Shown here: positions 1 to 64,000 of the stretch, one piece after another
How the letters are laid out: every line of letters starts with the position of its first letter
Numbering within the stretch: the first letter of the stretch is position 1
NCBI GenBank assembly: GCA_009840595.1
Contig: VXNK01000080.1
Location: forward strand, 108,280-172,279
Direction: 5' to 3'
Source: Rhodospirillaceae bacterium
GTDB taxonomy: Bacteria; Pseudomonadota; Alphaproteobacteria; Bin65
Length of the DNA stretch: 64,000 nucleotides
Notes under the pieces: model-generated
The model's database searches: none
What the model saw: only the letters and a program-made list of their open reading frames with translations
What the model was told of the DNA's origin: nothing
Program-made: the position numbers and the translations under genes

Positions 1-1878
1 GATGACCACGTCCGGCCGGTTGGAAACGTAGCGCTTCGCCACCTCGCCCAGCTCGTCGGCGTAGAGGCGGCGGTTCAGCTCCCGGAACCAGGCGGCGTAG
101 ATCAACGGCTCCGGCCGGGTCAGCGCCATGGCGCCGTCCCACGCCTTCAACATGTCCAGCACGCGCCGTTGCCGGTCGTCGGCGGGTTCGACTTTCAGCA
201 GCAGCGGCAGGGTGGCGCGGGCGGCAAGGGAGACGTGGTCCGCCTGCATCCGGGCGACCTCGTCCGGCGTGAAGCGCTCTTTCGCCGCCAGCATCTGCGC
301 GATCCGCGCGGCGCGGTAATGGTCGCCCCAGCTTTGCGACAGGAAATAGGGATAGTCGCTGCCGGCGATCCGGTTGTTGGCGTTGATGAGCACGCCGCCC
401 GGCGGGTTGAAGCTCTGCGGCAGCGAATCGAACGGGATGGTGCCGGCGAGCGCGGTCCCGGGATCGGCGCCGTCCTGCGGCAGCCAGCCGGCGCCGGGCC
501 GCTTGCGGATCGGCACGACGCCCGGAACCAGATAGCCGATATTGCCCGCCGTGTCGGCGTAGAGGAAATTCTGGATCGGGCCGATGAACAGGCGCAGCGC
601 GTTCCTGAATTCCGCCCAGTTCCTTGCCTTGTTGATCCCGGCAAAGGCGACGGCGCTGGTGTCGGCGCGGCTCAGCCACGGCGCGCGCAGAACGGCGACG
701 CGCCCGTTCTTTTCCCCGTATTCCCTCAACTCTTCGTTGTAGTCGAGCGCCGGCCCGTTGCGCGATTCGCGGATCGTCAGCCTCACATCGGCGCCGAAGC
801 GGACCTTGATCGTTTCCGTGCGGTACTGGAAGGGGACGGACCTGCCGTCGGCCATGTAGCGGTTCGGGTCGGCCGGATCGAGCTTCTCGAGGATGACGTC
901 GTCGGTATCGATGTAGGTGGTCGTGAGCCCCCACGCGATATGGCCGTTATGGCCCATGATAAGCAGCGGGCCGCCCGGCACCGTGGCGCCGCTCAGCGTC
1001 AGGCCCGGCGCGCTGATATGGGCGACATACCACAGCACCGGCGCGTTCATGCCGAGATGCGGATCGCTCGCCAGGATCGCCGCGCCGGTGGTCGTCCGCC
1101 CGGGGCCGAGCGCCCAGACGTTGGAGGCGCCCCCGCCGCGCACCTCCGCCGGCAGCGCGGCGAGCAGGGCGCCGAAATCCACGCCTTTCAGCAAGCCTTC
1201 CCTGTGCGGCCCGACCGTCACCGGCGCGTCGCCCGGATAGGGCGGGAAGAGCACCGGAAGCGCTTCCTTGCCCGCCTTTTGGACGATCCGGGCGCGCAGC
1301 AGCTCGCCTCGCCAGTCGGTCGAGAGGCGCACCGCCATCAGCTTGCCCCAGACCAGCGTGTCGGCCGGCTTCCAGGGCTCGAATTCCAGGCCGGTCAGGT
1401 TGAATTCCGGCGGCAGCGTACCCTTGCGGGTCTTCAGCCACTGGTTGACCCCGGCGGCATAGGCTTCGAGCATCTTCAGCTGGCCGGGCGCGAGATGCTT
1501 CACGCTGTCCTGCGCCCGCCGGTAGAGGCCGAGGGTGCGGAACAGCCGGTCGGCCCTGAGGCCGGGCGGGCCGATGATCTCTGCCAGCCGCCCCTGCCCG
1601 GCGCGGCGCTGCATTTCCATCTGGAACAGGCGGTCCTGGGCATGGACGTAGCCGAGGGCGAACCAGGCGTCGTTTTCCGTCCCGGCGTAGATGTGCGGGA
1701 TGCCGCGCCGGTCGCGCACGATGCTGACCGGTTTTTCGAGGCCGGCAACCGTCACCGGACCGTCCAGCCGGGGCAGCGAGGTGCGGAACCAGAAGAACAT
1801 GACGACGCCGGCGACCGCCAGCATCAGGACCAGCGTCGCCGCGATCCGCAGGGTCCAGCGGAGTACGGCCCGGATCAT
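1..1878 (-). CDS. Penicillin acylase family protein (truncated at window start, C-terminus missing)
   Basis: Minus-strand frame from ATG at 1878: MIRAVLRWTLRIAATLVLM...GPVTVAGLEKPVSIVRDRRGIPHIYAGTENDAWFALGYVHAQDRLFQMEMQRRAGQGRLAEIIG; N-terminal penicillin acylase motifs; runs off the left edge. Confidence 0.85.
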   Translation of the reverse strand, partial: MIRAVLRWTLRIAATLVLMLAVAGVVMFFWFRTSLPRLDGPVTVAGLEKPVSIVRDRRGIPHIYAGTENDAWFALGYVHAQDRLFQMEMQRRAGQGRLAEIIGPPGLRADRLFRTLGLYRRAQDSVKHLAPGQLKMLEAYAAGVNQWLKTRKGTLPPEFNLTGLEFEPWKPADTLVWGKLMAVRLSTDWRGELLRARIVQKAGKEALPVLFPPYPGDAPVTVGPHREGLLKGVDFGALLAALPAEVRGGGASNVWALGPGRTTTGAAILASDPHLGMNAPVLWYVAHISAPGLTLSGATVPGGPLLIMGHNGHIAWGLTTTYIDTDDVILEKLDPADPNRYMADGRSVPFQYRTETIKVRFGADVRLTIRESRNGPALDYNEELREYGEKNGRVAVLRAPWLSRADTSAVAFAGINKARNWAEFRNALRLFIGPIQNFLYADTAGNIGYLVPGVVPIRKRPGAGWLPQDGADPGTALAGTIPFDSLPQSFNPPGGVLINANNRIAGSDYPYFLSQSWGDHYRAARIAQMLAAKERFTPDEVARMQADHVSLAARATLPLLLKVEPADDRQRRVLDMLKAWDGAMALTRPEPLIYAAWFRELNRRLYADELGEVAKRYVSNRPDVVI

Positions 1879-3074
1879 GCCGGGGCCTCGCCGAATTCCG
1901 CGCGCAGCCGGGCGCCATGCTCGTCCAGCCGCGGCGCCGGCGGCCGGGTCGTCCGGTCCGCGTAGGCCGACATCTTGATCGGCAGGCCGGCGAACGCCAT
2001 CGTGCCGGCGTCGGGATCGTCGATGTTCACAATCATCTTCCGCGCTGCAATGTGGGCATTCCCGAACAGGTCCGGCACGGTGTTGATCGGCCCGCAGGGG
2101 ATGTCCGCCGCTTCCAGCAGGGCATGCCAGTGGTCGCTCGTCCCCGTGGCCAGGACGGCTTCGATCTCCGCTTTCAACGCATCGACATGGGCCAGCCTGT
2201 CGGCAAGGGTCGCAAAGCGCGGATCGTCCGGCCAGTCCGGCCGCCCGACCGTTTCGGAGAAGCGCCGGAACATGTCCTCGTGGCCGGCGGCGACGACGAT
2301 ATGGCCGTCGGCGGTGCGGAAGGCGTCGAACGGCGCAACCGACGGATGCCGGGCGCCGAGCGGGCCGGGCGCGACGCCGGTCGCGCTGTAGCGGGCGACG
2401 GCGTTTTCCAGCAGGGCGACCTGGCTGTCGAGCATGGCGACGTCGACCATCATGCCCTCGCCGGTCCGGTTGCGGTGCTGCAGGGCCGAGACGACGCCGA
2501 GCGCCGTGAACAGCCCGGCCGCGATATCGCCGATCGACATGCCGACGCGGGTCGGCGGGCCGCCGGGATGGCCGGTGATGCTCACGATGCCGCCCATCGC
2601 CTGGACCACCATGTCGTAGGCCGGGCGATGACTGTAGGGTCCGGTCTGGCCGAAGCCGCTGGTCGCGGCATAGACCAGGCGCGGGTTCAGGCCTTTCAAC
2701 GCGTCCCAGCCGTAACCCAGCTTCTCCATCGTGCCGGCGCGGTAGTTCTCGTAGAGCACGTCGGCGCGCCGGAGCATCGCTTCGAAGACCCGGCGGTCGG
2801 CGGCATCCTTGAGATCGAGGACGATCGATTCCTTGCCCCGGTTGAGCGACATGAAATAGGCGCTCTGGCCGGCGACATGGGGCCCGATCTCGCGCGCCGG
2901 GTCACCGCCCGGCGGCTCGACCTTGACGATGCGCGCGCCGAGTTCGCCGAGCAGCATGGTGCCGTAGGGCCCGGCGAGCGCGCGGGTCAGGTCGATCACG
3001 GTAACGCCGGCGAGCGGGCCGGCAAGCGGACCCGCAGCTTCGGGCCGGGCGTCATTTTCCTGGGGTACCGTCAT
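1875..3074 (-). CDS. CaiB/BaiF CoA-transferase family protein
   Basis: MTVPQ...GPLAGVTVIDLTRALAGPYGTMLLGELGARIVKVEPPGGDPARE...; start chosen at 3074 inside the longer ORF; 4-bp overlap with the penicillin acylase start. Confidence 0.9.
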   Translation of the reverse strand: MTVPQENDARPEAAGPLAGPLAGVTVIDLTRALAGPYGTMLLGELGARIVKVEPPGGDPAREIGPHVAGQSAYFMSLNRGKESIVLDLKDAADRRVFEAMLRRADVLYENYRAGTMEKLGYGWDALKGLNPRLVYAATSGFGQTGPYSHRPAYDMVVQAMGGIVSITGHPGGPPTRVGMSIGDIAAGLFTALGVVSALQHRNRTGEGMMVDVAMLDSQVALLENAVARYSATGVAPGPLGARHPSVAPFDAFRTADGHIVVAAGHEDMFRRFSETVGRPDWPDDPRFATLADRLAHVDALKAEIEAVLATGTSDHWHALLEAADIPCGPINTVPDLFGNAHIAARKMIVNIDDPDAGTMAFAGLPIKMSAYADRTTRPPAPRLDEHGARLRAEFGEAPA

Positions 3075-3185
3075 GGGCTTCCCATAACGCGAAGCGGGAG
3101 CGGCCGCCATGCCCTTCGGCGGCAGCCGGCGCCGCGCGGCGGTAGGGCCATTCGATTCGGGCGACAGCCGTGGCATATAGGCGGC

Positions 3186-4181
3186 ATGGACGGCCCCGCA
3201 ACCGCCGCACACGCAATCGCGAATTTCCGGCCGCGCGCGCCCTGGTGGGGCGGCGATCTGCAGACCCTGCGCAACGCGCTGGTCCGCCAGCGCATCGACC
3301 TGTCGCCCTGGCCGGAGGAAACCCTGCGCTTCGACATGCCGGACGGCTCCGGCGACGTCCTGACCGGCAGGCTGGCCGTCCCGCACGGCGCGGCGAACCG
3401 GCCGCTGGTCGTCCTGATCCACGGCCTGACCGGCTGCGAGGACAGCATCCATGTCCGGGCGAGCGCGCGGGCCCTGTTGCAGGCCGGTTTCCCCGCCCTC
3501 CGGCTCAACCTGCGCGGCGCCGGGCCGACCGTCGGCCTGTGCCGCGAACAGTATCACGCCGGCCGCACGGAGGATTTCCGGGCGGTGCTGCGGCAGATCC
3601 CGGACCGGCTCGCCCGCAACGGCCTCGCGGCGGTCGGCTATTCGCTGGGCGGCAGCATGCTGCTCAAATATCTCGGCGAGGAAGGCCGGGCCGCGCCGCT
3701 GCGCGCGGCGGCCGCGGTTTCGGTGCCGATCGATCTTGCGGCGGCCTGCGGCCGGTTCCATCGCGGGCGCAACTGGCTCTACAAGCGCTACCTGCTCGAT
3801 CGCATGAAGCGCGATACGTTCCGCGCACGCGGCGGCCTGCCCGAACGATGGCGCGAGCCGGTGCGGCGGGCGCGGGCGATCCGGGACTACGACGCCGGCT
3901 ACATCGCGCCGCGCTACGGCTTCGGCACCGCGGAGCGCTACTATGCCGAATGCTCGGCGACGCGCTTCATGCCGGCGGTCCGCGTTCCGACACTGATCGT
4001 CCATGCGCGCGACGATCCCTGGATTGCGCCGGAACCCTACGAGCGGTTCGATTGGGCGGGCGCGCCGGCCCTGATCCCCTGCCTGCACGACAGCGGCGGC
4101 CATGTCGGCTTCCACGGCCGCGGCGGCCGGGAGACCTGGCACGACCGGTATATCGCAACGTTCCTGTCGGGCACGGCTTGA
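3186..4181 (+). CDS. Alpha/beta hydrolase, YheT-like
   Basis: LVVLIHGLTGCEDSIHVRA, GYSLGGSMLLKYLGE, catalytic-type DSGGHVGF; 332 codons in frame. Confidence 0.85.
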   Translation: MDGPATAAHAIANFRPRAPWWGGDLQTLRNALVRQRIDLSPWPEETLRFDMPDGSGDVLTGRLAVPHGAANRPLVVLIHGLTGCEDSIHVRASARALLQAGFPALRLNLRGAGPTVGLCREQYHAGRTEDFRAVLRQIPDRLARNGLAAVGYSLGGSMLLKYLGEEGRAAPLRAAAAVSVPIDLAAACGRFHRGRNWLYKRYLLDRMKRDTFRARGGLPERWREPVRRARAIRDYDAGYIAPRYGFGTAERYYAECSATRFMPAVRVPTLIVHARDDPWIAPEPYERFDWAGAPALIPCLHDSGGHVGFHGRGGRETWHDRYIATFLSGTA

Positions 4182-4322
4182 GGGCTGAAGTTTTCGGCCG
4201 GATTCGGCCACGACCCGGCCCGCATCCATTCTCCGCATGGCCTCCACTTGGCCTCCACATGGCCTTGACGCGGTAAGGAATATTCCTTACGACGATGCGC
4301 GGCACAAAAGGGAGCGCCGGTC

Positions 4323-4667
4323 ATGCCGATCATCCACGAAATCGCCACGATGACTGCGAAGGGCCAGATCACCCTGCCCAGGACGGTTCGCCGGGCGCTG
4401 GGGGTCGATGTCGGCGCCAAGGTGGCCTTCGAACTCCGCGAGGACGGACAGATCGTCGTCAGCCGGGCCGACGCCGAGCACGAAGATCCGGCCATCGCCG
4501 CGTTTCTCGACCTGCTCGCCGGCGATATCCGGGCCGGGCGGCACGTTCGGGCGATCCCGGACGATCTGGCGCAGAATATGCTCGAACAGGCGCAACGCGA
4601 GGCGGGACCGGAAGGCGATATCGACGGGGACATCGACGGGGACATCGACGGCGCCGTCGCCCTCTGA
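4323..4667 (+). CDS. prlF: AbrB/SpoVT-fold antitoxin, PrlF-like
   Basis: ATMTAKGQITLPRTVRRALGVDVGAKVAFEL swapped-hairpin motif; stop overlaps start of YhaV-like ORF. Confidence 0.8.
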   Translation: MPIIHEIATMTAKGQITLPRTVRRALGVDVGAKVAFELREDGQIVVSRADAEHEDPAIAAFLDLLAGDIRAGRHVRAIPDDLAQNMLEQAQREAGPEGDIDGDIDGDIDGAVAL

Positions 4668-5110
4668 TGCAGCGCCACGGATGGACGCTGCTGTTCCACG
4701 ATTGCCTCATCGGCCAGTTGCGCAGGCTCCACAGCGCAGCCCAGCGCGCGCAACGAAACGATCCGGCGGGCTTCGCCTCCAATGCGAACGTCAAGTTGTT
4801 CCGTGCCTTGAGCCGGCTGATGCTGGAAGTCATCCCGCAGGATCCGTCCCGGGACGATTACCGCCAGGGCGGCACGCTCGGCCCGCGCTACCGCCATTGG
4901 CGGCGCGCCAGGATCGGCAGGCGGTTCCGATTGTTCTTCCGCTATGACGCGAGGGCGAAGGTCATCGTCTACGCGTGGGTCAACGACCGGTCGACGCTGC
5001 GTTCCTCGGGGAGCAGGGCCGATCCGTACACGGTCTTCGCCAGGATGCTCGCGCGGGGAAATCCGCCCGACGACTGGGCCTCATTGATGAACGAATCCGG
5101 GCAGGACTGA
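4667..5110 (+). CDS. yhaV: YhaV-like type II toxin (ribonuclease)
   Basis: MQRHGWTLLFHDCLIGQLRRL...RYRHWRRARIGRRFRLFFRYDARAKVIVYAWVNDRSTLRSSGSRADPYTVFARMLARGNPPDDW; TGATG overlap with antitoxin. Confidence 0.85.
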   Translation: MQRHGWTLLFHDCLIGQLRRLHSAAQRAQRNDPAGFASNANVKLFRALSRLMLEVIPQDPSRDDYRQGGTLGPRYRHWRRARIGRRFRLFFRYDARAKVIVYAWVNDRSTLRSSGSRADPYTVFARMLARGNPPDDWASLMNESGQD

Positions 5111-5191
5111 GAGTCAGGGAAGTAACCGCCGCCGGACGGTGGCGCGAACCGGTGCGCTGCGCCCGGACGGTTCGGGCTGAGGCAGGAGAGA

Positions 5192-6826
5192 TCAGCCCGC
5201 CGCCCGCTCGCGCAGCCGGAACTTCTGGATCTTGCCGGTCGAGGTCTTGGGCAGTTCGCCGAACACGACGGCGGTCGGGCATTTGTAGTGCGCCAGCCGG
5301 CCGCGGCACCATTCGATGACTTCCGCTTCGGTGAGCGCCGCGCCGGGGCGCAGACCGACGAACGCGCAGGGCGTCTCTTCCCATTTCTCATGCGGCTTGG
5401 CGACCACCGCGGCCTCGGCGATGTCGGGATGGGCGTAAAGCGCCGCCTCGACCTCGATCGACGAGATGTTCTCGCCGCCGGAAATGATGATGTCCTTGGA
5501 GCGGTCGCGGATCTGGACATAGCCGTCGGGATGCCAGACCGCGAGGTCGCCGGTATGGAACCAGCCGCCCCTGAACGCGGCCTCGGTCGCCTTCGGGTTC
5601 TTCAGATAGCCTTTCATGATCGAGTTGCCGCGATGGAGGATCTCGCCCATCGTCACGCCGTCGCGCGGCACCGGCTCCAGGGTTTCCGGATCTGCCACGA
5701 TCATGCCGCCATCCATGGTCGGATAGGCGACGCCCTGGCGCGCCTGCCGCTCGGCCAGCGCGCCGGCGGCAAGACCTTCCCAGTCCTCCTGCCAGGCGCA
5801 ATGGGAACTTGGCCCGAACGCCTCGGTGAGGCCGTAGACGTGGGTCACGTCGAAGCCCAGCTTCGCGATGCCTTCGAGGACCGCGGGCGCCGGTGCAGAA
5901 CCCGCGGTGTACACCTTGACGGACTGATCGAACGGCACCCGGTCCTCCTCAGGCGCGTTGATCAGGGTCGAGAGCACGATCGGCGCGCCGCACATGTGGG
6001 TGACGCCGTTGTCGGCGATGGACTGGAAGATCGCCCGCGCCTCGACCTTGCGCAGGCCGACATGGGTGCCGCCCATGATCGCGACGCTCCACGGGAAGCA
6101 CCAGCCGGCGGCGTGGAACATCGGCAGGGTCCACAGATAGACCGGCCGGTGCGGCATCGCCCAGGTGACCGCGTTGCCGAGCGCCTCCATGTAGGCGCCG
6201 CGGGCGTGGTAGACGACGCCCTTCGGGTCGCCCGTGGTGCCGGAGGTGTAGGACAGCGCGATCGCCTGCCATTCGTCCTCGATGCCGGGCCAGTCGAAAT
6301 CCGGGTCGCCTTCGGCGATCAGCGCCTCATAGTCCAGATCGCCCAGGCGTTTGCCGCCGGGGCCCTCGCTGTCGTCGATGTCGATGACGAGCGGACTGAC
6401 CCTGGCCAGCCCGAGGGCGGCCTCGATTGTCGGCGCAAACTCGGTGTCGGTCAGCAGGACCTTCGCCCCGCCGTGATCGAGGATGAAGGCGATGATCGCC
6501 GCATCGAGCCGGATGTTGAGCGGATTGAGCACGGCGCCGATCATCGGCACGCCGAAATGGGCTTCCAGGCTCTCCGGCGTGTTCGACCCCATGAGCGCGA
6601 CCGTATCGCCCGTGCCGATGCCGCGCTTCGCCAGCGCGCTCGCCAGCCGAACCGAGCGCTCGCGCTGCTCGGCATAGGTGAAGCGCCGGGCGCCGTGGAT
6701 CATCGCGGTCCGGCCGGGATACGCCTCCGCCGCCCGCTCCAGGAAACGGCTCGGGTGCATCGGCATGTAGTTGGCGGGAGTCTTGTCGAGATCGGTCTCG
6801 AACGGGTTCGGGCCGGCGGCGCTCAT
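5192..6826 (-). CDS. Acyl-CoA synthetase (AMP-binding, fatty-acyl-CoA ligase)
   Basis: YTSGTTGDPKGVVYHARG, GWFHTGDLAVWHPDGYVQIRDRSKDIIISGGENISS, PKTSTGKIQKFRLR. Confidence 0.93.
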   Translation of the reverse strand: MSAAGPNPFETDLDKTPANYMPMHPSRFLERAAEAYPGRTAMIHGARRFTYAEQRERSVRLASALAKRGIGTGDTVALMGSNTPESLEAHFGVPMIGAVLNPLNIRLDAAIIAFILDHGGAKVLLTDTEFAPTIEAALGLARVSPLVIDIDDSEGPGGKRLGDLDYEALIAEGDPDFDWPGIEDEWQAIALSYTSGTTGDPKGVVYHARGAYMEALGNAVTWAMPHRPVYLWTLPMFHAAGWCFPWSVAIMGGTHVGLRKVEARAIFQSIADNGVTHMCGAPIVLSTLINAPEEDRVPFDQSVKVYTAGSAPAPAVLEGIAKLGFDVTHVYGLTEAFGPSSHCAWQEDWEGLAAGALAERQARQGVAYPTMDGGMIVADPETLEPVPRDGVTMGEILHRGNSIMKGYLKNPKATEAAFRGGWFHTGDLAVWHPDGYVQIRDRSKDIIISGGENISSIEVEAALYAHPDIAEAAVVAKPHEKWEETPCAFVGLRPGAALTEAEVIEWCRGRLAHYKCPTAVVFGELPKTSTGKIQKFRLRERAAG

Positions 6827-6932
6827 CCGATCCTCCGTTGGCGGCTCATGTTCGCGGCGACCCTAGCCCGGATTTCTCCCCGATGTCATGGCCCGCGGGG
6901 CGCCGGCGGCCCGGATACGGCGGGCGGGCCTC

Positions 6933-7895
6933 TCAGTCCGGCGCGGCCCGGCCGTGCGGGCGCATCAGGTCGAGTTCCGGCCCCTTCGGTACGATGCCGG
7001 TCGGGTTGATGCGCAGCTGGCTGCCGTAATAGTGCCGCTTGATGTGGTCCATGTTCACCGTATCGGCGACGCCGGGCTGCTGGTAGAGGTCGCGCAGGTA
7101 GTTGCCCAGGTTGGGATAGTCCGCGATCCGGCGCTTGTTGCACTTGAAATGGCCGACATAGACGGCGTCGAAGCGCACCAGGGTCGGGAACAGCCGCCAG
7201 TCCGCCTCGGTGATCCGGTCGCCGACCAGATAGCGCTGCCTGCCCAGCCGGGCCTCCAGCTCGTCCAGGGTCGCGAACAGCGCCTCGAATGCCGCCTCGT
7301 AGGCCTCCTGGCTCCGCGCGAAGCCGGTCTTGTACACGCCGTTGTTGACATGCTCGTAAACCGGTTCGTTCACCGCATCGATCTCGCGCTGCAGGGGCGG
7401 CGGATAGAAATCCGGCTCGCCGTCGCCCCAGGCATTGAACGCCGTATTGAGCATCCGGACGATCTCGGACGATTCGTTGTTGACGATGGTCGCTTCCTTG
7501 CGGTCCCACAGCACGGGGACGGACACCCGGCCGGTATAGTCGTCCTTCGCGGCCCCGTAGATGTCGCGCAGATAGCGGGCGCCGTTGACGCCGTCGGGAA
7601 TACAGTCGGGACCGTCGCTGAAATGCCAGCCCTCGTCGCTCATGTGCGGATCGACGACCGATATCGAAACCGCGTCCTCCAGCCGCCGCAGCGCACGAAA
7701 GATCGTCGTGCGGTGCGCCCACGGGCAGGCGTGCGAGACATAGAGGTGATAGCGGCCCGGCTCGGCCGGAAATCCCGACGACCCGTCGGCGGTGACGAAA
7801 TCGCGGAACGACGTGGTCGCCCGCTGGAAGCTGCCGTCGGCTGCGAAGGCGGTTCGCTCTTCCTTGTGCCACACGCCGTCGATCATCACGCCCAT
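6933..7895 (-). CDS. Glutathione S-transferase family / glutathionyl-hydroquinone reductase
   Basis: RYHLYVSHACPWAHRTTIFRALRRLEDAVSISVVDPHM...; YqjG/ECM4-like layout. Confidence 0.88.
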   Translation of the reverse strand: MGVMIDGVWHKEERTAFAADGSFQRATTSFRDFVTADGSSGFPAEPGRYHLYVSHACPWAHRTTIFRALRRLEDAVSISVVDPHMSDEGWHFSDGPDCIPDGVNGARYLRDIYGAAKDDYTGRVSVPVLWDRKEATIVNNESSEIVRMLNTAFNAWGDGEPDFYPPPLQREIDAVNEPVYEHVNNGVYKTGFARSQEAYEAAFEALFATLDELEARLGRQRYLVGDRITEADWRLFPTLVRFDAVYVGHFKCNKRRIADYPNLGNYLRDLYQQPGVADTVNMDHIKRHYYGSQLRINPTGIVPKGPELDLMRPHGRAAPD

Positions 7896-7975
7896 GGTGC
7901 CGTCTCCGAGTGTCTGCGGGCCGGCGCCGCAATGCCCGTGCCGGGCGCGCGGCCGCGGTATGGTGGATTATCCCG

Positions 7976-8995
7976 TCAGACGCCGAAGGTGAAGCGGCTG
8001 CCGAGGTAGGAGCGCACCAGCCGGTCCGGCATCCGCCGCCGCATCGCTTCGATAAAGGACTCTCCGGTGCAGTGCATCGGGATGACCACATCGGGGGCCA
8101 TCTTCTGCAATTCGTCGATGGTGAATTCGATATAGTCGGGCTTCGCCAGGCCGAGGTGGAAGCCGCCGATGACCGCGTGCAGCCTGTCGGTGCCGGCGAC
8201 CGACATGGCGGTGCGCACCGAGTTGACGATTCCGGCATGGCCGCAGGACGAAATCACAACCAGCCCACGGCCGCGCACCAGATAGCAGGTCGCATGTTCC
8301 TCCGGATGGCTGTCGAAGACCAGTTCGCCGCGCCGCTCGGCTTCGCTGAAATGGTCGTGGACCTCGATTTTCGATCCCCCGGTCACCTCCTCGAAGGAGT
8401 CGCGCTCGATGTAGCCGGTGGTGAAGGGGCCCTCGAGCGCTTTGGGGGCCGGGCAGCAGATCGGCGCGACCGCCCGCTCGACCAGCGAATCGCGATCCGG
8501 CGCGCCCCAGTACAGCATGTCCGACTCGCCGCCGGGATTGGGATGCCCGGCCGGAATCCAGCGCACATGAAACGCTTCCTCGGCGCCGACATAGAGCTGC
8601 ATGTCGTCGCGCATGGCGCTGCGGTGCCGGTCCACGAAACCGTCCAGACCGCCGTAATGGTCGCGGTGGCCGTGACTGAGGATCAACCCGTTGAGCCGGC
8701 CCGGCTCGATGTCGAGAAACCCGAAATTGCGGTTCAGGACTTCCGGCGTAAAGCCGAAGTCGAGCAGATACTCCGCGCGCGCGCCACCGGCCCGGGACTC
8801 GAGATGCAGCGAGAGGCCCCATTCTCCGGCCAGCGTCGTCATGTGCCGGCCGGGAACGATCCCGACATTCTCGACGGCGACGTGGGAATGCTCCGTTTTC
8901 GGCAGGAAGAGTTCATGATGGGAATCGACCACAACCCGGACGGACAGGGAGTCGACCACGGGCGCTTCGAACGGAATTTGCTTGTCGCGGCTCAT
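7976..8995 (-). CDS. MBL-fold metallohydrolase
   Basis: GLILSHGHRDHYGGLDGF metal-binding motif, CGHAGIVNSV, IGGFHLG. Confidence 0.85.
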   Translation of the reverse strand: MSRDKQIPFEAPVVDSLSVRVVVDSHHELFLPKTEHSHVAVENVGIVPGRHMTTLAGEWGLSLHLESRAGGARAEYLLDFGFTPEVLNRNFGFLDIEPGRLNGLILSHGHRDHYGGLDGFVDRHRSAMRDDMQLYVGAEEAFHVRWIPAGHPNPGGESDMLYWGAPDRDSLVERAVAPICCPAPKALEGPFTTGYIERDSFEEVTGGSKIEVHDHFSEAERRGELVFDSHPEEHATCYLVRGRGLVVISSCGHAGIVNSVRTAMSVAGTDRLHAVIGGFHLGLAKPDYIEFTIDELQKMAPDVVIPMHCTGESFIEAMRRRMPDRLVRSYLGSRFTFGV

Positions 8996-9142
8996 CGGCT
9001 CTCTCCGTGCCCGGCGCCTTTCGCGCCGAAACGATAGTAGTTCGGCCGCGAACTTCCGGGTAGCGGCAAAATCTTCGGGAGGCGGCTCGCGGCGTGCCGC
9101 ACCGGGCGGGCAGTACGCCGGGCGATACGGCGGACGGTCCGG

Positions 9143-10171
9143 CTATTCCGCAAAGGCGAGTTCGCGGGACACGGTGCAGGTTTCGCGGACGACGAGGCTC
9201 GACGGCAGCACGATGTGCCGGGCCGGACTGTCGGGCTCCTCGATCCGCCGGACCAGCAGCGAAGCGGTGCCGGCGCCCATCTCCTTCCAGGAAACCGTCG
9301 TCGCGCTCAGGGCGGGATGCGCGAGGCTGGCTTCCTCGACATCTTCGGTCCCGATCACCGCGAAATTCCTGCCCGGCAGGAGGCCTTCGCGCTGGAGGCC
9401 GGACGACAGGCCGAGCGCGAGCGCATCGTTGTAGCAGATGGCCGCCGTCGGCTTCGGATCGAGGCCGGCGATCCAGTGTGCTGCTTCGAAGCCCGCCTGC
9501 CGGCTGGGCGCGGAGGGCCGGACGAGCGCCTCGTCGAATTCGATCGATGCCTCTTCGAGAGCGTCCTTGTAGGCCTGAACCCTGTCGCCGAAGCGGTGCA
9601 GGCTCGGATCGCCGCCGATCACGGCGATGCGGCTGTGCCCCGATTGAAGCAGCCGTTCCATGGAAAGGAGGACCGATTGCCGGTCGTCGTTAACGACGCT
9701 GTCGTAGCCGAGTCCGGGAATTGTCCTGGAAACGAATACAATGGGCGGCGGGCCGACATTCCGGAAGCGAAAATCGTCAGCCGTCGATCCGATCGCCGGT
9801 ATAACGATAATCCCGTCGGCATTGTATTCCGTCATTGTGCGGATAAATTTCGATTGCAATTCGACCGATTCGTTACTGTTGCACAGAAAAACCGTCCGCC
9901 CGAAATTTCTTAGCGCTTCCTCCATGGCGGCGAGCAAAGTGCAATAAAACGGATCGGAAATATTGTTGAGAACGATGCCGACGGTATGGGTCCTGGCCGT
10001 CCGCAGCCCGGCGGCGCTGCGCTGATAGACATAGCCGGATTCTTCCAGCGCGGCCTCGACCCGCTCCCGCGTCTTTTGCGAGATTTTCGGGCTGCCGCGC
10101 ATCGCCAGCGAAACGGTGGCGGTCGAGACGCCCAGCAGTTCGGCAATCTGGCTCAGCGTTGGCCTGGACAT
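9143..10171 (-). CDS. LacI-family transcriptional regulator
   Basis: MSRPTLSQIAELLGVSTATVSLAMRGSPKISQKTRERVEAALEESGYVYQ HTH plus periplasmic-binding-like domain. Confidence 0.92.
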   Translation of the reverse strand: MSRPTLSQIAELLGVSTATVSLAMRGSPKISQKTRERVEAALEESGYVYQRSAAGLRTARTHTVGIVLNNISDPFYCTLLAAMEEALRNFGRTVFLCNSNESVELQSKFIRTMTEYNADGIIVIPAIGSTADDFRFRNVGPPPIVFVSRTIPGLGYDSVVNDDRQSVLLSMERLLQSGHSRIAVIGGDPSLHRFGDRVQAYKDALEEASIEFDEALVRPSAPSRQAGFEAAHWIAGLDPKPTAAICYNDALALGLSSGLQREGLLPGRNFAVIGTEDVEEASLAHPALSATTVSWKEMGAGTASLLVRRIEEPDSPARHIVLPSSLVVRETCTVSRELAFAE

Positions 10172-10332
10172 CCTGCTCGCTCCCGTTCGACGAGGAGCCC
10201 CATTGCGCTCGCGCATCGCCTTTTAATGGATTTTCCCGGGTTTCGCGGCCGGCCTTGAGCGGCTTCTGCGTCGCGAAGACTGCTGCCGCCCAGGTTCACG
10301 CTCCGGCGCGAAGCGGCGATGCTTGGGAATAC

Positions 10333-10342
10333 TAATCGATTA
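10333..10342. promoter_or_regulatory. Candidate LacI-family operator (TAATCGATTA)
   Basis: Perfect 10-bp palindrome with central CG in the gap upstream of the LacI-type gene. Confidence 0.35.
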
Positions 10343-10542
10343 ATAATCCCTCACTGGCGGGGATGTTACCGGCGGTACCGCCATCTGGCAACCCATTGCA
10401 CCGTCAAACTAGAATATGCGGGCCGGATCGGGCATTGCCGGCCGGCAAAGGCGCATTTTTTCGGTCCCGCCGATGCTGCAACGAAAGTTGGAACCGGGAT
10501 CGAAGCGTTTACGAAGCAGAACCGGCGCACTGCGGATCCGGG

Positions 10543-11745
10543 CTAGTTGTGCAACAGCTCGATGGCGATTGCCGTCGCCTCGCCGCCGCCGATGCACAGG
10601 GAGGCGACGCCGCGGTCGACGCCCTTCTGCTCCATCGCGTTCAGCAGGGTCACGATGATCCGCGCGCCCGAGGCGCCGATCGGGTGGCCCAGCGCGCAGG
10701 CGCCGCCATGGACGTTGACGATGTCGTGGGGCAGGCCGTGCTCCTTCATCGCCGCCATGGCGACCACGGCGAAAGCCTCGTTGACCTCGTAGAGACCGAC
10801 GTCGCCTTTCGTCCAGCCGGCCTTTTCCAGCACCTTTTCGATGGCGCCGACCGGGGCGGTGGTGAACCAGGCCGGCTCCTGGGCGTGGGTCGCGTGGGCG
10901 ACGATGCGGGCGCGGGGCGTCAGGCCGCGCTTCTCGGCCTCCGACTGCGTGGTCAGCACGAGGGCGGACGCGCCGTCCGAGATCGACGAGGAGTTGGCCG
11001 GCGTCACCGTGCCGTCCTTGCGGAAGGCAGGCCTCAGCTTCGGAATTTTCCCCAGATCGGCGTTGAAGGGCTGCTCGTCCTGCGCAACCGTGACCTCGCC
11101 CTTGCGGGTGCGCACGGTGACCGGCTCGGTTTCGCGCTCGAAGGCGCCGTCTTCGTTCGCCGCCCTGGCCCGTTTCAGCGAGGTAATCGCGAAGTCGTCC
11201 TGGGCCTCGCGGGTGAACTGGTAGTGCTGCGCCGTGTCCTCGGCATAGGCGCCCATCAGGCGGCCGGGCTCGTAGGCGTCCTCCAGCCCGTCGAGGAACA
11301 TGTGGTCCCAGACCTTGCCGTGGCCCATGCGCAGGCCGCCGCGCGCCTTGTCCATCAGGTAGGGCGCGTTGGTCATGCTCTCGAGCCCGCCGGCGACCAT
11401 GACCTCGTTGACGCCGGCCCTGATCAAGTCGTGGGCCAGCATTGTCGCCTTCATGCCGCTGCCGCACATCTTGTTGACGGTGGTGCAGCCGGCGTCCCAC
11501 GGGATGCCCGCGCCGTGCGCCGCCTGGCGCGCCGGCGCCTGGCCGAGCCCGGCCGGCAAGACGCAGCCCATGATGACTTCGTCGACATCCTCACCGGCTA
11601 CGCCCGAGCGCTTGAGCGCGCCTTCGATGGCGACCGCGCCCAGCGCGGTGGCGGTAATGTCCTTGAGCGTCCCCTGAAAGCTCCCCATCGGCGTGCGTGC
11701 ACCGTCGACGATGACGACGGGATCGGAAGCGGTTACGGAGGTCAT
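10543..11745 (-). CDS. Thiolase / acetyl-CoA acetyltransferase
   Basis: CTTVNKMCGSGMKA, NVHGGACALGHPIGASGARI, CIGGGEATA. Confidence 0.93.
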   Translation of the reverse strand: MTSVTASDPVVIVDGARTPMGSFQGTLKDITATALGAVAIEGALKRSGVAGEDVDEVIMGCVLPAGLGQAPARQAAHGAGIPWDAGCTTVNKMCGSGMKATMLAHDLIRAGVNEVMVAGGLESMTNAPYLMDKARGGLRMGHGKVWDHMFLDGLEDAYEPGRLMGAYAEDTAQHYQFTREAQDDFAITSLKRARAANEDGAFERETEPVTVRTRKGEVTVAQDEQPFNADLGKIPKLRPAFRKDGTVTPANSSSISDGASALVLTTQSEAEKRGLTPRARIVAHATHAQEPAWFTTAPVGAIEKVLEKAGWTKGDVGLYEVNEAFAVVAMAAMKEHGLPHDIVNVHGGACALGHPIGASGARIIVTLLNAMEQKGVDRGVASLCIGGGEATAIAIELLHN

Positions 11746-11771
11746 GGCAGTCTCCTTGCTGGCGCCGGCGG

Positions 11772-11891
11772 CTATCGGAGCACGCGGATATCGACGCCGA
11801 TATCGAGTTCGCGCCACATGGTATCGCAGGTGACAACCGGCAATTCCCGCTTTCCCGCCAGACACAGGCAAATCCGGTCGCCGGACATCAT
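11772..11891 (-). pseudogene. C-terminal relic of a PIN-domain (VapC-like) toxin
   Basis: SGDRICLCLAGKRELPVVTCDTMWRELDIGVDIRVLR* aligns by eye with the C-terminus of the intact PIN toxin at 12355-12738 (LGDRACLALALTLRLPVYTADRAWRDLPLDVDVRLIR*); no N-terminal half present. Confidence 0.7.
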
Positions 11892-11940
11892 GGCCGGGAC
11901 CGCCGACGAATCGGGAACGACCCGTTTGCCGCGCAACGGG

Positions 11941-12288
11941 TTATTCCGCAGCCCGTTCGACCGGCGTGTCGGCCTGCGCCCGGTCGGCGTCGCGGGCGGC
12001 GTCGCGGGCATTCTCACGCGCCGCTTCCGCCCGCTTGTCGGCGAGGAACCGGTCGACGAGGTCGCCGGTCGGCGGCATTATCGCCCGGACCTGCGCCTGG
12101 AGCCGTTCGGCGCTGCGTGCGTAGGTTTCGATCCGCACCGTTCCGTCGTCGATAGTCAGCACGAGCGGCTCGCCCTCGGCGAAACCCAGCGCTTCCCGAA
12201 CCGCAGCCGGGATCACGACGCGCCCGCCCGAACCCATCGAAACGCGCCAGAAATCGCTTTCGTAGTCGCTGTTTTTCTTCTTCGCCAT
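11941..12288 (-). CDS. AbrB-fold antitoxin-like protein
   Basis: WRVSMGSGGRVVIPAAVREALGFAEGEPLVLTIDDGTVRIET. Confidence 0.8.
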   Translation of the reverse strand: MAKKKNSDYESDFWRVSMGSGGRVVIPAAVREALGFAEGEPLVLTIDDGTVRIETYARSAERLQAQVRAIMPPTGDLVDRFLADKRAEAARENARDAARDADRAQADTPVERAAE

Positions 12289-12354
12289 GTTTCTGGATTT
12301 ATCTCAGATCGTTTCCGTGGCCAGTGTCAACGAGACCGTTCCCGTCCGCCGGGG

Positions 12355-12738
12355 CTACCGGATCAGGCGGACATCGACATCGAGCGGCAGGTCCCGCCAC
12401 GCCCGGTCGGCCGTGTAGACGGGCAACCTGAGCGTAAGCGCCAGGGCGAGGCACGCCCGGTCGCCGAGCGAAAGGCCGGCGTGGCGTGTCGCCGCCCGCA
12501 ATGTGCCCGCAACCTGCGCCTGCGCCAGAGTATAATCCGCAGGCTGGAAAGGTTGCGCTTCTGTCAGCAGGATTGCTCCGTCAGGATCGGTGCCATTCTC
12601 GACGAGCTTGGCGATCACCTCCGAAATGTTGACCGTGGAAATGGCGCTGTCCTTGAGGATGGACTCGACCGTTTCACCACCCGGCTCGCGGTGCAGCAGC
12701 GCCAGGACGGCCGACGCGTCGAGAACGGCATCGGGCAT
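12355..12738 (-). CDS. PIN-domain toxin (VapC-like)
   Basis: AVLDASAVLALLHREPGGE...SLGDRACLALALTLRLPVYTADRAW. Confidence 0.88.
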   Translation of the reverse strand: MPDAVLDASAVLALLHREPGGETVESILKDSAISTVNISEVIAKLVENGTDPDGAILLTEAQPFQPADYTLAQAQVAGTLRAATRHAGLSLGDRACLALALTLRLPVYTADRAWRDLPLDVDVRLIR

Positions 12739-12757
12739 ATCGCGATCCTGAAAGCGG

Positions 12758-13234
12758 TTACGCCTCGGCCGCTGCTTCGCGCCGCCGGTCCTCGATCAGC
12801 GAGTCCACCAGACTGACGCCTGCGGGGACCGCGGCGCAGACGATACGCTGGGCCATCCGTATCGCCGCCGAAGCGCTGGCCAGCCGCACGATCCCGTCTT
12901 CGTCGATCGTCGCGACAAGCGTATCGCCTTCTTCCGCTTCCATCGCCTGGCGGAAAGCCGCCGGAATGACGATCCGGCCGCCGGGGCCGATCTTTACCCT
13001 GACCCGGTCATTGGCGCCCGTGATCGTCTCCCTGTCTTCCGCTTCTGCAGCAACGGTGGGACGTTCGTTTTTCGGCGGTCCCTGGATCAGCACATTGCGG
13101 ACATGCTGATAGCGGATGTCGAGGAAGCGCGCGATATCGGCGCGCTTGTAGCCTGCGGCATCCAAGGCCCGGATCTTTGCCGATTTCGTCGGCAACCCTT
13201 CGGCTATCGCCGACATACTTTCGTGTGGAGTCAT
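12758..13234 (-). CDS. Antitoxin-like: N-terminal HTH plus AbrB swapped-hairpin domain
   Basis: IRALDAAGYKRADIARFLDIRYQHVRNVL (HTH) and RVRVKIGPGGRIVIPAAFRQAMEAEEGDTLVATI (AbrB). Confidence 0.8.
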   Translation of the reverse strand: MTPHESMSAIAEGLPTKSAKIRALDAAGYKRADIARFLDIRYQHVRNVLIQGPPKNERPTVAAEAEDRETITGANDRVRVKIGPGGRIVIPAAFRQAMEAEEGDTLVATIDEDGIVRLASASAAIRMAQRIVCAAVPAGVSLVDSLIEDRRREAAAEA

Positions 13235-13302
13235 TGTATTGGATACCTTTCAGGATCATGAATTCCGGCGCGTAGCCGGCCCGATGCAGGTTAGATAGAA
13301 AA

Positions 13303-13319
13303 TGACAATTATATTGTCA
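13303..13319. promoter_or_regulatory. Operator-like inverted repeat TGACAAT-TAT-ATTGTCA overlapping a sigma70-like promoter for the TA operon
   Basis: 7-bp arms; minus strand reads TTGACA-17 nt-TATCTA upstream of the antitoxin gene. Confidence 0.5.
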
Positions 13320-13393
13320 ATAGAATATTTATTTGACAAAAAATGATACAACATGTTGTCGAATATAGTCAGAGCTTGATATTTCCCTCCAAA

Positions 13394-14125
13394 TCAGCCG
13401 GAATCCCGTTTCGCGGCACGATATCGCGCCAGCGCCGCCTCGTCGGGCGGATAGAGGCCCTTGACCGGCTCGCCGCGCTCGATTTCGGCGAGTATCCAGG
13501 CTTCCAGCACTTCCTGTTCCGCGCCGTCTTCGGCGATTTCGGCGGCCAGCGCCCGGGGCAGCACCACGGCGCCGTCGTCGTCCGCCACGATTATGTCGTC
13601 CGGAAACACCGCCACGCCGCCGCAGCCGATCGGCTCCTGCCAGCCGGCGAAGTACAGGGCCGCGATGGAGGGCGGCGCGGCGGCCCCGCTGCACCAGACC
13701 GGGATGCCGACCGCGCGGAGTCCCGCAACGTCCCGCATCGGGCCGTCGCTCACGATGCCGGCGACGCCGCGTTTCTTCATCCGGCCGGCGAGGATGTCGC
13801 CCAGCGTCCCGGCGCCCTGCTCGCCCCGGCTGTCGATCACGGCGACGACGCCTTCCGGCATCGCCTCGATGGCGTCGCGCAGCGAGCCCGGCGCGGCGTA
13901 GCTCTCCCGGGTCGAGACGTCCTCGCGCCCGGGCACGAAGCGCAGGGTGAAGGCCGGCCCGGCGAGCCGCGGCCCGCCCGGCTGCAGCGGCTTCGTCCCC
14001 GCCATCCAGCCGCGCCGGATGCCGCGTTTCAGGAGCTGCATCGTGAGCGTCGCGGTCGAGATGCCGCGCAGGGCGTCGAACGGGGCGTCGATCGGGGCGT
14101 CGATCGGGGCGGGAGCCGTCGCCAT
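13394..14125 (-). CDS. RraA-like protein / HMG aldolase family
   Basis: GRMKKRGVAGIVSDGPMRDVAGLRAVGIPVWCSG, FPDDIIVADDDGAVVLPRALA. Confidence 0.85.
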   Translation of the reverse strand: MATAPAPIDAPIDAPFDALRGISTATLTMQLLKRGIRRGWMAGTKPLQPGGPRLAGPAFTLRFVPGREDVSTRESYAAPGSLRDAIEAMPEGVVAVIDSRGEQGAGTLGDILAGRMKKRGVAGIVSDGPMRDVAGLRAVGIPVWCSGAAAPPSIAALYFAGWQEPIGCGGVAVFPDDIIVADDDGAVVLPRALAAEIAEDGAEQEVLEAWILAEIERGEPVKGLYPPDEAALARYRAAKRDSG

Positions 14126-14131
14126 CGCCGG

Positions 14132-15304
14132 TCAGGCCGTCTCTTCGAACAGTTCGCGGCCGATCAGCATGCGGCGGATTTCGCTCGTGCCGGCGCCGAT
14201 CTCGTAGAGCTTGGCGTCGCGCAGCAGCCGGCCGGTCGGGTATTCGTTGATATAGCCGTTGCCGCCCAGCGCCTGCACCGCCTCCAGCGCCATCCAGGTC
14301 GCCTTCTCCGCGGCGTAGAGGATCGCGCCCGCGGCGTCCTTGCGGGTCGTCTCGCCGCGGTCGCAGGCCTTCGCCACGGCATACACATAGGCCTTCGAGG
14401 CGTTCATCGTCGTGTACATGTCGGCAATCTTGCCCTGCATGAGCTGGAACTCGCCGATCGGCCGGCCGAACTGCTTGCGCTCGTGGATGTAGGGCATCAC
14501 CGCATCCATGCAGGCCTGCATGATGCCGAGCGCCCCGGCGGCGAGCACGGCGCGCTCATAGTCCAGGCCCGACATCAGGACGTGGACGCCTTCGTTGACT
14601 TCGCCGACGACATTCTCTTCCGGGACCTCGCAGTCCTGGAACACCAGCTCGCCGGTCGGCGAGCCGCGCATGCCCAGCTTGTCGAGCTTCTGGGAGGTCG
14701 AGAAGCCCTCGAAGCCCTTCTCGATCAGGAAGGCGGTGATGCCGCGCGCGCCGGCCTCCGGGTCGGTCTTGGCGTAGACGACCAGCGTGTCGGCCTCCTC
14801 GAAATTGGTGATCCACATCTTCGAGCCGTTGAGCACGAAGCGGTCGCCCTTGCGGTCGGCCCGGGTGCGCATCGAGACCACGTCCGAACCCGCGCCCGGC
14901 TCCGACATGGCGAGCGCGCCGACATGCTCGCCGGAGATCAGCTTCGGCAGATAGCGACGCTTCTGCTCCTCGTTGGCGCAGCGCCGGATCTGGTTGACGC
15001 ACAGGTTGGAATGGGCGCCGTAGCTGAGGCCCACGGAGCCGGAGGCGCGGCTGATCTCCTCAACCGCCACGGCATGCTCCAGATAGCCCATGCCGACGCC
15101 GCCGTAGTCCTCCTCCACCGTGATGCCGTGCAGGCCGAGTTCGCCCATCATCGGCCACAGGTGGCGCGGGAAGCTGTCGGTCCGGTCGATCTCCGCGGCC
15201 AGCGGCGCGACATGGTCCGACGCGAAGGTCATCACCGAATCGCGGATCATGTCGGCGGTCTCGCCGAGATCGAAATTGAGCGCGGGAAGCTGGTTCGGGA
15301 TCAT
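14132..15304 (-). CDS. ivd: Isovaleryl-CoA dehydrogenase
   Basis: Acyl-CoA dehydrogenase motifs ([59 protein letters not shown]). Confidence 0.9.
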
Positions 15305-15471
15305 GGCGGTCTGTCCGGATTTCGGCCGGTGCCTGGTTGTCGGTTTCGGGCCGGTGTCGGGCCGGCGCCGCGGCGGCGGGCGGGTCGCCGGCGCATTGTG
15401 CGGCTATTCGGCGGCGTGTCGATAGCCTCCGGCGCCGCGCCGGCGGCGGGCAGGCGGTGTGCGCGGAGAGA

Positions 15472-15498
15472 TGTAAGGAAATGTCAGGTTGTGTCAGG
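15472..15498. repeat. Phased heptamer array A (TGTAAGG-TGTCAGG-TGTCAGG, 10-bp period)
   Basis: Heptamers start at 15472, 15482, 15492. Confidence 0.6.
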
Positions 15499-15567
15499 TT
15501 CCGTATCTCCCTCGCTCGACCACGGCGTTCCCGAGCGGCTGGCGAGGCGTTTCGGCGTGCCGGGTGG

Positions 15568-15594
15568 TGTCAGGAAATGTCATGTTCCGTCATG
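15568..15594. repeat. Phased heptamer array B (TGTCAGG-TGTCATG-CGTCATG, 10-bp period)
   Basis: Heptamers start at 15568, 15578, 15588. Confidence 0.65.
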
Positions 15595-15703
15595 GCGGGC
15601 GTCTTCGTCCTGGCTTGCCGCGCCGGAGTCGCCGGGCGCCGGCCGGGCGCCGACGATGCCGCCGCCCCCCGGCGCGACCGCGGCGGCTGGCTTGGCAGCA
15701 CAT

Positions 15704-15718
15704 GTTCATTTAATGTTC
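15704..15718. promoter_or_regulatory. SOS-box-like site GTTC-N7-GTTC
   Basis: GTTCATTTAATGTTC; matches the alphaproteobacterial LexA consensus GTTC-N7-GTTC. Confidence 0.55.
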
Positions 15719-15787
15719 CTGTAATTCCGATCAAGGAACGGCGCACGCAATTTCCGCGCCGCGCCGAACGCGCCCGCGGCCCCGCCC

Positions 15788-16168
15788 TCAGAAATGCACG
15801 ACGCGGCCGTAGGCGTCGAGGACGGCTTCGTGCATCATTTCCGAGAGCGTCGGGTGCGGGAAGACGGTGTGCATCAGGTCGGCCTCGGTCGTCTCCAGGG
15901 TCTTCGCGATGCCGTAGCCCTGGATCAGCTCGGTGACCTCCGGCCCGGCCATGTGGGCGCCGAGCAGCTCGCCGGTCCCGGCGTCGAACACGGTCTTGAC
16001 CAGCCCCTGGTCGTCGCCCAGCGCGATCGCCTTGCCGTTGCCGGCGAAGGGGAAGCGCCCGACCCGGACCTCGTGGCCGGCCTCGACCGCCGCCGCCTCG
16101 GTCAGGCCGACGCTGGCGACCTGGGGATGGCAATAGGTGCAGCCGGGAATGAGGCTGGTGTCGAGCGG
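15788..16168 (-). pseudogene. Duplicated 3' fragment of lpdA (dihydrolipoyl dehydrogenase C-terminus)
   Basis: PLDTSLIPGCTYCHPQVASVGLTEAAAV...DAYGRVVHF*, near-identical to 18274-18654 (one mismatch noticed by eye). Confidence 0.92.
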
Positions 16169-16215
16169 TCCTAGAGTGGGGCAAAAAGGATGGCGGCGGC
16201 ATCCAGAGCAAATCT

Positions 16216-16686
16216 TCAGAATTGCCAATCCTCGCGCTCCATGAAACCTTCGAGCGAAGTGCAGTTGATCCCGAAATGCCGGCAGATATTAGGGATTTTC
16301 ACACCATTCGGCGGTTCGCTTTCCATGGTTACCACCATGCCGCTGATGGTTTGCGCACGCGCTATCAGGAACGGGTCCGCATTTTTTCCACCCTTGAGCA
16401 ACTTCCGTTGCTCAATGACCTGCTGGAAGCGTGTTACCTGGAAGATGCGACTGACAAACCGTGCTTCGTCGGACGTGGGAGCCGGAAACAAATCCGTGTT
16501 TCGGCCGGCCCACTCGGTCAACGCACGTACAGGCCCGTCTTCGATTTCGCGTCTGACTTCACGAGTCGATGTCACGTTTCCTGCATCGACGAGCCGGTCA
16601 AAATGCTGCCAGAGAGTCGGAAATCTGTCCGGATAGTAGCTTCGAAAGAGTTGAGTAAACGTGCTCGTATCAAATACATAGATCAC
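16216..16686 (-). CDS. DUF4411 family PIN-like protein (putative toxin)
   Basis: MIYVFDTSTFTQLFRSYYPDRFPTLW...GGKNADPFLIARAQTISGMVVTMESEPPNGVKIPNICRHFGINCTSLEGFMEREDWQF*. Confidence 0.8.
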   Translation of the reverse strand: MIYVFDTSTFTQLFRSYYPDRFPTLWQHFDRLVDAGNVTSTREVRREIEDGPVRALTEWAGRNTDLFPAPTSDEARFVSRIFQVTRFQQVIEQRKLLKGGKNADPFLIARAQTISGMVVTMESEPPNGVKIPNICRHFGINCTSLEGFMEREDWQF

Positions 16687-17816
16687 GGGGCTCTCCGCGT
16701 AATGTATTCTTCTAGTTTTGTCAAGTTTTTAGGCTTAACATCCAAATAGTCTGCCAATTCATCGTCATCGATCATATTCTGATAGTAGCGCCGGAACGCT
16801 AGATTGATATAATCTACCCCTAGATAGGAAATTATTGTGTGGTAATAATCACCTCCACTTCCGGTCTTTACCTGTTTGTTCCATCGGCTTGCCGCTGACC
16901 GATAAGTATTGACAGAGATCAGGTGACGGTCAAGAAGCTTTCTGTAAATCAGCTCTCTGCTTACACAAAAAGAATTTGCTAACGTCAACGCAAGATCTTC
17001 GTCTATTTTCTGTCCGGAAATACATTTGTCGAATTCACTGTCCGGCACCAAGAACTGTGCCGCCAACCGATTGCAAATAGTTTCAATATGGAGAGCATGG
17101 GGAGATAGTGCAGTGAAGTACTCGTCATCAACAGGATCAACACCGCTGGTCTGGAACAATAAATGAGAGAGCTCATGGAAAAAAGTAAAAATCTGTCGTG
17201 TTTTCGCCATGCTGTTGTTCACATAAATTAGTGGGAATTCACTGCTGTAAAGACAAAATCCGGAATATGAACTATTTCGAAATTGATCTTTGAAGACATG
17301 AACTCCCACTTGAATCAGTGCTTTGCGCCATTCCTGCAAAGCAGTTGTCGGACTACTCCACTGCATTTGATCTGACAACGAAATCCGAAAGTAGTTCCGC
17401 AACTCTTCAGCTAGGGCGATAGGGTCGTCGGTCGGGTCGAACGAAAGGTCGCGAGTAATCAATCGCGGAGCTTGACTGCGGCCGCGGTTCAGGTCCTCAA
17501 GGCCCATCTGGAAAGCGCGTGCCTTGCGTATCAGCAAGCGGATGCGGGGCGGAATCGCGGCGAACTGCTCGGAGCCCAGCGTACGGAAGGACTGTTCGAT
17601 AGACGGTAGGTCGGGCGGTTCGGGGAAAAAAAAGACAGCAACCGGAACCTTGAAACATTCCGCCAACTTCTCGAGTTGAGGATAGGTCGGTGCTGTCTCG
17701 CCGCGCTCCCACCCGGCGATCTTGCTGAATTTCGCAGCCGCCGCTTCCTGACTGTAGCCGGCACGCTCCCTAGCCCACGTAAGCACAGCCGGGACGATGG
17801 GCATCGGTTCGGTCAT
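16683..17816 (-). CDS. XRE HTH plus ImmA/IrrE-type metallopeptidase domain protein
   Basis: VLTWARERAGYSQEAAAAKFSKIAGWERGETAPTYPQLEKLAE (HTH) and FTFFHELSHLLF (HExxH); ATGA overlap with DUF4411 gene. Confidence 0.88.
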   Translation of the reverse strand: MTEPMPIVPAVLTWARERAGYSQEAAAAKFSKIAGWERGETAPTYPQLEKLAECFKVPVAVFFFPEPPDLPSIEQSFRTLGSEQFAAIPPRIRLLIRKARAFQMGLEDLNRGRSQAPRLITRDLSFDPTDDPIALAEELRNYFRISLSDQMQWSSPTTALQEWRKALIQVGVHVFKDQFRNSSYSGFCLYSSEFPLIYVNNSMAKTRQIFTFFHELSHLLFQTSGVDPVDDEYFTALSPHALHIETICNRLAAQFLVPDSEFDKCISGQKIDEDLALTLANSFCVSRELIYRKLLDRHLISVNTYRSAASRWNKQVKTGSGGDYYHTIISYLGVDYINLAFRRYYQNMIDDDELADYLDVKPKNLTKLEEYITRRAP

Positions 17817-17926
17817 GGTCGGGCCTTCAATTCCTGCTTCCCAGGTACCGGGACATAAGAGATGCGTCTAGTGTCGAAACGGCATGGCGACCGAATTCTG
17901 TTCTGCGCGCGAACGGGTAGATCGCG

Positions 17927-18211
17927 CTACGACCGGCGCCGCGTGGACCGGCCTTTCGCAGCCTGTTCGCGTTCCCATTCCAAGGCGGCGTCCATGGTTG
18001 TCGCGCGCCCGACCTGCACAATATGGCCGTCCTCGCCGAAATTCCACCATTGCTCGGCTTCCCGGCGTTTTAGATCGTTCGTGACGCCGGTGTTAACGAA
18101 TTCGTGGTCCTGCTTGAAGTGGCATTTGTTGGTGTCCCGCGCCACGATCCATGCCTCCGTGCTATCGGCCTTTTGTACAGACACGGTGCCGAAATGCGTC
18201 AAGAGTCCCAC
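17927..18211 (-). CDS. Hypothetical protein (about 94 aa, putative GTG start)
   Basis: ...KADSTEAWIVARDTNKCHFKQDHEFVNTGVTNDLKRREAEQWWNFGEDGHIVQVGRATTMDAALEWEREQAAKGRSTRRRS*; start uncertain because the frame is open into lpdA antisense. Confidence 0.4.
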   Translation of the reverse strand: MGLLTHFGTVSVQKADSTEAWIVARDTNKCHFKQDHEFVNTGVTNDLKRREAEQWWNFGEDGHIVQVGRATTMDAALEWEREQAAKGRSTRRRS

Positions 18212-18273
18212 ACCACGTCCGGCCGCGCAAATGCTTACGTCTTGCCGCTCATAACCGCCCGCAGCCCCGCCCC

Positions 18274-19695
18274 TCAGAAATGCACGACGCGGCCGTAGGC
18301 GTCGAGGACGGCTTCGTGCATCATTTCCGAGAGCGTCGGGTGCGGGAAGACGGTGTGCATCAGGTCGGCCTCGGTCGTCTCCAGGGTCTTCGCGATGCCG
18401 TAGCCCTGGATCAGCTCGGTGACCTCCGGCCCGGCCATGTGGGCGCCGAGCAGCTCGCCGGTCCCGGCGTCGAACACGGTCTTGACCAGCCCCTGGTCGT
18501 CGCCCAGCGCGATCGCCTTGCCGTTGCCGGCGAAGGGGAAGCGCCCGACCCGGACCTCGTGGCCGGCCTCGACCGCCGCCGCCTCGGTCAGGCCGACGCT
18601 GGCGACCTGGGGATGGCAATAGGTGCAGCCGGGAATGAGGCTCGTGTCGAGCGGATGCACGTCGGCGACGCCGGCGATCTTCTCGACGCAGATAATGCCC
18701 TCGTGGCTCGCCTTGTGGGCCAGCCAGGGCGGGCCGGCGACGTCGCCGATGGCGTAGACGCCGGGCTCGCCGGTCTCGCCCCAAGGGCCGATGGCGATAT
18801 GGCCGCGGTCGACCGTCGCCGCGGTGTCCTCCAGGCCGAGTTCCTCGACATTGCCGGTGATGCCGATGGCGAGGATGACCTTCTCGACCGTGACCGTCTG
18901 CGTGCTCCCGCCGCTCTCGACCGTCGCCGCAATACCGTCCCCGTTTCCGTTTGAGCCCTTCTCCAGCCCGGCGACCGTCGCGCCGGTCAGGACCTTCATG
19001 CCCTGCTTCTCGACCGCCTTTTGCACGAAGGCGGAGATTTCCGCATCCTCGACCGGCAGGATGCGGTCGAGCATCTCGACCACCGTCACCTCGGCGCCGA
19101 GCGTGCGGTAGAAGCTGGCGAACTCGATGCCGATGGCGCCGCTGCCGACGACCAGCAGGGATTTCGGGAAGGCCTCCGGCACCATGGCTTCCTTGTAGGT
19201 CCAGATGTCCGCGCCGTCCGGCTCCAGCCCCGGCAGGGTGCGCGCCCGTGCGCCGGTGGCGAGGACGATGTGGGGCGACGCCAGAGTGGCGGTTTCCTTG
19301 CCGTCCTTCAGGACCGCGAGCCTGCCCTTGCCGGCGAGCCGGCCGTGGCCGTCGAACACCGTCACCTTGTTCTTCTTCATCAGGTGCTTGACGCCGGCGT
19401 TAAGCCGGCCGGCGACCTTGCGCGAGCGCTTGACCACCTTGCCGATATCGAAGGCGACATTGTCCGCCGACAGGCCGAAATCGCCGGCATGCCGCATCAG
19501 GTGGTAGACCTCCGACGTGCGCAGCAGCGCCTTGGTCGGGATGCAGCCCCAGTTGAGGCAGATGCCGCCGAGATGCTCGCGCTCGACCAGCGCCGCGTTC
19601 AGGCCGAGCTGCGCCGCGCGGATCGCCGCGACGTAGCCGCCCGGCCCGCCGCCGACGACGATGAGATCGAAGGAAGTGTCGGAATTGTCGGGCAT
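18274..19695 (-). CDS. lpdA: Dihydrolipoyl dehydrogenase
   Basis: FDLIVVGGGPGGYVAAIRAAQLG, GGICLNWGCIPTKALLRTSE; complete 473 aa. Confidence 0.95.
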   Translation of the reverse strand: MPDNSDTSFDLIVVGGGPGGYVAAIRAAQLGLNAALVEREHLGGICLNWGCIPTKALLRTSEVYHLMRHAGDFGLSADNVAFDIGKVVKRSRKVAGRLNAGVKHLMKKNKVTVFDGHGRLAGKGRLAVLKDGKETATLASPHIVLATGARARTLPGLEPDGADIWTYKEAMVPEAFPKSLLVVGSGAIGIEFASFYRTLGAEVTVVEMLDRILPVEDAEISAFVQKAVEKQGMKVLTGATVAGLEKGSNGNGDGIAATVESGGSTQTVTVEKVILAIGITGNVEELGLEDTAATVDRGHIAIGPWGETGEPGVYAIGDVAGPPWLAHKASHEGIICVEKIAGVADVHPLDTSLIPGCTYCHPQVASVGLTEAAAVEAGHEVRVGRFPFAGNGKAIALGDDQGLVKTVFDAGTGELLGAHMAGPEVTELIQGYGIAKTLETTEADLMHTVFPHPTLSEMMHEAVLDAYGRVVHF

Positions 19696-19746
19696 GGCTT
19701 TTCTCGCCGGCGGTTTCGGTTGGAGCGCGGTGCGGGCAGCGCCGCG

Positions 19747-21078
19747 CTACGCCAGCATGCTCAGCGGCCGCTCGACGAAGCCCTTGAAGGCCTGGAGCCA
19801 TTGCGCGCCGAGCGCGCCGTCGATGACCCGATGGTCGCAGGTCAGCGTGCAGGTCATGACCGTGGCGACCGCCATCTCGCCGTCGCGCACGACGACCTTC
19901 TGTTCGCCGGCGCCGACCGCCAGGATCGCCGCCTGGGGCGGGTTGACGATCGAGGTGAAGTGGCCGATGCCGTACATGCCGAGATTGGAGACCGAGAAGC
20001 TGCCGCCCTGGTATTCCTCGGGCTTCAGCCGGCCCTCGCGTGCCCGGCCGGCCAGCTCCTTCATCTCCCCCGCGATTTGCGCCAAGCCCTTGCGGTCGGC
20101 GTCGAACACGATGGGCGTGATCAGGCCGCCCTCATAGGCGACCGCCACCGAAATATCGACCGCGCCGAGCCGCACCGTCGCCGTCTCGGTCCAGCGGGCG
20201 TTGACCGCCGGCACCCGGCGCAGGGCGAGCGCCGCCGCCTTGATGACCATGTCGTTGACCGAGACTTTAGCCGTCCCTTCGAGCGCTTCGTTGACCTCCC
20301 GGCGCGCGGCGAGCAGCCGGTCGATCTCCATGTCGACCGAGAGGTAGATCTGCGGCACGTCGCGGTCGGCCTCGCTGAGCCGGCGGGCGATCACCTTGCG
20401 CACGGTGTTGTGCGGAATTTCGCGGTCTTCCGGACCCGCAGCGGCAACCGCCGGGCGGGCGGGCGCGGCGGCGGGAGCCGGCCCAGCGGGCGCTTCGGGG
20501 GCGGGCGCTCTTTCGGCAGGTGGGCCGGCCGCCAGGGCCTGCTCGATATCCCGCTTGACGACGCGGCCGTGGGGGCCGCTGCCGGCGATGGCGGCGAGGT
20601 CCAGCCCCGCCTGCTTCGCCATGCGCCGGGCCAGCGGGCTGGCCGCGACGCGCCCGCTTTCGCCGGCGGGTTCCCGTGCGGCCGGCGCTTCGGCAGGAGG
20701 CGGCGCGGCAACGGACGCTTCGGCGGCGGCCGGCGCGGCTGCGGTTTCGGGCGCCCGCACTTCCGGGGCCGCTTCCGGGCCCCCTCCCGGGACAGGCGCG
20801 CCGCTATCGTCCGCCGGCAGGGCGCTCGCGTCCTCGCCCTCTTCGAGCAGCCAGGCGATGACGGCGTTGACCTTCACGCCCTCGGAGCCTTCGGGCACGA
20901 CGATCCGGCCGAGCACGCCCTCGTCGACGGCCTCGACTTCCATGGTCGCCTTGTCGGTTTCGATCTCGGCGATCACGTCGCCGGGGCCGACGGCGTCGCC
21001 CTCCTGCTTGGCCCAGCGGGCGAGCGTGCCCTCCTCCATGGTCGGCGACAGGGCCGGCATCGTGACGGCGATCGGCAT
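19747..21078 (-). CDS. pdhC: Pyruvate dehydrogenase E2, dihydrolipoamide acetyltransferase
   Basis: Lipoyl domain ([17 protein letters not shown]), E3-binding domain, catalytic DHRVIDGALGAQWLQAF; start reset to 21078. Confidence 0.93.
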   Translation of the reverse strand: MPIAVTMPALSPTMEEGTLARWAKQEGDAVGPGDVIAEIETDKATMEVEAVDEGVLGRIVVPEGSEGVKVNAVIAWLLEEGEDASALPADDSGAPVPGGGPEAAPEVRAPETAAAPAAAEASVAAPPPAEAPAAREPAGESGRVAASPLARRMAKQAGLDLAAIAGSGPHGRVVKRDIEQALAAGPPAERAPAPEAPAGPAPAAAPARPAVAAAGPEDREIPHNTVRKVIARRLSEADRDVPQIYLSVDMEIDRLLAARREVNEALEGTAKVSVNDMVIKAAALALRRVPAVNARWTETATVRLGAVDISVAVAYEGGLITPIVFDADRKGLAQIAGEMKELAGRAREGRLKPEEYQGGSFSVSNLGMYGIGHFTSIVNPPQAAILAVGAGEQKVVVRDGEMAVATVMTCTLTCDHRVIDGALGAQWLQAFKGFVERPLSMLA

Positions 21079-21128
21079 ATCCGGCGCTCCCCCCGTTTCT
21101 CGTTCGGCGTTCTGCTGGCCGGCCCGGC

Positions 21129-22514
21129 TCAACCGGCGTAGCAGACGGCGCGGACCGCCTGCACGACCCGTTGCGCGTCCGGCAGCGCCAGCTTTTCCAG
21201 ATTGGCGGCATAAGGCATCGGCACATCGGCGCCGCACACCCGCGCCACCGGCGCGTCCAGATCGTCGAATGCCTGCTCCATCGCCACGGCGCACAGCTCC
21301 GCGCCGATGCCGGCGAAGGGCCAGCCCTCCTCGACCGAGACCAGCCGGTTGGTCTTCTTTACCGACGCGATGACGGTTGCGGTATCGAGCGGCCGGATCG
21401 TGCGCAGGTCGATCACTTCGGCGGCGATACCGTCCTTCTCCAGCATTTCCGCCGCTTCCAGCGCCGTCTCCATCATCAGCGAGAAGCTCGTTATCGTCAC
21501 GTCCGCCCCCTCCCGGACGACGTTCGCCCTGCCGATCGGCACGATATGCTCCGGGTCGGCCGGCGCTTCGCCGCTGCGGCCGTAGAGAATTTCGTTCTCC
21601 AGGAAGACCACCGGATCGTCGTCGCGGATCGCCGCCTTGAGCAGGCCCTTGGCGTCCGCCGCCGACCAGGGCGCGACCACCTTGAGGCCGGGGCAGTGGG
21701 CGTACCAGCTCGAATATTCCTGGCTGTGCTGGGCGGCGACCCGGGCGGCCGCGCCGTTCGGCCCGCGGAACACGATGGGCGCGGCGACCTGCCCGCCCGA
21801 CATGTAGCGCGTCTTGGCCGCCGAATTGATGATGTGGTCGATCGCCTGCATGGCGAAGTTGAAGGTCATGAACTCGACGATCGGGCGCAGCCCGGCAAAG
21901 GCCGCCCCGGTGCCGAGGCCGGCGAAGCCGTGCTCGGTGATCGGCGTGTCGATCACGCGCCCGGCGCCGAATTCGTCGAGCAGGCCCTGGCTGACCTTGT
22001 AGGCGCCCTGATACTCGGCGACCTCCTCGCCCATCAGGAACACCCGATCGTCGCGGCGCATTTCCTCCGCCATGGCGTCGCGCAACGCCTCGCGCACGGT
22101 GACTTCCTTCGTCTCGCCGGCATACGCGGCCTCGGCAGCGGGGGCCGGCGCGGCCGGTGCAGGCGCGGCCGGACTTTCCGCGGCGCCGGCGTCCGCTCCT
22201 TCATCCGCACTCCGGACGGGGGCGGCGGAGGCAGCGGCGGGGGCGGAGACGTCGATGGCCGAAGCGTCCTCGCCCTCCTCGAGCAGCCAGGCGATCACCG
22301 CGTTGACCTTCACGCCCTCGGTGCCTTCGGCGACCGCCAGCCTGCCGACGACGCCCTCGTCGACCGCCTCGACCTCCATGGTCGCCTTGTCGGTCTCGAT
22401 CTCGGCGATGACGTCGCCGGCGGAAACGCTGTCGCCCTCCTCGACCAGCCAGCGCGCCAGCGTGCCCTCCTCCATGGTCGGCGACAGGGCCGGCATCAGC
22501 ACTTCAATCGGCAT
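21129..22514 (-). CDS. pdhB: Pyruvate dehydrogenase E1 beta with N-terminal lipoyl domain
   Basis: Lipoyl domain plus transketolase-like [24 protein letters not shown]. Confidence 0.93.
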
Positions 22515-22553
22515 GGACAGTCCCCGGAACGGTGTGCAACGGCGGGCGGCGCA

Positions 22554-23543
22554 TCATGCCGCCAGCACGTCGGTATAGAGTTCGGCGGGGTCTGGCTCCG
22601 GGCTGTTCTGGGCGAACTCCGCCGCATCGTTGACGATGGCGCGGATCTCCCGGTCGATTTCCTTGAGATCGTCTTCCGCCGCCCCGGCGGCCGCCAGCAT
22701 GGTCTTGACCCGCTCGATCGGATCGCGCTCCTCGCGCATTTTCTGGACTTCCTCGCGCGAGCGGTATTTCGCCGGGTCGGACATGGAGTGGCCGCGATAG
22801 CGGTAGGTCACCATCTCCAGGATGAAGGGGCCGCCGCCGTCGCGGGCATGGGCGACCGCCTTCTCGCCGGCTTCCCTGACCGCCAGCACGTCCATGCCGT
22901 CGACCGCCTCACCGGGGATGCCGTGGGCCGCGCCGCGCTGGTGCAGGTCGATGGTGGACGACGCGCGCTCGACCGAGGTGCCCATGCCGTACTTGTTGTT
23001 CTCGATGACGTAGACCACCGGCAGGTCCCACAGTTCGGCCATGTTGAAGCTCTCGTAGACCTGGCCCTGGTTGGTCGCGCCGTCGCCGAAATAGGTCAGG
23101 CAGACGCCGCCGTCGCCGGAATATTTGTGCGCGAAGGCGATGCCGGTGCCGAGCGGCACCTGGGCGCCGACGATGCCGTGGCCGCCGTAGAAGCGCTCCT
23201 CCAGGCTGAACATGTGCATGGAGCCGCCCTTGCCCCTGGAATAGCCGCCGACCCGCCCGGTCAGCTCCGCCATCACGCCCTTCGGGTCCATGCCGCAGGC
23301 CAGCATATGGCCGTGGTCGCGATAGGCGGTGATGACCGAATCGCCGTCGCGGATCGCCGCCTGCATCCCGGTCACGACCGCTTCCTGGCCGATATAGAGA
23401 TGGCAGAAGCCGCCGATCAGGCCCATGCCGTAGAGCTGGCCCGCCTTCTCCTCGAAGCGGCGGATGAGCAACATGTCGCGATAGTAGGACAGCAGGTCGT
23501 CCCGGGCGGCGGACCCGGTTTCCGCGGCGGCGTCGCTGGGCAC
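22554..23543 (-). CDS. pdhA: Pyruvate dehydrogenase E1 alpha
   Basis: YRDMLLIRRFEEKAGQLYGMGLIGGFCHLYIGQEAV; GDGATNQGQVYESFNMA. Confidence 0.94.
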   Translation of the reverse strand: MPSDAAAETGSAARDDLLSYYRDMLLIRRFEEKAGQLYGMGLIGGFCHLYIGQEAVVTGMQAAIRDGDSVITAYRDHGHMLACGMDPKGVMAELTGRVGGYSRGKGGSMHMFSLEERFYGGHGIVGAQVPLGTGIAFAHKYSGDGGVCLTYFGDGATNQGQVYESFNMAELWDLPVVYVIENNKYGMGTSVERASSTIDLHQRGAAHGIPGEAVDGMDVLAVREAGEKAVAHARDGGGPFILEMVTYRYRGHSMSDPAKYRSREEVQKMREERDPIERVKTMLAAAGAAEDDLKEIDREIRAIVNDAAEFAQNSPEPDPAELYTDVLAA

Positions 23544-23720
23544 GGTTCACCTCGACAGACTGGTTGCGCGAATCGCCGGAAGGCAAGGCACGCCGCATTG
23601 ATGGATCGAACGCCGCCGCGCGACAAGGCAAAAAATCGGCGCGCCGGGCCGGCGGGCGCGCCGGCCGGCGGCCGGAAACCTGCCTGTGTCCGGGCCGCAG
23701 CGTCATTGACGCGAATCAAC

Positions 23721-24050
23721 CTATTTTTCGGGCAGCGGCGTGCGGTAGCGGATGACGATTTCGTCGGGCCGGCCGAGAAAGAGCTGCTGGCGCATCGCCT
23801 CGTCCAGCATGTCGGGATCGGGATCGGGCCCGTTCAGCAGGCTCGCCTTGTGCACGAGCCAACCGTGCTGCGCCTTGAGCGCAGCCCGCTCCCGCGTCAG
23901 CGCGTCCAGCCGCTCCGACAGGCCGATCCAGGCCTCCAGGCCGCGGTCGCCGTGGAGCGTGTGATAGCCGAGATAGCCCAAGGACAGGAGCGCGATGAAC
24001 GGCAGGACGAGCGCCCGCAACTTGTTCTGCAGGATGCGCAGGAGGAACAT
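23721..24050 (-). CDS. FtsB/DivIC-type septum formation initiator
   Basis: N-terminal TM, coiled coil ERLDALTRERAALKAQ; syntenic with pdh/eno in alphaproteobacteria. Confidence 0.8.
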   Translation of the reverse strand: MFLLRILQNKLRALVLPFIALLSLGYLGYHTLHGDRGLEAWIGLSERLDALTRERAALKAQHGWLVHKASLLNGPDPDPDMLDEAMRQQLFLGRPDEIVIRYRTPLPEK

Positions 24051-24169
24051 GGCGCGACCGAATCACTTTGCGAAACGCAAGTCAATATAAATATTCGTTG
24101 ACTCCCGGCAAGTTACTCCGGTTCGTTTCGGCAATACTTGAGAACGAATCCTTCGGAACGACTCAAGAG

Positions 24170-24222
24170 CGGGGTCCTTCGGGACGGGGCGTTGAGGAGG
24201 CGCCCCTCGACTTCGCTCGGGA
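24170..24222. repeat. REP-like GC-rich palindromic intergenic repeat
   Basis: GTCC-TTCG-GGAC hairpin followed by GGGGCG-TTGAGGAGG-CGCCCC and CTCGACTTCGCTCGGGACAGG. Confidence 0.4.
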
Positions 24223-24227
24223 CAGGC

Positions 24228-27239
<3,012 letters not shown>

Positions 27240-27247
27240 CTATTCGA

Positions 27248-27670
27248 ATGTCGCTCAACCCCTATCTCTTCTTCGACGGCAACTGCCGCGAGGCCTTCGA
27301 CTTCTACCGCTCGGTGTTCGGCGGCGAGTTCTCGGTGCTCCAGACGTTCGGGGACGGTCCGCCGGACATGGGCGTGCCGGATGCGGAGAAGGACCGGATC
27401 ATGCACGTCTCCCTGCCGATCGGACCCGCCGTCCTGATGGGCAGCGACAGCTGCTCGGCCTTCGGACCGCCGCCCGCGGCGGGCGACAATTTCGCCATCT
27501 CTCTGACCGGGGAGAGCCGCGAACACTGCGACCGGATTTTCGCCGCGCTGTCGGCGGGCGGCGCGGTCAGGATGCCGATGCAGGAGACCTTCTGGGGCTC
27601 CTATTTCGGCAACTGGACCGACCGCTTCGGTATCGGCTGGATGATCAGCTTCGATCCGCCGAAGGACTAG
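27248..27670 (+). CDS. VOC family / PhnB-like protein
   Basis: NPYLFFDGNCREAFDFYRSVFGGEFSVLQTFGDGP...; QETFWGSYFGNWTDRFGIGWMISF. Confidence 0.9.
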   Translation: MSLNPYLFFDGNCREAFDFYRSVFGGEFSVLQTFGDGPPDMGVPDAEKDRIMHVSLPIGPAVLMGSDSCSAFGPPPAAGDNFAISLTGESREHCDRIFAALSAGGAVRMPMQETFWGSYFGNWTDRFGIGWMISFDPPKD

Positions 27671-27694
27671 GGAGCCGGCCGGCGGCCGCCCGGC

Positions 27695-28750
27695 CTAGCG
27701 CGCGCCGGCCAGCCGCACGATCGAGGCGGACCAGTCGAGCAGGTCCATGAGCCGGGCCACATAATGGTCGCGGGCGCCGAAGCCGGCGTCCGATTCGCCG
27801 GCGAGGTTGGCCTCCAGCACGTCCAGCAGCCGGTTCAGCCGCCGTTCGTGCAGGCCAAGCGACCGCTGCACCGGATCGGCGACCACCCCGGCAAAGGCCG
27901 TCAGCATGGCGAGCGGCACGAGCATCCCGGCGAACACGCCGGCGTAGAGCAGCGGTGAGACCTTGACCGAGACCAGGCTGTAATACAGCCCGCCCAGCCA
28001 GGGCCCGGCAAAGAAACTCCCGACCGCGGCGGAATGGGCGATCGAACCGGCGACGACACCGGAGAGCGCCGCCGCCCCCGGCGTGAATTTCTGGGCCGCG
28101 ATATAGCCCGCGCCGGCGGCGAACAGCGAGGCCGTGATATCCGCCGCCGCGGCGCGGCTGCCGAGATAGTCCTGCATCGCGGCGTGGACCCGGTCGCGAA
28201 AGGCCCGGTCTCCGGCCCGGTCGCCGACGATCTTCAGCATGCGGTCGAAATGCGCGGCGAGCCGCGGATCGGAGAGCGCTTCCTCGACCAGTCGGTCCCG
28301 GTCGGTGCGGCGGTCGCCCCCGTCGGACGTCTGGTCCAGCGGCAGTTCCAGAAAGTCCGTGTGCAGCCGCCATTCCAGCTCGCGCGCGACCTGGGTCTTC
28401 CAGAACAGGTTGCGACCCGGCAGCCGGTCCGCCGCCTCGCGTGCACCCGCCGCACGCAATCCGGCGGCGCCGACGCCGCGCGCCGCCGTCGCGACGCCGG
28501 CCATGACGTTGTACGACGCACGCACGAGGTCGAGGCCGAGTGCGCGGCGGTGCAGCTCGAGCGAGCCGCGCAGGCCGAAATTCCGGTCGACGAAGGCCGG
28601 TATCCGCGCGCGCCGCCCGGCGATGTAGCGGCGCACGGCATCGCCGAAGATCGCCTCGACGGCCTGCCGGTCCAGCGGCGGCAGCGCGATCTCCGTGCCG
28701 GGCGCGTCCTGCGGAGGCGGCGGCGCGGACAATGGGGGCGGTTCGCTCAT
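27695..28750 (-). CDS. Hypothetical membrane protein (possibly DUF6635 family)
   Basis: RDRVHAAMQDYLGSRAAAADITASLFAAGAGYIAAQKFTPGAAALSG with predicted hydrophobic segments. Confidence 0.65.
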   Translation of the reverse strand: MSEPPPLSAPPPPQDAPGTEIALPPLDRQAVEAIFGDAVRRYIAGRRARIPAFVDRNFGLRGSLELHRRALGLDLVRASYNVMAGVATAARGVGAAGLRAAGAREAADRLPGRNLFWKTQVARELEWRLHTDFLELPLDQTSDGGDRRTDRDRLVEEALSDPRLAAHFDRMLKIVGDRAGDRAFRDRVHAAMQDYLGSRAAAADITASLFAAGAGYIAAQKFTPGAAALSGVVAGSIAHSAAVGSFFAGPWLGGLYYSLVSVKVSPLLYAGVFAGMLVPLAMLTAFAGVVADPVQRSLGLHERRLNRLLDVLEANLAGESDAGFGARDHYVARLMDLLDWSASIVRLAGAR

Positions 28751-28868
28751 CCCCGGTCATGTGGGGAGGGAAGCGGCGGCGTCAAAGGGTACGGCGGCGG
28801 AAAACCGGCGCGGCCGGGCCGTCGCCGCGTCATGTCAGCCGGCCGGTGGGGCGTTGATTTGATATAAA

Positions 28869-28883
28869 TGTTATAATATAACA
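28869..28883. promoter_or_regulatory. Zur/Fur-type operator (TGTTATA-A-TATAACA)
   Basis: 15-bp palindrome in an AT-rich patch upstream of the Zn/Mn ABC operon; resembles alphaproteobacterial Zur boxes. Confidence 0.65.
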
Positions 28884-29017
28884 AACCTGCGATCTTTCGA
28901 CGGCAGGAAAAATCCCATGCGCAGGCGCGGACAACGAATTCGGACTGAGGGAATGCTGGCTGGGGCGCCTGCCGCCTTGCGGGGCCGCGGCGCGCCGATG
29001 CCGGCCGGGGAACGGCC

Positions 29018-29164
29018 ATGACGGCGCGGTCCGTAACCCGGTTTCGCCTCCTTGCGGCCGGCGTCGGCCTGCGGCTGGCCGGCGCGGCGCTCGCGGCGGC
29101 CGTTCTCTGGGCCGGCTTTTTCTGGGCAACGTCCACGCCCGGCGGATCATGGGGCGGATCATGA
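29018..29164 (+). CDS. Unannotated 48-aa small membrane protein upstream of the ABC ATPase
   Basis: MTARSVTRFRLLAAGVGLRLAGAALAAAVLWAGFFWATSTPGGSWGGS*; stop overlaps the ATG of the next gene (ATGA at 29161). Confidence 0.5.
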   Translation: MTARSVTRFRLLAAGVGLRLAGAALAAAVLWAGFFWATSTPGGSWGGS

Positions 29165-29904
29165 ACCACGCCCTTTCGTTCCGGAACCTGACCCTCGGCT
29201 ACGACCGGCATCCGGCCGTGTACCGGCTCGACGGCGAGATCGCCGCGGGCAGCCTGACCGCCATCGTCGGACCGAACGGGGCCGGCAAATCCACGATGCT
29301 GAAGGGGGTGACCGGCACGCTCCGGCCGCTCGAAGGCCGGATCGCCTTCGGCGGGATCGCGCGCAGCGAGATCGCCTATCTGCCGCAGCAATCCGACGTC
29401 GACCGGTCGTTCCCGATCGCGGTCGCCGACCTCGTGGCGATGGGCCTCTGGCGGGAGATCGGCGGCTTTGGGGGCTTGCGGGCCGGTCACCGCGCCCGCG
29501 TCGCCGATGCGATTTCCGCAGTCGGCCTCGAAGGGTTCGAGACGCGGCCGATCGGGTCGCTGTCGGGCGGGCAGATCCAGCGCGCGCTCTTTGCCCGCCT
29601 GCTGCTGCAGGACGCCCGGCTCGTTCTGCTCGACGAGCCGTTCACCGCAGTCGATGCGAAAACGGTGGCGGACCTGATCGGCGTGGTGCGGCGCTGGCAC
29701 GGCGAAGGCCGCACGGTGCTCGCCGTCCTGCACGACGTCGACACGGTGCGGGCGCACTTCCCCCGCACGCTGATGCTGGCGCGTGAACTCGTTGCCCACG
29801 GACCCACGGCGCAGGTCCTGACGGCCGAAAACCAGTTCCGCGCGCGCCAGATGTGCGAGGCTTGCGCCGGCCCGCCGCATATATGCGGGCGAGACGCCGC
29901 ATGA
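29161..29904 (+). CDS. Zn/Mn-type ABC transporter ATP-binding protein (ZnuC-like)
   Basis: Walker A GPNGAGKST, signature LSGGQIQRALFARLL, LVLLDEPFTAVD. Confidence 0.93.
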   Translation: MNHALSFRNLTLGYDRHPAVYRLDGEIAAGSLTAIVGPNGAGKSTMLKGVTGTLRPLEGRIAFGGIARSEIAYLPQQSDVDRSFPIAVADLVAMGLWREIGGFGGLRAGHRARVADAISAVGLEGFETRPIGSLSGGQIQRALFARLLLQDARLVLLDEPFTAVDAKTVADLIGVVRRWHGEGRTVLAVLHDVDTVRAHFPRTLMLARELVAHGPTAQVLTAENQFRARQMCEACAGPPHICGRDAA

Positions 29905-30770
29905 TGTGGGAGCTCCTCGTCCAGCCCTTCGCCGATTTCGGCTTCATGCGGCGCGCGCTGATGGGCTGCATCGCGGTCTCGGTCGGCGCGACGCCGGTCG
30001 GGGTGTTCCTGATGCTGCGCCGCATGAGCCTGACCGGCGACGCGATGGCCTGTGCGATTCTGCCGGGTGCGGCGGTCGGCTATCTCGTCGCGGGCCTTTC
30101 GCTCGGGGCGATGACGATCGGCGGGCTGATCGCAGGCATGGCGGTGGCGCTCCTCGCCGGCTTCGTGACCCGCGTCACGGCGCTGCGCGAGGACGCGAGC
30201 CTGGCGGCCTTCTACCTGATCTCGCTGGCGGTGGGCGTGCTGATCGTGTCGACCCGGGGCAGCAATATCGACCTGATGCATGTGCTCTTCGGGACCGTAC
30301 TGGCGCTCGACGACGCCGCGCTGGTCCTTCTGTGCTCCATCGCGAGCCTCTCGATCCTGACGCTGGCAGCCCTATTCCGGCCGCTCGTCCTCGAATGCGC
30401 GGACCCGCAGTTCCTGCGCTCGGTGAGCGGGCTCAGCGCCGCGACGCATTTCACGTTTCTCGCCCTTGTCGTGCTGAACCTGGTGGGCGGCTTTCACGCG
30501 CTCGGCACGCTCATGGCCGTCGGCATCATGATCCTTCCCGCCGCCGCTGCGCGCTTCTGGGCCGTCGGCATCGGCGCGCTGATCGCCGTCGCCGCCTCGG
30601 TTGCGCTGCTCTCGAGCCTGACCGGCCTTCTTCTTTCCTACCATTTCAGCCTGCCGTCCGGGCCGGCGATCATTCTCGTCGCGGGTGTCGCCTACGCGCT
30701 GTCGCTGGTCTTCGGACCGGTGGGCGGGCTCGCCGCGCGGGCCTTCCCGCGCCGCTATCTCGAAGCCTGA
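29901..30770 (+). CDS. Zn/Mn-type ABC transporter permease (ZnuB-like)
   Basis: MMWELLVQPFADFGFMRRALMGCIAVSVGATPVGVFLMLRRMSLTGDA. Confidence 0.92.
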   Translation: MMWELLVQPFADFGFMRRALMGCIAVSVGATPVGVFLMLRRMSLTGDAMACAILPGAAVGYLVAGLSLGAMTIGGLIAGMAVALLAGFVTRVTALREDASLAAFYLISLAVGVLIVSTRGSNIDLMHVLFGTVLALDDAALVLLCSIASLSILTLAALFRPLVLECADPQFLRSVSGLSAATHFTFLALVVLNLVGGFHALGTLMAVGIMILPAAAARFWAVGIGALIAVAASVALLSSLTGLLLSYHFSLPSGPAIILVAGVAYALSLVFGPVGGLAARAFPRRYLEA

Positions 30771-30781
30771 ACGGAGTTCCG

Positions 30782-31795
30782 ATGCCCGCCCGCAGAGCGC
30801 TTCCGATATCCGCCGCCGCCGTCCTCGCCCTGGGGTTCGCCCTGGGGTTCGCCCTGTCATTCGCCGTGCCGCTCGCCGCTCCGGCCGCCGCACAGACCGG
30901 CAAACCGATCCCGGTGGTCGCCACCTTCTCGATCCTCGGCGACATGGTGAAGCGCATCGGCGGCAAGCACGTCGCCGTCACGACGCTGGTCGGCCCCGAC
31001 GGGGATACCCATGTCTACCGGCCGACCCCGGCCGACGCGCGGGCGGTCAGCGAAGCGAGGATCCTCGTCGTCAACGGGCTGCAGTTCGAAGGCTGGCTGG
31101 ACCGCCTGATCGACGCTTCGGACTTCCGCGGGGTCCGGGTGGTGGCGACCGACGGCATCGAGCCGATCGCTTTCGAGGACGGCGGCCACGACGATCACGC
31201 CGGGCACGCCGGGCACGCCGGACACGCCGGGCACGCCGGACACGGCCACCACGGCCACGACCACGGCGCCTTCGACCCCCATGCCTGGCAGAGCGTCCGC
31301 AACGCAACGGTGTACGCGCACAACATCGCCGCGGCGCTGGCCAGGGCCGCTCCGGCGAAGGCCGCCGCGTTCTCCCGCAATCGCGCGGCCTATCTGGACG
31401 AACTCGAGGCCCTCGACGCGGAAATCGACAGGATCGTGGCCAGGCTGCCCGCAGGGCGCCGGACCGTCGTCACCTCCCACGACGCGTTCCAGTATTTCGG
31501 CCGCCGATACGGGCTGACCTTCATCGCGCCGCAGGGGCTCAGCACCGAGTCGGAGGCGTCGGCGAAGGGTGTCGCCCGCCTGGTCCGGCAGATCCGCGCA
31601 GAGGGCATCCGCGCCGTCTTCGTCGAAAACATCACCGATCCGCGGCTCCTGACGCGTATCGCGGAGGAGACGGGCGCGAGGATCGGCGGCACGCTCTATC
31701 CCGGCGCCCTGTCCGGCCCGGACGGCCCGGCGCCGACCTATCTCGACATGATGCGCCACAACGCGACGACCATCGCACGGGCGCTGGCGCCCTGA
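30782..31795 (+). CDS. Zn/Mn-type ABC transporter substrate-binding protein (ZnuA-like) with His-rich loop
   Basis: Signal peptide; VVATFSILGDMVKRIGG; HDDHAGHAGHAGHAGHAGHGHHGHDHGAFDPHAW. Confidence 0.93.
   Translation: MPARRALPISAAAVLALGFALGFALSFAVPLAAPAAAQTGKPIPVVATFSILGDMVKRIGGKHVAVTTLVGPDGDTHVYRPTPADARAVSEARILVVNGLQFEGWLDRLIDASDFRGVRVVATDGIEPIAFEDGGHDDHAGHAGHAGHAGHAGHGHHGHDHGAFDPHAWQSVRNATVYAHNIAAALARAAPAKAAAFSRNRAAYLDELEALDAEIDRIVARLPAGRRTVVTSHDAFQYFGRRYGLTFIAPQGLSTESEASAKGVARLVRQIRAEGIRAVFVENITDPRLLTRIAEETGARIGGTLYPGALSGPDGPAPTYLDMMRHNATTIARALAP
31196..31240 (+). repeat. 9-bp tandem repeat CACGCCGG[G/A] x5 encoding (HAG)n
   Basis: Five consecutive units inside the znuA-like gene. Confidence 0.9.
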
Positions 31796-31885
31796 GCCGG
31801 CCGACGGCCATCGTGCCGGGGCGCGCAAGGTTGGAGCCGAAGGCGCGCCGTGGCCCGGGATATCCGGGAAACCGGCCTTTGCCTG

Positions 31886-31912
31886 TGTCATGAAATGTCA
31901 TGATTTGTCATG
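31886..31912. repeat. Phased heptamer array C (TGTCATG x3, 10-bp period)
   Basis: TGTCATGAAATGTCATGATTTGTCATG; heptamers at 31886, 31896, 31906. Confidence 0.75.
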
Positions 31913-31931
31913 ATCCTGCATTTCCACTCTT

Positions 31932-32036
31932 CTTGTCGCCCCGGACCCCGATCCGGGGCCCAGGGCCGACCCGAAAGGTGTTAGCCCGTGGCTCCTAGAC
32001 CCCGGATCTCCGCTGCGCTCCGTCCGGGGTGGCAAA
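31932..32036. repeat. REP-like GC-rich palindromic repeat
   Basis: TTGTCGCCCCGGACCCCGATCCGGGGCCCAGGG ... CCCCGGATCTCCGCTGCGCTCCGTCCGGGG; related to the element at 39639-39814. Confidence 0.55.
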
Positions 32037-32061
32037 GGGGAGTGGCGGTGAGTCCGGGACG

Positions 32062-32088
32062 TGTCATGAAATGTCATGATTTGTCATG
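32062..32088. repeat. Phased heptamer array D (TGTCATG x3, 10-bp period)
   Basis: Identical 27-mer TGTCATGAAATGTCATGATTTGTCATG to array C. Confidence 0.75.
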
Positions 32089-32405
32089 TTCCGTGGCGGT
32101 ATCCTCCTCCGTTGCGCATGAGCGGCCGGGCCTCAGGGCAGAAACAGACCGGTCTGTTTTCCGTGTTTTTTTCGCCGCCGGCCCGCTTTTTCCGGCGCCG
32201 AATCCGCAGAAATCCGCCATTTCCGCTCCGGAGGCCTTGAGGAAAAAATACATAATATGCATAATTTCCCAGATTGTCGGCGCCGGACGGCCGCGCAGCG
32301 GCGGCGGCGCGGCCCCAACGCCGGAAAGGCGGCTGCCGGCAGGCGTCATGAATTGTCACGGTCCGCCCCGCCCCCGATCCGGTCCTGCCGGCTGAAAGCA
32401 CATTT

Positions 32406-32420
32406 GTTCATATAATGTTC
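32406..32420 (+). promoter_or_regulatory. SOS-box-like site GTTC-N7-GTTC
   Basis: GTTCATATAATGTTC, 87 bp upstream of the ATG at 32507. Confidence 0.65.
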
Positions 32421-32506
32421 CAAGCAGGCCTGTCAAGCGGATTCTCCGCGCCGGCCCGTCGTTTCACCGATTGACCGCACCGGCCCGCCGGGGCTATCGT
32501 CACGGC

Positions 32507-32812
32507 ATGACCTTCGCCCCGGACACCTATGCGATCATCGGCACGATCCTTGCCGTCGGCTTCGCCCTGGCCGGCATGGGCTGGCGCATGGCGAGCCGCC
32601 TCGACAAGCGGATCGGCGAAGACAGGGCCGCCGCCGAAGCCGACCGGCGCGCGGTGCAGGCCGCTGCCGACGCGGACCGGCGCGCCGCGCAGACCGCCGC
32701 CGACGCGGACCGGCGGCAATGGCAAGCGTCTATGGACGCCTTCCGGCAGGAAATGCTGCGCCTCGCCGAACGGCAGTCCCGCATCGAAGGCCGGATCGAA
32801 GCGGCCGAATAG
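32507..32812 (+). CDS. Small TM plus coiled-coil protein, copy 1
   Basis: MTFAPDTYAIIGTILAVGFALAGMGWRMASRLDKRIGEDRAAAEADRRAVQAAADADRRAAQTAADADRRQWQASMDAFRQEMLRLAERQSRIEGRIEAAE*. Confidence 0.7.
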   Translation: MTFAPDTYAIIGTILAVGFALAGMGWRMASRLDKRIGEDRAAAEADRRAVQAAADADRRAAQTAADADRRQWQASMDAFRQEMLRLAERQSRIEGRIEAAE

Positions 32813-32984
32813 CCGACGCCCGGCGCCGCTTCGCGGTGCGCCGCCTTTGGCCGACGGCGGAGCCGTCAAGGGATGCGGCGCCAAAGGCCCCTCGCGAAAG
32901 AAAATGCGGGACTCCTCCGGGCGGTGTGCCGGCCCGGCGTTTCACCGATTGACCTCACCGGTCCGCCGGGCCTATCGTTACAGC

Positions 32985-33257
32985 ATGACCTTCGCCCCGG
33001 ACACCTATGCGATCATCGGCACCATCCTTGCCGTCGGCTTCGCCCTGGCCGGCATGGGCTGGCGCATGGCGAGCCGCCTCGACAAGCGGATCGGCGAAGA
33101 CAGGGCCGCCGCCAATGCGGACCGTCGCGCCGCGCAAGCCGCCGCCGACGCGGACCGGCGGCAATGGCAGGCGTCCATGGATGCCTTCCGGCAGGAAATG
33201 CTGCGCCTCGCCGAACGGCAGTCCCGCATCGAAGGCCGGATCGAAGCGGCAGAGTGA
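32985..33257 (+). CDS. Small TM plus coiled-coil protein, copy 2 (tandem duplicate)
   Basis: Same protein minus an 11-residue coiled-coil segment; start offset 478 bp from copy 1. Confidence 0.7.
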   Translation: MTFAPDTYAIIGTILAVGFALAGMGWRMASRLDKRIGEDRAAANADRRAAQAAADADRRQWQASMDAFRQEMLRLAERQSRIEGRIEAAE

Positions 33258-33322
33258 TCGCCGCCCGGCGGCGTTTCGCGATGCGGCGCCTTTGGCCGGA
33301 TGTTCGTTTGGGACAACATCTT

Positions 33323-33988
33323 ATGGGCACCTCCGTCACCGACACGGTCGCCAAAGCCTTCGCACTGGCGCTTTCGGACCAGCGCGCGGTTCTTAAACGC
33401 TGGACCGGCCTCGCACGCGGAATCGGGACGCTCCTGCCGGATTCGCTGTTGTCGGCGTCCGTTTACCAGATCGGCACAGTCGACGTCCTGCTCCGGTCCC
33501 TGGAGAAAGAGCGGGAACCGCTCGTCTACGAGCAGGTCAAAAGCGACGAGGAAGTACGGCGCGAATTTCACTACCAGTGCATATTGTCGCAAAACTGGGT
33601 TTGCAGCGCATACGAAATATTCCGGCTCCTGAAGTCCCGGAAACTGGTTTCGGACAATCCCGAATTCGACGCTTTGGCGCACGATCTCCGGCTGCTGAGA
33701 ATCCCGTTCGACAAGCACCAGATCGCCGCCGACGGGGAGCTTCCCGGACCCATTGAATTCCGGTCGCCCCCCTCGCCGTTTCACGAAACGCAATATTACC
33801 TCTACGATCCGAACGATGCGCTTCGCGGCTACGATATGCTGCTGGGTGTTGCCGCCGACGGCTCCGTAATGTGGAACACGGTGGACGGCACGAACGGCGA
33901 AACGAAATGGCTGGTGCGCTCGGCATTGTCAGACAGGATCATCGCCGTTTTCGCGCCCCATTCGGAAAACGGCGGACCGGGGCGATAG
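33323..33988 (+). CDS. Hypothetical protein (221 aa)
   Basis: MGTSVTDTVAKAFALALSDQRAVLKRWTGLARGIGTLLPDSLLSASVYQIGTVDVLLRSLEKERE...; no recognised domain. Confidence 0.6.
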   Translation: MGTSVTDTVAKAFALALSDQRAVLKRWTGLARGIGTLLPDSLLSASVYQIGTVDVLLRSLEKEREPLVYEQVKSDEEVRREFHYQCILSQNWVCSAYEIFRLLKSRKLVSDNPEFDALAHDLRLLRIPFDKHQIAADGELPGPIEFRSPPSPFHETQYYLYDPNDALRGYDMLLGVAADGSVMWNTVDGTNGETKWLVRSALSDRIIAVFAPHSENGGPGR

Positions 33989-34256
33989 CTCCGCTCCGTT
34001 CCATACGCGGCCTGCACGGCGGACGCTAGCAGGCGGAGGCAACGCGGGCGGTTCGCTCGTCCACGGTCATATGGGGATTGCGCCCGCGGCAGCAACGAGT
34101 GAAGCGACGGAAAACCGACGCAGTGTGGCCTACTCTTTCCTCCCCGGCATTTCGACCGGAGCAGCAAGGTCGCGTAGTAGAGACTTTAGCCTAGGTTAGC
34201 GGCGATGACGGCCGGGAAATAAAGACTGCCTCCACCGTCAAGAATGGTCAACGCGA

Positions 34257-35195
34257 TCACTCTACTTGAGGACACTGAGACATGGCTTTAAGGCGGCTTC
34301 GAAACCTGGATTTTAGTTTCGGTTTGAGATCAAAAAGTCTTCCCTGAACACGTTCAATTTCAGAGAGGCGTCCCATCATTCGATGGTATGAAATGCGCAA
34401 ATCAATTTCCGATTCCGCTGCGTCAAATTCATCAATAGACTGACGAAGAGCCAAATGACGCGACCGTGGAGCTTTCGGGCCACGAGACGTTAACACTACC
34501 CCTGTAATGTTAGGACTCCGACCTCCATGACAATATCTCTGTTTTGATCGCTTTGGAACTAGGTTACAACGCTTGATAATGCAGCGGACTTCAGAACGAA
34601 AAGATTCAGAAATTGACGAACCTGAGAACGATATGTCATCTTGATATACCGTCATTGTCAAATTGTGTGACTGTGCCAATTCATAGAGGGCATCAAACAT
34701 TTCTTTGTGAGAAAGAAAAGCAAGAAGAGAACTCGTTGGGCTACCTGTTGGAATATGGCCTCGGTAGGTTAGTATGGTAGCCATTATTCCGGCAATATCT
34801 GAACTGCATTGAAATTGCCGGATAAAGCAGAGATAGACATGATGCCATGTGCAGGACGGGTAGAATTTAGCAATATCTACTTGAAAACTCTGAATTAGAC
34901 CAGAATGAGCTACAGCGTTGCTCAGATAGCTACGCTTTCGTTTTCCGGAATGTAGGTAGTTCGGCATCTGGATGCGCGAGAGCAGCTTCTGAACTCTATT
35001 GTGCACACGGCACATCGTCCGAATTGGCGTTTCAGTCTTCCGCTGTTTTCCATTACGTTCTGTAGTGCCTTCTTTGAATTGACCAGTAAGGTATTCGAGC
35101 CTGCGAAGTCGTCCAACACGCAATTGCAAGACCTCGGAAAGCCGGTGGATACTTGTGATCTTAAATAAAGGAGAATTTTCAATTTCGTATGGCAT
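34257..35195 (-). CDS. Retron-type reverse transcriptase
   Basis: 312 aa; NAxxH (NAVAH, codons 93-97, 34905-34919), FQVDIAKFYPS, IPTGSPTSS, catalytic YQDD (codons 184-187, 34635-34646), ITG (codons 230-232). Confidence 0.9.
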   Translation of the reverse strand: MPYEIENSPLFKITSIHRLSEVLQLRVGRLRRLEYLTGQFKEGTTERNGKQRKTETPIRTMCRVHNRVQKLLSRIQMPNYLHSGKRKRSYLSNAVAHSGLIQSFQVDIAKFYPSCTWHHVYLCFIRQFQCSSDIAGIMATILTYRGHIPTGSPTSSLLAFLSHKEMFDALYELAQSHNLTMTVYQDDISFSGSSISESFRSEVRCIIKRCNLVPKRSKQRYCHGGRSPNITGVVLTSRGPKAPRSRHLALRQSIDEFDAAESEIDLRISYHRMMGRLSEIERVQGRLFDLKPKLKSRFRSRLKAMSQCPQVE

Positions 35196-35474
35196 CTAGT
35201 CTTCCGCTATCCACTCAATGATCTTTGAAATTTTTCGGCGAATTGCTCGTTTGCGAGACCCGTTTGAAGTTTCAATACTCTCGGCGATTAAGTGGAACGA
35301 TGAAATTGGCATATTGAAGACGTTGCCGTAAGCTTGTAGAATATCTTGATGTATACGCTTTTTTCCGTTTTCGATCTCAGAAATATAGGACGGAGACAAG
35401 TTCACTTCAGCGGCGACCTCATTGACGCTCATCCGGTGGAACTTGCGCACATATCTTAAGGCATTATGTAGCAC
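35196..35474 (-). CDS. Small XRE-family HTH protein adjacent to the RT (start re-assigned to GTG)
   Basis: LRYVRKFHRMSVNEVAAEVNLSPSYISEIENGKKRIHQDILQAYGNVFNMPISSFHL; GTG at 35474 preceded by AGGGGA with 7-nt spacing; the ORF-track ATG at 35606 lies in the structured region. Confidence 0.8.
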   Translation of the reverse strand: MLHNALRYVRKFHRMSVNEVAAEVNLSPSYISEIENGKKRIHQDILQAYGNVFNMPISSFHLIAESIETSNGSRKRAIRRKISKIIEWIAED

Positions 35475-35509
35475 TAAATTTTCCCCTGGAAGGTAACTGG
35501 GGGGTCCGA

Positions 35510-35662
35510 TTAGCCTTCCAATCCTGCAAAAAGACGAAGAAGCAGAAGCAGAATTGTCAGAACGAAACGTCTGCGCAAAACGCGACGCTTCAACCATCGG
35601 AGCCACTGCGATAGGCCAGCTTTCGCTGACGACTTAGGGCAAACTGAGTTTTCGCTCTTCAT
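35510..35662 (-). CDS. Candidate 50-aa cationic/hydrophobic peptide (missed by ORF track)
   Basis: MKSENSVCPKSSAKAGLSQWLRWLKRRVLRRRFVLTILLLLLRLFAGLEG*; perfect GAAAGGAGG Shine-Dalgarno 8 nt upstream of ATG. Confidence 0.35.
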   Translation of the reverse strand: MKSENSVCPKSSAKAGLSQWLRWLKRRVLRRRFVLTILLLLLRLFAGLEG

Positions 35663-35748
35663 CGTCAGATCCTCCTTTCTCCCGCTTTCTGAAGCACCAT
35701 TGCCTCAGGCCACGAGCCTCGTATGAAAGGAGGGTCGTACTATCGCAG
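35606..35748 (-). ncRNA. Candidate retron msr-msd-like structured RNA
   Basis: Outer arms CTGCGATAG/CTATCGCAG (35740-35748 / 35606-35614) enclose stem CCTCCTTTC/GAAAGGAGG (35725-35733 / 35671-35679) and stem CTGACGA/TCGTCAG (35662-35668 / 35626-35632). Confidence 0.45.
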
Positions 35749-35763
35749 CTTTCCCCGTACCCT

Positions 35764-35794
35764 AGCCGCCAAGGCTGCCTCGTGCTTGGCGGCT
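35764..35794. other. Strong hairpin, 10-bp perfect stem (AGCCGCCAAG/CTTGGCGGCT), 11-nt loop
   Basis: Direct inspection. Confidence 0.8.
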
Positions 35795-35953
35795 CCACTC
35801 GGCGCGCGTGACCGGGTGACCGGGATGGCGTGTGCCGAGACAGTGGTGGGAGACACGCTCCCGCAGGGCCATTCGGCCCCAGTTTCAGACGAGGTTACGA
35901 GTCCTGCTGACTGCTGGTAGATAAGATCTTTGATGTAGGATACAAGGGGGAAG

Positions 35954-35970
35954 ATTCGCTATATGCGAAT
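35954..35970. promoter_or_regulatory. Operator-like palindrome ATTCGC-TATAT-GCGAAT
   Basis: 6-bp arms, upstream of the RT cassette, adjacent to the dnaE stop. Confidence 0.45.
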
Positions 35971-35997
35971 ATTTTGCTGTGCCTGTGGGTAGAGCAG

Positions 35998-39477
<3,480 letters not shown>

Positions 39478-39638
39478 GGGCGGTCCGGCGCGATGCAACG
39501 AATTCGGATGAGTGGCGGCGCAAGCCTACACCCATTCCTCGCGCCGCGCGCCGCCCGCGCGCATCGTCAGCGCAGATTCCGGGGGATTATTCGGTGGAAA
39601 AGCCGGGGTTAAGCTGGATTCCTCACAAGACTTGTCGC

Positions 39639-39814
39639 CCCGGCCCCCGAGCCGGGGCCCAGAGCCACAGGGTAAAGCGGCGGATACGGATCCGGGCGCC
39701 GGCAACGATCCACGGCGCTGCGTGGATTGGATTGCAGGGCTGCGAAACCCCTGCCGCCCATCTCTGAGTGCTCCGCCCGTCGTGCGCCTCTGGTCCCCGG
39801 CTCGGGGGCCGGGG
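39639..39814. mobile_element. REP-like/MITE-like element with 27-bp terminal inverted repeats
   Basis: CCCCGGCCCCCGAGCCGGGGCCCAGAG at 39639-39665 and its complement at 39788-39814 (26/27 by eye). Confidence 0.55.
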
Positions 39815-39904
39815 TAGCATGGTTCTTTATGTTAACCCGTTATCGTGAAACAATTTTCTTGCACACAAGTCTTGGACGTCCCGATTTCTTGTGAGAATTC
39901 CGGA

Positions 39905-40618
39905 CTAACCCGAACGACGCTCTTTCAGCCGGCCCCCGGCGATTTCGAGCGTCCGGTCCATGCGCCCGGCCAGCGCCGGATTGTGGGTCGCGACCAGGGC
40001 ACCGATGCCGCTGCCGCGGACCAGCTTGAGAAACTGCTCGAACACGCGCCCGGCGGTCTCCCGGTCCAGATTGCCGGTCGGCTCGTCGGCCAGCAGGACC
40101 GACGGCCGGTTGGCGACCGCCCGGGCGATCGCGACGCGCTGCTGTTCGCCGCCGCTCAAGGCCGCCGGCCGGTGGCCCAGCCGGTCCTCCAGGCCCAGCG
40201 CCTCCAGCAGTTCCGCCGCCCGCGCCCGCGCCGCCGCCCGGCCCGTGCCGGCCAGCATCAGGGGCAGCATGGCGTTTTCCTGCGCGCTGAATTCCGGCAG
40301 CAGATGATGATACTGGTAGACGAAGCCGAGGGACCGGCCGCGCAGCAGCGCCCGCTGCTGGCCGGACAGGCCGGCGCAATCCTCTCCGCACAGCACGACC
40401 CGCCCGCCGCTCGGCCGCTCGAGCAGGCCGGCGATGTGCAGCAGGGTCGATTTTCCGGCGCCGGACGGGCCGACCAGCGCGATCATCTCGCCCGGCCGGA
40501 CCGTCAGGTCGGCGCCGCGCAACACCTCGATCTGCCGGCCGCCCTGCCGGAACGTCTTGCGCACGCCGTCGAGGGCCAGCAGCGGTGCAGCGCCGGGCGA
40601 GGCCGCAGGCTCATTCAT
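39905..40618 (-). CDS. lolD: Lipoprotein-releasing ABC transporter ATP-binding protein
   Basis: GPSGAGKSTLLHIAGLLE, LSGGEQQRVAIARAVANRPSVLLADEPTGNLD. Confidence 0.92.
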   Translation of the reverse strand: MNEPAASPGAAPLLALDGVRKTFRQGGRQIEVLRGADLTVRPGEMIALVGPSGAGKSTLLHIAGLLERPSGGRVVLCGEDCAGLSGQQRALLRGRSLGFVYQYHHLLPEFSAQENAMLPLMLAGTGRAAARARAAELLEALGLEDRLGHRPAALSGGEQQRVAIARAVANRPSVLLADEPTGNLDRETAGRVFEQFLKLVRGSGIGALVATHNPALAGRMDRTLEIAGGRLKERRSG

Positions 40619-41852
40619 TGCGCAGCGCCTCGACCGGATCGAGCCGCGACGCCCGCCAGGCCGGATAGATCGTCGCCAGGAAGGTCAGCACGAGCGCCAT
40701 CGCCACGATCTGGGCGACTTCCGGAAGTTCGACCTTGGACGGCAGGCTGGACAGGAAATAGACCGTCGCCGGAAACAGTTCGGCGCCGAGCAGGCCTTCG
40801 ACCCAGCGCTTGATGCCGTCGATGTTGTAGGCCACCCCGAGCCCGAGCAGCACGCCGAAGAAGGTGCCGGCCACGCCGATGGTGGCGCCGGTCATGAAGA
40901 ACAGGCGCAGGATGTTGCCGCGCGTCGCCCCCATGGTGCACAGAATCGCGATGGCCTGGCCCTTCTGCTTCACCAGCATGATCATGCTGGAGACGATGTT
41001 GAACGCGGCCACGAGGACGATCAGGGTGAGGATCAGGAACATGACGTTCCGCTCGACCTTGAGGGCGCCGAAGAAGGTCGAGTGGATTTCCTGCCAGGTG
41101 CGCACGAAGGACCGCGGGATTTGCAGCGCCCGCACCCGCTCCGCGACCGTTTCGACCCGGTCGGGGTCGGCGACCGTAATCTCGATGTTGGTGACGCCGC
41201 CGGCGACCCTGAAGAAATCCTGCGCCGTCTCCAGCGGCATGAAGAGGTAGCCGCGGTCGTATTCCGACATGCCGACATGGAACCGGCCGGCGACGTCGAA
41301 TGTGGCGATGCCCGGCACGCAGCCGACCGGCGTCGGCGCGCATTTCGGCGACAGCAGGCGCACGCGGCTGCCCGTTCCCGCGGCGAGGTAGGCGGCCAGG
41401 CGCTGGCCCAGGATCAGGGTGCCGTCCCGGAAACCCGCGAAGGCGCCCGGGCTCAGATTGTCGTGCAGCAGGCGGTGGCGCTTCAGATCCTCCGGCGCAA
41501 TGCCGCGGACGAAGGCGCCGGAACTCCGCTCGCCGGCCGAGGCCATGACCTGGCCGTCGACCACCGCCGCTGCGGTCATGACGCCGTCGATCTTGCGGAT
41601 TTCGGCGACGAGACGGCCGTGGTCCCGGATCGGCCGGCCGTCGGCGTAGACGACGACATGGCTGTTGAAGCCGAGCACGCGCGACAGCAGCTCGGCGCGA
41701 AAGCCGTTCATCACCGACATGACGACGATCAGCGTCGCCACGCCGATCGTAATGCCGAGAAAGGCGAAGGCGGCGATCAGCGAGATGAAGCCTTCGCTGC
41801 GCCGCGGCCGCAGGTAGCGGAAGGCGATCATGCGTTCGGCCGGCGAAAACAT
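40611..41852 (-). CDS. lolC: Lipoprotein-releasing ABC transporter permease (LolC/E)
   Basis: MFSPAERMIAFRYLRPRRSEGFISLIAAFAFLGITIGVATLIVVMSVMNGFR. Confidence 0.92.
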   Translation of the reverse strand: MFSPAERMIAFRYLRPRRSEGFISLIAAFAFLGITIGVATLIVVMSVMNGFRAELLSRVLGFNSHVVVYADGRPIRDHGRLVAEIRKIDGVMTAAAVVDGQVMASAGERSSGAFVRGIAPEDLKRHRLLHDNLSPGAFAGFRDGTLILGQRLAAYLAAGTGSRVRLLSPKCAPTPVGCVPGIATFDVAGRFHVGMSEYDRGYLFMPLETAQDFFRVAGGVTNIEITVADPDRVETVAERVRALQIPRSFVRTWQEIHSTFFGALKVERNVMFLILTLIVLVAAFNIVSSMIMLVKQKGQAIAILCTMGATRGNILRLFFMTGATIGVAGTFFGVLLGLGVAYNIDGIKRWVEGLLGAELFPATVYFLSSLPSKVELPEVAQIVAMALVLTFLATIYPAWRASRLDPVEALRNE

Positions 41853-41890
41853 CGTAAACCGCCGCTCCGCTGCCGCCCTGCGCGCGGGCC

Positions 41891-43204
41891 TCAGCCCGCC
41901 AGCCGGGCGAGCGCCGATTCGGCGCTCAGTTCCTCGCGCGCGCCGGATTTGCGGTCTTTCAGCTCCACGGTCCCGGCCTTCACGCCGCGCGGCCCGATGA
42001 CGATCTGCCAGGGCAGGCCGATCAGGTCCATCCGGGCGAATTTCGCGCCGGCGCTGTCGTCGCTGTCGTCGTAGAGGCATTCGACGCCGGCGCCGTTCAG
42101 ACTGCCGTAGAGCGCATCGCAGGCCGCAACGCAGGCCGCATCCGAAGCGCGCAGGTTGACCAGCCCGACCCGGAAGGGCGCGACCGCCTCCGGCCAGACG
42201 ATGCCGGCCTCGTCGTGGCTCGCCTCGATGATGGCGCCGGCCAGCCGCGACACGCCGATGCCGTAGGAGCCCATCTCCACCGGAACCTCTTTGCCGTCCG
42301 GCCCGGTCACGACGGCGCCCAGGGGTTTTGAATATTTGGCGCCGAAATAGAAGATGTGGCCGACCTCGATGCCGCGCGCCTCGACCAGGTCCTCCGGCGC
42401 CACCGGGCAGGCCGCGGGATCGTGCTTGTCGTCGGCCGCCGCGTAGAGGCCGGTCCAGTGGTCGACGATCGGTTGCAGGTCGCTGTCGTAGTCCACGTCT
42501 TCGGTGAAGATGTCGAAAGCCAGCATGTCCCTGTGGCAGTAGACGGCGCTTTCGCCGGTGTCGGCGAGGATGATGAATTCGTGGCTCAGGTCGCCGCCGA
42601 TCGGCCCGGTCTCGGCGCGCATCGGGATCGCCTGGAGCCCCATCCGCGCGAAGGTCCGCAGGTAGGAGACGAACATCCGGTTATAGGCGTGGACCGCCGA
42701 GGGATAATCGAGCGCGAAGGAATAGGCGTCCTTCATGTAGAATTCCCGGCCGCGCATGACGCCGAAACGCGGCCGGACCTCGTCGCGGAACTTCCACTGG
42801 ATGTGGTAGAGGTTCTTCGGCAGGTCGCGGTAGCTGCGCACCGAGGTGCGGAAGATTTCCGTGATCAGCTCTTCGTTCGTTGGGCCGTAAAGCATGTCCC
42901 GCCCGTGCCGGTCCTCGATGCGCAGCATCTCCTTGCCGTAGTCGTCGTAGCGGCCGGAGACGCGCCACAGGTCGGCCGACTGGATGGTCGGCATGAGCAT
43001 CTCGATCGCGCCGGCCCGGTCCTGCTCCTCGCGCACGATCTGCTCGATCTTCTTCAGGACGCGATAGCCGAGCGGCAGCCAAGAATAGATGCCGGCGCTC
43101 GCCTGGCGCACCATGCCGGCCCGCAGCATGTAGCGGTGCGAGACGATCTGCGCCTCGGCGGGCGTCTCCTTCAGGGTCGGCAGGAAGAAGCGGGAAAGGC
43201 GCAT
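41891..43204 (-). CDS. proS: Prolyl-tRNA synthetase
   Basis: [54 protein letters not shown]. Confidence 0.95.
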
Positions 43205-43327
43205 GGCGGCTCGGTCTCGGCTGGCTGGAAAATCGGCGTCGGACAGGACTATTCGAGCGGTTCCGGGCCCGGCGGAAGCGTCCGGACTCTAGGGTCTCGG
43301 CCGGGGCAAGGCAACGCCGAGCGGCCC

Positions 43328-43555
43328 TCAGAAATCCGCCAGATAGCTCTCGACGGCCCAGCGGATGATTGCGGTTGCCGCGGTCGCCAGCACGGTCGCG
43401 GCCAGCGCCTTGCGCACCAGCTTGGGCCGGACCGGCGCGCCGGCGTCGTGGCCCGGCTCGGGCGCACGGTTCCGTTCGACGCCCCAGGGCAGCAGCATGA
43501 AGAAGAACAGCCACCAGACGATGGCGAACACGACGATGGCTTCGACGATGCTCAT
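43328..43555 (-). CDS. DUF1467 family small membrane protein
   Basis: MSIVEAIVVFAIVWWLFFFMLLPWGVERN. Confidence 0.85.
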   Translation of the reverse strand: MSIVEAIVVFAIVWWLFFFMLLPWGVERNRAPEPGHDAGAPVRPKLVRKALAATVLATAATAIIRWAVESYLADF

Positions 43556-43592
43556 GGGAAATCGTCAGGGGCCGGGGCCGGAAGCGGCGGTG

Positions 43593-43997
43593 TCAGACCT
43601 GCTCCAGCTCGACCAGCGTGCCGCAGAAATCCTTGGGATGCAGGAACAGCACCGGCTTGTCGTGGGCGCCGATGCGCGGCTCGCCGTCGCCCAGCACCCG
43701 GGCGCCTTCGGCCATGAGCCGGTCGCGCGCCGCAAGGATATCCTCGACCTCGTAACAGACATGGTGCATGCCGCCGGACGGATTCTTCTCGAGGAATTTC
43801 GCCACCGGCGAGCCTTCGCCCAGCGGGTGCAGCAGTTCGATCTTCGTGTTGTCCAGCTCGACGAAGACCGTCGTGACGCCGTGGGCCGGCTGGTCCTTCG
43901 GCTCCGATACGGTTGCGCCGAGCGTATCCCGGTAGGTCGCCGAGGCGGCGGCCAGGTCGGGAACGACGATGGCGACATGGTTGAGGCGGCCGATCAT
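43593..43997 (-). CDS. mce: Methylmalonyl-CoA epimerase
   Basis: IGRLNHVAIVVPDLAAASATYRDTLGA; GGMHHVCYEVEDI. Confidence 0.93.
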   Translation of the reverse strand: MIGRLNHVAIVVPDLAAASATYRDTLGATVSEPKDQPAHGVTTVFVELDNTKIELLHPLGEGSPVAKFLEKNPSGGMHHVCYEVEDILAARDRLMAEGARVLGDGEPRIGAHDKPVLFLHPKDFCGTLVELEQV

Positions 43998-44007
43998 GCT
44001 TCTGCCC

Positions 44008-45693
44008 CTATTCCTGTGCCCGGTCGATCAGGGCCGGCGTCAGGCGCACGACATGGACGTCGGTCGCCGGGCGCTTGCCGGTTTCGCTGCGGATCACCCG
44101 GCGTATCGCGGCCCGCACCGCCTGTTCAAGCTTTTCGTCGTCGCGCCGCCCGCCCGGCGACAGGCCGTCCACCGCCTCGTCCACGGCGTCGATCAGCGCG
44201 TCGTACAGCGCGTCGTCCCGCCCCTCGTCCTCGCCGCCGAGGCCGGCCAGGGTGACGATGGCGTCTTCCAGCAGTTCGCCCCTTGCGTCGACCACGACGG
44301 TCGCCACGGCGGCGCCGTTATCCATCAGGCGGCGGCGTTCGCGGATGACCGGGCCGTCGACCGGCAGCAGGTTTTCGCCCTCGACCGCGAGACGGCCGCT
44401 GTGGACCTTCTCGACGATGGCCGCCGGTCCGGGCGCCAGGCGGACCATCTCGCCGTTGGTGGCGACGACGGCCTGGGGCGTCTGGCAGCGGCGCGCCAGC
44501 CGGCGGTGTTCGTGCAAGTGGCGGCGCTCGCCGTGGACCGGCACCGCGATCTGCGGCCGGATCCACTGATACATGTCGACCAGCTCGTCGCGCGCCGGGT
44601 GGCCGCTGACATGGACGAAATGGTCGGATTCGGTGACGACCTCGACGCCGCGGTGCACCAGCATGTCCTGCACCCGCGCGATGGCGCGTTCGTTGCCGGG
44701 GATCTTGCGCGAGGAGAAAATCACGGCATCGCCTTCGTCGAGGCCGATCTTGGGATGGCTGCCCACAGCGATCCGGGCCAGCGCCGCGCGCGGCTCGCCC
44801 TGGCTGCCGGTGCAGGCGATCAGGACCCGGTCGCGCGGCAGCTTCGCGGCGTCCTCCTCGCCGAGAAAGCGCGGCCAATCCCGCAGATAGCCGTTTTCGC
44901 GGGCGGCCTCGTCCATCCGGCGCAGGGACCGGCCGCACAGGGCGGCGTGCCGGCCGGTCGCCTTGGCGACCGCGGCAATCGTCTCGAGCCGCGCGACGTT
45001 CGACGCGAAGGAGGCGATCGCCACCCGCCTGTCGTACTTCCCGACCAGTTCGATCAGGCTCTGCCGGACATCGGCCTCCGAGCCGGATCGGCCCTCCTCG
45101 AACACGTTGGTCGAATCGCCGATCAGCGCCAGAACGCCGTCATCGCCGATCCGGCGCAGCGCCGCCTCGTCGACCGGCGCGCCGATCAGCGGGTCCGGGT
45201 CGAGCTTCCAGTCGCCGGTGTGGAACACGGCGCCCAGCGGCGTGCGGATCAGCAGGGCGTTCGGCTCCGGGATCGAATGGGTGAGGCGTATGAGCTCGAT
45301 CCCGAACGGACCGACCTCGAAGGGCGCGCCGGGTTCGATCGGGGTGATCCGGGCCTCGTCCTCCAGGTCGGCTTCGGCCAGCTTGCGCTTCAGCACCGAT
45401 GCGGTGAAGCCGGTGGCGTAGATCGGGCATTTCAGCCGGGGCCAGAGATGCGGCACCGCGCCGATATGATCCTCATGGGCATGGGTCAGGACCAGGCCGG
45501 CCAGCCGGTCCCGGCGCTCGACGATGAATTTCGGGTCGGGCGTGATCACCTCGATGCCGGGGATCGTGGGATCGCCGAACGTCACGCCCAGATCGACCAT
45601 CAGCCAACTGCCGCGATAGCCGAACAGGTTGAGGTTCATGCCGATTTCGCCGGCGCCGCCGAGCGGCAGGAAATGGAGCGCGTCGCCGCTCAT
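44008..45693 (-). CDS. rnj: Ribonuclease J
   Basis: FLPLGGAGEIGMNLNLFGY; LTHAHEDHIGAVPHLW; ACTGSQGEPRAAL. Confidence 0.93.
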   Translation of the reverse strand: MSGDALHFLPLGGAGEIGMNLNLFGYRGSWLMVDLGVTFGDPTIPGIEVITPDPKFIVERRDRLAGLVLTHAHEDHIGAVPHLWPRLKCPIYATGFTASVLKRKLAEADLEDEARITPIEPGAPFEVGPFGIELIRLTHSIPEPNALLIRTPLGAVFHTGDWKLDPDPLIGAPVDEAALRRIGDDGVLALIGDSTNVFEEGRSGSEADVRQSLIELVGKYDRRVAIASFASNVARLETIAAVAKATGRHAALCGRSLRRMDEAARENGYLRDWPRFLGEEDAAKLPRDRVLIACTGSQGEPRAALARIAVGSHPKIGLDEGDAVIFSSRKIPGNERAIARVQDMLVHRGVEVVTESDHFVHVSGHPARDELVDMYQWIRPQIAVPVHGERRHLHEHRRLARRCQTPQAVVATNGEMVRLAPGPAAIVEKVHSGRLAVEGENLLPVDGPVIRERRRLMDNGAAVATVVVDARGELLEDAIVTLAGLGGEDEGRDDALYDALIDAVDEAVDGLSPGGRRDDEKLEQAVRAAIRRVIRSETGKRPATDVHVVRLTPALIDRAQE

Positions 45694-46460
45694 GCGCGGT
45701 TTCTGGCATGAATTTCGAGCAGGCCGCGCAGGGTGACATCGGGGTCCTGCACATCGATGGCGTCGGTCGCCGCGCAGAAGGTCTCGGCCAGGCCGCCGGT
45801 CGCCACCACTTTCATCGGCGCGCCGAACTCTTCCCGGGTGCGCCGGACCAGCCCTTCGATCAGGCCGACATAGCCCCAGTAGACCCCGGATTGCATGGCC
45901 GGGACGGTCGCGGTGCCGATCACGGCGGGCGGGCGGCGCACGTCGATGCGCGGCAGCTGCGCCGCGGCCCGGTGCAGCGCATCGACGGAATGGGCCGCCG
46001 AAGGCGCGATGGCGCCGCCGCAATAGTTGCCCGCCCCGTCCACCACGTCGAGGGTCGTCGCCGTGCCGAAGTCGATGACGATCAGCGGCCCGCCATGCGC
46101 CGCGAAGGCGCCGACGGCGTTGGCGATCCGGTCGGCGCCGACCTCTTCGGGCGCGTCGGTCAGCAGTTCGATGCCGGGCCGGACGTCGGCGTCGCCGATG
46201 ACCAGCGGCTCGACCCCGAAATGGTCCCGGCACAGGGAGCGCAGGCTGAAATCGTTGCTCGGCACCACATTGGCGATGGCCGCGGCGTCGACCGCGCGGC
46301 GCTTCAGCCCCTTCATGTCGAACAGCTGCATCATCCAGACCGCCAGTTCGTCGGCCGTCCGGTCGCCCTTCGTCGTGCTGCGCCAGATGCCGCGCCATTC
46401 CGCGCCGTCATGCACGCCGAAAACGATATTCGTGTTGCCGGAATCGATCGCGAGCAGCAT
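45690..46460 (-). CDS. coaX: Type III pantothenate kinase
   Basis: MLLAIDSGNTNIVFGVHDGAEW; VIDFGTATTLDVVD. Confidence 0.94.
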   Translation of the reverse strand: MLLAIDSGNTNIVFGVHDGAEWRGIWRSTTKGDRTADELAVWMMQLFDMKGLKRRAVDAAAIANVVPSNDFSLRSLCRDHFGVEPLVIGDADVRPGIELLTDAPEEVGADRIANAVGAFAAHGGPLIVIDFGTATTLDVVDGAGNYCGGAIAPSAAHSVDALHRAAAQLPRIDVRRPPAVIGTATVPAMQSGVYWGYVGLIEGLVRRTREEFGAPMKVVATGGLAETFCAATDAIDVQDPDVTLRGLLEIHARNRA

Positions 46461-47263
46461 CAGCGCGCCTCGCCGGAGAAGACTTCGCCGCTATGGACGG
46501 TTTCCCGCCCGGCCGCCGTCTCGAGGATCAGGGCGCCGTCGCGATCGAGGCCGCCGAAACGGCCTGCAACGCTGCGTTCGGACAGGACGACCCGAATTTC
46601 CGAGCCCACCGGCCCGGCCCGGTCGAGCCACGCCCTGCGGATGCAATCGAAGCCGTCGCCGATCCACCGAACCATCCACCCGTCGAGCGACCGGCTGAGC
46701 CGGGCCAGCACGGTTTCGGCATCGAGCCGGCCGCTGCCCTGTGCGCTCAGGCTGGTCGCAGGCCGCAACGCGTCGGCCGGAGCGCTGACGACGTTCAGTC
46801 CGATGCCGAGGACGATCCATTCCAGCGCGCCGTTGGAGCCGATCGAGGATTCGGGAAGGATTCCGGCGATTTTTTCCCCGCCGGCCAGCACGTCGTTCGG
46901 CCATTTGCACATGACCGCCGAAGGCCCGCCGATCAACGCCGCGACCGTATCGTGGACCGCCAGGGCAGCGACATAGCCGATCTGCCCGGCGTACCGCGGC
47001 GCGACGGCCGGCCGGAAGACGAAAGAGGCATACAGGTTGCCGCGCGGCGATTCCCATTGCCGGCTGTACCGCCCGCGGCCGGCGGTCTGGGTCTCGGCAA
47101 CGACGATTGTCCGATCCGGCGCGCCCTGCTGCGCCAGGCGCCGGGCCTCGTCGTTCGTGCTCGCGACGGCGCCCAGGCGGTGCAGGCGGAACCCGGCGGG
47201 AAGAGCGGCGGCCTCGCGAAGACCGCCTTCGGCGCCCCGGATTTCCGGTAACCGCGGTTCCAC
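46460..47263 (-). CDS. birA: Biotin-[acetyl-CoA-carboxylase] ligase
   Basis: VVAETQTAGRGRYSRQWESPRGNLYASFV; MCKWPNDVLAGGEKIAGIL. Confidence 0.93.
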   Translation of the reverse strand: MEPRLPEIRGAEGGLREAAALPAGFRLHRLGAVASTNDEARRLAQQGAPDRTIVVAETQTAGRGRYSRQWESPRGNLYASFVFRPAVAPRYAGQIGYVAALAVHDTVAALIGGPSAVMCKWPNDVLAGGEKIAGILPESSIGSNGALEWIVLGIGLNVVSAPADALRPATSLSAQGSGRLDAETVLARLSRSLDGWMVRWIGDGFDCIRRAWLDRAGPVGSEIRVVLSERSVAGRFGGLDRDGALILETAAGRETVHSGEVFSGEAR

Positions 47264-47267
47264 GACC

Positions 47268-48713
47268 CTAGCCGCCGGTCAGGCTGAACACGGCCGTATC
47301 GGCCGCGCCGACGAGCAGGCTCGGAAACAGGAAGAACAGCAGGGTCGCCATGCCGGCGACGAACTGGATGGCGCCGAGGTCGCGGCCGGGCCGGGGATCG
47401 AGCGCGTCTTCCGGCTCGTCGAAATACATCACCTTGACGATGCGGATGTAATAGTAGGCGCCGACCACGCTGGTCACCAGCCCGATCACGGCAAGGAAAT
47501 ACAGCCCGGCCTCGACCGCCGCCAGGAAGACGTAGAGCTTGGCGTAGAAGCCGGCGAGCGGCGGGATGCCCGCCATGGAGAACATGAAGATCAGCATCAT
47601 GGCCGCCATGAGCGGATTGGTGCGCGACAGGCCGGTCAGGTCGTCGATCTCCTCCACCATCCGGCCGCTGCGCTGCATCGCCAGGATCACGGCGAAGGCG
47701 CCCAGTGTCATCACGATGTAGATCGCCATGTAGACCAGCACGGCGCTGTAGCCCTCGCCGGTGCCCGACGCCAGACCGACCAGGGCATAGCCGATATGGC
47801 CGATCGAACTGTAGGCCATCAGCCGCTTGATGTTGGTCTGGGCGATCGCCGCGAAGGTGCCGAGCACCATCGAGGCGATGGCCAGAACGATGACGATCTG
47901 GCTCCACTGCTTGACGAGGCCGCCGAACGGGCCGGCGAGCACGCTCACGAGCAGGCCCATCGCGGCCAGCTTCGGCGCCGCCGCAAAGAAGGCCGTCACC
48001 GGGGTCGGCGCGCCTTCGTAGACGTCCGGCGTCCACATATGGAACGGCACGGCGGAAACCTTGAAGGCCAGGCCGACCATGACGAGGACCAGACCGACGA
48101 TCAGACCGACCGAGGGCGCGGAGGCGCCGGTCAGCTGGGCGGCGAGGCCGGCGAAGGCCGTGGTGCCGCTGAAGCCGTAGACCAGCGAAGCGCCGAACAG
48201 CAGCATCCCGGACGCCAGCGCGCCGAGCACGAAATATTTCAGGCCGGCCTCGCTCGACTTGACGGAATCGCGCCGGATCGCGGCGACGACGTAGAGCGAC
48301 AGGCTCTGCAGTTCGAGCCCGATATAGAGGGACAGCAGGTCGCTGGCCGAAACCATGACCATCATGCCGAGCGCCGCCAGCACGATCAGCACCGGGTATT
48401 CGAAGCGCTCGATCGCCTCGCGGGCGTTGTAGCCGACCGACAGGACGATGCCGACCGCCGAGGCCAGCAGGATGCCGACCTTCAGGAAGGTCGTGTAGCC
48501 GTTGCTCACGAACATGCCGGCAAAAGCCGACCGGCTCTCGACCGGCGACATCCAGACCGTAACGGCGGCGGCCGCGACCAGCGCCAGGATCGACAGCACC
48601 GAGACCAGCCGGAACGAGCCTTCGCCCCGGAACACGCCGATCATCAGCAGGACCATCGCCGCCACGGCGACGAACATTTCCGCTGCGGCATATTCCAAGT
48701 TCGGCAGGATCAT
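47268..48713 (-). CDS. nuoN: NADH-quinone oxidoreductase subunit N
   Basis: Proton-translocating subunit motifs, operon position. Confidence 0.95.
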
Positions 48714-48725
48714 GGCGCCGTGCTC

Positions 48726-50318
48726 CTACCGCGCCGCGAAACAGGCTTCGTTGACCCGGCAGGCGCCGGCCTTGAAGCTTGTCAGCAGGTTCTTCACCGA
48801 CGCGTCGAACACGTCGAGGAACGGCTCGGGCCAGATGCCCATCCAGAGCACCAGGATGACCAGCGGCGCGAAGATCGCGACCTCGCGCGGGTGGAGGTCT
48901 TTCATCCGCATCAGGTCCGGCTTGACCAGTTCGCCGAAGATGATCCGGCGGTAGAGCCACAGCATGTAGGCGGCGCCGAGGATCACGCCGGTCGCCGCCA
49001 GGGCCGCGGCCCAGACGTTGACCTGGAAAACGCCGAACAGCACCAGGAACTCGCCGATGAAGCCGCTCGTGCCCGGCAGGCCGACCGAGGCCAGCGTGAA
49101 CACCATGAACACGGCCGCGTAGCGCGGCATCCGGTGGACCAGCCCGCCGTAGCGGTCGATCCGCCGGGTGTGGAGCCGGTCGTAGACCACCCCGACGCAC
49201 AGGAAGAGCGCGGCCGAGACGATGCCGTGGGACAGCATCTGGAACATGGCGCCGGTCACCGCCTGCTCGCCCAACAGGTTATCGGGCAGACTGCCGGCGC
49301 TGAATTGCACGGTCGCCGCGAAAATGCCGAGGGTCACGAAACCCATATGGGCGACCGACGAATAGGCGATCAGCTTCTTCATGTCCTCCTGGGCCAGCGC
49401 GACCAGCGAGGTGTAGATGATCGCTACGATGCTCAGCGTGTAGACCAGCGGCGCGAAATAGACCGAGGCGTCCGGGAACATCGGCAGCGAAAAGCGCAGG
49501 AAGCCGTAGCCGCCCATCTTCAGCAGCACGCCGGCGAGGATGACCGAGCCCGCCGTCGGCGCCTCGACATGGGCGTCCGGCAGCCAGGTATGGACCGGCC
49601 ACATCGGCAGCTTCACAGCGAAGGAGGCGAAGAAGGCGAGCCACAGCCATTTCTGCGCTTCGGGGCTGAAGCCGGTTTCCCGGGCGAACCTGAGCAGTTC
49701 GACGATGTCGGTGGTGCCCTGCCCGGCCGACTTGCTGAGGAAGTACATCGCCATGACGGCGACCAGCATCAGGACCGAGCCGAGCAGGGTGTAGAGGAAG
49801 AATTTGAACGCCGAATAGACCCGCCGGTCGCCGCCCCAGACGCCGATGATCAGGAACATCGGCAGCAGCACGCCTTCGAAGAAAACATAGAAGGTGACAA
49901 GGTCGAGGGCGCAGAAGGTGCCGACCATGAAGGTTTCGAGCACCAGGAACGCCGCCATGAATTCGCGCACCCGGGACTTGATCTCCCAGCTGCACAGGAT
50001 GCAGAGCGGCGTCAGCAGGGTCGACAGCAGGACGAACATCATCGAGATGCCGTCCACGCCCATGTGGTAGCTCAGCGTGTAGCCGCCCGGAAAGCTGAAC
50101 CAGGCCACCTTTTCGACGAACTGGAAGTCCGCCGTCCCGGTTTCGAAGTTGATCCAGATCAGCAGCGAGATCAGGAAGGTCGCGAGCGAGGCCCACAGGG
50201 CGAGCCAGCGGGCGTTGCGGTCCGTCGCCTCCCGGTCGCCGCGCACCATAACGAGAATCAGCAGCGCCCCGACCAGCGGGGCGAAGGTGACGATGCTGAG
50301 CAGCGGCCAGGTTTCCAT
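48726..50318 (-). CDS. nuoM: NADH-quinone oxidoreductase subunit M
   Basis: [28 protein letters not shown]. Confidence 0.95.
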
Positions 50319-50321
50319 CGC

Positions 50322-52286
50322 CTAGCCCCACAGCCCGAAGACGAAGAGGGAGACGAAGCCGAAGGCGCCGATCAGCACGGCGAAGGCGTAGTGGTAGACG
50401 TAGCCGGTCTGCAGCAGGGCGGCGAGGCGCGAGCCGCCCCGGGTCGCGACCGCGGCGCCGTCCGGGCCGAAGCGGTCGATGGTGCCGCCGTCGCCCTTCT
50501 GCCACAGGCCGCGGCCGACGATCATGGCCGGGCGCACGAAGAGCCGGTCGTACAGTTCGTCGAAATACCACTTGTGGAGCAGGAAGTAGTAGAGGCCACG
50601 GAGGCGTTTCGCGAGCGCCTTCGGCCAGGCCGGACGCAGCATGTACAGGGCGTAGGCGAGCCCGATCCCGGCCAGGCCGGCGACCACGGGCAGGACCTTG
50701 ACCCAGGCCGGCACATGGTGCGCGGCATCGAGGATCGCGCCGTTCTCGCGCATGTAGATCGAGTCGCCCCAGAAGCCGCTCCAGTCGTGGCCGGCGAACC
50801 AGGCGACGGCGATCGCGCCGGCGAAGACCGAGCCGAAGGCCAGCACGAACAGCGGCGCCAGCATGACCATCGGCGATTCGTGGACATGGGCCTGGACCTC
50901 GGCCGGCGCCCGGCTCTCGCCGTGGAAGGTCATGATGATCAGCCGCCAGGAATAGAAGGCGGTCATGATCGCCGCGGCGATGCCCATCCAGAAGGCGAAC
51001 AGGCCGAGCCCGGTGTGGGCGCCGAACGCCGCCTCGAGGATCAGGTCCTTGGAATAGAAGCCGGCGAAGCCGAAGACGAAGGGAATGCCGACCCCGGCCA
51101 GCGCCAGCGAGCCGATCCACATCAGGATGTAGGTCGTCTGCATCTTGCGCCACAGGCCGCCCATGCGGCGCATGTCCTGCTCGTCCGACATGCCGTGGAT
51201 GACCGAGCCGGCGCCGAGGAACAGCAGCGCTTTGAAGAAGGCGTGGGTCATCAGGTGGAACATCGCGACCGGATAGGCGCCGATGCCGGCGGCGAAGAAC
51301 ATGTAGCCGAGCTGCGAACAGGTCGAATAGGCGATGACGCGCTTGATGTCGTTCTGCACCAGGCCGACGGTCGCGGCGAAAAAGGCGGTGAGCGCCCCGA
51401 CCGTGACGACGGTCGCGAGGGCGAGCGGCGCGAATTCGAACATCGGCGACAGGCGGCACACCATGAACACGCCCGCCGTCACCATGGTGGCGGCGTGGAT
51501 CAGGGCGGAAACAGGCGTCGGGCCCTCCATCGCGTCGGGCAGCCAGGTGTGCAGCAGGATCTGGGCCGACTTGCCCATGGCGCCGATGAACAGGAGGATG
51601 CAGGTCCAGTCGAGCGCGGTCTGGCCGTCGATGACGTAGCCGCCGACGGTGGTGATTTCCTTGCCGGGCAGCTCCCGCGCCGCCGGCAGCACGGTCGAGA
51701 AGTCGAGCGAACCGAAAATGGCGAACACGGCGAAGATGCCGAGTGCGAAGCCGAAATCGCCGATCCGGTTGACCAGGAACGCCTTGATCGCCGCGGCGTT
51801 GGCGCTCTCGCGCTTGTACCAGAAACCGATCAGCAGGTAGGAGCACAGGCCGACGCCTTCCCAGCCGAAGAACATCTGGGCGAAGTTCTCCGCCGTCACC
51901 AGCATCAGCATGGAGAAGGTGAACAGGCTGAGATAGGCGAAGAACCGCGGCTTGTGCGGGTCGTGGCCCATATAGCCGATCGAGTAGACGTGGACGACGG
52001 CGGAGACCAGCGCCACCACCACGACCATGACGGCGGCGAGCGTATCGAAGCGCAGCGCCCAGTCGACGCTCAGGTCGCCCGACGCCATCCAGGTGAACAG
52101 GCGGATCGGCTCCTGCGGGCCGGTCTTCGCGAAGCCGACCTCGTACAGGATGATCGCGCCCAGCACCGCGGAGACGCAGAGCAGGCCGGACGTGACGTAC
52201 ATCGAGGCCCGGTCCCCGATCCGCCGGCCGAACAGCCCCGCGATAACGGCGCCGAGCAGCGGCAGGAAGATGGCAGCGACATACAT
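50322..52286 (-). CDS. nuoL: NADH-quinone oxidoreductase subunit L
   Basis: LLHTWLPDAMEGPTPVSALIHAATMVTAGVFM. Confidence 0.95.
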   Translation of the reverse strand: MYVAAIFLPLLGAVIAGLFGRRIGDRASMYVTSGLLCVSAVLGAIILYEVGFAKTGPQEPIRLFTWMASGDLSVDWALRFDTLAAVMVVVVALVSAVVHVYSIGYMGHDPHKPRFFAYLSLFTFSMLMLVTAENFAQMFFGWEGVGLCSYLLIGFWYKRESANAAAIKAFLVNRIGDFGFALGIFAVFAIFGSLDFSTVLPAARELPGKEITTVGGYVIDGQTALDWTCILLFIGAMGKSAQILLHTWLPDAMEGPTPVSALIHAATMVTAGVFMVCRLSPMFEFAPLALATVVTVGALTAFFAATVGLVQNDIKRVIAYSTCSQLGYMFFAAGIGAYPVAMFHLMTHAFFKALLFLGAGSVIHGMSDEQDMRRMGGLWRKMQTTYILMWIGSLALAGVGIPFVFGFAGFYSKDLILEAAFGAHTGLGLFAFWMGIAAAIMTAFYSWRLIIMTFHGESRAPAEVQAHVHESPMVMLAPLFVLAFGSVFAGAIAVAWFAGHDWSGFWGDSIYMRENGAILDAAHHVPAWVKVLPVVAGLAGIGLAYALYMLRPAWPKALAKRLRGLYYFLLHKWYFDELYDRLFVRPAMIVGRGLWQKGDGGTIDRFGPDGAAVATRGGSRLAALLQTGYVYHYAFAVLIGAFGFVSLFVFGLWG

Positions 52287-52293
52287 GCTGCGT

Positions 52294-52605
52294 TCAGCCC
52301 TTCATCACGTTCACGTCTTCCACCGCGATGGAGCCGCGGTTGCGGAAGTAGATGACGAGGATGGCGAGCCCGATGGCGGCCTCGGCAGCGGCCACGGTGA
52401 GCACGAACATCGCGAAGATCTGGCCGACCAGGTCCTTCAGCGCCCAGGAGAAGGCGACCAGGTTGATGTTGACGGCGAGCAGGATCAGCTCGACCGACAT
52501 CAGGATGATGATGACGTTCTTCCGGTTCAGGAAAATGCCGAAGATCCCGATGGTGAACAGGATCGCGGCGACCGTCAGATAGTGCGCGAGGCCGATCTCC
52601 CACAT
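52294..52605 (-). CDS. nuoK: NADH-quinone oxidoreductase subunit K
   Basis: [38 protein letters not shown]. Confidence 0.95.
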
Positions 52606-52609
52606 CGTC

Positions 52610-53224
52610 TCAGACGCCCTCCCCCGGCCGCACCTGCTTCAGCTCCACCGTCTCCTCTCGGCGGCGGCGGACCTGCTCGCCGATCTTCTGCTTGCGCACG
52701 CCGGGGCGCTGGCGCAGCGTCAATACGATGGCACCGACCATGGCGACGAACAGCACCATGCCGGCAAGCTGGAACAGGTAGATGTACTTCGTGTAGAGCA
52801 GCCGGCCGAGCATCTCGGTATTGGTGAGCGCGCTGTCCTCCGGCACCTTTTCGGTCAGCGCGCCCTTTACCTCGGGGGCCACGGCCCAGATGCCGCCGAC
52901 GAAGACGATCTCGCCGAGCAGGATCGCCGCGATCAGGCCGCCTACCGGCAGGTAGCGCTGAAAGCCCTCGCGCAGTTCGACGAAGTTGATGTCCAGCATC
53001 ATGACGACGAACAGGAACAGCACGGCGACGGCGCCGACATAGACGATCACCAGGATCATCGCGAGGAACTCGGCCCCGGTCAGCACGAACAGCCCGGCGG
53101 CGTTGAAGAAGGTGAGCACCAGGAACAGGACGGAATGGACCGGGTTGCGCGCCGTCACCACCATGACGGCGGCGGCCACGGCGATGAAGGCGAACAGGTA
53201 GAAGGCGAGGGCTTGCAGGATCAT
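52610..53224 (-). CDS. nuoJ: NADH-quinone oxidoreductase subunit J
   Basis: [27 protein letters not shown]. Confidence 0.94.
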
Positions 53225-53230
53225 CGGCGG

Positions 53231-53710
53231 CTACCGGTAGGGCGCGTCGGCGGCGAGCGCCTGCGCAATTTCGGTTTCCCAACGGTCGCCGTTCGCCAGT
53301 AATTTCTCCTTGTTGTACATCAGCTCTTCGCGCGTCTCGGCCGCGAATTCGAAATTCGGCCCCTCGACGATGGCATCGACCGGGCAGGCCTCCTCGCAGA
53401 AGCCGCAATAGATGCATTTCGTCATGTCGATGTCGTAGCGCGTCGTCCGGCGGCTGCCGTCGGCGCGCGGCTCGGCCTCGATGGTGATCGCCTGGGCCGG
53501 GCAGATCGCCTCGCACAGCTTGCAGGCGATGCAGCGCTCCTCGCCGTTCGCGTAGCGGCGCAGGGCGTGCTCGCCGCGGAAGCGCGGGCTGAGCGGCCCT
53601 TTCTCATAGGGGTAATTGATCGTCACCTTGGGCTTGAAGAAATAGACCAGCGTCTTCCACAGGCCGACGCCGATCTCCCAGAGCAGGACGGTTCGTGCCG
53701 CGCGCAGCAT
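53231..53710 (-). CDS. nuoI: NADH-quinone oxidoreductase subunit I
   Basis: Two 4Fe-4S motifs: [32 protein letters not shown]. Confidence 0.95.
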
Positions 53711-53723
53711 GGTTCTCGCTCCC

Positions 53724-54755
53724 CTAGGCCGGCAGCCAGCCGGCGTACAGCAACACGCCGGAATACGCCACGACGGCGATCAGCGACAGGGGCAGGAAGA
53801 CCTTCCAGCCCAGCCGCATCAGCTGGTCGTAGCGATAGCGCGGCAGCGTCGCACGGACCCAGATAAAGACGAACAGCAGGAACGCGATCTTCAGGGCCAG
53901 CCAGATCGGCCCCGGGATCCAGTTCAGCCAGGAAACGTCGAGCGGCGGCAGCCAGCCGCCCATGAACAGGACGGCGGTGATGCCGCTCATCATGATCATG
54001 TTGATGTATTCGCCCAGGAAGAACAGAGCGAACGGAAAGGCGGAATATTCGACGAAATAGCCGGCGACCAGTTCGGCCTCGGCCTCCGGCAGGTCGAAGG
54101 GGTGGCGGTTCGTTTCCGCCAGCGCGGAGATGAAGAACACCACGAACATCGGCGCCAGCGGGATCCAGTACCAGTTCCAGAAGCCGCCCTGCTGGGCGAG
54201 CACGATCTCCGCAAGGTTGAGCGAACCGGCTACGATCAGCACCGTGATCAACACGAAGCCGATGGAGACTTCGTAGGACACCATCTGGGCCGCCGAGCGC
54301 AGGGCGCCGAGAAAGGCGTAGCGCGAATTGCTCGCCCAGCCGGCCATGATGATGCCGTAGACGCCGAGCGAGGAAATCGCGAAGAGATAGAGCACGCCGA
54401 CGTTGATGTTGGAGATGACCCACACGCCGCTCTCGCTCTGCCCCAGCGGGATGACCGCCCAGGCGATCAGGGCGAGGGTGAAGGTCAGGACCGGCGCGAA
54501 CAGGAACACCGCCCGGTTGGCGCCGGACGGAATCACCGTCTCCTTCATCAGCAGCTTGAGGCCGTCGGCCATCGGCTGCAGCAGGCCGAACGGACCGACC
54601 ACGTTCGGCCCCTTGCGCAGCATCATCGCGGCGAGGACCTTGCGCTCGTACCAGGTCAGCAGCGCCATGCCGACCAGCAGCGGCACGACGATCAGCAGGA
54701 TCCAGCCGATCAGGATCAGCGCCGGCAGGGCGTAGCCTTCCCAGAACACCATCAT
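53724..54755 (-). CDS. nuoH: NADH-quinone oxidoreductase subunit H
   Basis: [28 protein letters not shown]. Confidence 0.95.
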
Positions 54756-54761
54756 GGGGCG

Positions 54762-56837
54762 CTACCCGTCCGTGCCCGTGCGCACGCCGGCGTCGAGCGA
54801 CCGGCGCATCTGCGTGCATTGCGCCATGGTTTCCGAACAGCGGCTGATCGGGTCGGTCATGTAGAAATTCCCGACCGGCGAGCGGAACGGTGCTGAATCC
54901 GGTGCAGCGTCGGAAATATCGCCGCCGAAGCCTTCCCATTCGGCCGGCACGACTTCGTCGACGGCGTCGAAAACCGGGTTGGCGTCGGCCAGCCGGGCGC
55001 GAACCTGGGCCAGCGAATCGTAGGGCAGCGTGCGTCCCGCCGCTTCCGAGAACGCGCGGATGATGGTCCAGTCCTCCCGCGCATCGCCGGGCGGGAAGAT
55101 GGCAAGCGCCGTCCGTTGCGGCCGGCCTTCCACATTCACATAGGTGGCGCTTTTCTCGGTGTAGGCCGCGCCCGGCAGGATAACGTCCGCCCGGCCAGCG
55201 CCGGCATCGCCGTGATGGCCCTGGTAGACCACGAACGCCTCGCCCAGCCGGTCCATATCGATCTCGTCCGCGCCGAGCAGCCAGACCAGGCCGATCTCGC
55301 CCGCCGCAGCACCGTCGAGGATCGCCGCGGTGTCGCGGCCGCCCGGTCCGGGCGCAAAGCCGAGATCGAGACCGCCGACCCGCGACGCCGCCGTGTGCAG
55401 GACGTTGAAGCCGTTCCAGCCGTCGCGCACCATGCCGAAGCGCTCGGCTGCCGCACGCGCCAGGCCGAGCATCTGCGCGCCGTCGTCGCGCGCCAGCACG
55501 CCGGGGCCGACGATCAGCATCGGCCGTTCGGCATCCTCCAGAACTTTCGCAAAACCGTGGTCGCCCCCGGCGAGCGCGGCCAGCGTCTCCGCGCCGGCGC
55601 CGAGATGATCGACGCGGTAGGTCAGGTCCGCCGGCTCGCCGATCAGGCCGATGCGGAAACCGCCGGCCCGCCAGCGCCGCCGGATGCGGGCGTTGAGCAC
55701 CGCGGCCTCGATCCGCGGGTTGGCGCCGATCAGCAGCAGGGCATCGGCCTCGTCGATTCCCGCGATCCCGCTGTTGAACAGGTAGCCGGCGCGCACCGCC
55801 GGATCGACCTTCGCCCCGTCCTGGCGGCAGTCGATATTCTCCGAGCCGCAGGCCGCAAACAGGTCCTTGAGCGCGATCATGGCCTCGCAGTCGGCCTGGT
55901 CGCCGACGATCGCCGCCATGCCCGCGCCGCCGGTCTCCGCGATCCGGTCGGCGATCGCGGCGAAGGCTTCGGACCAGGAGGCGGGCTCCAGCCTGCCGTC
56001 GCGGCGGACATAGGGCCGGTCCAGCCGCTGGCGTTTCAGCCCGTCGCAGGCGAAGCGCGTCTTGTCGGAAATCCACTCCTCGTTGATGTCGTCGTTGAGC
56101 CGCGGCAGCACGCGCATGACCTCGGCGCCGCGGCTGTCGACCCGGATGTTGGAGCCGACGGCGTCCATGACGTCGATCGATTCGGTCTTGCGCAGTTCCC
56201 ACGACCGCGCCGTGAAGGCGTAGGGCTTGGAGGTCAGTGCGCCGACCGGGCACAGGTCGATGACGTTGCCGGACAGTTCGGAAGTCAGCGAGCGTTCGAG
56301 ATAGGTCGCGATCTCCATATGCTCGCCGCGGTGCAGCGCGCCGATCTCCTCGACGCCGGCGACCTCCTCGGCGAAGCGGATGCAGCGGGTGCAATGGATG
56401 CAGCGGGTCATGATGGTCTTGACCAGCGGCCCCATTTCCTTGTCGTGGACCGCCCGCTTGTTCTCCTCGAAGCGCGTGCGGTCGTGGCCGTAGGCCATCG
56501 CCTGGTCCTGCAGGTCGCATTCGCCGCCCTGGTCGCAGATCGGGCAGTCGAGCGGATGGTTGATCAGCAGGAACTCCATCACGCCCTTGCGGGCCTTGAT
56601 CGTCTTCTCCGAATCGGTGAACACGACCATGCCATCCATGACCGGCTGGGCGCAGGACGCCACCGGCTTGGGCGCCTTCTCGACCTCGACCATGCACATG
56701 CGGCAGTTGCCGGCGATCGACAGCCGCTCGTGGAAGCAGAAATGCGGCACTTCCTTGCCGATCGACTGCAGCGCCTGGAACAGGGTCAGGCGCCCGTCGA
56801 CTTCGTACTCGCTGCCGTCAACGGTAATCGTCGCCAT
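54762..56837 (-). CDS. nuoG: NADH-quinone oxidoreductase subunit G
   Basis: MATITVDGSEYEVDGRLTLFQAL; CRMCMVEVEKAPKPVASCAQPV; start at 56837. Confidence 0.94.
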   Translation of the reverse strand: MATITVDGSEYEVDGRLTLFQALQSIGKEVPHFCFHERLSIAGNCRMCMVEVEKAPKPVASCAQPVMDGMVVFTDSEKTIKARKGVMEFLLINHPLDCPICDQGGECDLQDQAMAYGHDRTRFEENKRAVHDKEMGPLVKTIMTRCIHCTRCIRFAEEVAGVEEIGALHRGEHMEIATYLERSLTSELSGNVIDLCPVGALTSKPYAFTARSWELRKTESIDVMDAVGSNIRVDSRGAEVMRVLPRLNDDINEEWISDKTRFACDGLKRQRLDRPYVRRDGRLEPASWSEAFAAIADRIAETGGAGMAAIVGDQADCEAMIALKDLFAACGSENIDCRQDGAKVDPAVRAGYLFNSGIAGIDEADALLLIGANPRIEAAVLNARIRRRWRAGGFRIGLIGEPADLTYRVDHLGAGAETLAALAGGDHGFAKVLEDAERPMLIVGPGVLARDDGAQMLGLARAAAERFGMVRDGWNGFNVLHTAASRVGGLDLGFAPGPGGRDTAAILDGAAAGEIGLVWLLGADEIDMDRLGEAFVVYQGHHGDAGAGRADVILPGAAYTEKSATYVNVEGRPQRTALAIFPPGDAREDWTIIRAFSEAAGRTLPYDSLAQVRARLADANPVFDAVDEVVPAEWEGFGGDISDAAPDSAPFRSPVGNFYMTDPISRCSETMAQCTQMRRSLDAGVRTGTDG

Positions 56838-56842
56838 CGCGC

Positions 56843-58126
56843 TTACGCCGCTACCTTGCGTTCGAGGATCCGGCGCTCCAGTTCGGGCCGGAAATGCCGG
56901 ATCAGCCCCTGGATCGGCCAGGCCGCCGCGTCGCCGAGGGCGCAGATCGTGTGGCCCTCGACCTGGTAGGTCACCTCTTCCAGCATGTCGATTTCGCCGA
57001 TATCGGCCTCGCCGCGCACCAGCCGCGTCATGACGCGCCACATCCAGCCGGTGCCCTCGCGGCACGGCGTACACTGGCCGCAGCTTTCGTGCATGTAGAA
57101 TTTCGACAGGCGGCAGATCGCGTTCACGATATCGGTCGACTTGTCCATCACGATGACCGCTGCGGTGCCGAGGCCGGATTTGAGGCCGGCCAGCGTGTCG
57201 AAATCCATCGGCAGGTCCTGGCAGGTGTCGGCCGGCAGGCAGGGCACCGAGGAGCCGCCGGGAATGACGGCGAGCAGGTTGTCCCAGCCGCCGCGTACGC
57301 CGCCGGCATGTTTGTCGATCAGCTCGCGGAACGGGATGCCCATCGCCTCTTCGACGTTGCACGGCGTGTTCACATGGCCTGAAATGCAGAACAGCTTGGT
57401 GCCGGTGTTGCGCGCGTCGCGCCCGATGCCGGCGAACCAGGCGGCGCCGCGGCGCAGGATCGTCGGCACGACGGCGATGGATTCGACGTTGTTGACCGTG
57501 GTCGGGCAGCCGTAGAGGCCGGCATTGGCCGGAAACGGCGGCTTGAGGCGCGGCTGGCCCTTCTTGCCTTCCAGGCTCTCCAGCAGCGCCGTCTCCTCGC
57601 CGCAGATATAGGCGCCGGCCCCCCGGTGGACGTGGATATCAAAGTCCCAGCCCGAACCGGCGGCGTTCCTGCCGATCAGTCCGGCCCCGTAGGCCTGGTC
57701 GACGGCGGCCTGCAGGCATTCCGCCTCGCGATAGAACTCGCCGCGGACATAGATGTAGGCCGCATTCGCGCCCATGGCGAAACCGGCGATCAGGCAGCCT
57801 TCGATCAGCTTGTGCGGGTCGTGGCGCATGATGTCCCGGTCCTTGCAGGTGCCGGGCTCCGATTCGTCCGCGTTGACGACCAGATAGTGCGGGCGGCCGT
57901 CGCGCTTGTCGTCCGGCGGCATGAAGGACCATTTGAGGCCGGTCGGGAAGCCGGCGCCGCCCCGACCGCGCAGGCCCGATTCCTTGACCTGCTGGCAGAT
58001 CCAGGCGCGGCCCTGCTTGAGAAACCAGGCCGTCTGGTCCCAGTCGCCGCGCCGGCGCGCGCCTTCGAGGCCCCAGTCCTCGAAGCCGTAGAGGTTGGTG
58101 AAGATGCGGTCGCGGTCCTGGAGCAT
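56843..58126 (-). CDS. nuoF: NADH-quinone oxidoreductase subunit F
   Basis: [36 protein letters not shown]; start at 58126. Confidence 0.95.
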
Positions 58127-59070
58127 CAGGCGCCGCCCTCCCCCGCTTCGGCCAGCGCCGCGGCCTGCGCGATCCAGTCGTCGCGCTCGATCCGGCCGCC
58201 CAGTTTCAACGCGTCGTTCACCCACGCCCTCTGATCCGGCGTCCAGGCCGCGACCTGGTCGAAATGGAAAATCCCGATGCCGTGCAACGCACTCTCGATC
58301 TTCGGGCCGAGACCCTTGATGCCGGTCAGCGCGTCCGCCTTGCCGCCGCGCGGCGCATCGAGCGCGGGCGGACGGGCGGCCCCAACGGGCGGCTCGGCGG
58401 CGGGTGGCTCGGCGGCGACCGCCGACGGCGCGCCGTAGACCGCCGCCGGATCGAAGCGCACCGGCGGCGGCACGTCGAGCAGGGTCAGCGCGCCGCCTTC
58501 GGGCTCCGAGGAGCGGCGGCCGGCCAGGGATCCAACCGGCAGGTCGTCGCCGTTCTTCAGGGCGCGCAGGACGGCGGCGAAATCCTCGTAGCTCAGGTCT
58601 TCCACGAAATCGTCGTTCACCTGGACCATCGGCGCGTTCACGCAGGCGCCCAGGCACTCAACCTCGGTGCAGGTGAACTGCCCGTCGTCGCTGGTTTCGC
58701 CGGGGCCGATGCCGACCTCGTCGCGGATGGCGCGGAACACCTCGCCGGCGCCGCGAATCATGCAGGGCGTCGTACCGCAGACCTGGAGATGGAACGTCCC
58801 GACCGGCGCGAGGTTGATCATCGTGTAGAAGGTCGCGACCTCCATCACGCGGATCTTCGCCATGCCGAGCCGCCCGGCGATATGCTCGATGGCGGCCCGG
58901 GGCACCCAGCCGCCATGCTGGCGCTGCGCCAGGTCGAGCAGCGGCAGGACGGCGCTGGCCTGCCGGCCCTCCGGATAGCGGGCGACCGCCTTCTCGGCCG
59001 CATCGGCGTGGGCGCCGTCGAAGGCGAAGCTGTCGGGCTGCTCCAAGGCCACGGGAGACGGTCCGCTCAC
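58126..59070 (-). CDS. nuoE: NADH-quinone oxidoreductase subunit E with C-terminal HhH-like extension
   Basis: 24-kDa subunit [12 protein letters not shown]...[13 protein letters not shown]-terminal [30 protein letters not shown]. Confidence 0.93.
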
Positions 59071-60326
59071 CGGTCGACCTCGCCGAATACGACGTCCATG
59101 GAGCCGACGATGGCGCAGACGTCCGCCAGCATGTGACCCCTGGACATGAAATCGGTCGCCTGGAGATGGGCGAAACCCGGCGCCCGGATCTTGCAGCGGT
59201 AGGGCTTATTGGTGCCGTCGGCGACCAGATAGACGCCGAATTCGCCCTTCGGCGCCTCGACCGCCGTGTAGGTCTCGCCGGCCGGAACGCGATAGCCCTC
59301 GGTGTAGAGCTTGAAATGGTGGATCAGCGCTTCCATGGAGCGTTTCATTTCGCCCCGTTTCGGCGGCGTCACCTTGTTGTCGTCGGCCGCCACCGGCCCG
59401 TCGAGCGTCTCCAGCCTGTCGAGCGCCTGGTCGACGATGCGCAGGCTCTGGCGAATCTCCTCGACGCGCACGAGGTAGCGGTCATAGCAATCGCCGTTCC
59501 GGCCGACCGGGATGTCGAAGTCGTACGCTTCGTAGCCGTCGTAGGGCTGCGCCTTGCGCAGGTCCCAGGCGAGGCCGGAGGCGCGCAGCATCGGGCCGGA
59601 AAATCCCCAGTCCAGCGCGTCCCTGGCGTCGACGACGCCGATATCCACCGAACGCTGCTTGAAGATGCGGTTCTCGGTCAGCAGCGCTTCGATATCGTCG
59701 ATCACCTTCGGGAACGCCGCGCGCCAGTCGCGGATGTCGTCGGCCAGGCCCGCCGGCAGGTCCCGGTGCACGCCGCCGGGCCGGAAATAGGCCGCGTGGA
59801 GCCGGGCGCCGCACACCCGCTCGTAGAAGCCCATCAGCTTCTCGCGCTCCTCGAACGCCCACAGGAACGGGGTCAGCGCGCCGACATCCATGGCATAGGC
59901 CGGCACGTTCAGCAGATGGTTGAGCACCCGGCCGATCTCGGCGTAGAGCACGCGGATCGCCTGGCCGCGCGGCGGCGCCTCGATGCCCAGCAGCTTCTCC
60001 GTCGCCAGGGCAAAGGCATGCTCCTGGTTCATCGGCGCGACATAGTCGAGCCGGTCGAAATAGGGCACGGCCTGGAGATAGGTCTTGTGCTCGATCAGCT
60101 TCTCGGTGCCGCGGTGCAGCAGGCCGATATGGGGATCGGCGCGCTCGACGATCTCGCCGTCCATCTCCAGCACCAGGCGCAGGACGCCGTGGGCCGCCGG
60201 ATGCTGCGGCCCGAAATTCAGGTTGAGATTCTTGATCTCGACATCGCCGGGGCCGGGCCCAGGGCCGGACCTAGAGCCGGACCTGAGATCGCCCGGCGCA
60301 GCGGCCGCCGTCCGTCCGTCCGGCAT
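59067..60326 (-). CDS. nuoD: NADH-quinone oxidoreductase subunit D
   Basis: [43 protein letters not shown]. Confidence 0.95.
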
Positions 60327-60330
60327 TCCC

Positions 60331-60966
60331 TCAACCCTCCGCCGCGCCCGCCGGCGCGGCCTTCTCGTCGCCCGGCGCAACCGGCGGCAGACCGCGGGTC
60401 ATGCCTTCCCAGGGCGAGAGAAAATCGAAAGTCCGGTAGTCCTGCTGCAGCGTCACCGGCTCGTAGACCACGCGCTTCTGCTCCTCGTCGTAGCGCACCT
60501 CGACGAAGCCGGTGAGCGGGAAATCCTTGCGCAGCGGATGGCCGTCGAAGCCGTAATCGGTCAGCAGGCGGCGCAGGTCGGGATTGTCGGAGAAATAGAT
60601 GCCGTACAGGTCCCACGTCTCGCGCTCGAACCAGCCGGCGGTGCTGAAGACCTCCGCGACCGACGGCACCGGCGTCTCCTCGTCGGTCCGGACCTTGACC
60701 CGGCAGCGCAGGTTCGCGGTGACGCTCAGCAAGTTGTAGACCACGTCGAAGCGCTGCTCGCGCGCCGGCCAGTCGACGCCGCAGAGATCGACCAGGCAGG
60801 TGAAGGCGCAGTTCGGATCGTCGCGCAGCCGGGTCAGCACCTTGACGATCGCCGCCCGGCCGACCGTCAGGCACAGTTCGCCGTGCACGATGTCCGCCTC
60901 GGTCGCCTCCTGGGGCAGGACGGCGAGAACGTGCTCTTTCAGTTCGTTGAGCGCTTCGAGGGTCAT
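60331..60966 (-). CDS. nuoC: NADH-quinone oxidoreductase subunit C
   Basis: [42 protein letters not shown]. Confidence 0.95.
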
Positions 60967-60987
60967 CGGCTGCCGGGGTTCTTCGGG

Positions 60988-61527
60988 CTACCGGACGAAG
61001 CTCGCCGTGCGGCGGATCTTTTTCTGGAGTTGCAGAACGCCGTAGAGCAGCGCTTCGGCGGTCGGCGGGCAGCCGGGGACATAGACGTCGACCGGCACGA
61101 TCCGGTCGCAGCCGCGGACCACCGAATAGGAATAGTGGTAATAGCCGCCGCCGTTGGCGCAGGAGCCCATCGAGATCACCCAGCGCGGCTCGGCCATCTG
61201 GTCGTAGACCCGGCGCAGCGCCGGCGCCATCTTGTTGGTCAGCGTCCCGGCGACGATCATCACGTCGGACTGGCGCGGGCTGGGAAAGAAGACGGTGCCG
61301 AACCGGTCGAGATCGTAGCGGCTGGCGCCGGTGTGCATCATCTCCACGGCGCAGCAGGCCAGGCCGAAGGTCATCGGCCAGAGCGAACCGGACTGGGCCC
61401 AGCCGACCAGCGAATCCAGGCTGGAAACGACGAAGCCCTTGGACTGGAATTCCTTGTCCAGGAAGGCGTCCAGCTCCGGCAGTCCGGCAGGGGTGCCCGC
61501 CGTGCTTTCGGGGGCGGCTACTCCCAT
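60988..61527 (-). CDS. nuoB: NADH-quinone oxidoreductase subunit B
   Basis: [45 protein letters not shown]. Confidence 0.95.
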
Positions 61528-61883
61528 TCCAGCGCCCCCTTCTTCCATTCGTAGACGAAGCCGACGGTCAGGATGACGAGGAACACGACCATCGACCAGA
61601 AGCCGAAATGCTGCGTCTCCGAGAGCGTGATCGCCCAGGGGAACAGGAAGGCGACTTCGAGGTCGAAGATGATGAACAGGATCGCGACGAGATAGAAGCG
61701 CACGTCGAACTGGCCGCGCGAATCCTCGAAGGCGTCGAAGCCGCATTCGTAGGCGGCGAGCTTCTCGGAATAGGGCTTTTGCCGGGCCAGCACCCAGGAG
61801 GCGGCCACCATCGCCAGCGCCAGTCCCAGAGCGATGCCCAGAAAGATGACGATCGGCAGATATTCGGCAAGGATGTCGCTCAT
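61518..61883 (-). CDS. nuoA: NADH-quinone oxidoreductase subunit A
   Basis: [44 protein letters not shown]. Confidence 0.95.
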
Positions 61884-62113
61884 CTGTCCCGCAAGGGTTG
61901 CCTCGATCTACGACCCGGCGCAGCGGCATTTTCCTGCTCGCCGCGCGCGCTTCCGCCTGCCCGCACCTGACCGGACGGGCCGGTTATAGGGCCGGGGGTT
62001 TTCTTTGCATAGCCTTAGCACGATCCCGCCCGGCCGCACAGCCGGCGCACGGCCGCGGCGCGGCAAAACTTTCGTGAGCGCGTTCTTCGCCGATGCGGAA
62101 GCCGGGGGCGGAA

Positions 62114-62191
62114 TGGCGGGAGTGACGGGACTCGAACCCGCGGCCTCTGGCGTGACAGGCCAGCGCTCTAACCAAACTGAGCTACACCCCC
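62114..62191 (-). tRNA. tRNA-Asp (anticodon GTC)
   Basis: GGGGGTGTAGCTCAGTTTGGTTAGAGCGCTGGCCTGTCACGCCAGAGGCCGCGGGTTCGAGTCCCGTCACTCCCGCCA; cloverleaf with CTGTCAC anticodon loop, G73 and encoded CCA. Confidence 0.95.
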
Positions 62192-62411
62192 GCAGCAGGC
62201 GCGGCGCGCGGCCGGCCCGAGGCCCGAAAACGCCCCGGAATACGGTCCCCGATTGCGCCGTTGCAGAGCGCGGCATGTAGGGCAGCCCCCGGCGGCTGTC
62301 AAGCAAGCGTCCCGGGGCTGCGGGGGGCCGCCGTGCTATCCTGTTAGAGGCGCCCGCAAAAGCCTACGCATGCACGAAGGCGACGGCTGCCGCATACCCG
62401 CCGTAAACGGA

Positions 62412-62627
62412 TTACCGCCAACCCTCCCGGAGGCGTTTGACATAAGCGTCGGCATCCTCGTCCTGCCAAATCTCCTTGCCGAGCCCCCGCAGCGACAGAA
62501 TCGGATCGCCGCGGTATGCCGCAGGAGCCTTCCGGCCCGCACGTTGACATCGCAACAGCCCAATTCCGGCCTGGACCGAACCGGTGAAGGATTTGATCGC
62601 AATGCGTATGGTTCGCAGCCGGTTCAT
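62412..62627 (-). CDS. Small antitoxin-like/hypothetical protein
   Basis: GDPILSLRGLGKEIWQDEDADAYVKRLREGWR* C-terminus resembles orphan VapB-like proteins. Confidence 0.45.
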   Translation of the reverse strand: MNRLRTIRIAIKSFTGSVQAGIGLLRCQRAGRKAPAAYRGDPILSLRGLGKEIWQDEDADAYVKRLREGWR

Positions 62628-62708
62628 ATTGGCAACAATAGTCGCGGCCGACGCTGTTGCAATCGCCGCCGCGGCGGAACCGGCGCCTGCAAGCCTGAAA
62701 CGCGTTCG

Positions 62709-63473
62709 CTATTCCGCGCCCGCTCGTTCGACCCGTTCGGCGAAGCGCCGGCGGGCCGGGGGCAGTTGGCGGTCGTGGGGCGCGAAGACGTGGCGCTCGA
62801 GGAAATGGCCGCTCAGCTTCAGCCCGTCGGCGATGTCGGGCCAGGAGGCCGCCGCCGGCCCGGCTCCCGTCGCGGTCCCGGCCGCGACATCGGCCCCGCC
62901 GTTGAGGAAATCCGGCAGGCGCAGCAGCTTTTCGGCATAGGGCGCGCCGGCGGACAGGCTGACGGCCCGGCCGCTTTTCGGCGAGACCCAGGCCAGCCGG
63001 TCGTTGCGGCCGGTGGCGGCGCAGCGCTCCAGGTCGAGCCCGAAGCCGAGTTCGCCGAGCAGCGCGATCTCCCAGGCGACATAGGCCTCGCCCCAGTCTT
63101 CGCGCTCCAGCGCCTCGAGCAGCGCCAGCAGGCCGCGATAGACGGCCGGCGCCGGCGCGCGCTCCGGCAGCGCCGCCTCGGCGACGGCGCAGGCGGCGGC
63201 GATCCCGGCGAGGCGCAGCGGATCGGCGATCCAGTGCCCGGCCCGGCCGGTTACGAGTTCCGCTTTCACCGTGCCGAGATGTTCGGCGAGCCGGCCGCGC
63301 CAAGTCGCCCGGACGCCGTTGCCCGGCTGATAGACCGGCCTTTGGCGCTTCGAGGCGCCGCCGCGGACGAGACCGGCATGGCGGCCGTGCTCCGCCGTCA
63401 GAAGCTGCACCACCAGCCCGCCCTCGCCATGCGGCCGGGCCGCCAGCACAATGGCGTCGTCGGTCCATTCCAT
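62709..63473 (-). CDS. recO: DNA repair protein RecO
   Basis: MEWTDDAIVLAARPHGEGGLVVQLLTAEHGRHAGLVRGGASKRQRPVYQPGNGV. Confidence 0.93.
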   Translation of the reverse strand: MEWTDDAIVLAARPHGEGGLVVQLLTAEHGRHAGLVRGGASKRQRPVYQPGNGVRATWRGRLAEHLGTVKAELVTGRAGHWIADPLRLAGIAAACAVAEAALPERAPAPAVYRGLLALLEALEREDWGEAYVAWEIALLGELGFGLDLERCAATGRNDRLAWVSPKSGRAVSLSAGAPYAEKLLRLPDFLNGGADVAAGTATGAGPAAASWPDIADGLKLSGHFLERHVFAPHDRQLPPARRRFAERVERAGAE

Positions 63474-63559
63474 AGCGGAAGATATGGCGCGCGGCGGTGG
63501 GTGGCGGCAATACCGTGATGGTGCCGTCTGTGGCTGCAGGATGAAGCGAAGAACGCTGA

Positions 63560-63940
63560 GGAGCGCCCGTTGACTGGCAGGACTGGGCGGATTTCGGCTT
63601 CACCCTCCCTGAGGCCGCCCCAGCGGCCCGAGAGGCAGTTTACAGGATCATACTGAATGCGGCGGGCACACCGCCAGCCATCTTCAGCGAAGTCCGTACT
63701 GAGGACAAGTGGGAAGCCTTGCGCCAGTTTCTCCACGCCACACTTCAGCTGTCCGCCAGAGTAATCGAGGCCGAAGCGAAGGCGAAGCTGAGGGCATCAC
63801 TCCGGTCCGACATCGCCGAACTGCACGCCAGCGACGTGCAGGGCCGCGCCAGAGCGTTTCAGAGTATGGTGACGGGCGGAATGGACCCCGACAAGTCGGC
63901 GGCGCTGTCCAGCCTGCTGGAAGCAGAGGAGTCCGACTGA
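63560..63940 (+). pseudogene. 5'-truncated phage-like structural gene fragment (possibly portal C-terminus)
   Basis: Open frame without usable upstream start: DWQDWADFGFTLPEAAPAAREAVYRIILNAAGTPPAIFSEVRTEDKWEALRQFLHATLQLSARVIEAEAKAKL...ASDVQGRARAFQSMVTGGMDPDKSAALSSLLEAEESD*. Confidence 0.35.
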
Positions 63941-64000
63941 TGTTCAACGTAAGCGTCCGGTCTGACCGCCCGAGCGGGATCAGGCGTCAGCTTGCCGATC

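Follow-up and report, generated by a model that had tools for sequence, protein, structure and literature searches.

A type VI retron beside dnaE with a small hydrophobic peptide as its proposed effector

A reverse transcriptase (RT) gene and a small helix-turn-helix (HTH) gene lie together 3' of dnaE in the window, by which we mean the whole stretch of 64,000 nucleotides that was analyzed. An earlier note on this DNA had read the pair as a retron. Is this reading correct, and which part of the locus would act as the effector? Our analyses leave very little doubt that the locus is a type VI retron organized as one operon, which comprises an operator and promoter, the retron RNA, a small peptide gene, the HTH gene and the RT gene. 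New with respect to the earlier note are the gene for the small protein, the operator and the anatomy of the RNA in detail. On the minus strand, the order 3' of dnaE is a palindrome, a structured leader, a 50-aa ORF, the HTH gene and the 312-aa RT, with the following features:

35954..35970, no strand: candidate HTH site, palindromic operator ATTCGCatataGCGAAT (match to conserved TTCGCTnnnAGCGAA)
35918..35945, minus: candidate promoter TTGTAT-16-TATCTA, just 3' of the operator (weak; found by eye, by analogy with the TTGAC box of relatives)
35889..35894, minus: a1-like strand CCUCGU of a long-range stem (cognate versus non-cognate pairing test)
35865..35880, minus: stem-loop A, msr-like (tandem A-B at a constant spacing from the operator)
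35846..35864, minus: stem-loop B, msr-like (same tandem)
35764..35794, minus: strong hairpin D, msd candidate (window fold; many relatives have a strong hairpin at the corresponding position)
35725..35733, minus: anti-Shine-Dalgarno strand CCUCCUUUC (pairs with the small-ORF RBS)
35717..35722, minus: a2-like strand ACGAGG of the long-range stem, within the RBS hairpin (same pairing test as a1)
35671..35679, minus: Shine-Dalgarno GAAAGGAGG in front of the small ORF, forming the 3' arm of the hairpin (pairs with the anti-Shine-Dalgarno strand)
35510..35662, minus: gene for a 50-aa basic, hydrophobic peptide, proposed effector (conservation among loci, dN/dS, predicted helix)
35196..35474, minus: XRE/HTH_VI gene, proposed autorepressor (HTH_VI and Pfam HTH_3 matches, operator)
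34257..35195, minus: retron RT, type VI (PADLOC model, tree, fold)

The reverse transcriptase and its genomic setting

The RT ORF (34257-35195) contains every motif that the earlier note had ascribed to a 312-aa protein, namely NAVAH, IPTGSPTSS, YQDD and, within NITG, an ITG variant of VTG. Residues N93, A94, H97, D186, D187, T231 and G232 are invariant across 12 type VI RTs; the retron motif NAxxH is present as NAVAH and VTG as ITG, and the N, A, H, T and G of these motifs are all invariant. Using PADLOC models, the best match of the RT was RT_VI (E 4.6e-79), the next type reaching 4.1e-35. A profile built from 12 relatives was compared with the PDB, and it matched Ec86, Ec67, Kva2, Ec78 and other retron RTs (1.8e-38, versus 6.5e-7 for a maturase). 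The predicted RT structure (pLDDT 91.8) had retron RTs as structural matches at ranks 1-18; DGR and group II RTs were placed below these 18 chains, and AbiA at rank 50. By these profile values and fold ranks, the RT is not closest to group II intron RTs, to DGR RTs or to Abi RTs. In a quick tree of 75 RTs, the window RT fell inside an HTH-bearing clade, with the long-branch relative L080 outside it. The tree and HMM placement that the earlier note had called for therefore points to type VI, and the RT was not found in the group II, DGR, Abi or UG clades, which that note had named as the outcome that speaks against a retron. Taken together, the RT_VI and HTH_VI models, the profile, the fold and the tree uphold the retron reading.

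A single-RT query of genome contigs returned no relative; an alignment query succeeded. The nearest RT relative found is 36% identical at most, which makes the window retron a divergent representative of a known type. Membership of type VI is firm at the protein level, given the PADLOC models, PDB profile, fold, tree and this nearest identity. Like the type VI retrons defined by PADLOC RT_VI and HTH_VI and described in PMC8541194, the window locus has the RT and HTH models, the gene order, a small auxiliary protein and the retron RT motifs. The PADLOC models and that paper likewise bear out the pairing of an RT with a small HTH protein, which the earlier note had tentatively assigned to type VI. 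Compared with the type VI relatives found, the window locus differs in its RT (identity <=36%) and in its more strongly hydrophobic peptide. A search for a study of type VI retrons among open-licence papers found none.

By both profile and fold, the window RT is best matched by Retron-Eco1 (Ec86; structures 7v9x, 7v9u), which we take to be a type II retron. In contrast to the window locus, it is of a different retron type and has a different effector, and RT identity is about 23%.

The retron block occupies window positions 34257-35997 and abuts dnaE (35998-39498; matches Pfam DNA polymerase III alpha). The GC content of the RT and HTH genes is 43-48%, versus about 70% in the flanks, bearing out the earlier description of an AT-richer block. 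In two genomes of the same genus (G001, G002), DNA like window 31.0-33.29 kb directly adjoins dnaE and 33290-35998 is missing. Since the post-dnaE DNA of these genomes resumes at about 33290 or earlier, the segment of about 2.7 kb is an insertion relative to them. The post-dnaE site varies within the genus (L126, L127, L128, L130): two genomes are empty, a third relative has a VapBC-like pair (by inspection) and a fourth has unrelated DNA. A 222-aa ORF on the plus strand (33320-33988) lies inside the retron's insertion, convergent to the RT, and had no Pfam match. Beyond it, also on the plus strand, are near-identical tandem small genes (32471-32812 and about 32954-33257) that are rich in ADADRR repeats and encode an N-terminal hydrophobic segment; a Pfam search with the first copy gave no match.

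The retron is present as a single copy in the host genome. This lone copy, together with its absence from two same-genus genomes, could reflect a decayed or non-defensive retroelement whose genes are intact by chance and have no present function. We consider this very unlikely, as the three ORFs, the catalytic residues, the operator and the RNA elements are all intact, and patchy presence is normal among defence genes.

The HTH gene, its candidate operator and the small peptide gene

The earlier note had placed a small HTH gene directly upstream of the RT on the same strand. Its position and strand were confirmed, and the HTH stop codon directly adjoins the RT start codon; however, the extent of the listed ORF (35196-35606) proved too long. 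The HTH_VI model (2.4e-23) matches over nearly its full length from residue 46 of the listed ORF, and relatives begin there, which places the real gene at about 35196-35474, with a GTG start and 92 aa (Pfam HTH_3, 8.3e-10).

In 36 of 52 distinct loci, where shuffles predict 0.44, a palindrome, TTCGCTnnnAGCGAA, was found with <=2 mismatches at the promoter, upstream of the small ORF. It usually lies 260-390 nt 5' of the small ORF and in relatives often directly precedes a TTGAC box. The window copy (35955-35969) has one mismatch and is itself a perfect palindrome. In the window, a consensus promoter scan did not report the TTGTAT-16-TATCTA candidate that follows it. None of 18 HTH-less relatives carried the operator. 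Because the palindrome sits at the promoter in most loci and is missing from loci that lack the HTH, the HTH protein is probably an autorepressor. The host genome was also searched for further operator copies as a sign of a regulon, with no convincing excess.

The leader had been described previously as about 500 nt without conventional genes; it is not empty, as it contains the operator, structured RNA and the 50-aa ORF. This ORF encodes MKSENSVCPKSSAKAGLSQWLRWLKRRVLRRRFVLTILLLLLRLFAGLEG behind a strong RBS, AAAGGAGG. We gathered 67 loci in which an HTH relative is present, drawn from genomes, plasmids and phages as well as viral contigs, and nearly all have a small ORF just 5' of the HTH gene. 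Equivalence was defined as an ATG start, 45-68 aa, a net charge of at least +2, a hydrophobic segment and an end 20-70 nt before the HTH. Such an ORF was present in 44 of 48 distinct loci versus 1.8% of shuffles, a comparison that ignores kinship among loci. Three loci (L015, L016, L018), in which the HTH match is weak and the upstream ORF is a different one, were excluded from most counts; their RTs are RT_VI-like and the longer upstream ORF has a hydrophobic tail, and they possibly represent another variant.

Pairwise dN/dS of the small ORF was 0.2-0.5 in most pairs of relatives and near 1 in two very close Sphingomonas comparisons. On this basis, the ORF appears to be mostly under purifying selection. 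The peptide is nevertheless highly variable: no residue is invariant across relatives, some copies are amphipathic and not clearly transmembrane, and that of one distinct locus (L065) is slightly acidic. Many copies share a [KRN]PxT motif ahead of the helix, and the window peptide is predicted to form a single helix (residues 13-48, pLDDT 72). It matched no PADLOC family and no significant Pfam family.

Citing Mestre et al. 2020, PMC8541194 refers to "small auxiliary proteins" in type VI, and the 50-aa ORF with its strong RBS and widespread equivalents corresponds to such a protein. The same paper takes a different, larger ORF of phage MuM16-1 as the small auxiliary protein; the actual small ORF is likely at 2474-2620 of locus L043, where it is unannotated. 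Type VI retrons are present in P2-like and Mu-like prophages and in other viral contigs (L042, L043, L110, L117), in which the small ORF is unannotated or hypothetical where annotation exists.

A sister clade, mostly of Bacillota (L078, L083, L092, L098, L102), is RT_VI by PADLOC. Its RTs belong to the same family as that of the window, and the gene directly 5' of the RT likewise encodes a small hydrophobic protein. Unlike the window, the clade lacks the HTH and the operator, and its one-TM protein is longer (about 63-83 aa). L101 also has a retron-like RT_VI with a small membrane protein and no HTH. These HTH-less loci likely constitute an unrecognized subtype. Since they keep the small membrane protein, the feature common to the wider RT_VI family is the small hydrophobic protein and not the HTH.

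This comparison bears on two other accounts of the operon. The HTH protein could itself be the effector or signal output, for example as an msDNA-controlled regulator, with the peptide only a helper such as an RT or RNA chaperone. PADLOC defines type VI by its HTH partner, XRE proteins can act on chromosomal targets, and the host genome contains 15 other TTCGCnnnnnGCGAA sites. However, a reversed control has 9 such sites, barely fewer, and most of the 15 are without the AT-rich core. The operator is linked to the promoter of the operon itself, and close RT_VI relatives without the HTH retain the small membrane protein; we therefore regard this account as unlikely. Less probable still is that the small ORF serves the HTH and RT as a leader peptide or translational coupler. 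It does lie within the leader, its RBS looks regulated, and in nearly all loci it stops 26-66 nt short of the HTH. Yet its basic-plus-hydrophobic character is conserved, with dN/dS mostly <0.5, and its membrane-protein counterpart in the HTH-less clade argues for a working protein.

Structure of the leader RNA

The leader, from about 35 nt 3' of the operator up to the small ORF, folds more stably than expected, with a mean z of -3.5 over 39 loci versus -0.4 for a coding control. The window leader alone gave z -1.75 (20 shuffles), and a longer stretch gave z -2.65 (100 shuffles). In 30 of 38 loci, adjacent stem-loops A and B occur about 60-85 nt 3' of the operator at <=5% of shuffles; for the window tandem, 0/40 shuffles were as good. 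The arms vary between loci yet keep pairing. MAFFT alignments of this region (A2, A3) misaligned the arms, and structural tests were therefore performed by script instead of with a covariance model. An Rfam search of the locus gave no match.

A co-evolving long-range stem was also detected, between the strand that precedes stem-loop A and one located 40-70 nt 5' of the small ORF. Cognate pairs beat swapped ones (0/5000 permutations), with a p value that is optimistic because the segments were narrowed after inspection of the sequences. Tests of a1/a2 pairing by locus gave a weak signal, and RNAduplex with wide segments gave none (mean p 0.54).

In the window, the anti-RBS strand CCUCCUUUC adjoins the a2-like strand ACGAGG, and the small-ORF RBS is less accessible than in 100/100 shuffles. 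Accessibility fell in the lowest tenth of shuffles in 16 of 42 distinct loci, with about 4 expected, related loci not being independent; in several relatives the RBS is open. Given the strand order a1, anti-RBS, a2, RBS, the two pairings form a pseudoknot. No description of the operator and RBS hairpin of type VI retrons was found in the open-licence literature.

Proposed mode of action and its significance

In several retron types, the RT-msDNA complex keeps an effector inactive until it is disturbed by phage. By analogy with these systems, the peptide would be the effector here; its membrane action, its toxicity and RBS-based switching are predictions. We predict, with slightly better than even confidence, a type VI retron in which the peptide is the effector, acts on the membrane and is kept in check by both the repressor and the retron RNA. 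The HTH protein would bind the conserved palindrome and repress the operon, and the 5' RNA would serve both as the RT template for msDNA and as the leader of the peptide mRNA. In the window, the peptide RBS would be locked in a hairpin, the loop strand of which pairs in addition with the beginning of the retron RNA. As one basic, hydrophobic helix, the peptide would act at the membrane. Phage disturbance of the RT-RNA-msDNA complex or of the repressor would then allow the peptide to be made or released, and the infected cell would be halted.

Type I toxin-antitoxin systems, with peptides such as TisB and Hok, resemble this arrangement in having a small hydrophobic or amphipathic peptide and a structured, RBS-occluding leader RNA. 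In contrast to them, the RNA in the window is linked to a reverse transcriptase, and a cis anti-RBS strand is seen instead of a separate antisense RNA antitoxin. In canonical retron RNA, reverse transcription would start at the strand next to a2. A further, rather doubtful possibility is that type VI retron RNA is also a translational switch. In that case, the strand next to a2 would hide the effector RBS, RT binding or copying (or phage disturbance) would directly decide translation of the membrane-killing peptide, and the repressor would have been added later in one branch.

In conclusion, comparison of type VI loci points to a likely effector, to a likely binding site for the repressor and to an RNA switch in the HTH-partnered retron. 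If the RNA switch is true, such a retron would act via translation control, and not only via an effector protein held in a complex.

Follow-up and report, generated by a model that had tools for sequence, protein, structure and literature searches.

A type VI retron whose msr-msd may close the ribosome-binding site of a small conserved open reading frame

Retrons are usually explained as complexes of a reverse transcriptase (RT) and msDNA that restrain a protein effector. For the locus described here, on the minus strand of a 64,000-nucleotide stretch of DNA (the window), the type VI models matched in PADLOC comprise an RT and a helix-turn-helix (HTH) protein alone, with no obvious effector among them. 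The initial annotation had proposed a retron RT with a folded RNA upstream of it, and both proposals proved right. The RT matches the PADLOC family RT_VI (4.6e-79; the runner-up family, RT_III-A, reached 4.1e-35) and the adjoining protein matches HTH_VI (2.4e-23), these being the only PADLOC models matched for type VI here. In an alignment of nine sequences the RT residues N93, A94 and H97, Y184, D186 and D187, and T231 and G232 are invariant. We take NAxxH, YxDD and VTG to be the motifs of retron RTs, and the window RT has ITG in place of VTG; among solved structures, the Ec86 retron RT is the closest to it in sequence. The start of the HTH protein was placed at GTG 35474 using the relatives' profile, where a mechanical ORF call gives GTG 35606. 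Its RT family, adjoining HTH family and RT residues place the locus among the type VI retrons, an established group of anti-phage elements in bacteria; the type is reportedly defined in the retron classification of Mestre et al. 2020. An upstream msr-msd with paired a1 and a2 was also found, at 35894-35717 and not at the coordinates first given for it.

Those coordinates came from three nested pairings between 35606 and 35748, read as an msr-msd-like architecture, and all three are present on the minus strand where they were described. The outer arms, CTGCGATAG with CTATCGCAG, form 10 pairs including one G-U; stem 1 joins CCTCCTTTC to GAAAGGAGG; and stem 2 joins CTGACGA (35668-35662) to TCGTCAG (35632-35626). 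When 35590-35770 is folded to minimum energy, every pair of stem 1 and of the outer helix forms, and stem 2 forms in part (6 pairs); at -73.6 kcal/mol this fold is better than all of 200 dinucleotide shuffles of the same segment (-59.7 ± 4.5 kcal/mol; z -3.07; 0/200 as good), in agreement with the suggestion of a folded RNA. One smaller hairpin, given as ACGAG-G-CTCGT, would have a one-base loop, which RNA cannot form; its ACGAGG is the segment that we propose as a2.

Relatives of the locus were collected from plasmids, phages, IMG/VR, genome contigs and genomes. Among the genome contigs, none of the 22 stretches from a single-protein scan was a relative and 26 of 48 were when an alignment was used; viral contigs gave 53 of 93. 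The 94 RT loci included 26 without an HTH match (mostly other RT types), one with a partial HTH and one with a short upstream region, leaving 66 that could be scored. Every one of the 66 (40/40 after dereplication) carries a small ORF before the HTH gene, defined by an ATG start, a Shine-Dalgarno (SD) sequence before it, a length of 30–75 codons and an end 20–75 nt ahead of the HTH gene. This definition was set after relatives had been inspected, and controls with equal thresholds found such an ORF in 0/66 loci on the reverse complement and 0/66 at 330 nt further upstream. In the window the ORF, of 50 codons, opens with an ATG at 35662 and extends to 35510, and the AAGGAGG lying 8 nt before it is the 3′ arm of stem 1. 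The dN/dS ratio was 0.20–0.50 in 14 of 15 pairs, the remaining pair not being computable, and 0.37 between the window and locus L117; by this measure the small ORF is under purifying selection. Its product is basic, then hydrophobic, a make-up that is kept despite divergent sequence, and AlphaFold predicts one helix at residues 13–49 with modest confidence (mean pLDDT 70.3). Five copies scanned against PADLOC gave no match, and only the Klebsiella phage copy among the five matches PHROG families, both of unknown function. Three further loci (L119, L122 and L138) have an RT without a detected HTH gene and a small basic/amphipathic ORF directly before the RT (the RT lies at ~2476-2488 in L119 and L122, at ~2290 in L138), and the RTs of L119 and L138 are RT_VI by scan. 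The make-up of the product suggests a small membrane-type protein, and we regard it as a candidate effector.

Stem 1 appears to be a conserved helix in which the 3′ end of the msd pairs with the SD of this ORF, and it is present with changing sequence across the family. Over the 40 dereplicated loci the mean SD/anti-SD pairing energy was -17.91 kcal/mol with each locus's own partner and -13.96 kcal/mol with swapped partners (p 5e-5, the floor of the test). Any purine-rich SD is trivially complementary to an anti-SD, and the swapped partners allow for this. Of the arms first described, those of stem 1 are conserved in homologues, as an SD/anti-SD helix, whereas the outer arms are not, except in L117.

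Comparison with relatives places the msr-msd further upstream, where the aligned leaders share one order: a TTCGC-n5-GCGAA palindrome, hairpin I, hairpin II, a long hairpin, a short segment and the SD. A segment mostly 74–83 nt after the palindrome start, the proposed a1, pairs with the segment just past the anti-SD. When contiguous helices were scored in windows 64–102 nt after the operator, in 32 of the 40 loci (eight without a usable operator position were dropped), a1/a2 scored 15.16 with their own partner and 12.88 with swapped ones (p 2e-5). The restriction to these windows was chosen after the a1 position had been seen by eye, and in controls run alongside, with the windows moved 40 nt either way, the signal was gone (p 0.22 and 0.83). 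An earlier broad-window duplex-energy test of a1/a2 was negative (own -12.56, swapped -12.25, p 0.20), and the windows were narrowed and contiguous helices scored because hairpins dominated that test. In an alignment of 14 relatives (the alphaproteobacterial set), 23 of 42 structure pairs change on both sides, a count that 0/500 shuffles reach, with both-side changes in 5/8 a1/a2 pairs and in 6/11 SD-helix pairs, the latter count being low because several rows of the alignment have that helix shifted.

For the RNA of the window itself the key relative is L117, whose RT is 50% identical. Between the two there are 11 compensated pairs and 0 broken ones over a1/a2, hairpin I, hairpin II and the long hairpin together; a1/a2 contributes 2 of its 6 pairs, and no pair differs in hairpin II or stem 1. 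When the 14 relatives were used to build a covariance model (R1), it recognised, where expected, several type VI loci kept out of its construction: L128, L120, L118 and L054 with E 2.2e-9 or better, L060 and L088 with E below 0.01. Matches to other type VI loci were weak or absent, L117 gave a weak one when filters were switched off, and the RNA of the window was not found, so the msr-msd assignment there rests on position and on L117. Two joint alignments, one with gammaproteobacterial loci and one with the window, were too poor in quality to be used, and an Rfam scan returned nothing relevant to the RNA.

An msr-msd bounded by the outer arms, as first annotated, would account for the strong predicted fold, and its outer helix recurs in L117 with one pair compensated. 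However, another pair is broken there, stem 2 is not seen in the L117 sequence, and over the 40 loci the outer arms show no excess above partner swapping (p 0.081). The 3′ arm also sits in codons of an ORF under selection, and a better-supported a1/a2 lies upstream. We consider these boundaries very improbable, and the arms, common to the window and L117 only, were rejected as a1 and a2. The comparative a1 and a2 (35894-35889 and 35722-35717) indicate that the msr-msd ends first claimed are wrong: 35606-35748 takes in no more than roughly the final 30 nt of the msr-msd, the rest being taken up by a spacer hairpin, by the ribosome-binding site and by codons 1-19 of the unannotated ORF.

Table 1. 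Positions of the proposed features within the window, with the basis for each.
Feature	Position	Strand	Basis
Retron reverse transcriptase, type VI, 312 aa, YQDD	34257..35195	-	RT_VI match and alignment
XRE-type helix-turn-helix protein, 92 aa, GTG start at 35474	35196..35474	-	HTH_VI match
Unannotated 50-codon ORF, basic N-terminus, hydrophobic helix; candidate effector	35510..35662	-	ORF and selection tests
Arm CTATCGCAG, 'a2' of the initial annotation, within codons 17-19 of the small ORF	35606..35614	-	Family and L117 comparison
Shine-Dalgarno arm GAAAGGAGG, 3′ arm of stem 1	35671..35679	-	Swap test and L117
Local hairpin between a2 and SD	35689..35708	-	Minimum-energy fold
a2, ACGAGG	35717..35722	-	Covariation and L117 comparison
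Anti-SD CCTCCTTTC, putative msd 3′ end, 5′ arm of stem 1	35725..35733	-	Swap test and L117
Arm CTGCGATAG, 'a1' of the initial annotation, within the msd	35740..35748	-	Family and L117 comparison
Long msd hairpin; 6/10 pairs compensated vs L117	35764..35794	-	L117 comparison
msr hairpin II	35848..35862	-	Relatives' alignment and L117
msr hairpin I; 3/6 pairs compensated vs L117	35865..35880	-	Relatives' alignment and L117
a1, CCTCGT	35889..35894	-	Covariation and L117 comparison
Promoter-like hexamers TTGTAT and TATCTA, 16 nt apart	35918..35945	-	By eye
Palindrome TTCGCATATAGCGAA, candidate operator for the HTH protein	35955..35969		Locus-wide pattern count

In the window the anti-SD ends 2 nt before a2, and the median gap is likewise 2 nt over 32 loci, 24 of them falling between -2 and 4; the gap was called automatically, and the 8 loci outside that range include some where another helix was chosen. 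The order along the RNA is a1, anti-SD, a2, SD, and therefore the a1:a2 and anti-SD:SD helices cross. With so short a gap between anti-SD and a2 the crossing helices could stack, and it is possible that they form one pseudoknot hiding the ribosome-binding site.

With moderate confidence we lean towards a translational lock built into the msr-msd of a type VI retron, a lock that reverse transcription would open so that a small membrane-active effector is made. The XRE protein probably represses the operon at the palindrome, the strict form of which occurs at the same place in 27 of 40 loci and only once more in the 198,684 nt of those loci; in the genome the pattern occurs in 15 places, versus 9 for a reversed control, and this recurrence elsewhere counts against the explanation. 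The promoter-like hexamers of Table 1 were not found by a consensus promoter scan. Once made, the transcript would fold into the msr-msd with a1 and a2 as in Table 1, and the segment just before a2 would pair with the SD of the 50-codon ORF and lock its translation. Retron RTs prime from a G after a1, and copying begins beside a2, so the anti-SD should be the first template and the cDNA a copy of the SD. Once it had been copied and then digested by RNase H, the strand closing the ribosome-binding site would be gone; alternatively, the SD-like 5′ end of the cDNA may free the SD on other transcripts. From the freed SD a small membrane-active peptide would be made, whose presumed toxicity would stop the infected cell and in this way serve phage defence. 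The small ORF being kept before the RT where no HTH gene is detected supports this explanation, while the failure of model R1 to find the window and the negative broad a1/a2 energy test count against it. More tentatively, as a generalisation that we think possible but are inclined to doubt, the first bases copied across type VI retrons may be an anti-SD that silences an overlooked effector ORF, which would make reverse transcription a translation switch, and msDNA could then unlock in trans as an amplifying activator and not an antitoxin.

The same anatomy of SD/anti-SD, a1/a2, small ORF and gap would also fit a switch working in the opposite direction, in which the RT on its msr-msd, or else RT-msDNA, would act as an antitoxin that keeps the pseudoknot closed until infection removes or damages the complex. 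In most retrons RT-msDNA restrains the effector, and this would favour such an arrangement. It also matches the restraining role of RT-msDNA in other retrons given in the accessible text of PMC12948488. Copying is expected to start at the anti-SD, however, so that synthesis itself would disrupt the lock; we give the opposite switch a lower but still appreciable probability. On another reading the small ORF has no effector function of its own and encodes a leader peptide, the translation of which would adjust how strongly the HTH and RT genes are expressed. That each of the 66 scorable loci has the ORF some 20–75 nt ahead of its HTH gene speaks for this. The purifying selection acts on amino acids, though, the basic-plus-hydrophobic make-up is kept while the sequence diverges, and type VI operons have no other candidate effector; we judge a leader peptide improbable. 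The lock opened by reverse transcription remains the reading we prefer.

Placed beside known systems, the window shares the RT and HTH families and the gene order of type VI retrons (RT_VI plus HTH_VI in PADLOC). A literature search found no SD lock in type VI retrons in the texts accessible to it, and the covariation of a1/a2 is likewise undescribed in the literature searched. The small ORF, as a point of difference, has no PADLOC match in the five copies scanned. A preprint, reportedly titled much like 'Reverse-transcribed ssDNA derepresses translation of a retron antiviral protein', would by that title describe the same switch, apparently in a type VI retron; if so, it supports our preferred explanation and removes its mechanistic novelty. 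The lock mechanism has thus possibly been reported already, and what is new here is the covariation shown throughout the family, together with a corrected anatomy for the locus. Phage MuM16-1 and its relatives carry the same RT/HTH pair as the window, and according to PMC8541194 two phages related to MuM16-1 have short ORFs ahead of the regulator gene.

Likenesses extend beyond retrons. For the membrane toxins ZorO and Fst of type I toxin-antitoxin systems, a 5′ structure is described as closing the SD (PMC8309996, available portion), so that a small hydrophobic peptide and an SD sequestered in its own mRNA would be common to them and the window. The window ORF is small, basic, hydrophobic and conserved, and the covarying SD/anti-SD helix suggests that its SD is closed by its own mRNA. 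Unlike in ZorO and Fst, the SD of the window would be sequestered by the template end of a retron RNA, and the locus encodes an RT. We do not class the locus as a type I system, for which an antisense RNA antitoxin would be expected. DRT2 is described in PMC12039810 as linking a pseudoknotted RNA and reverse transcription to the making of a toxic protein, and the window would resemble it in this, the pseudoknot and the toxic product being proposed here. DRT2 builds its gene by reverse transcription, whereas the window ORF is already in the transcript and the RT is of the retron kind.

A small ORF under selection, with its SD apparently closed by the template end of the retron RNA, would provide type VI with both a candidate effector and a switch. 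The type VI retron of a P2-like phage (L061) has a match in 99 of 5426 complete E. coli genomes, 98 of them over at least 80% of the query, which makes the element common enough to test. In the E. coli copy L166, the sole annotation inspected, the small ORF is listed as a hypothetical protein. An FRG-domain gene adjoins the type VI retron in L166.

In two genus-mates of the window's genome (G385 and G185) the sequence passes from ~33290 to the dnaE end at 36000 across a gap that is short, and two others (G279 and G357) have DNA beside the dnaE end without similarity to the retron; a fifth (G386) is interrupted by a contig end and a sixth (G065) gave no useful match. From the short gap and the lack of similarity, the retron appears to be located in an accessory insert of ~2.7 kb. 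The ~2.7 kb at 33290-36000 missing beside the dnaE end in G385 and G185 comprises the retron and an unknown ORF region at 33300-34000. In the ORF list, a tandem pair of near-identical small ORFs (MTFAPDTYAIIGTILAVGFALAGMGWRMASRLDKRIGEDR...) lies at 32471-32812 and ~32960-33257. The ORFs at 29149-31795 resemble by eye an ABC ATPase, a membrane permease and a His-rich substrate-binding protein, such as zinc or manganese uptake operons have.
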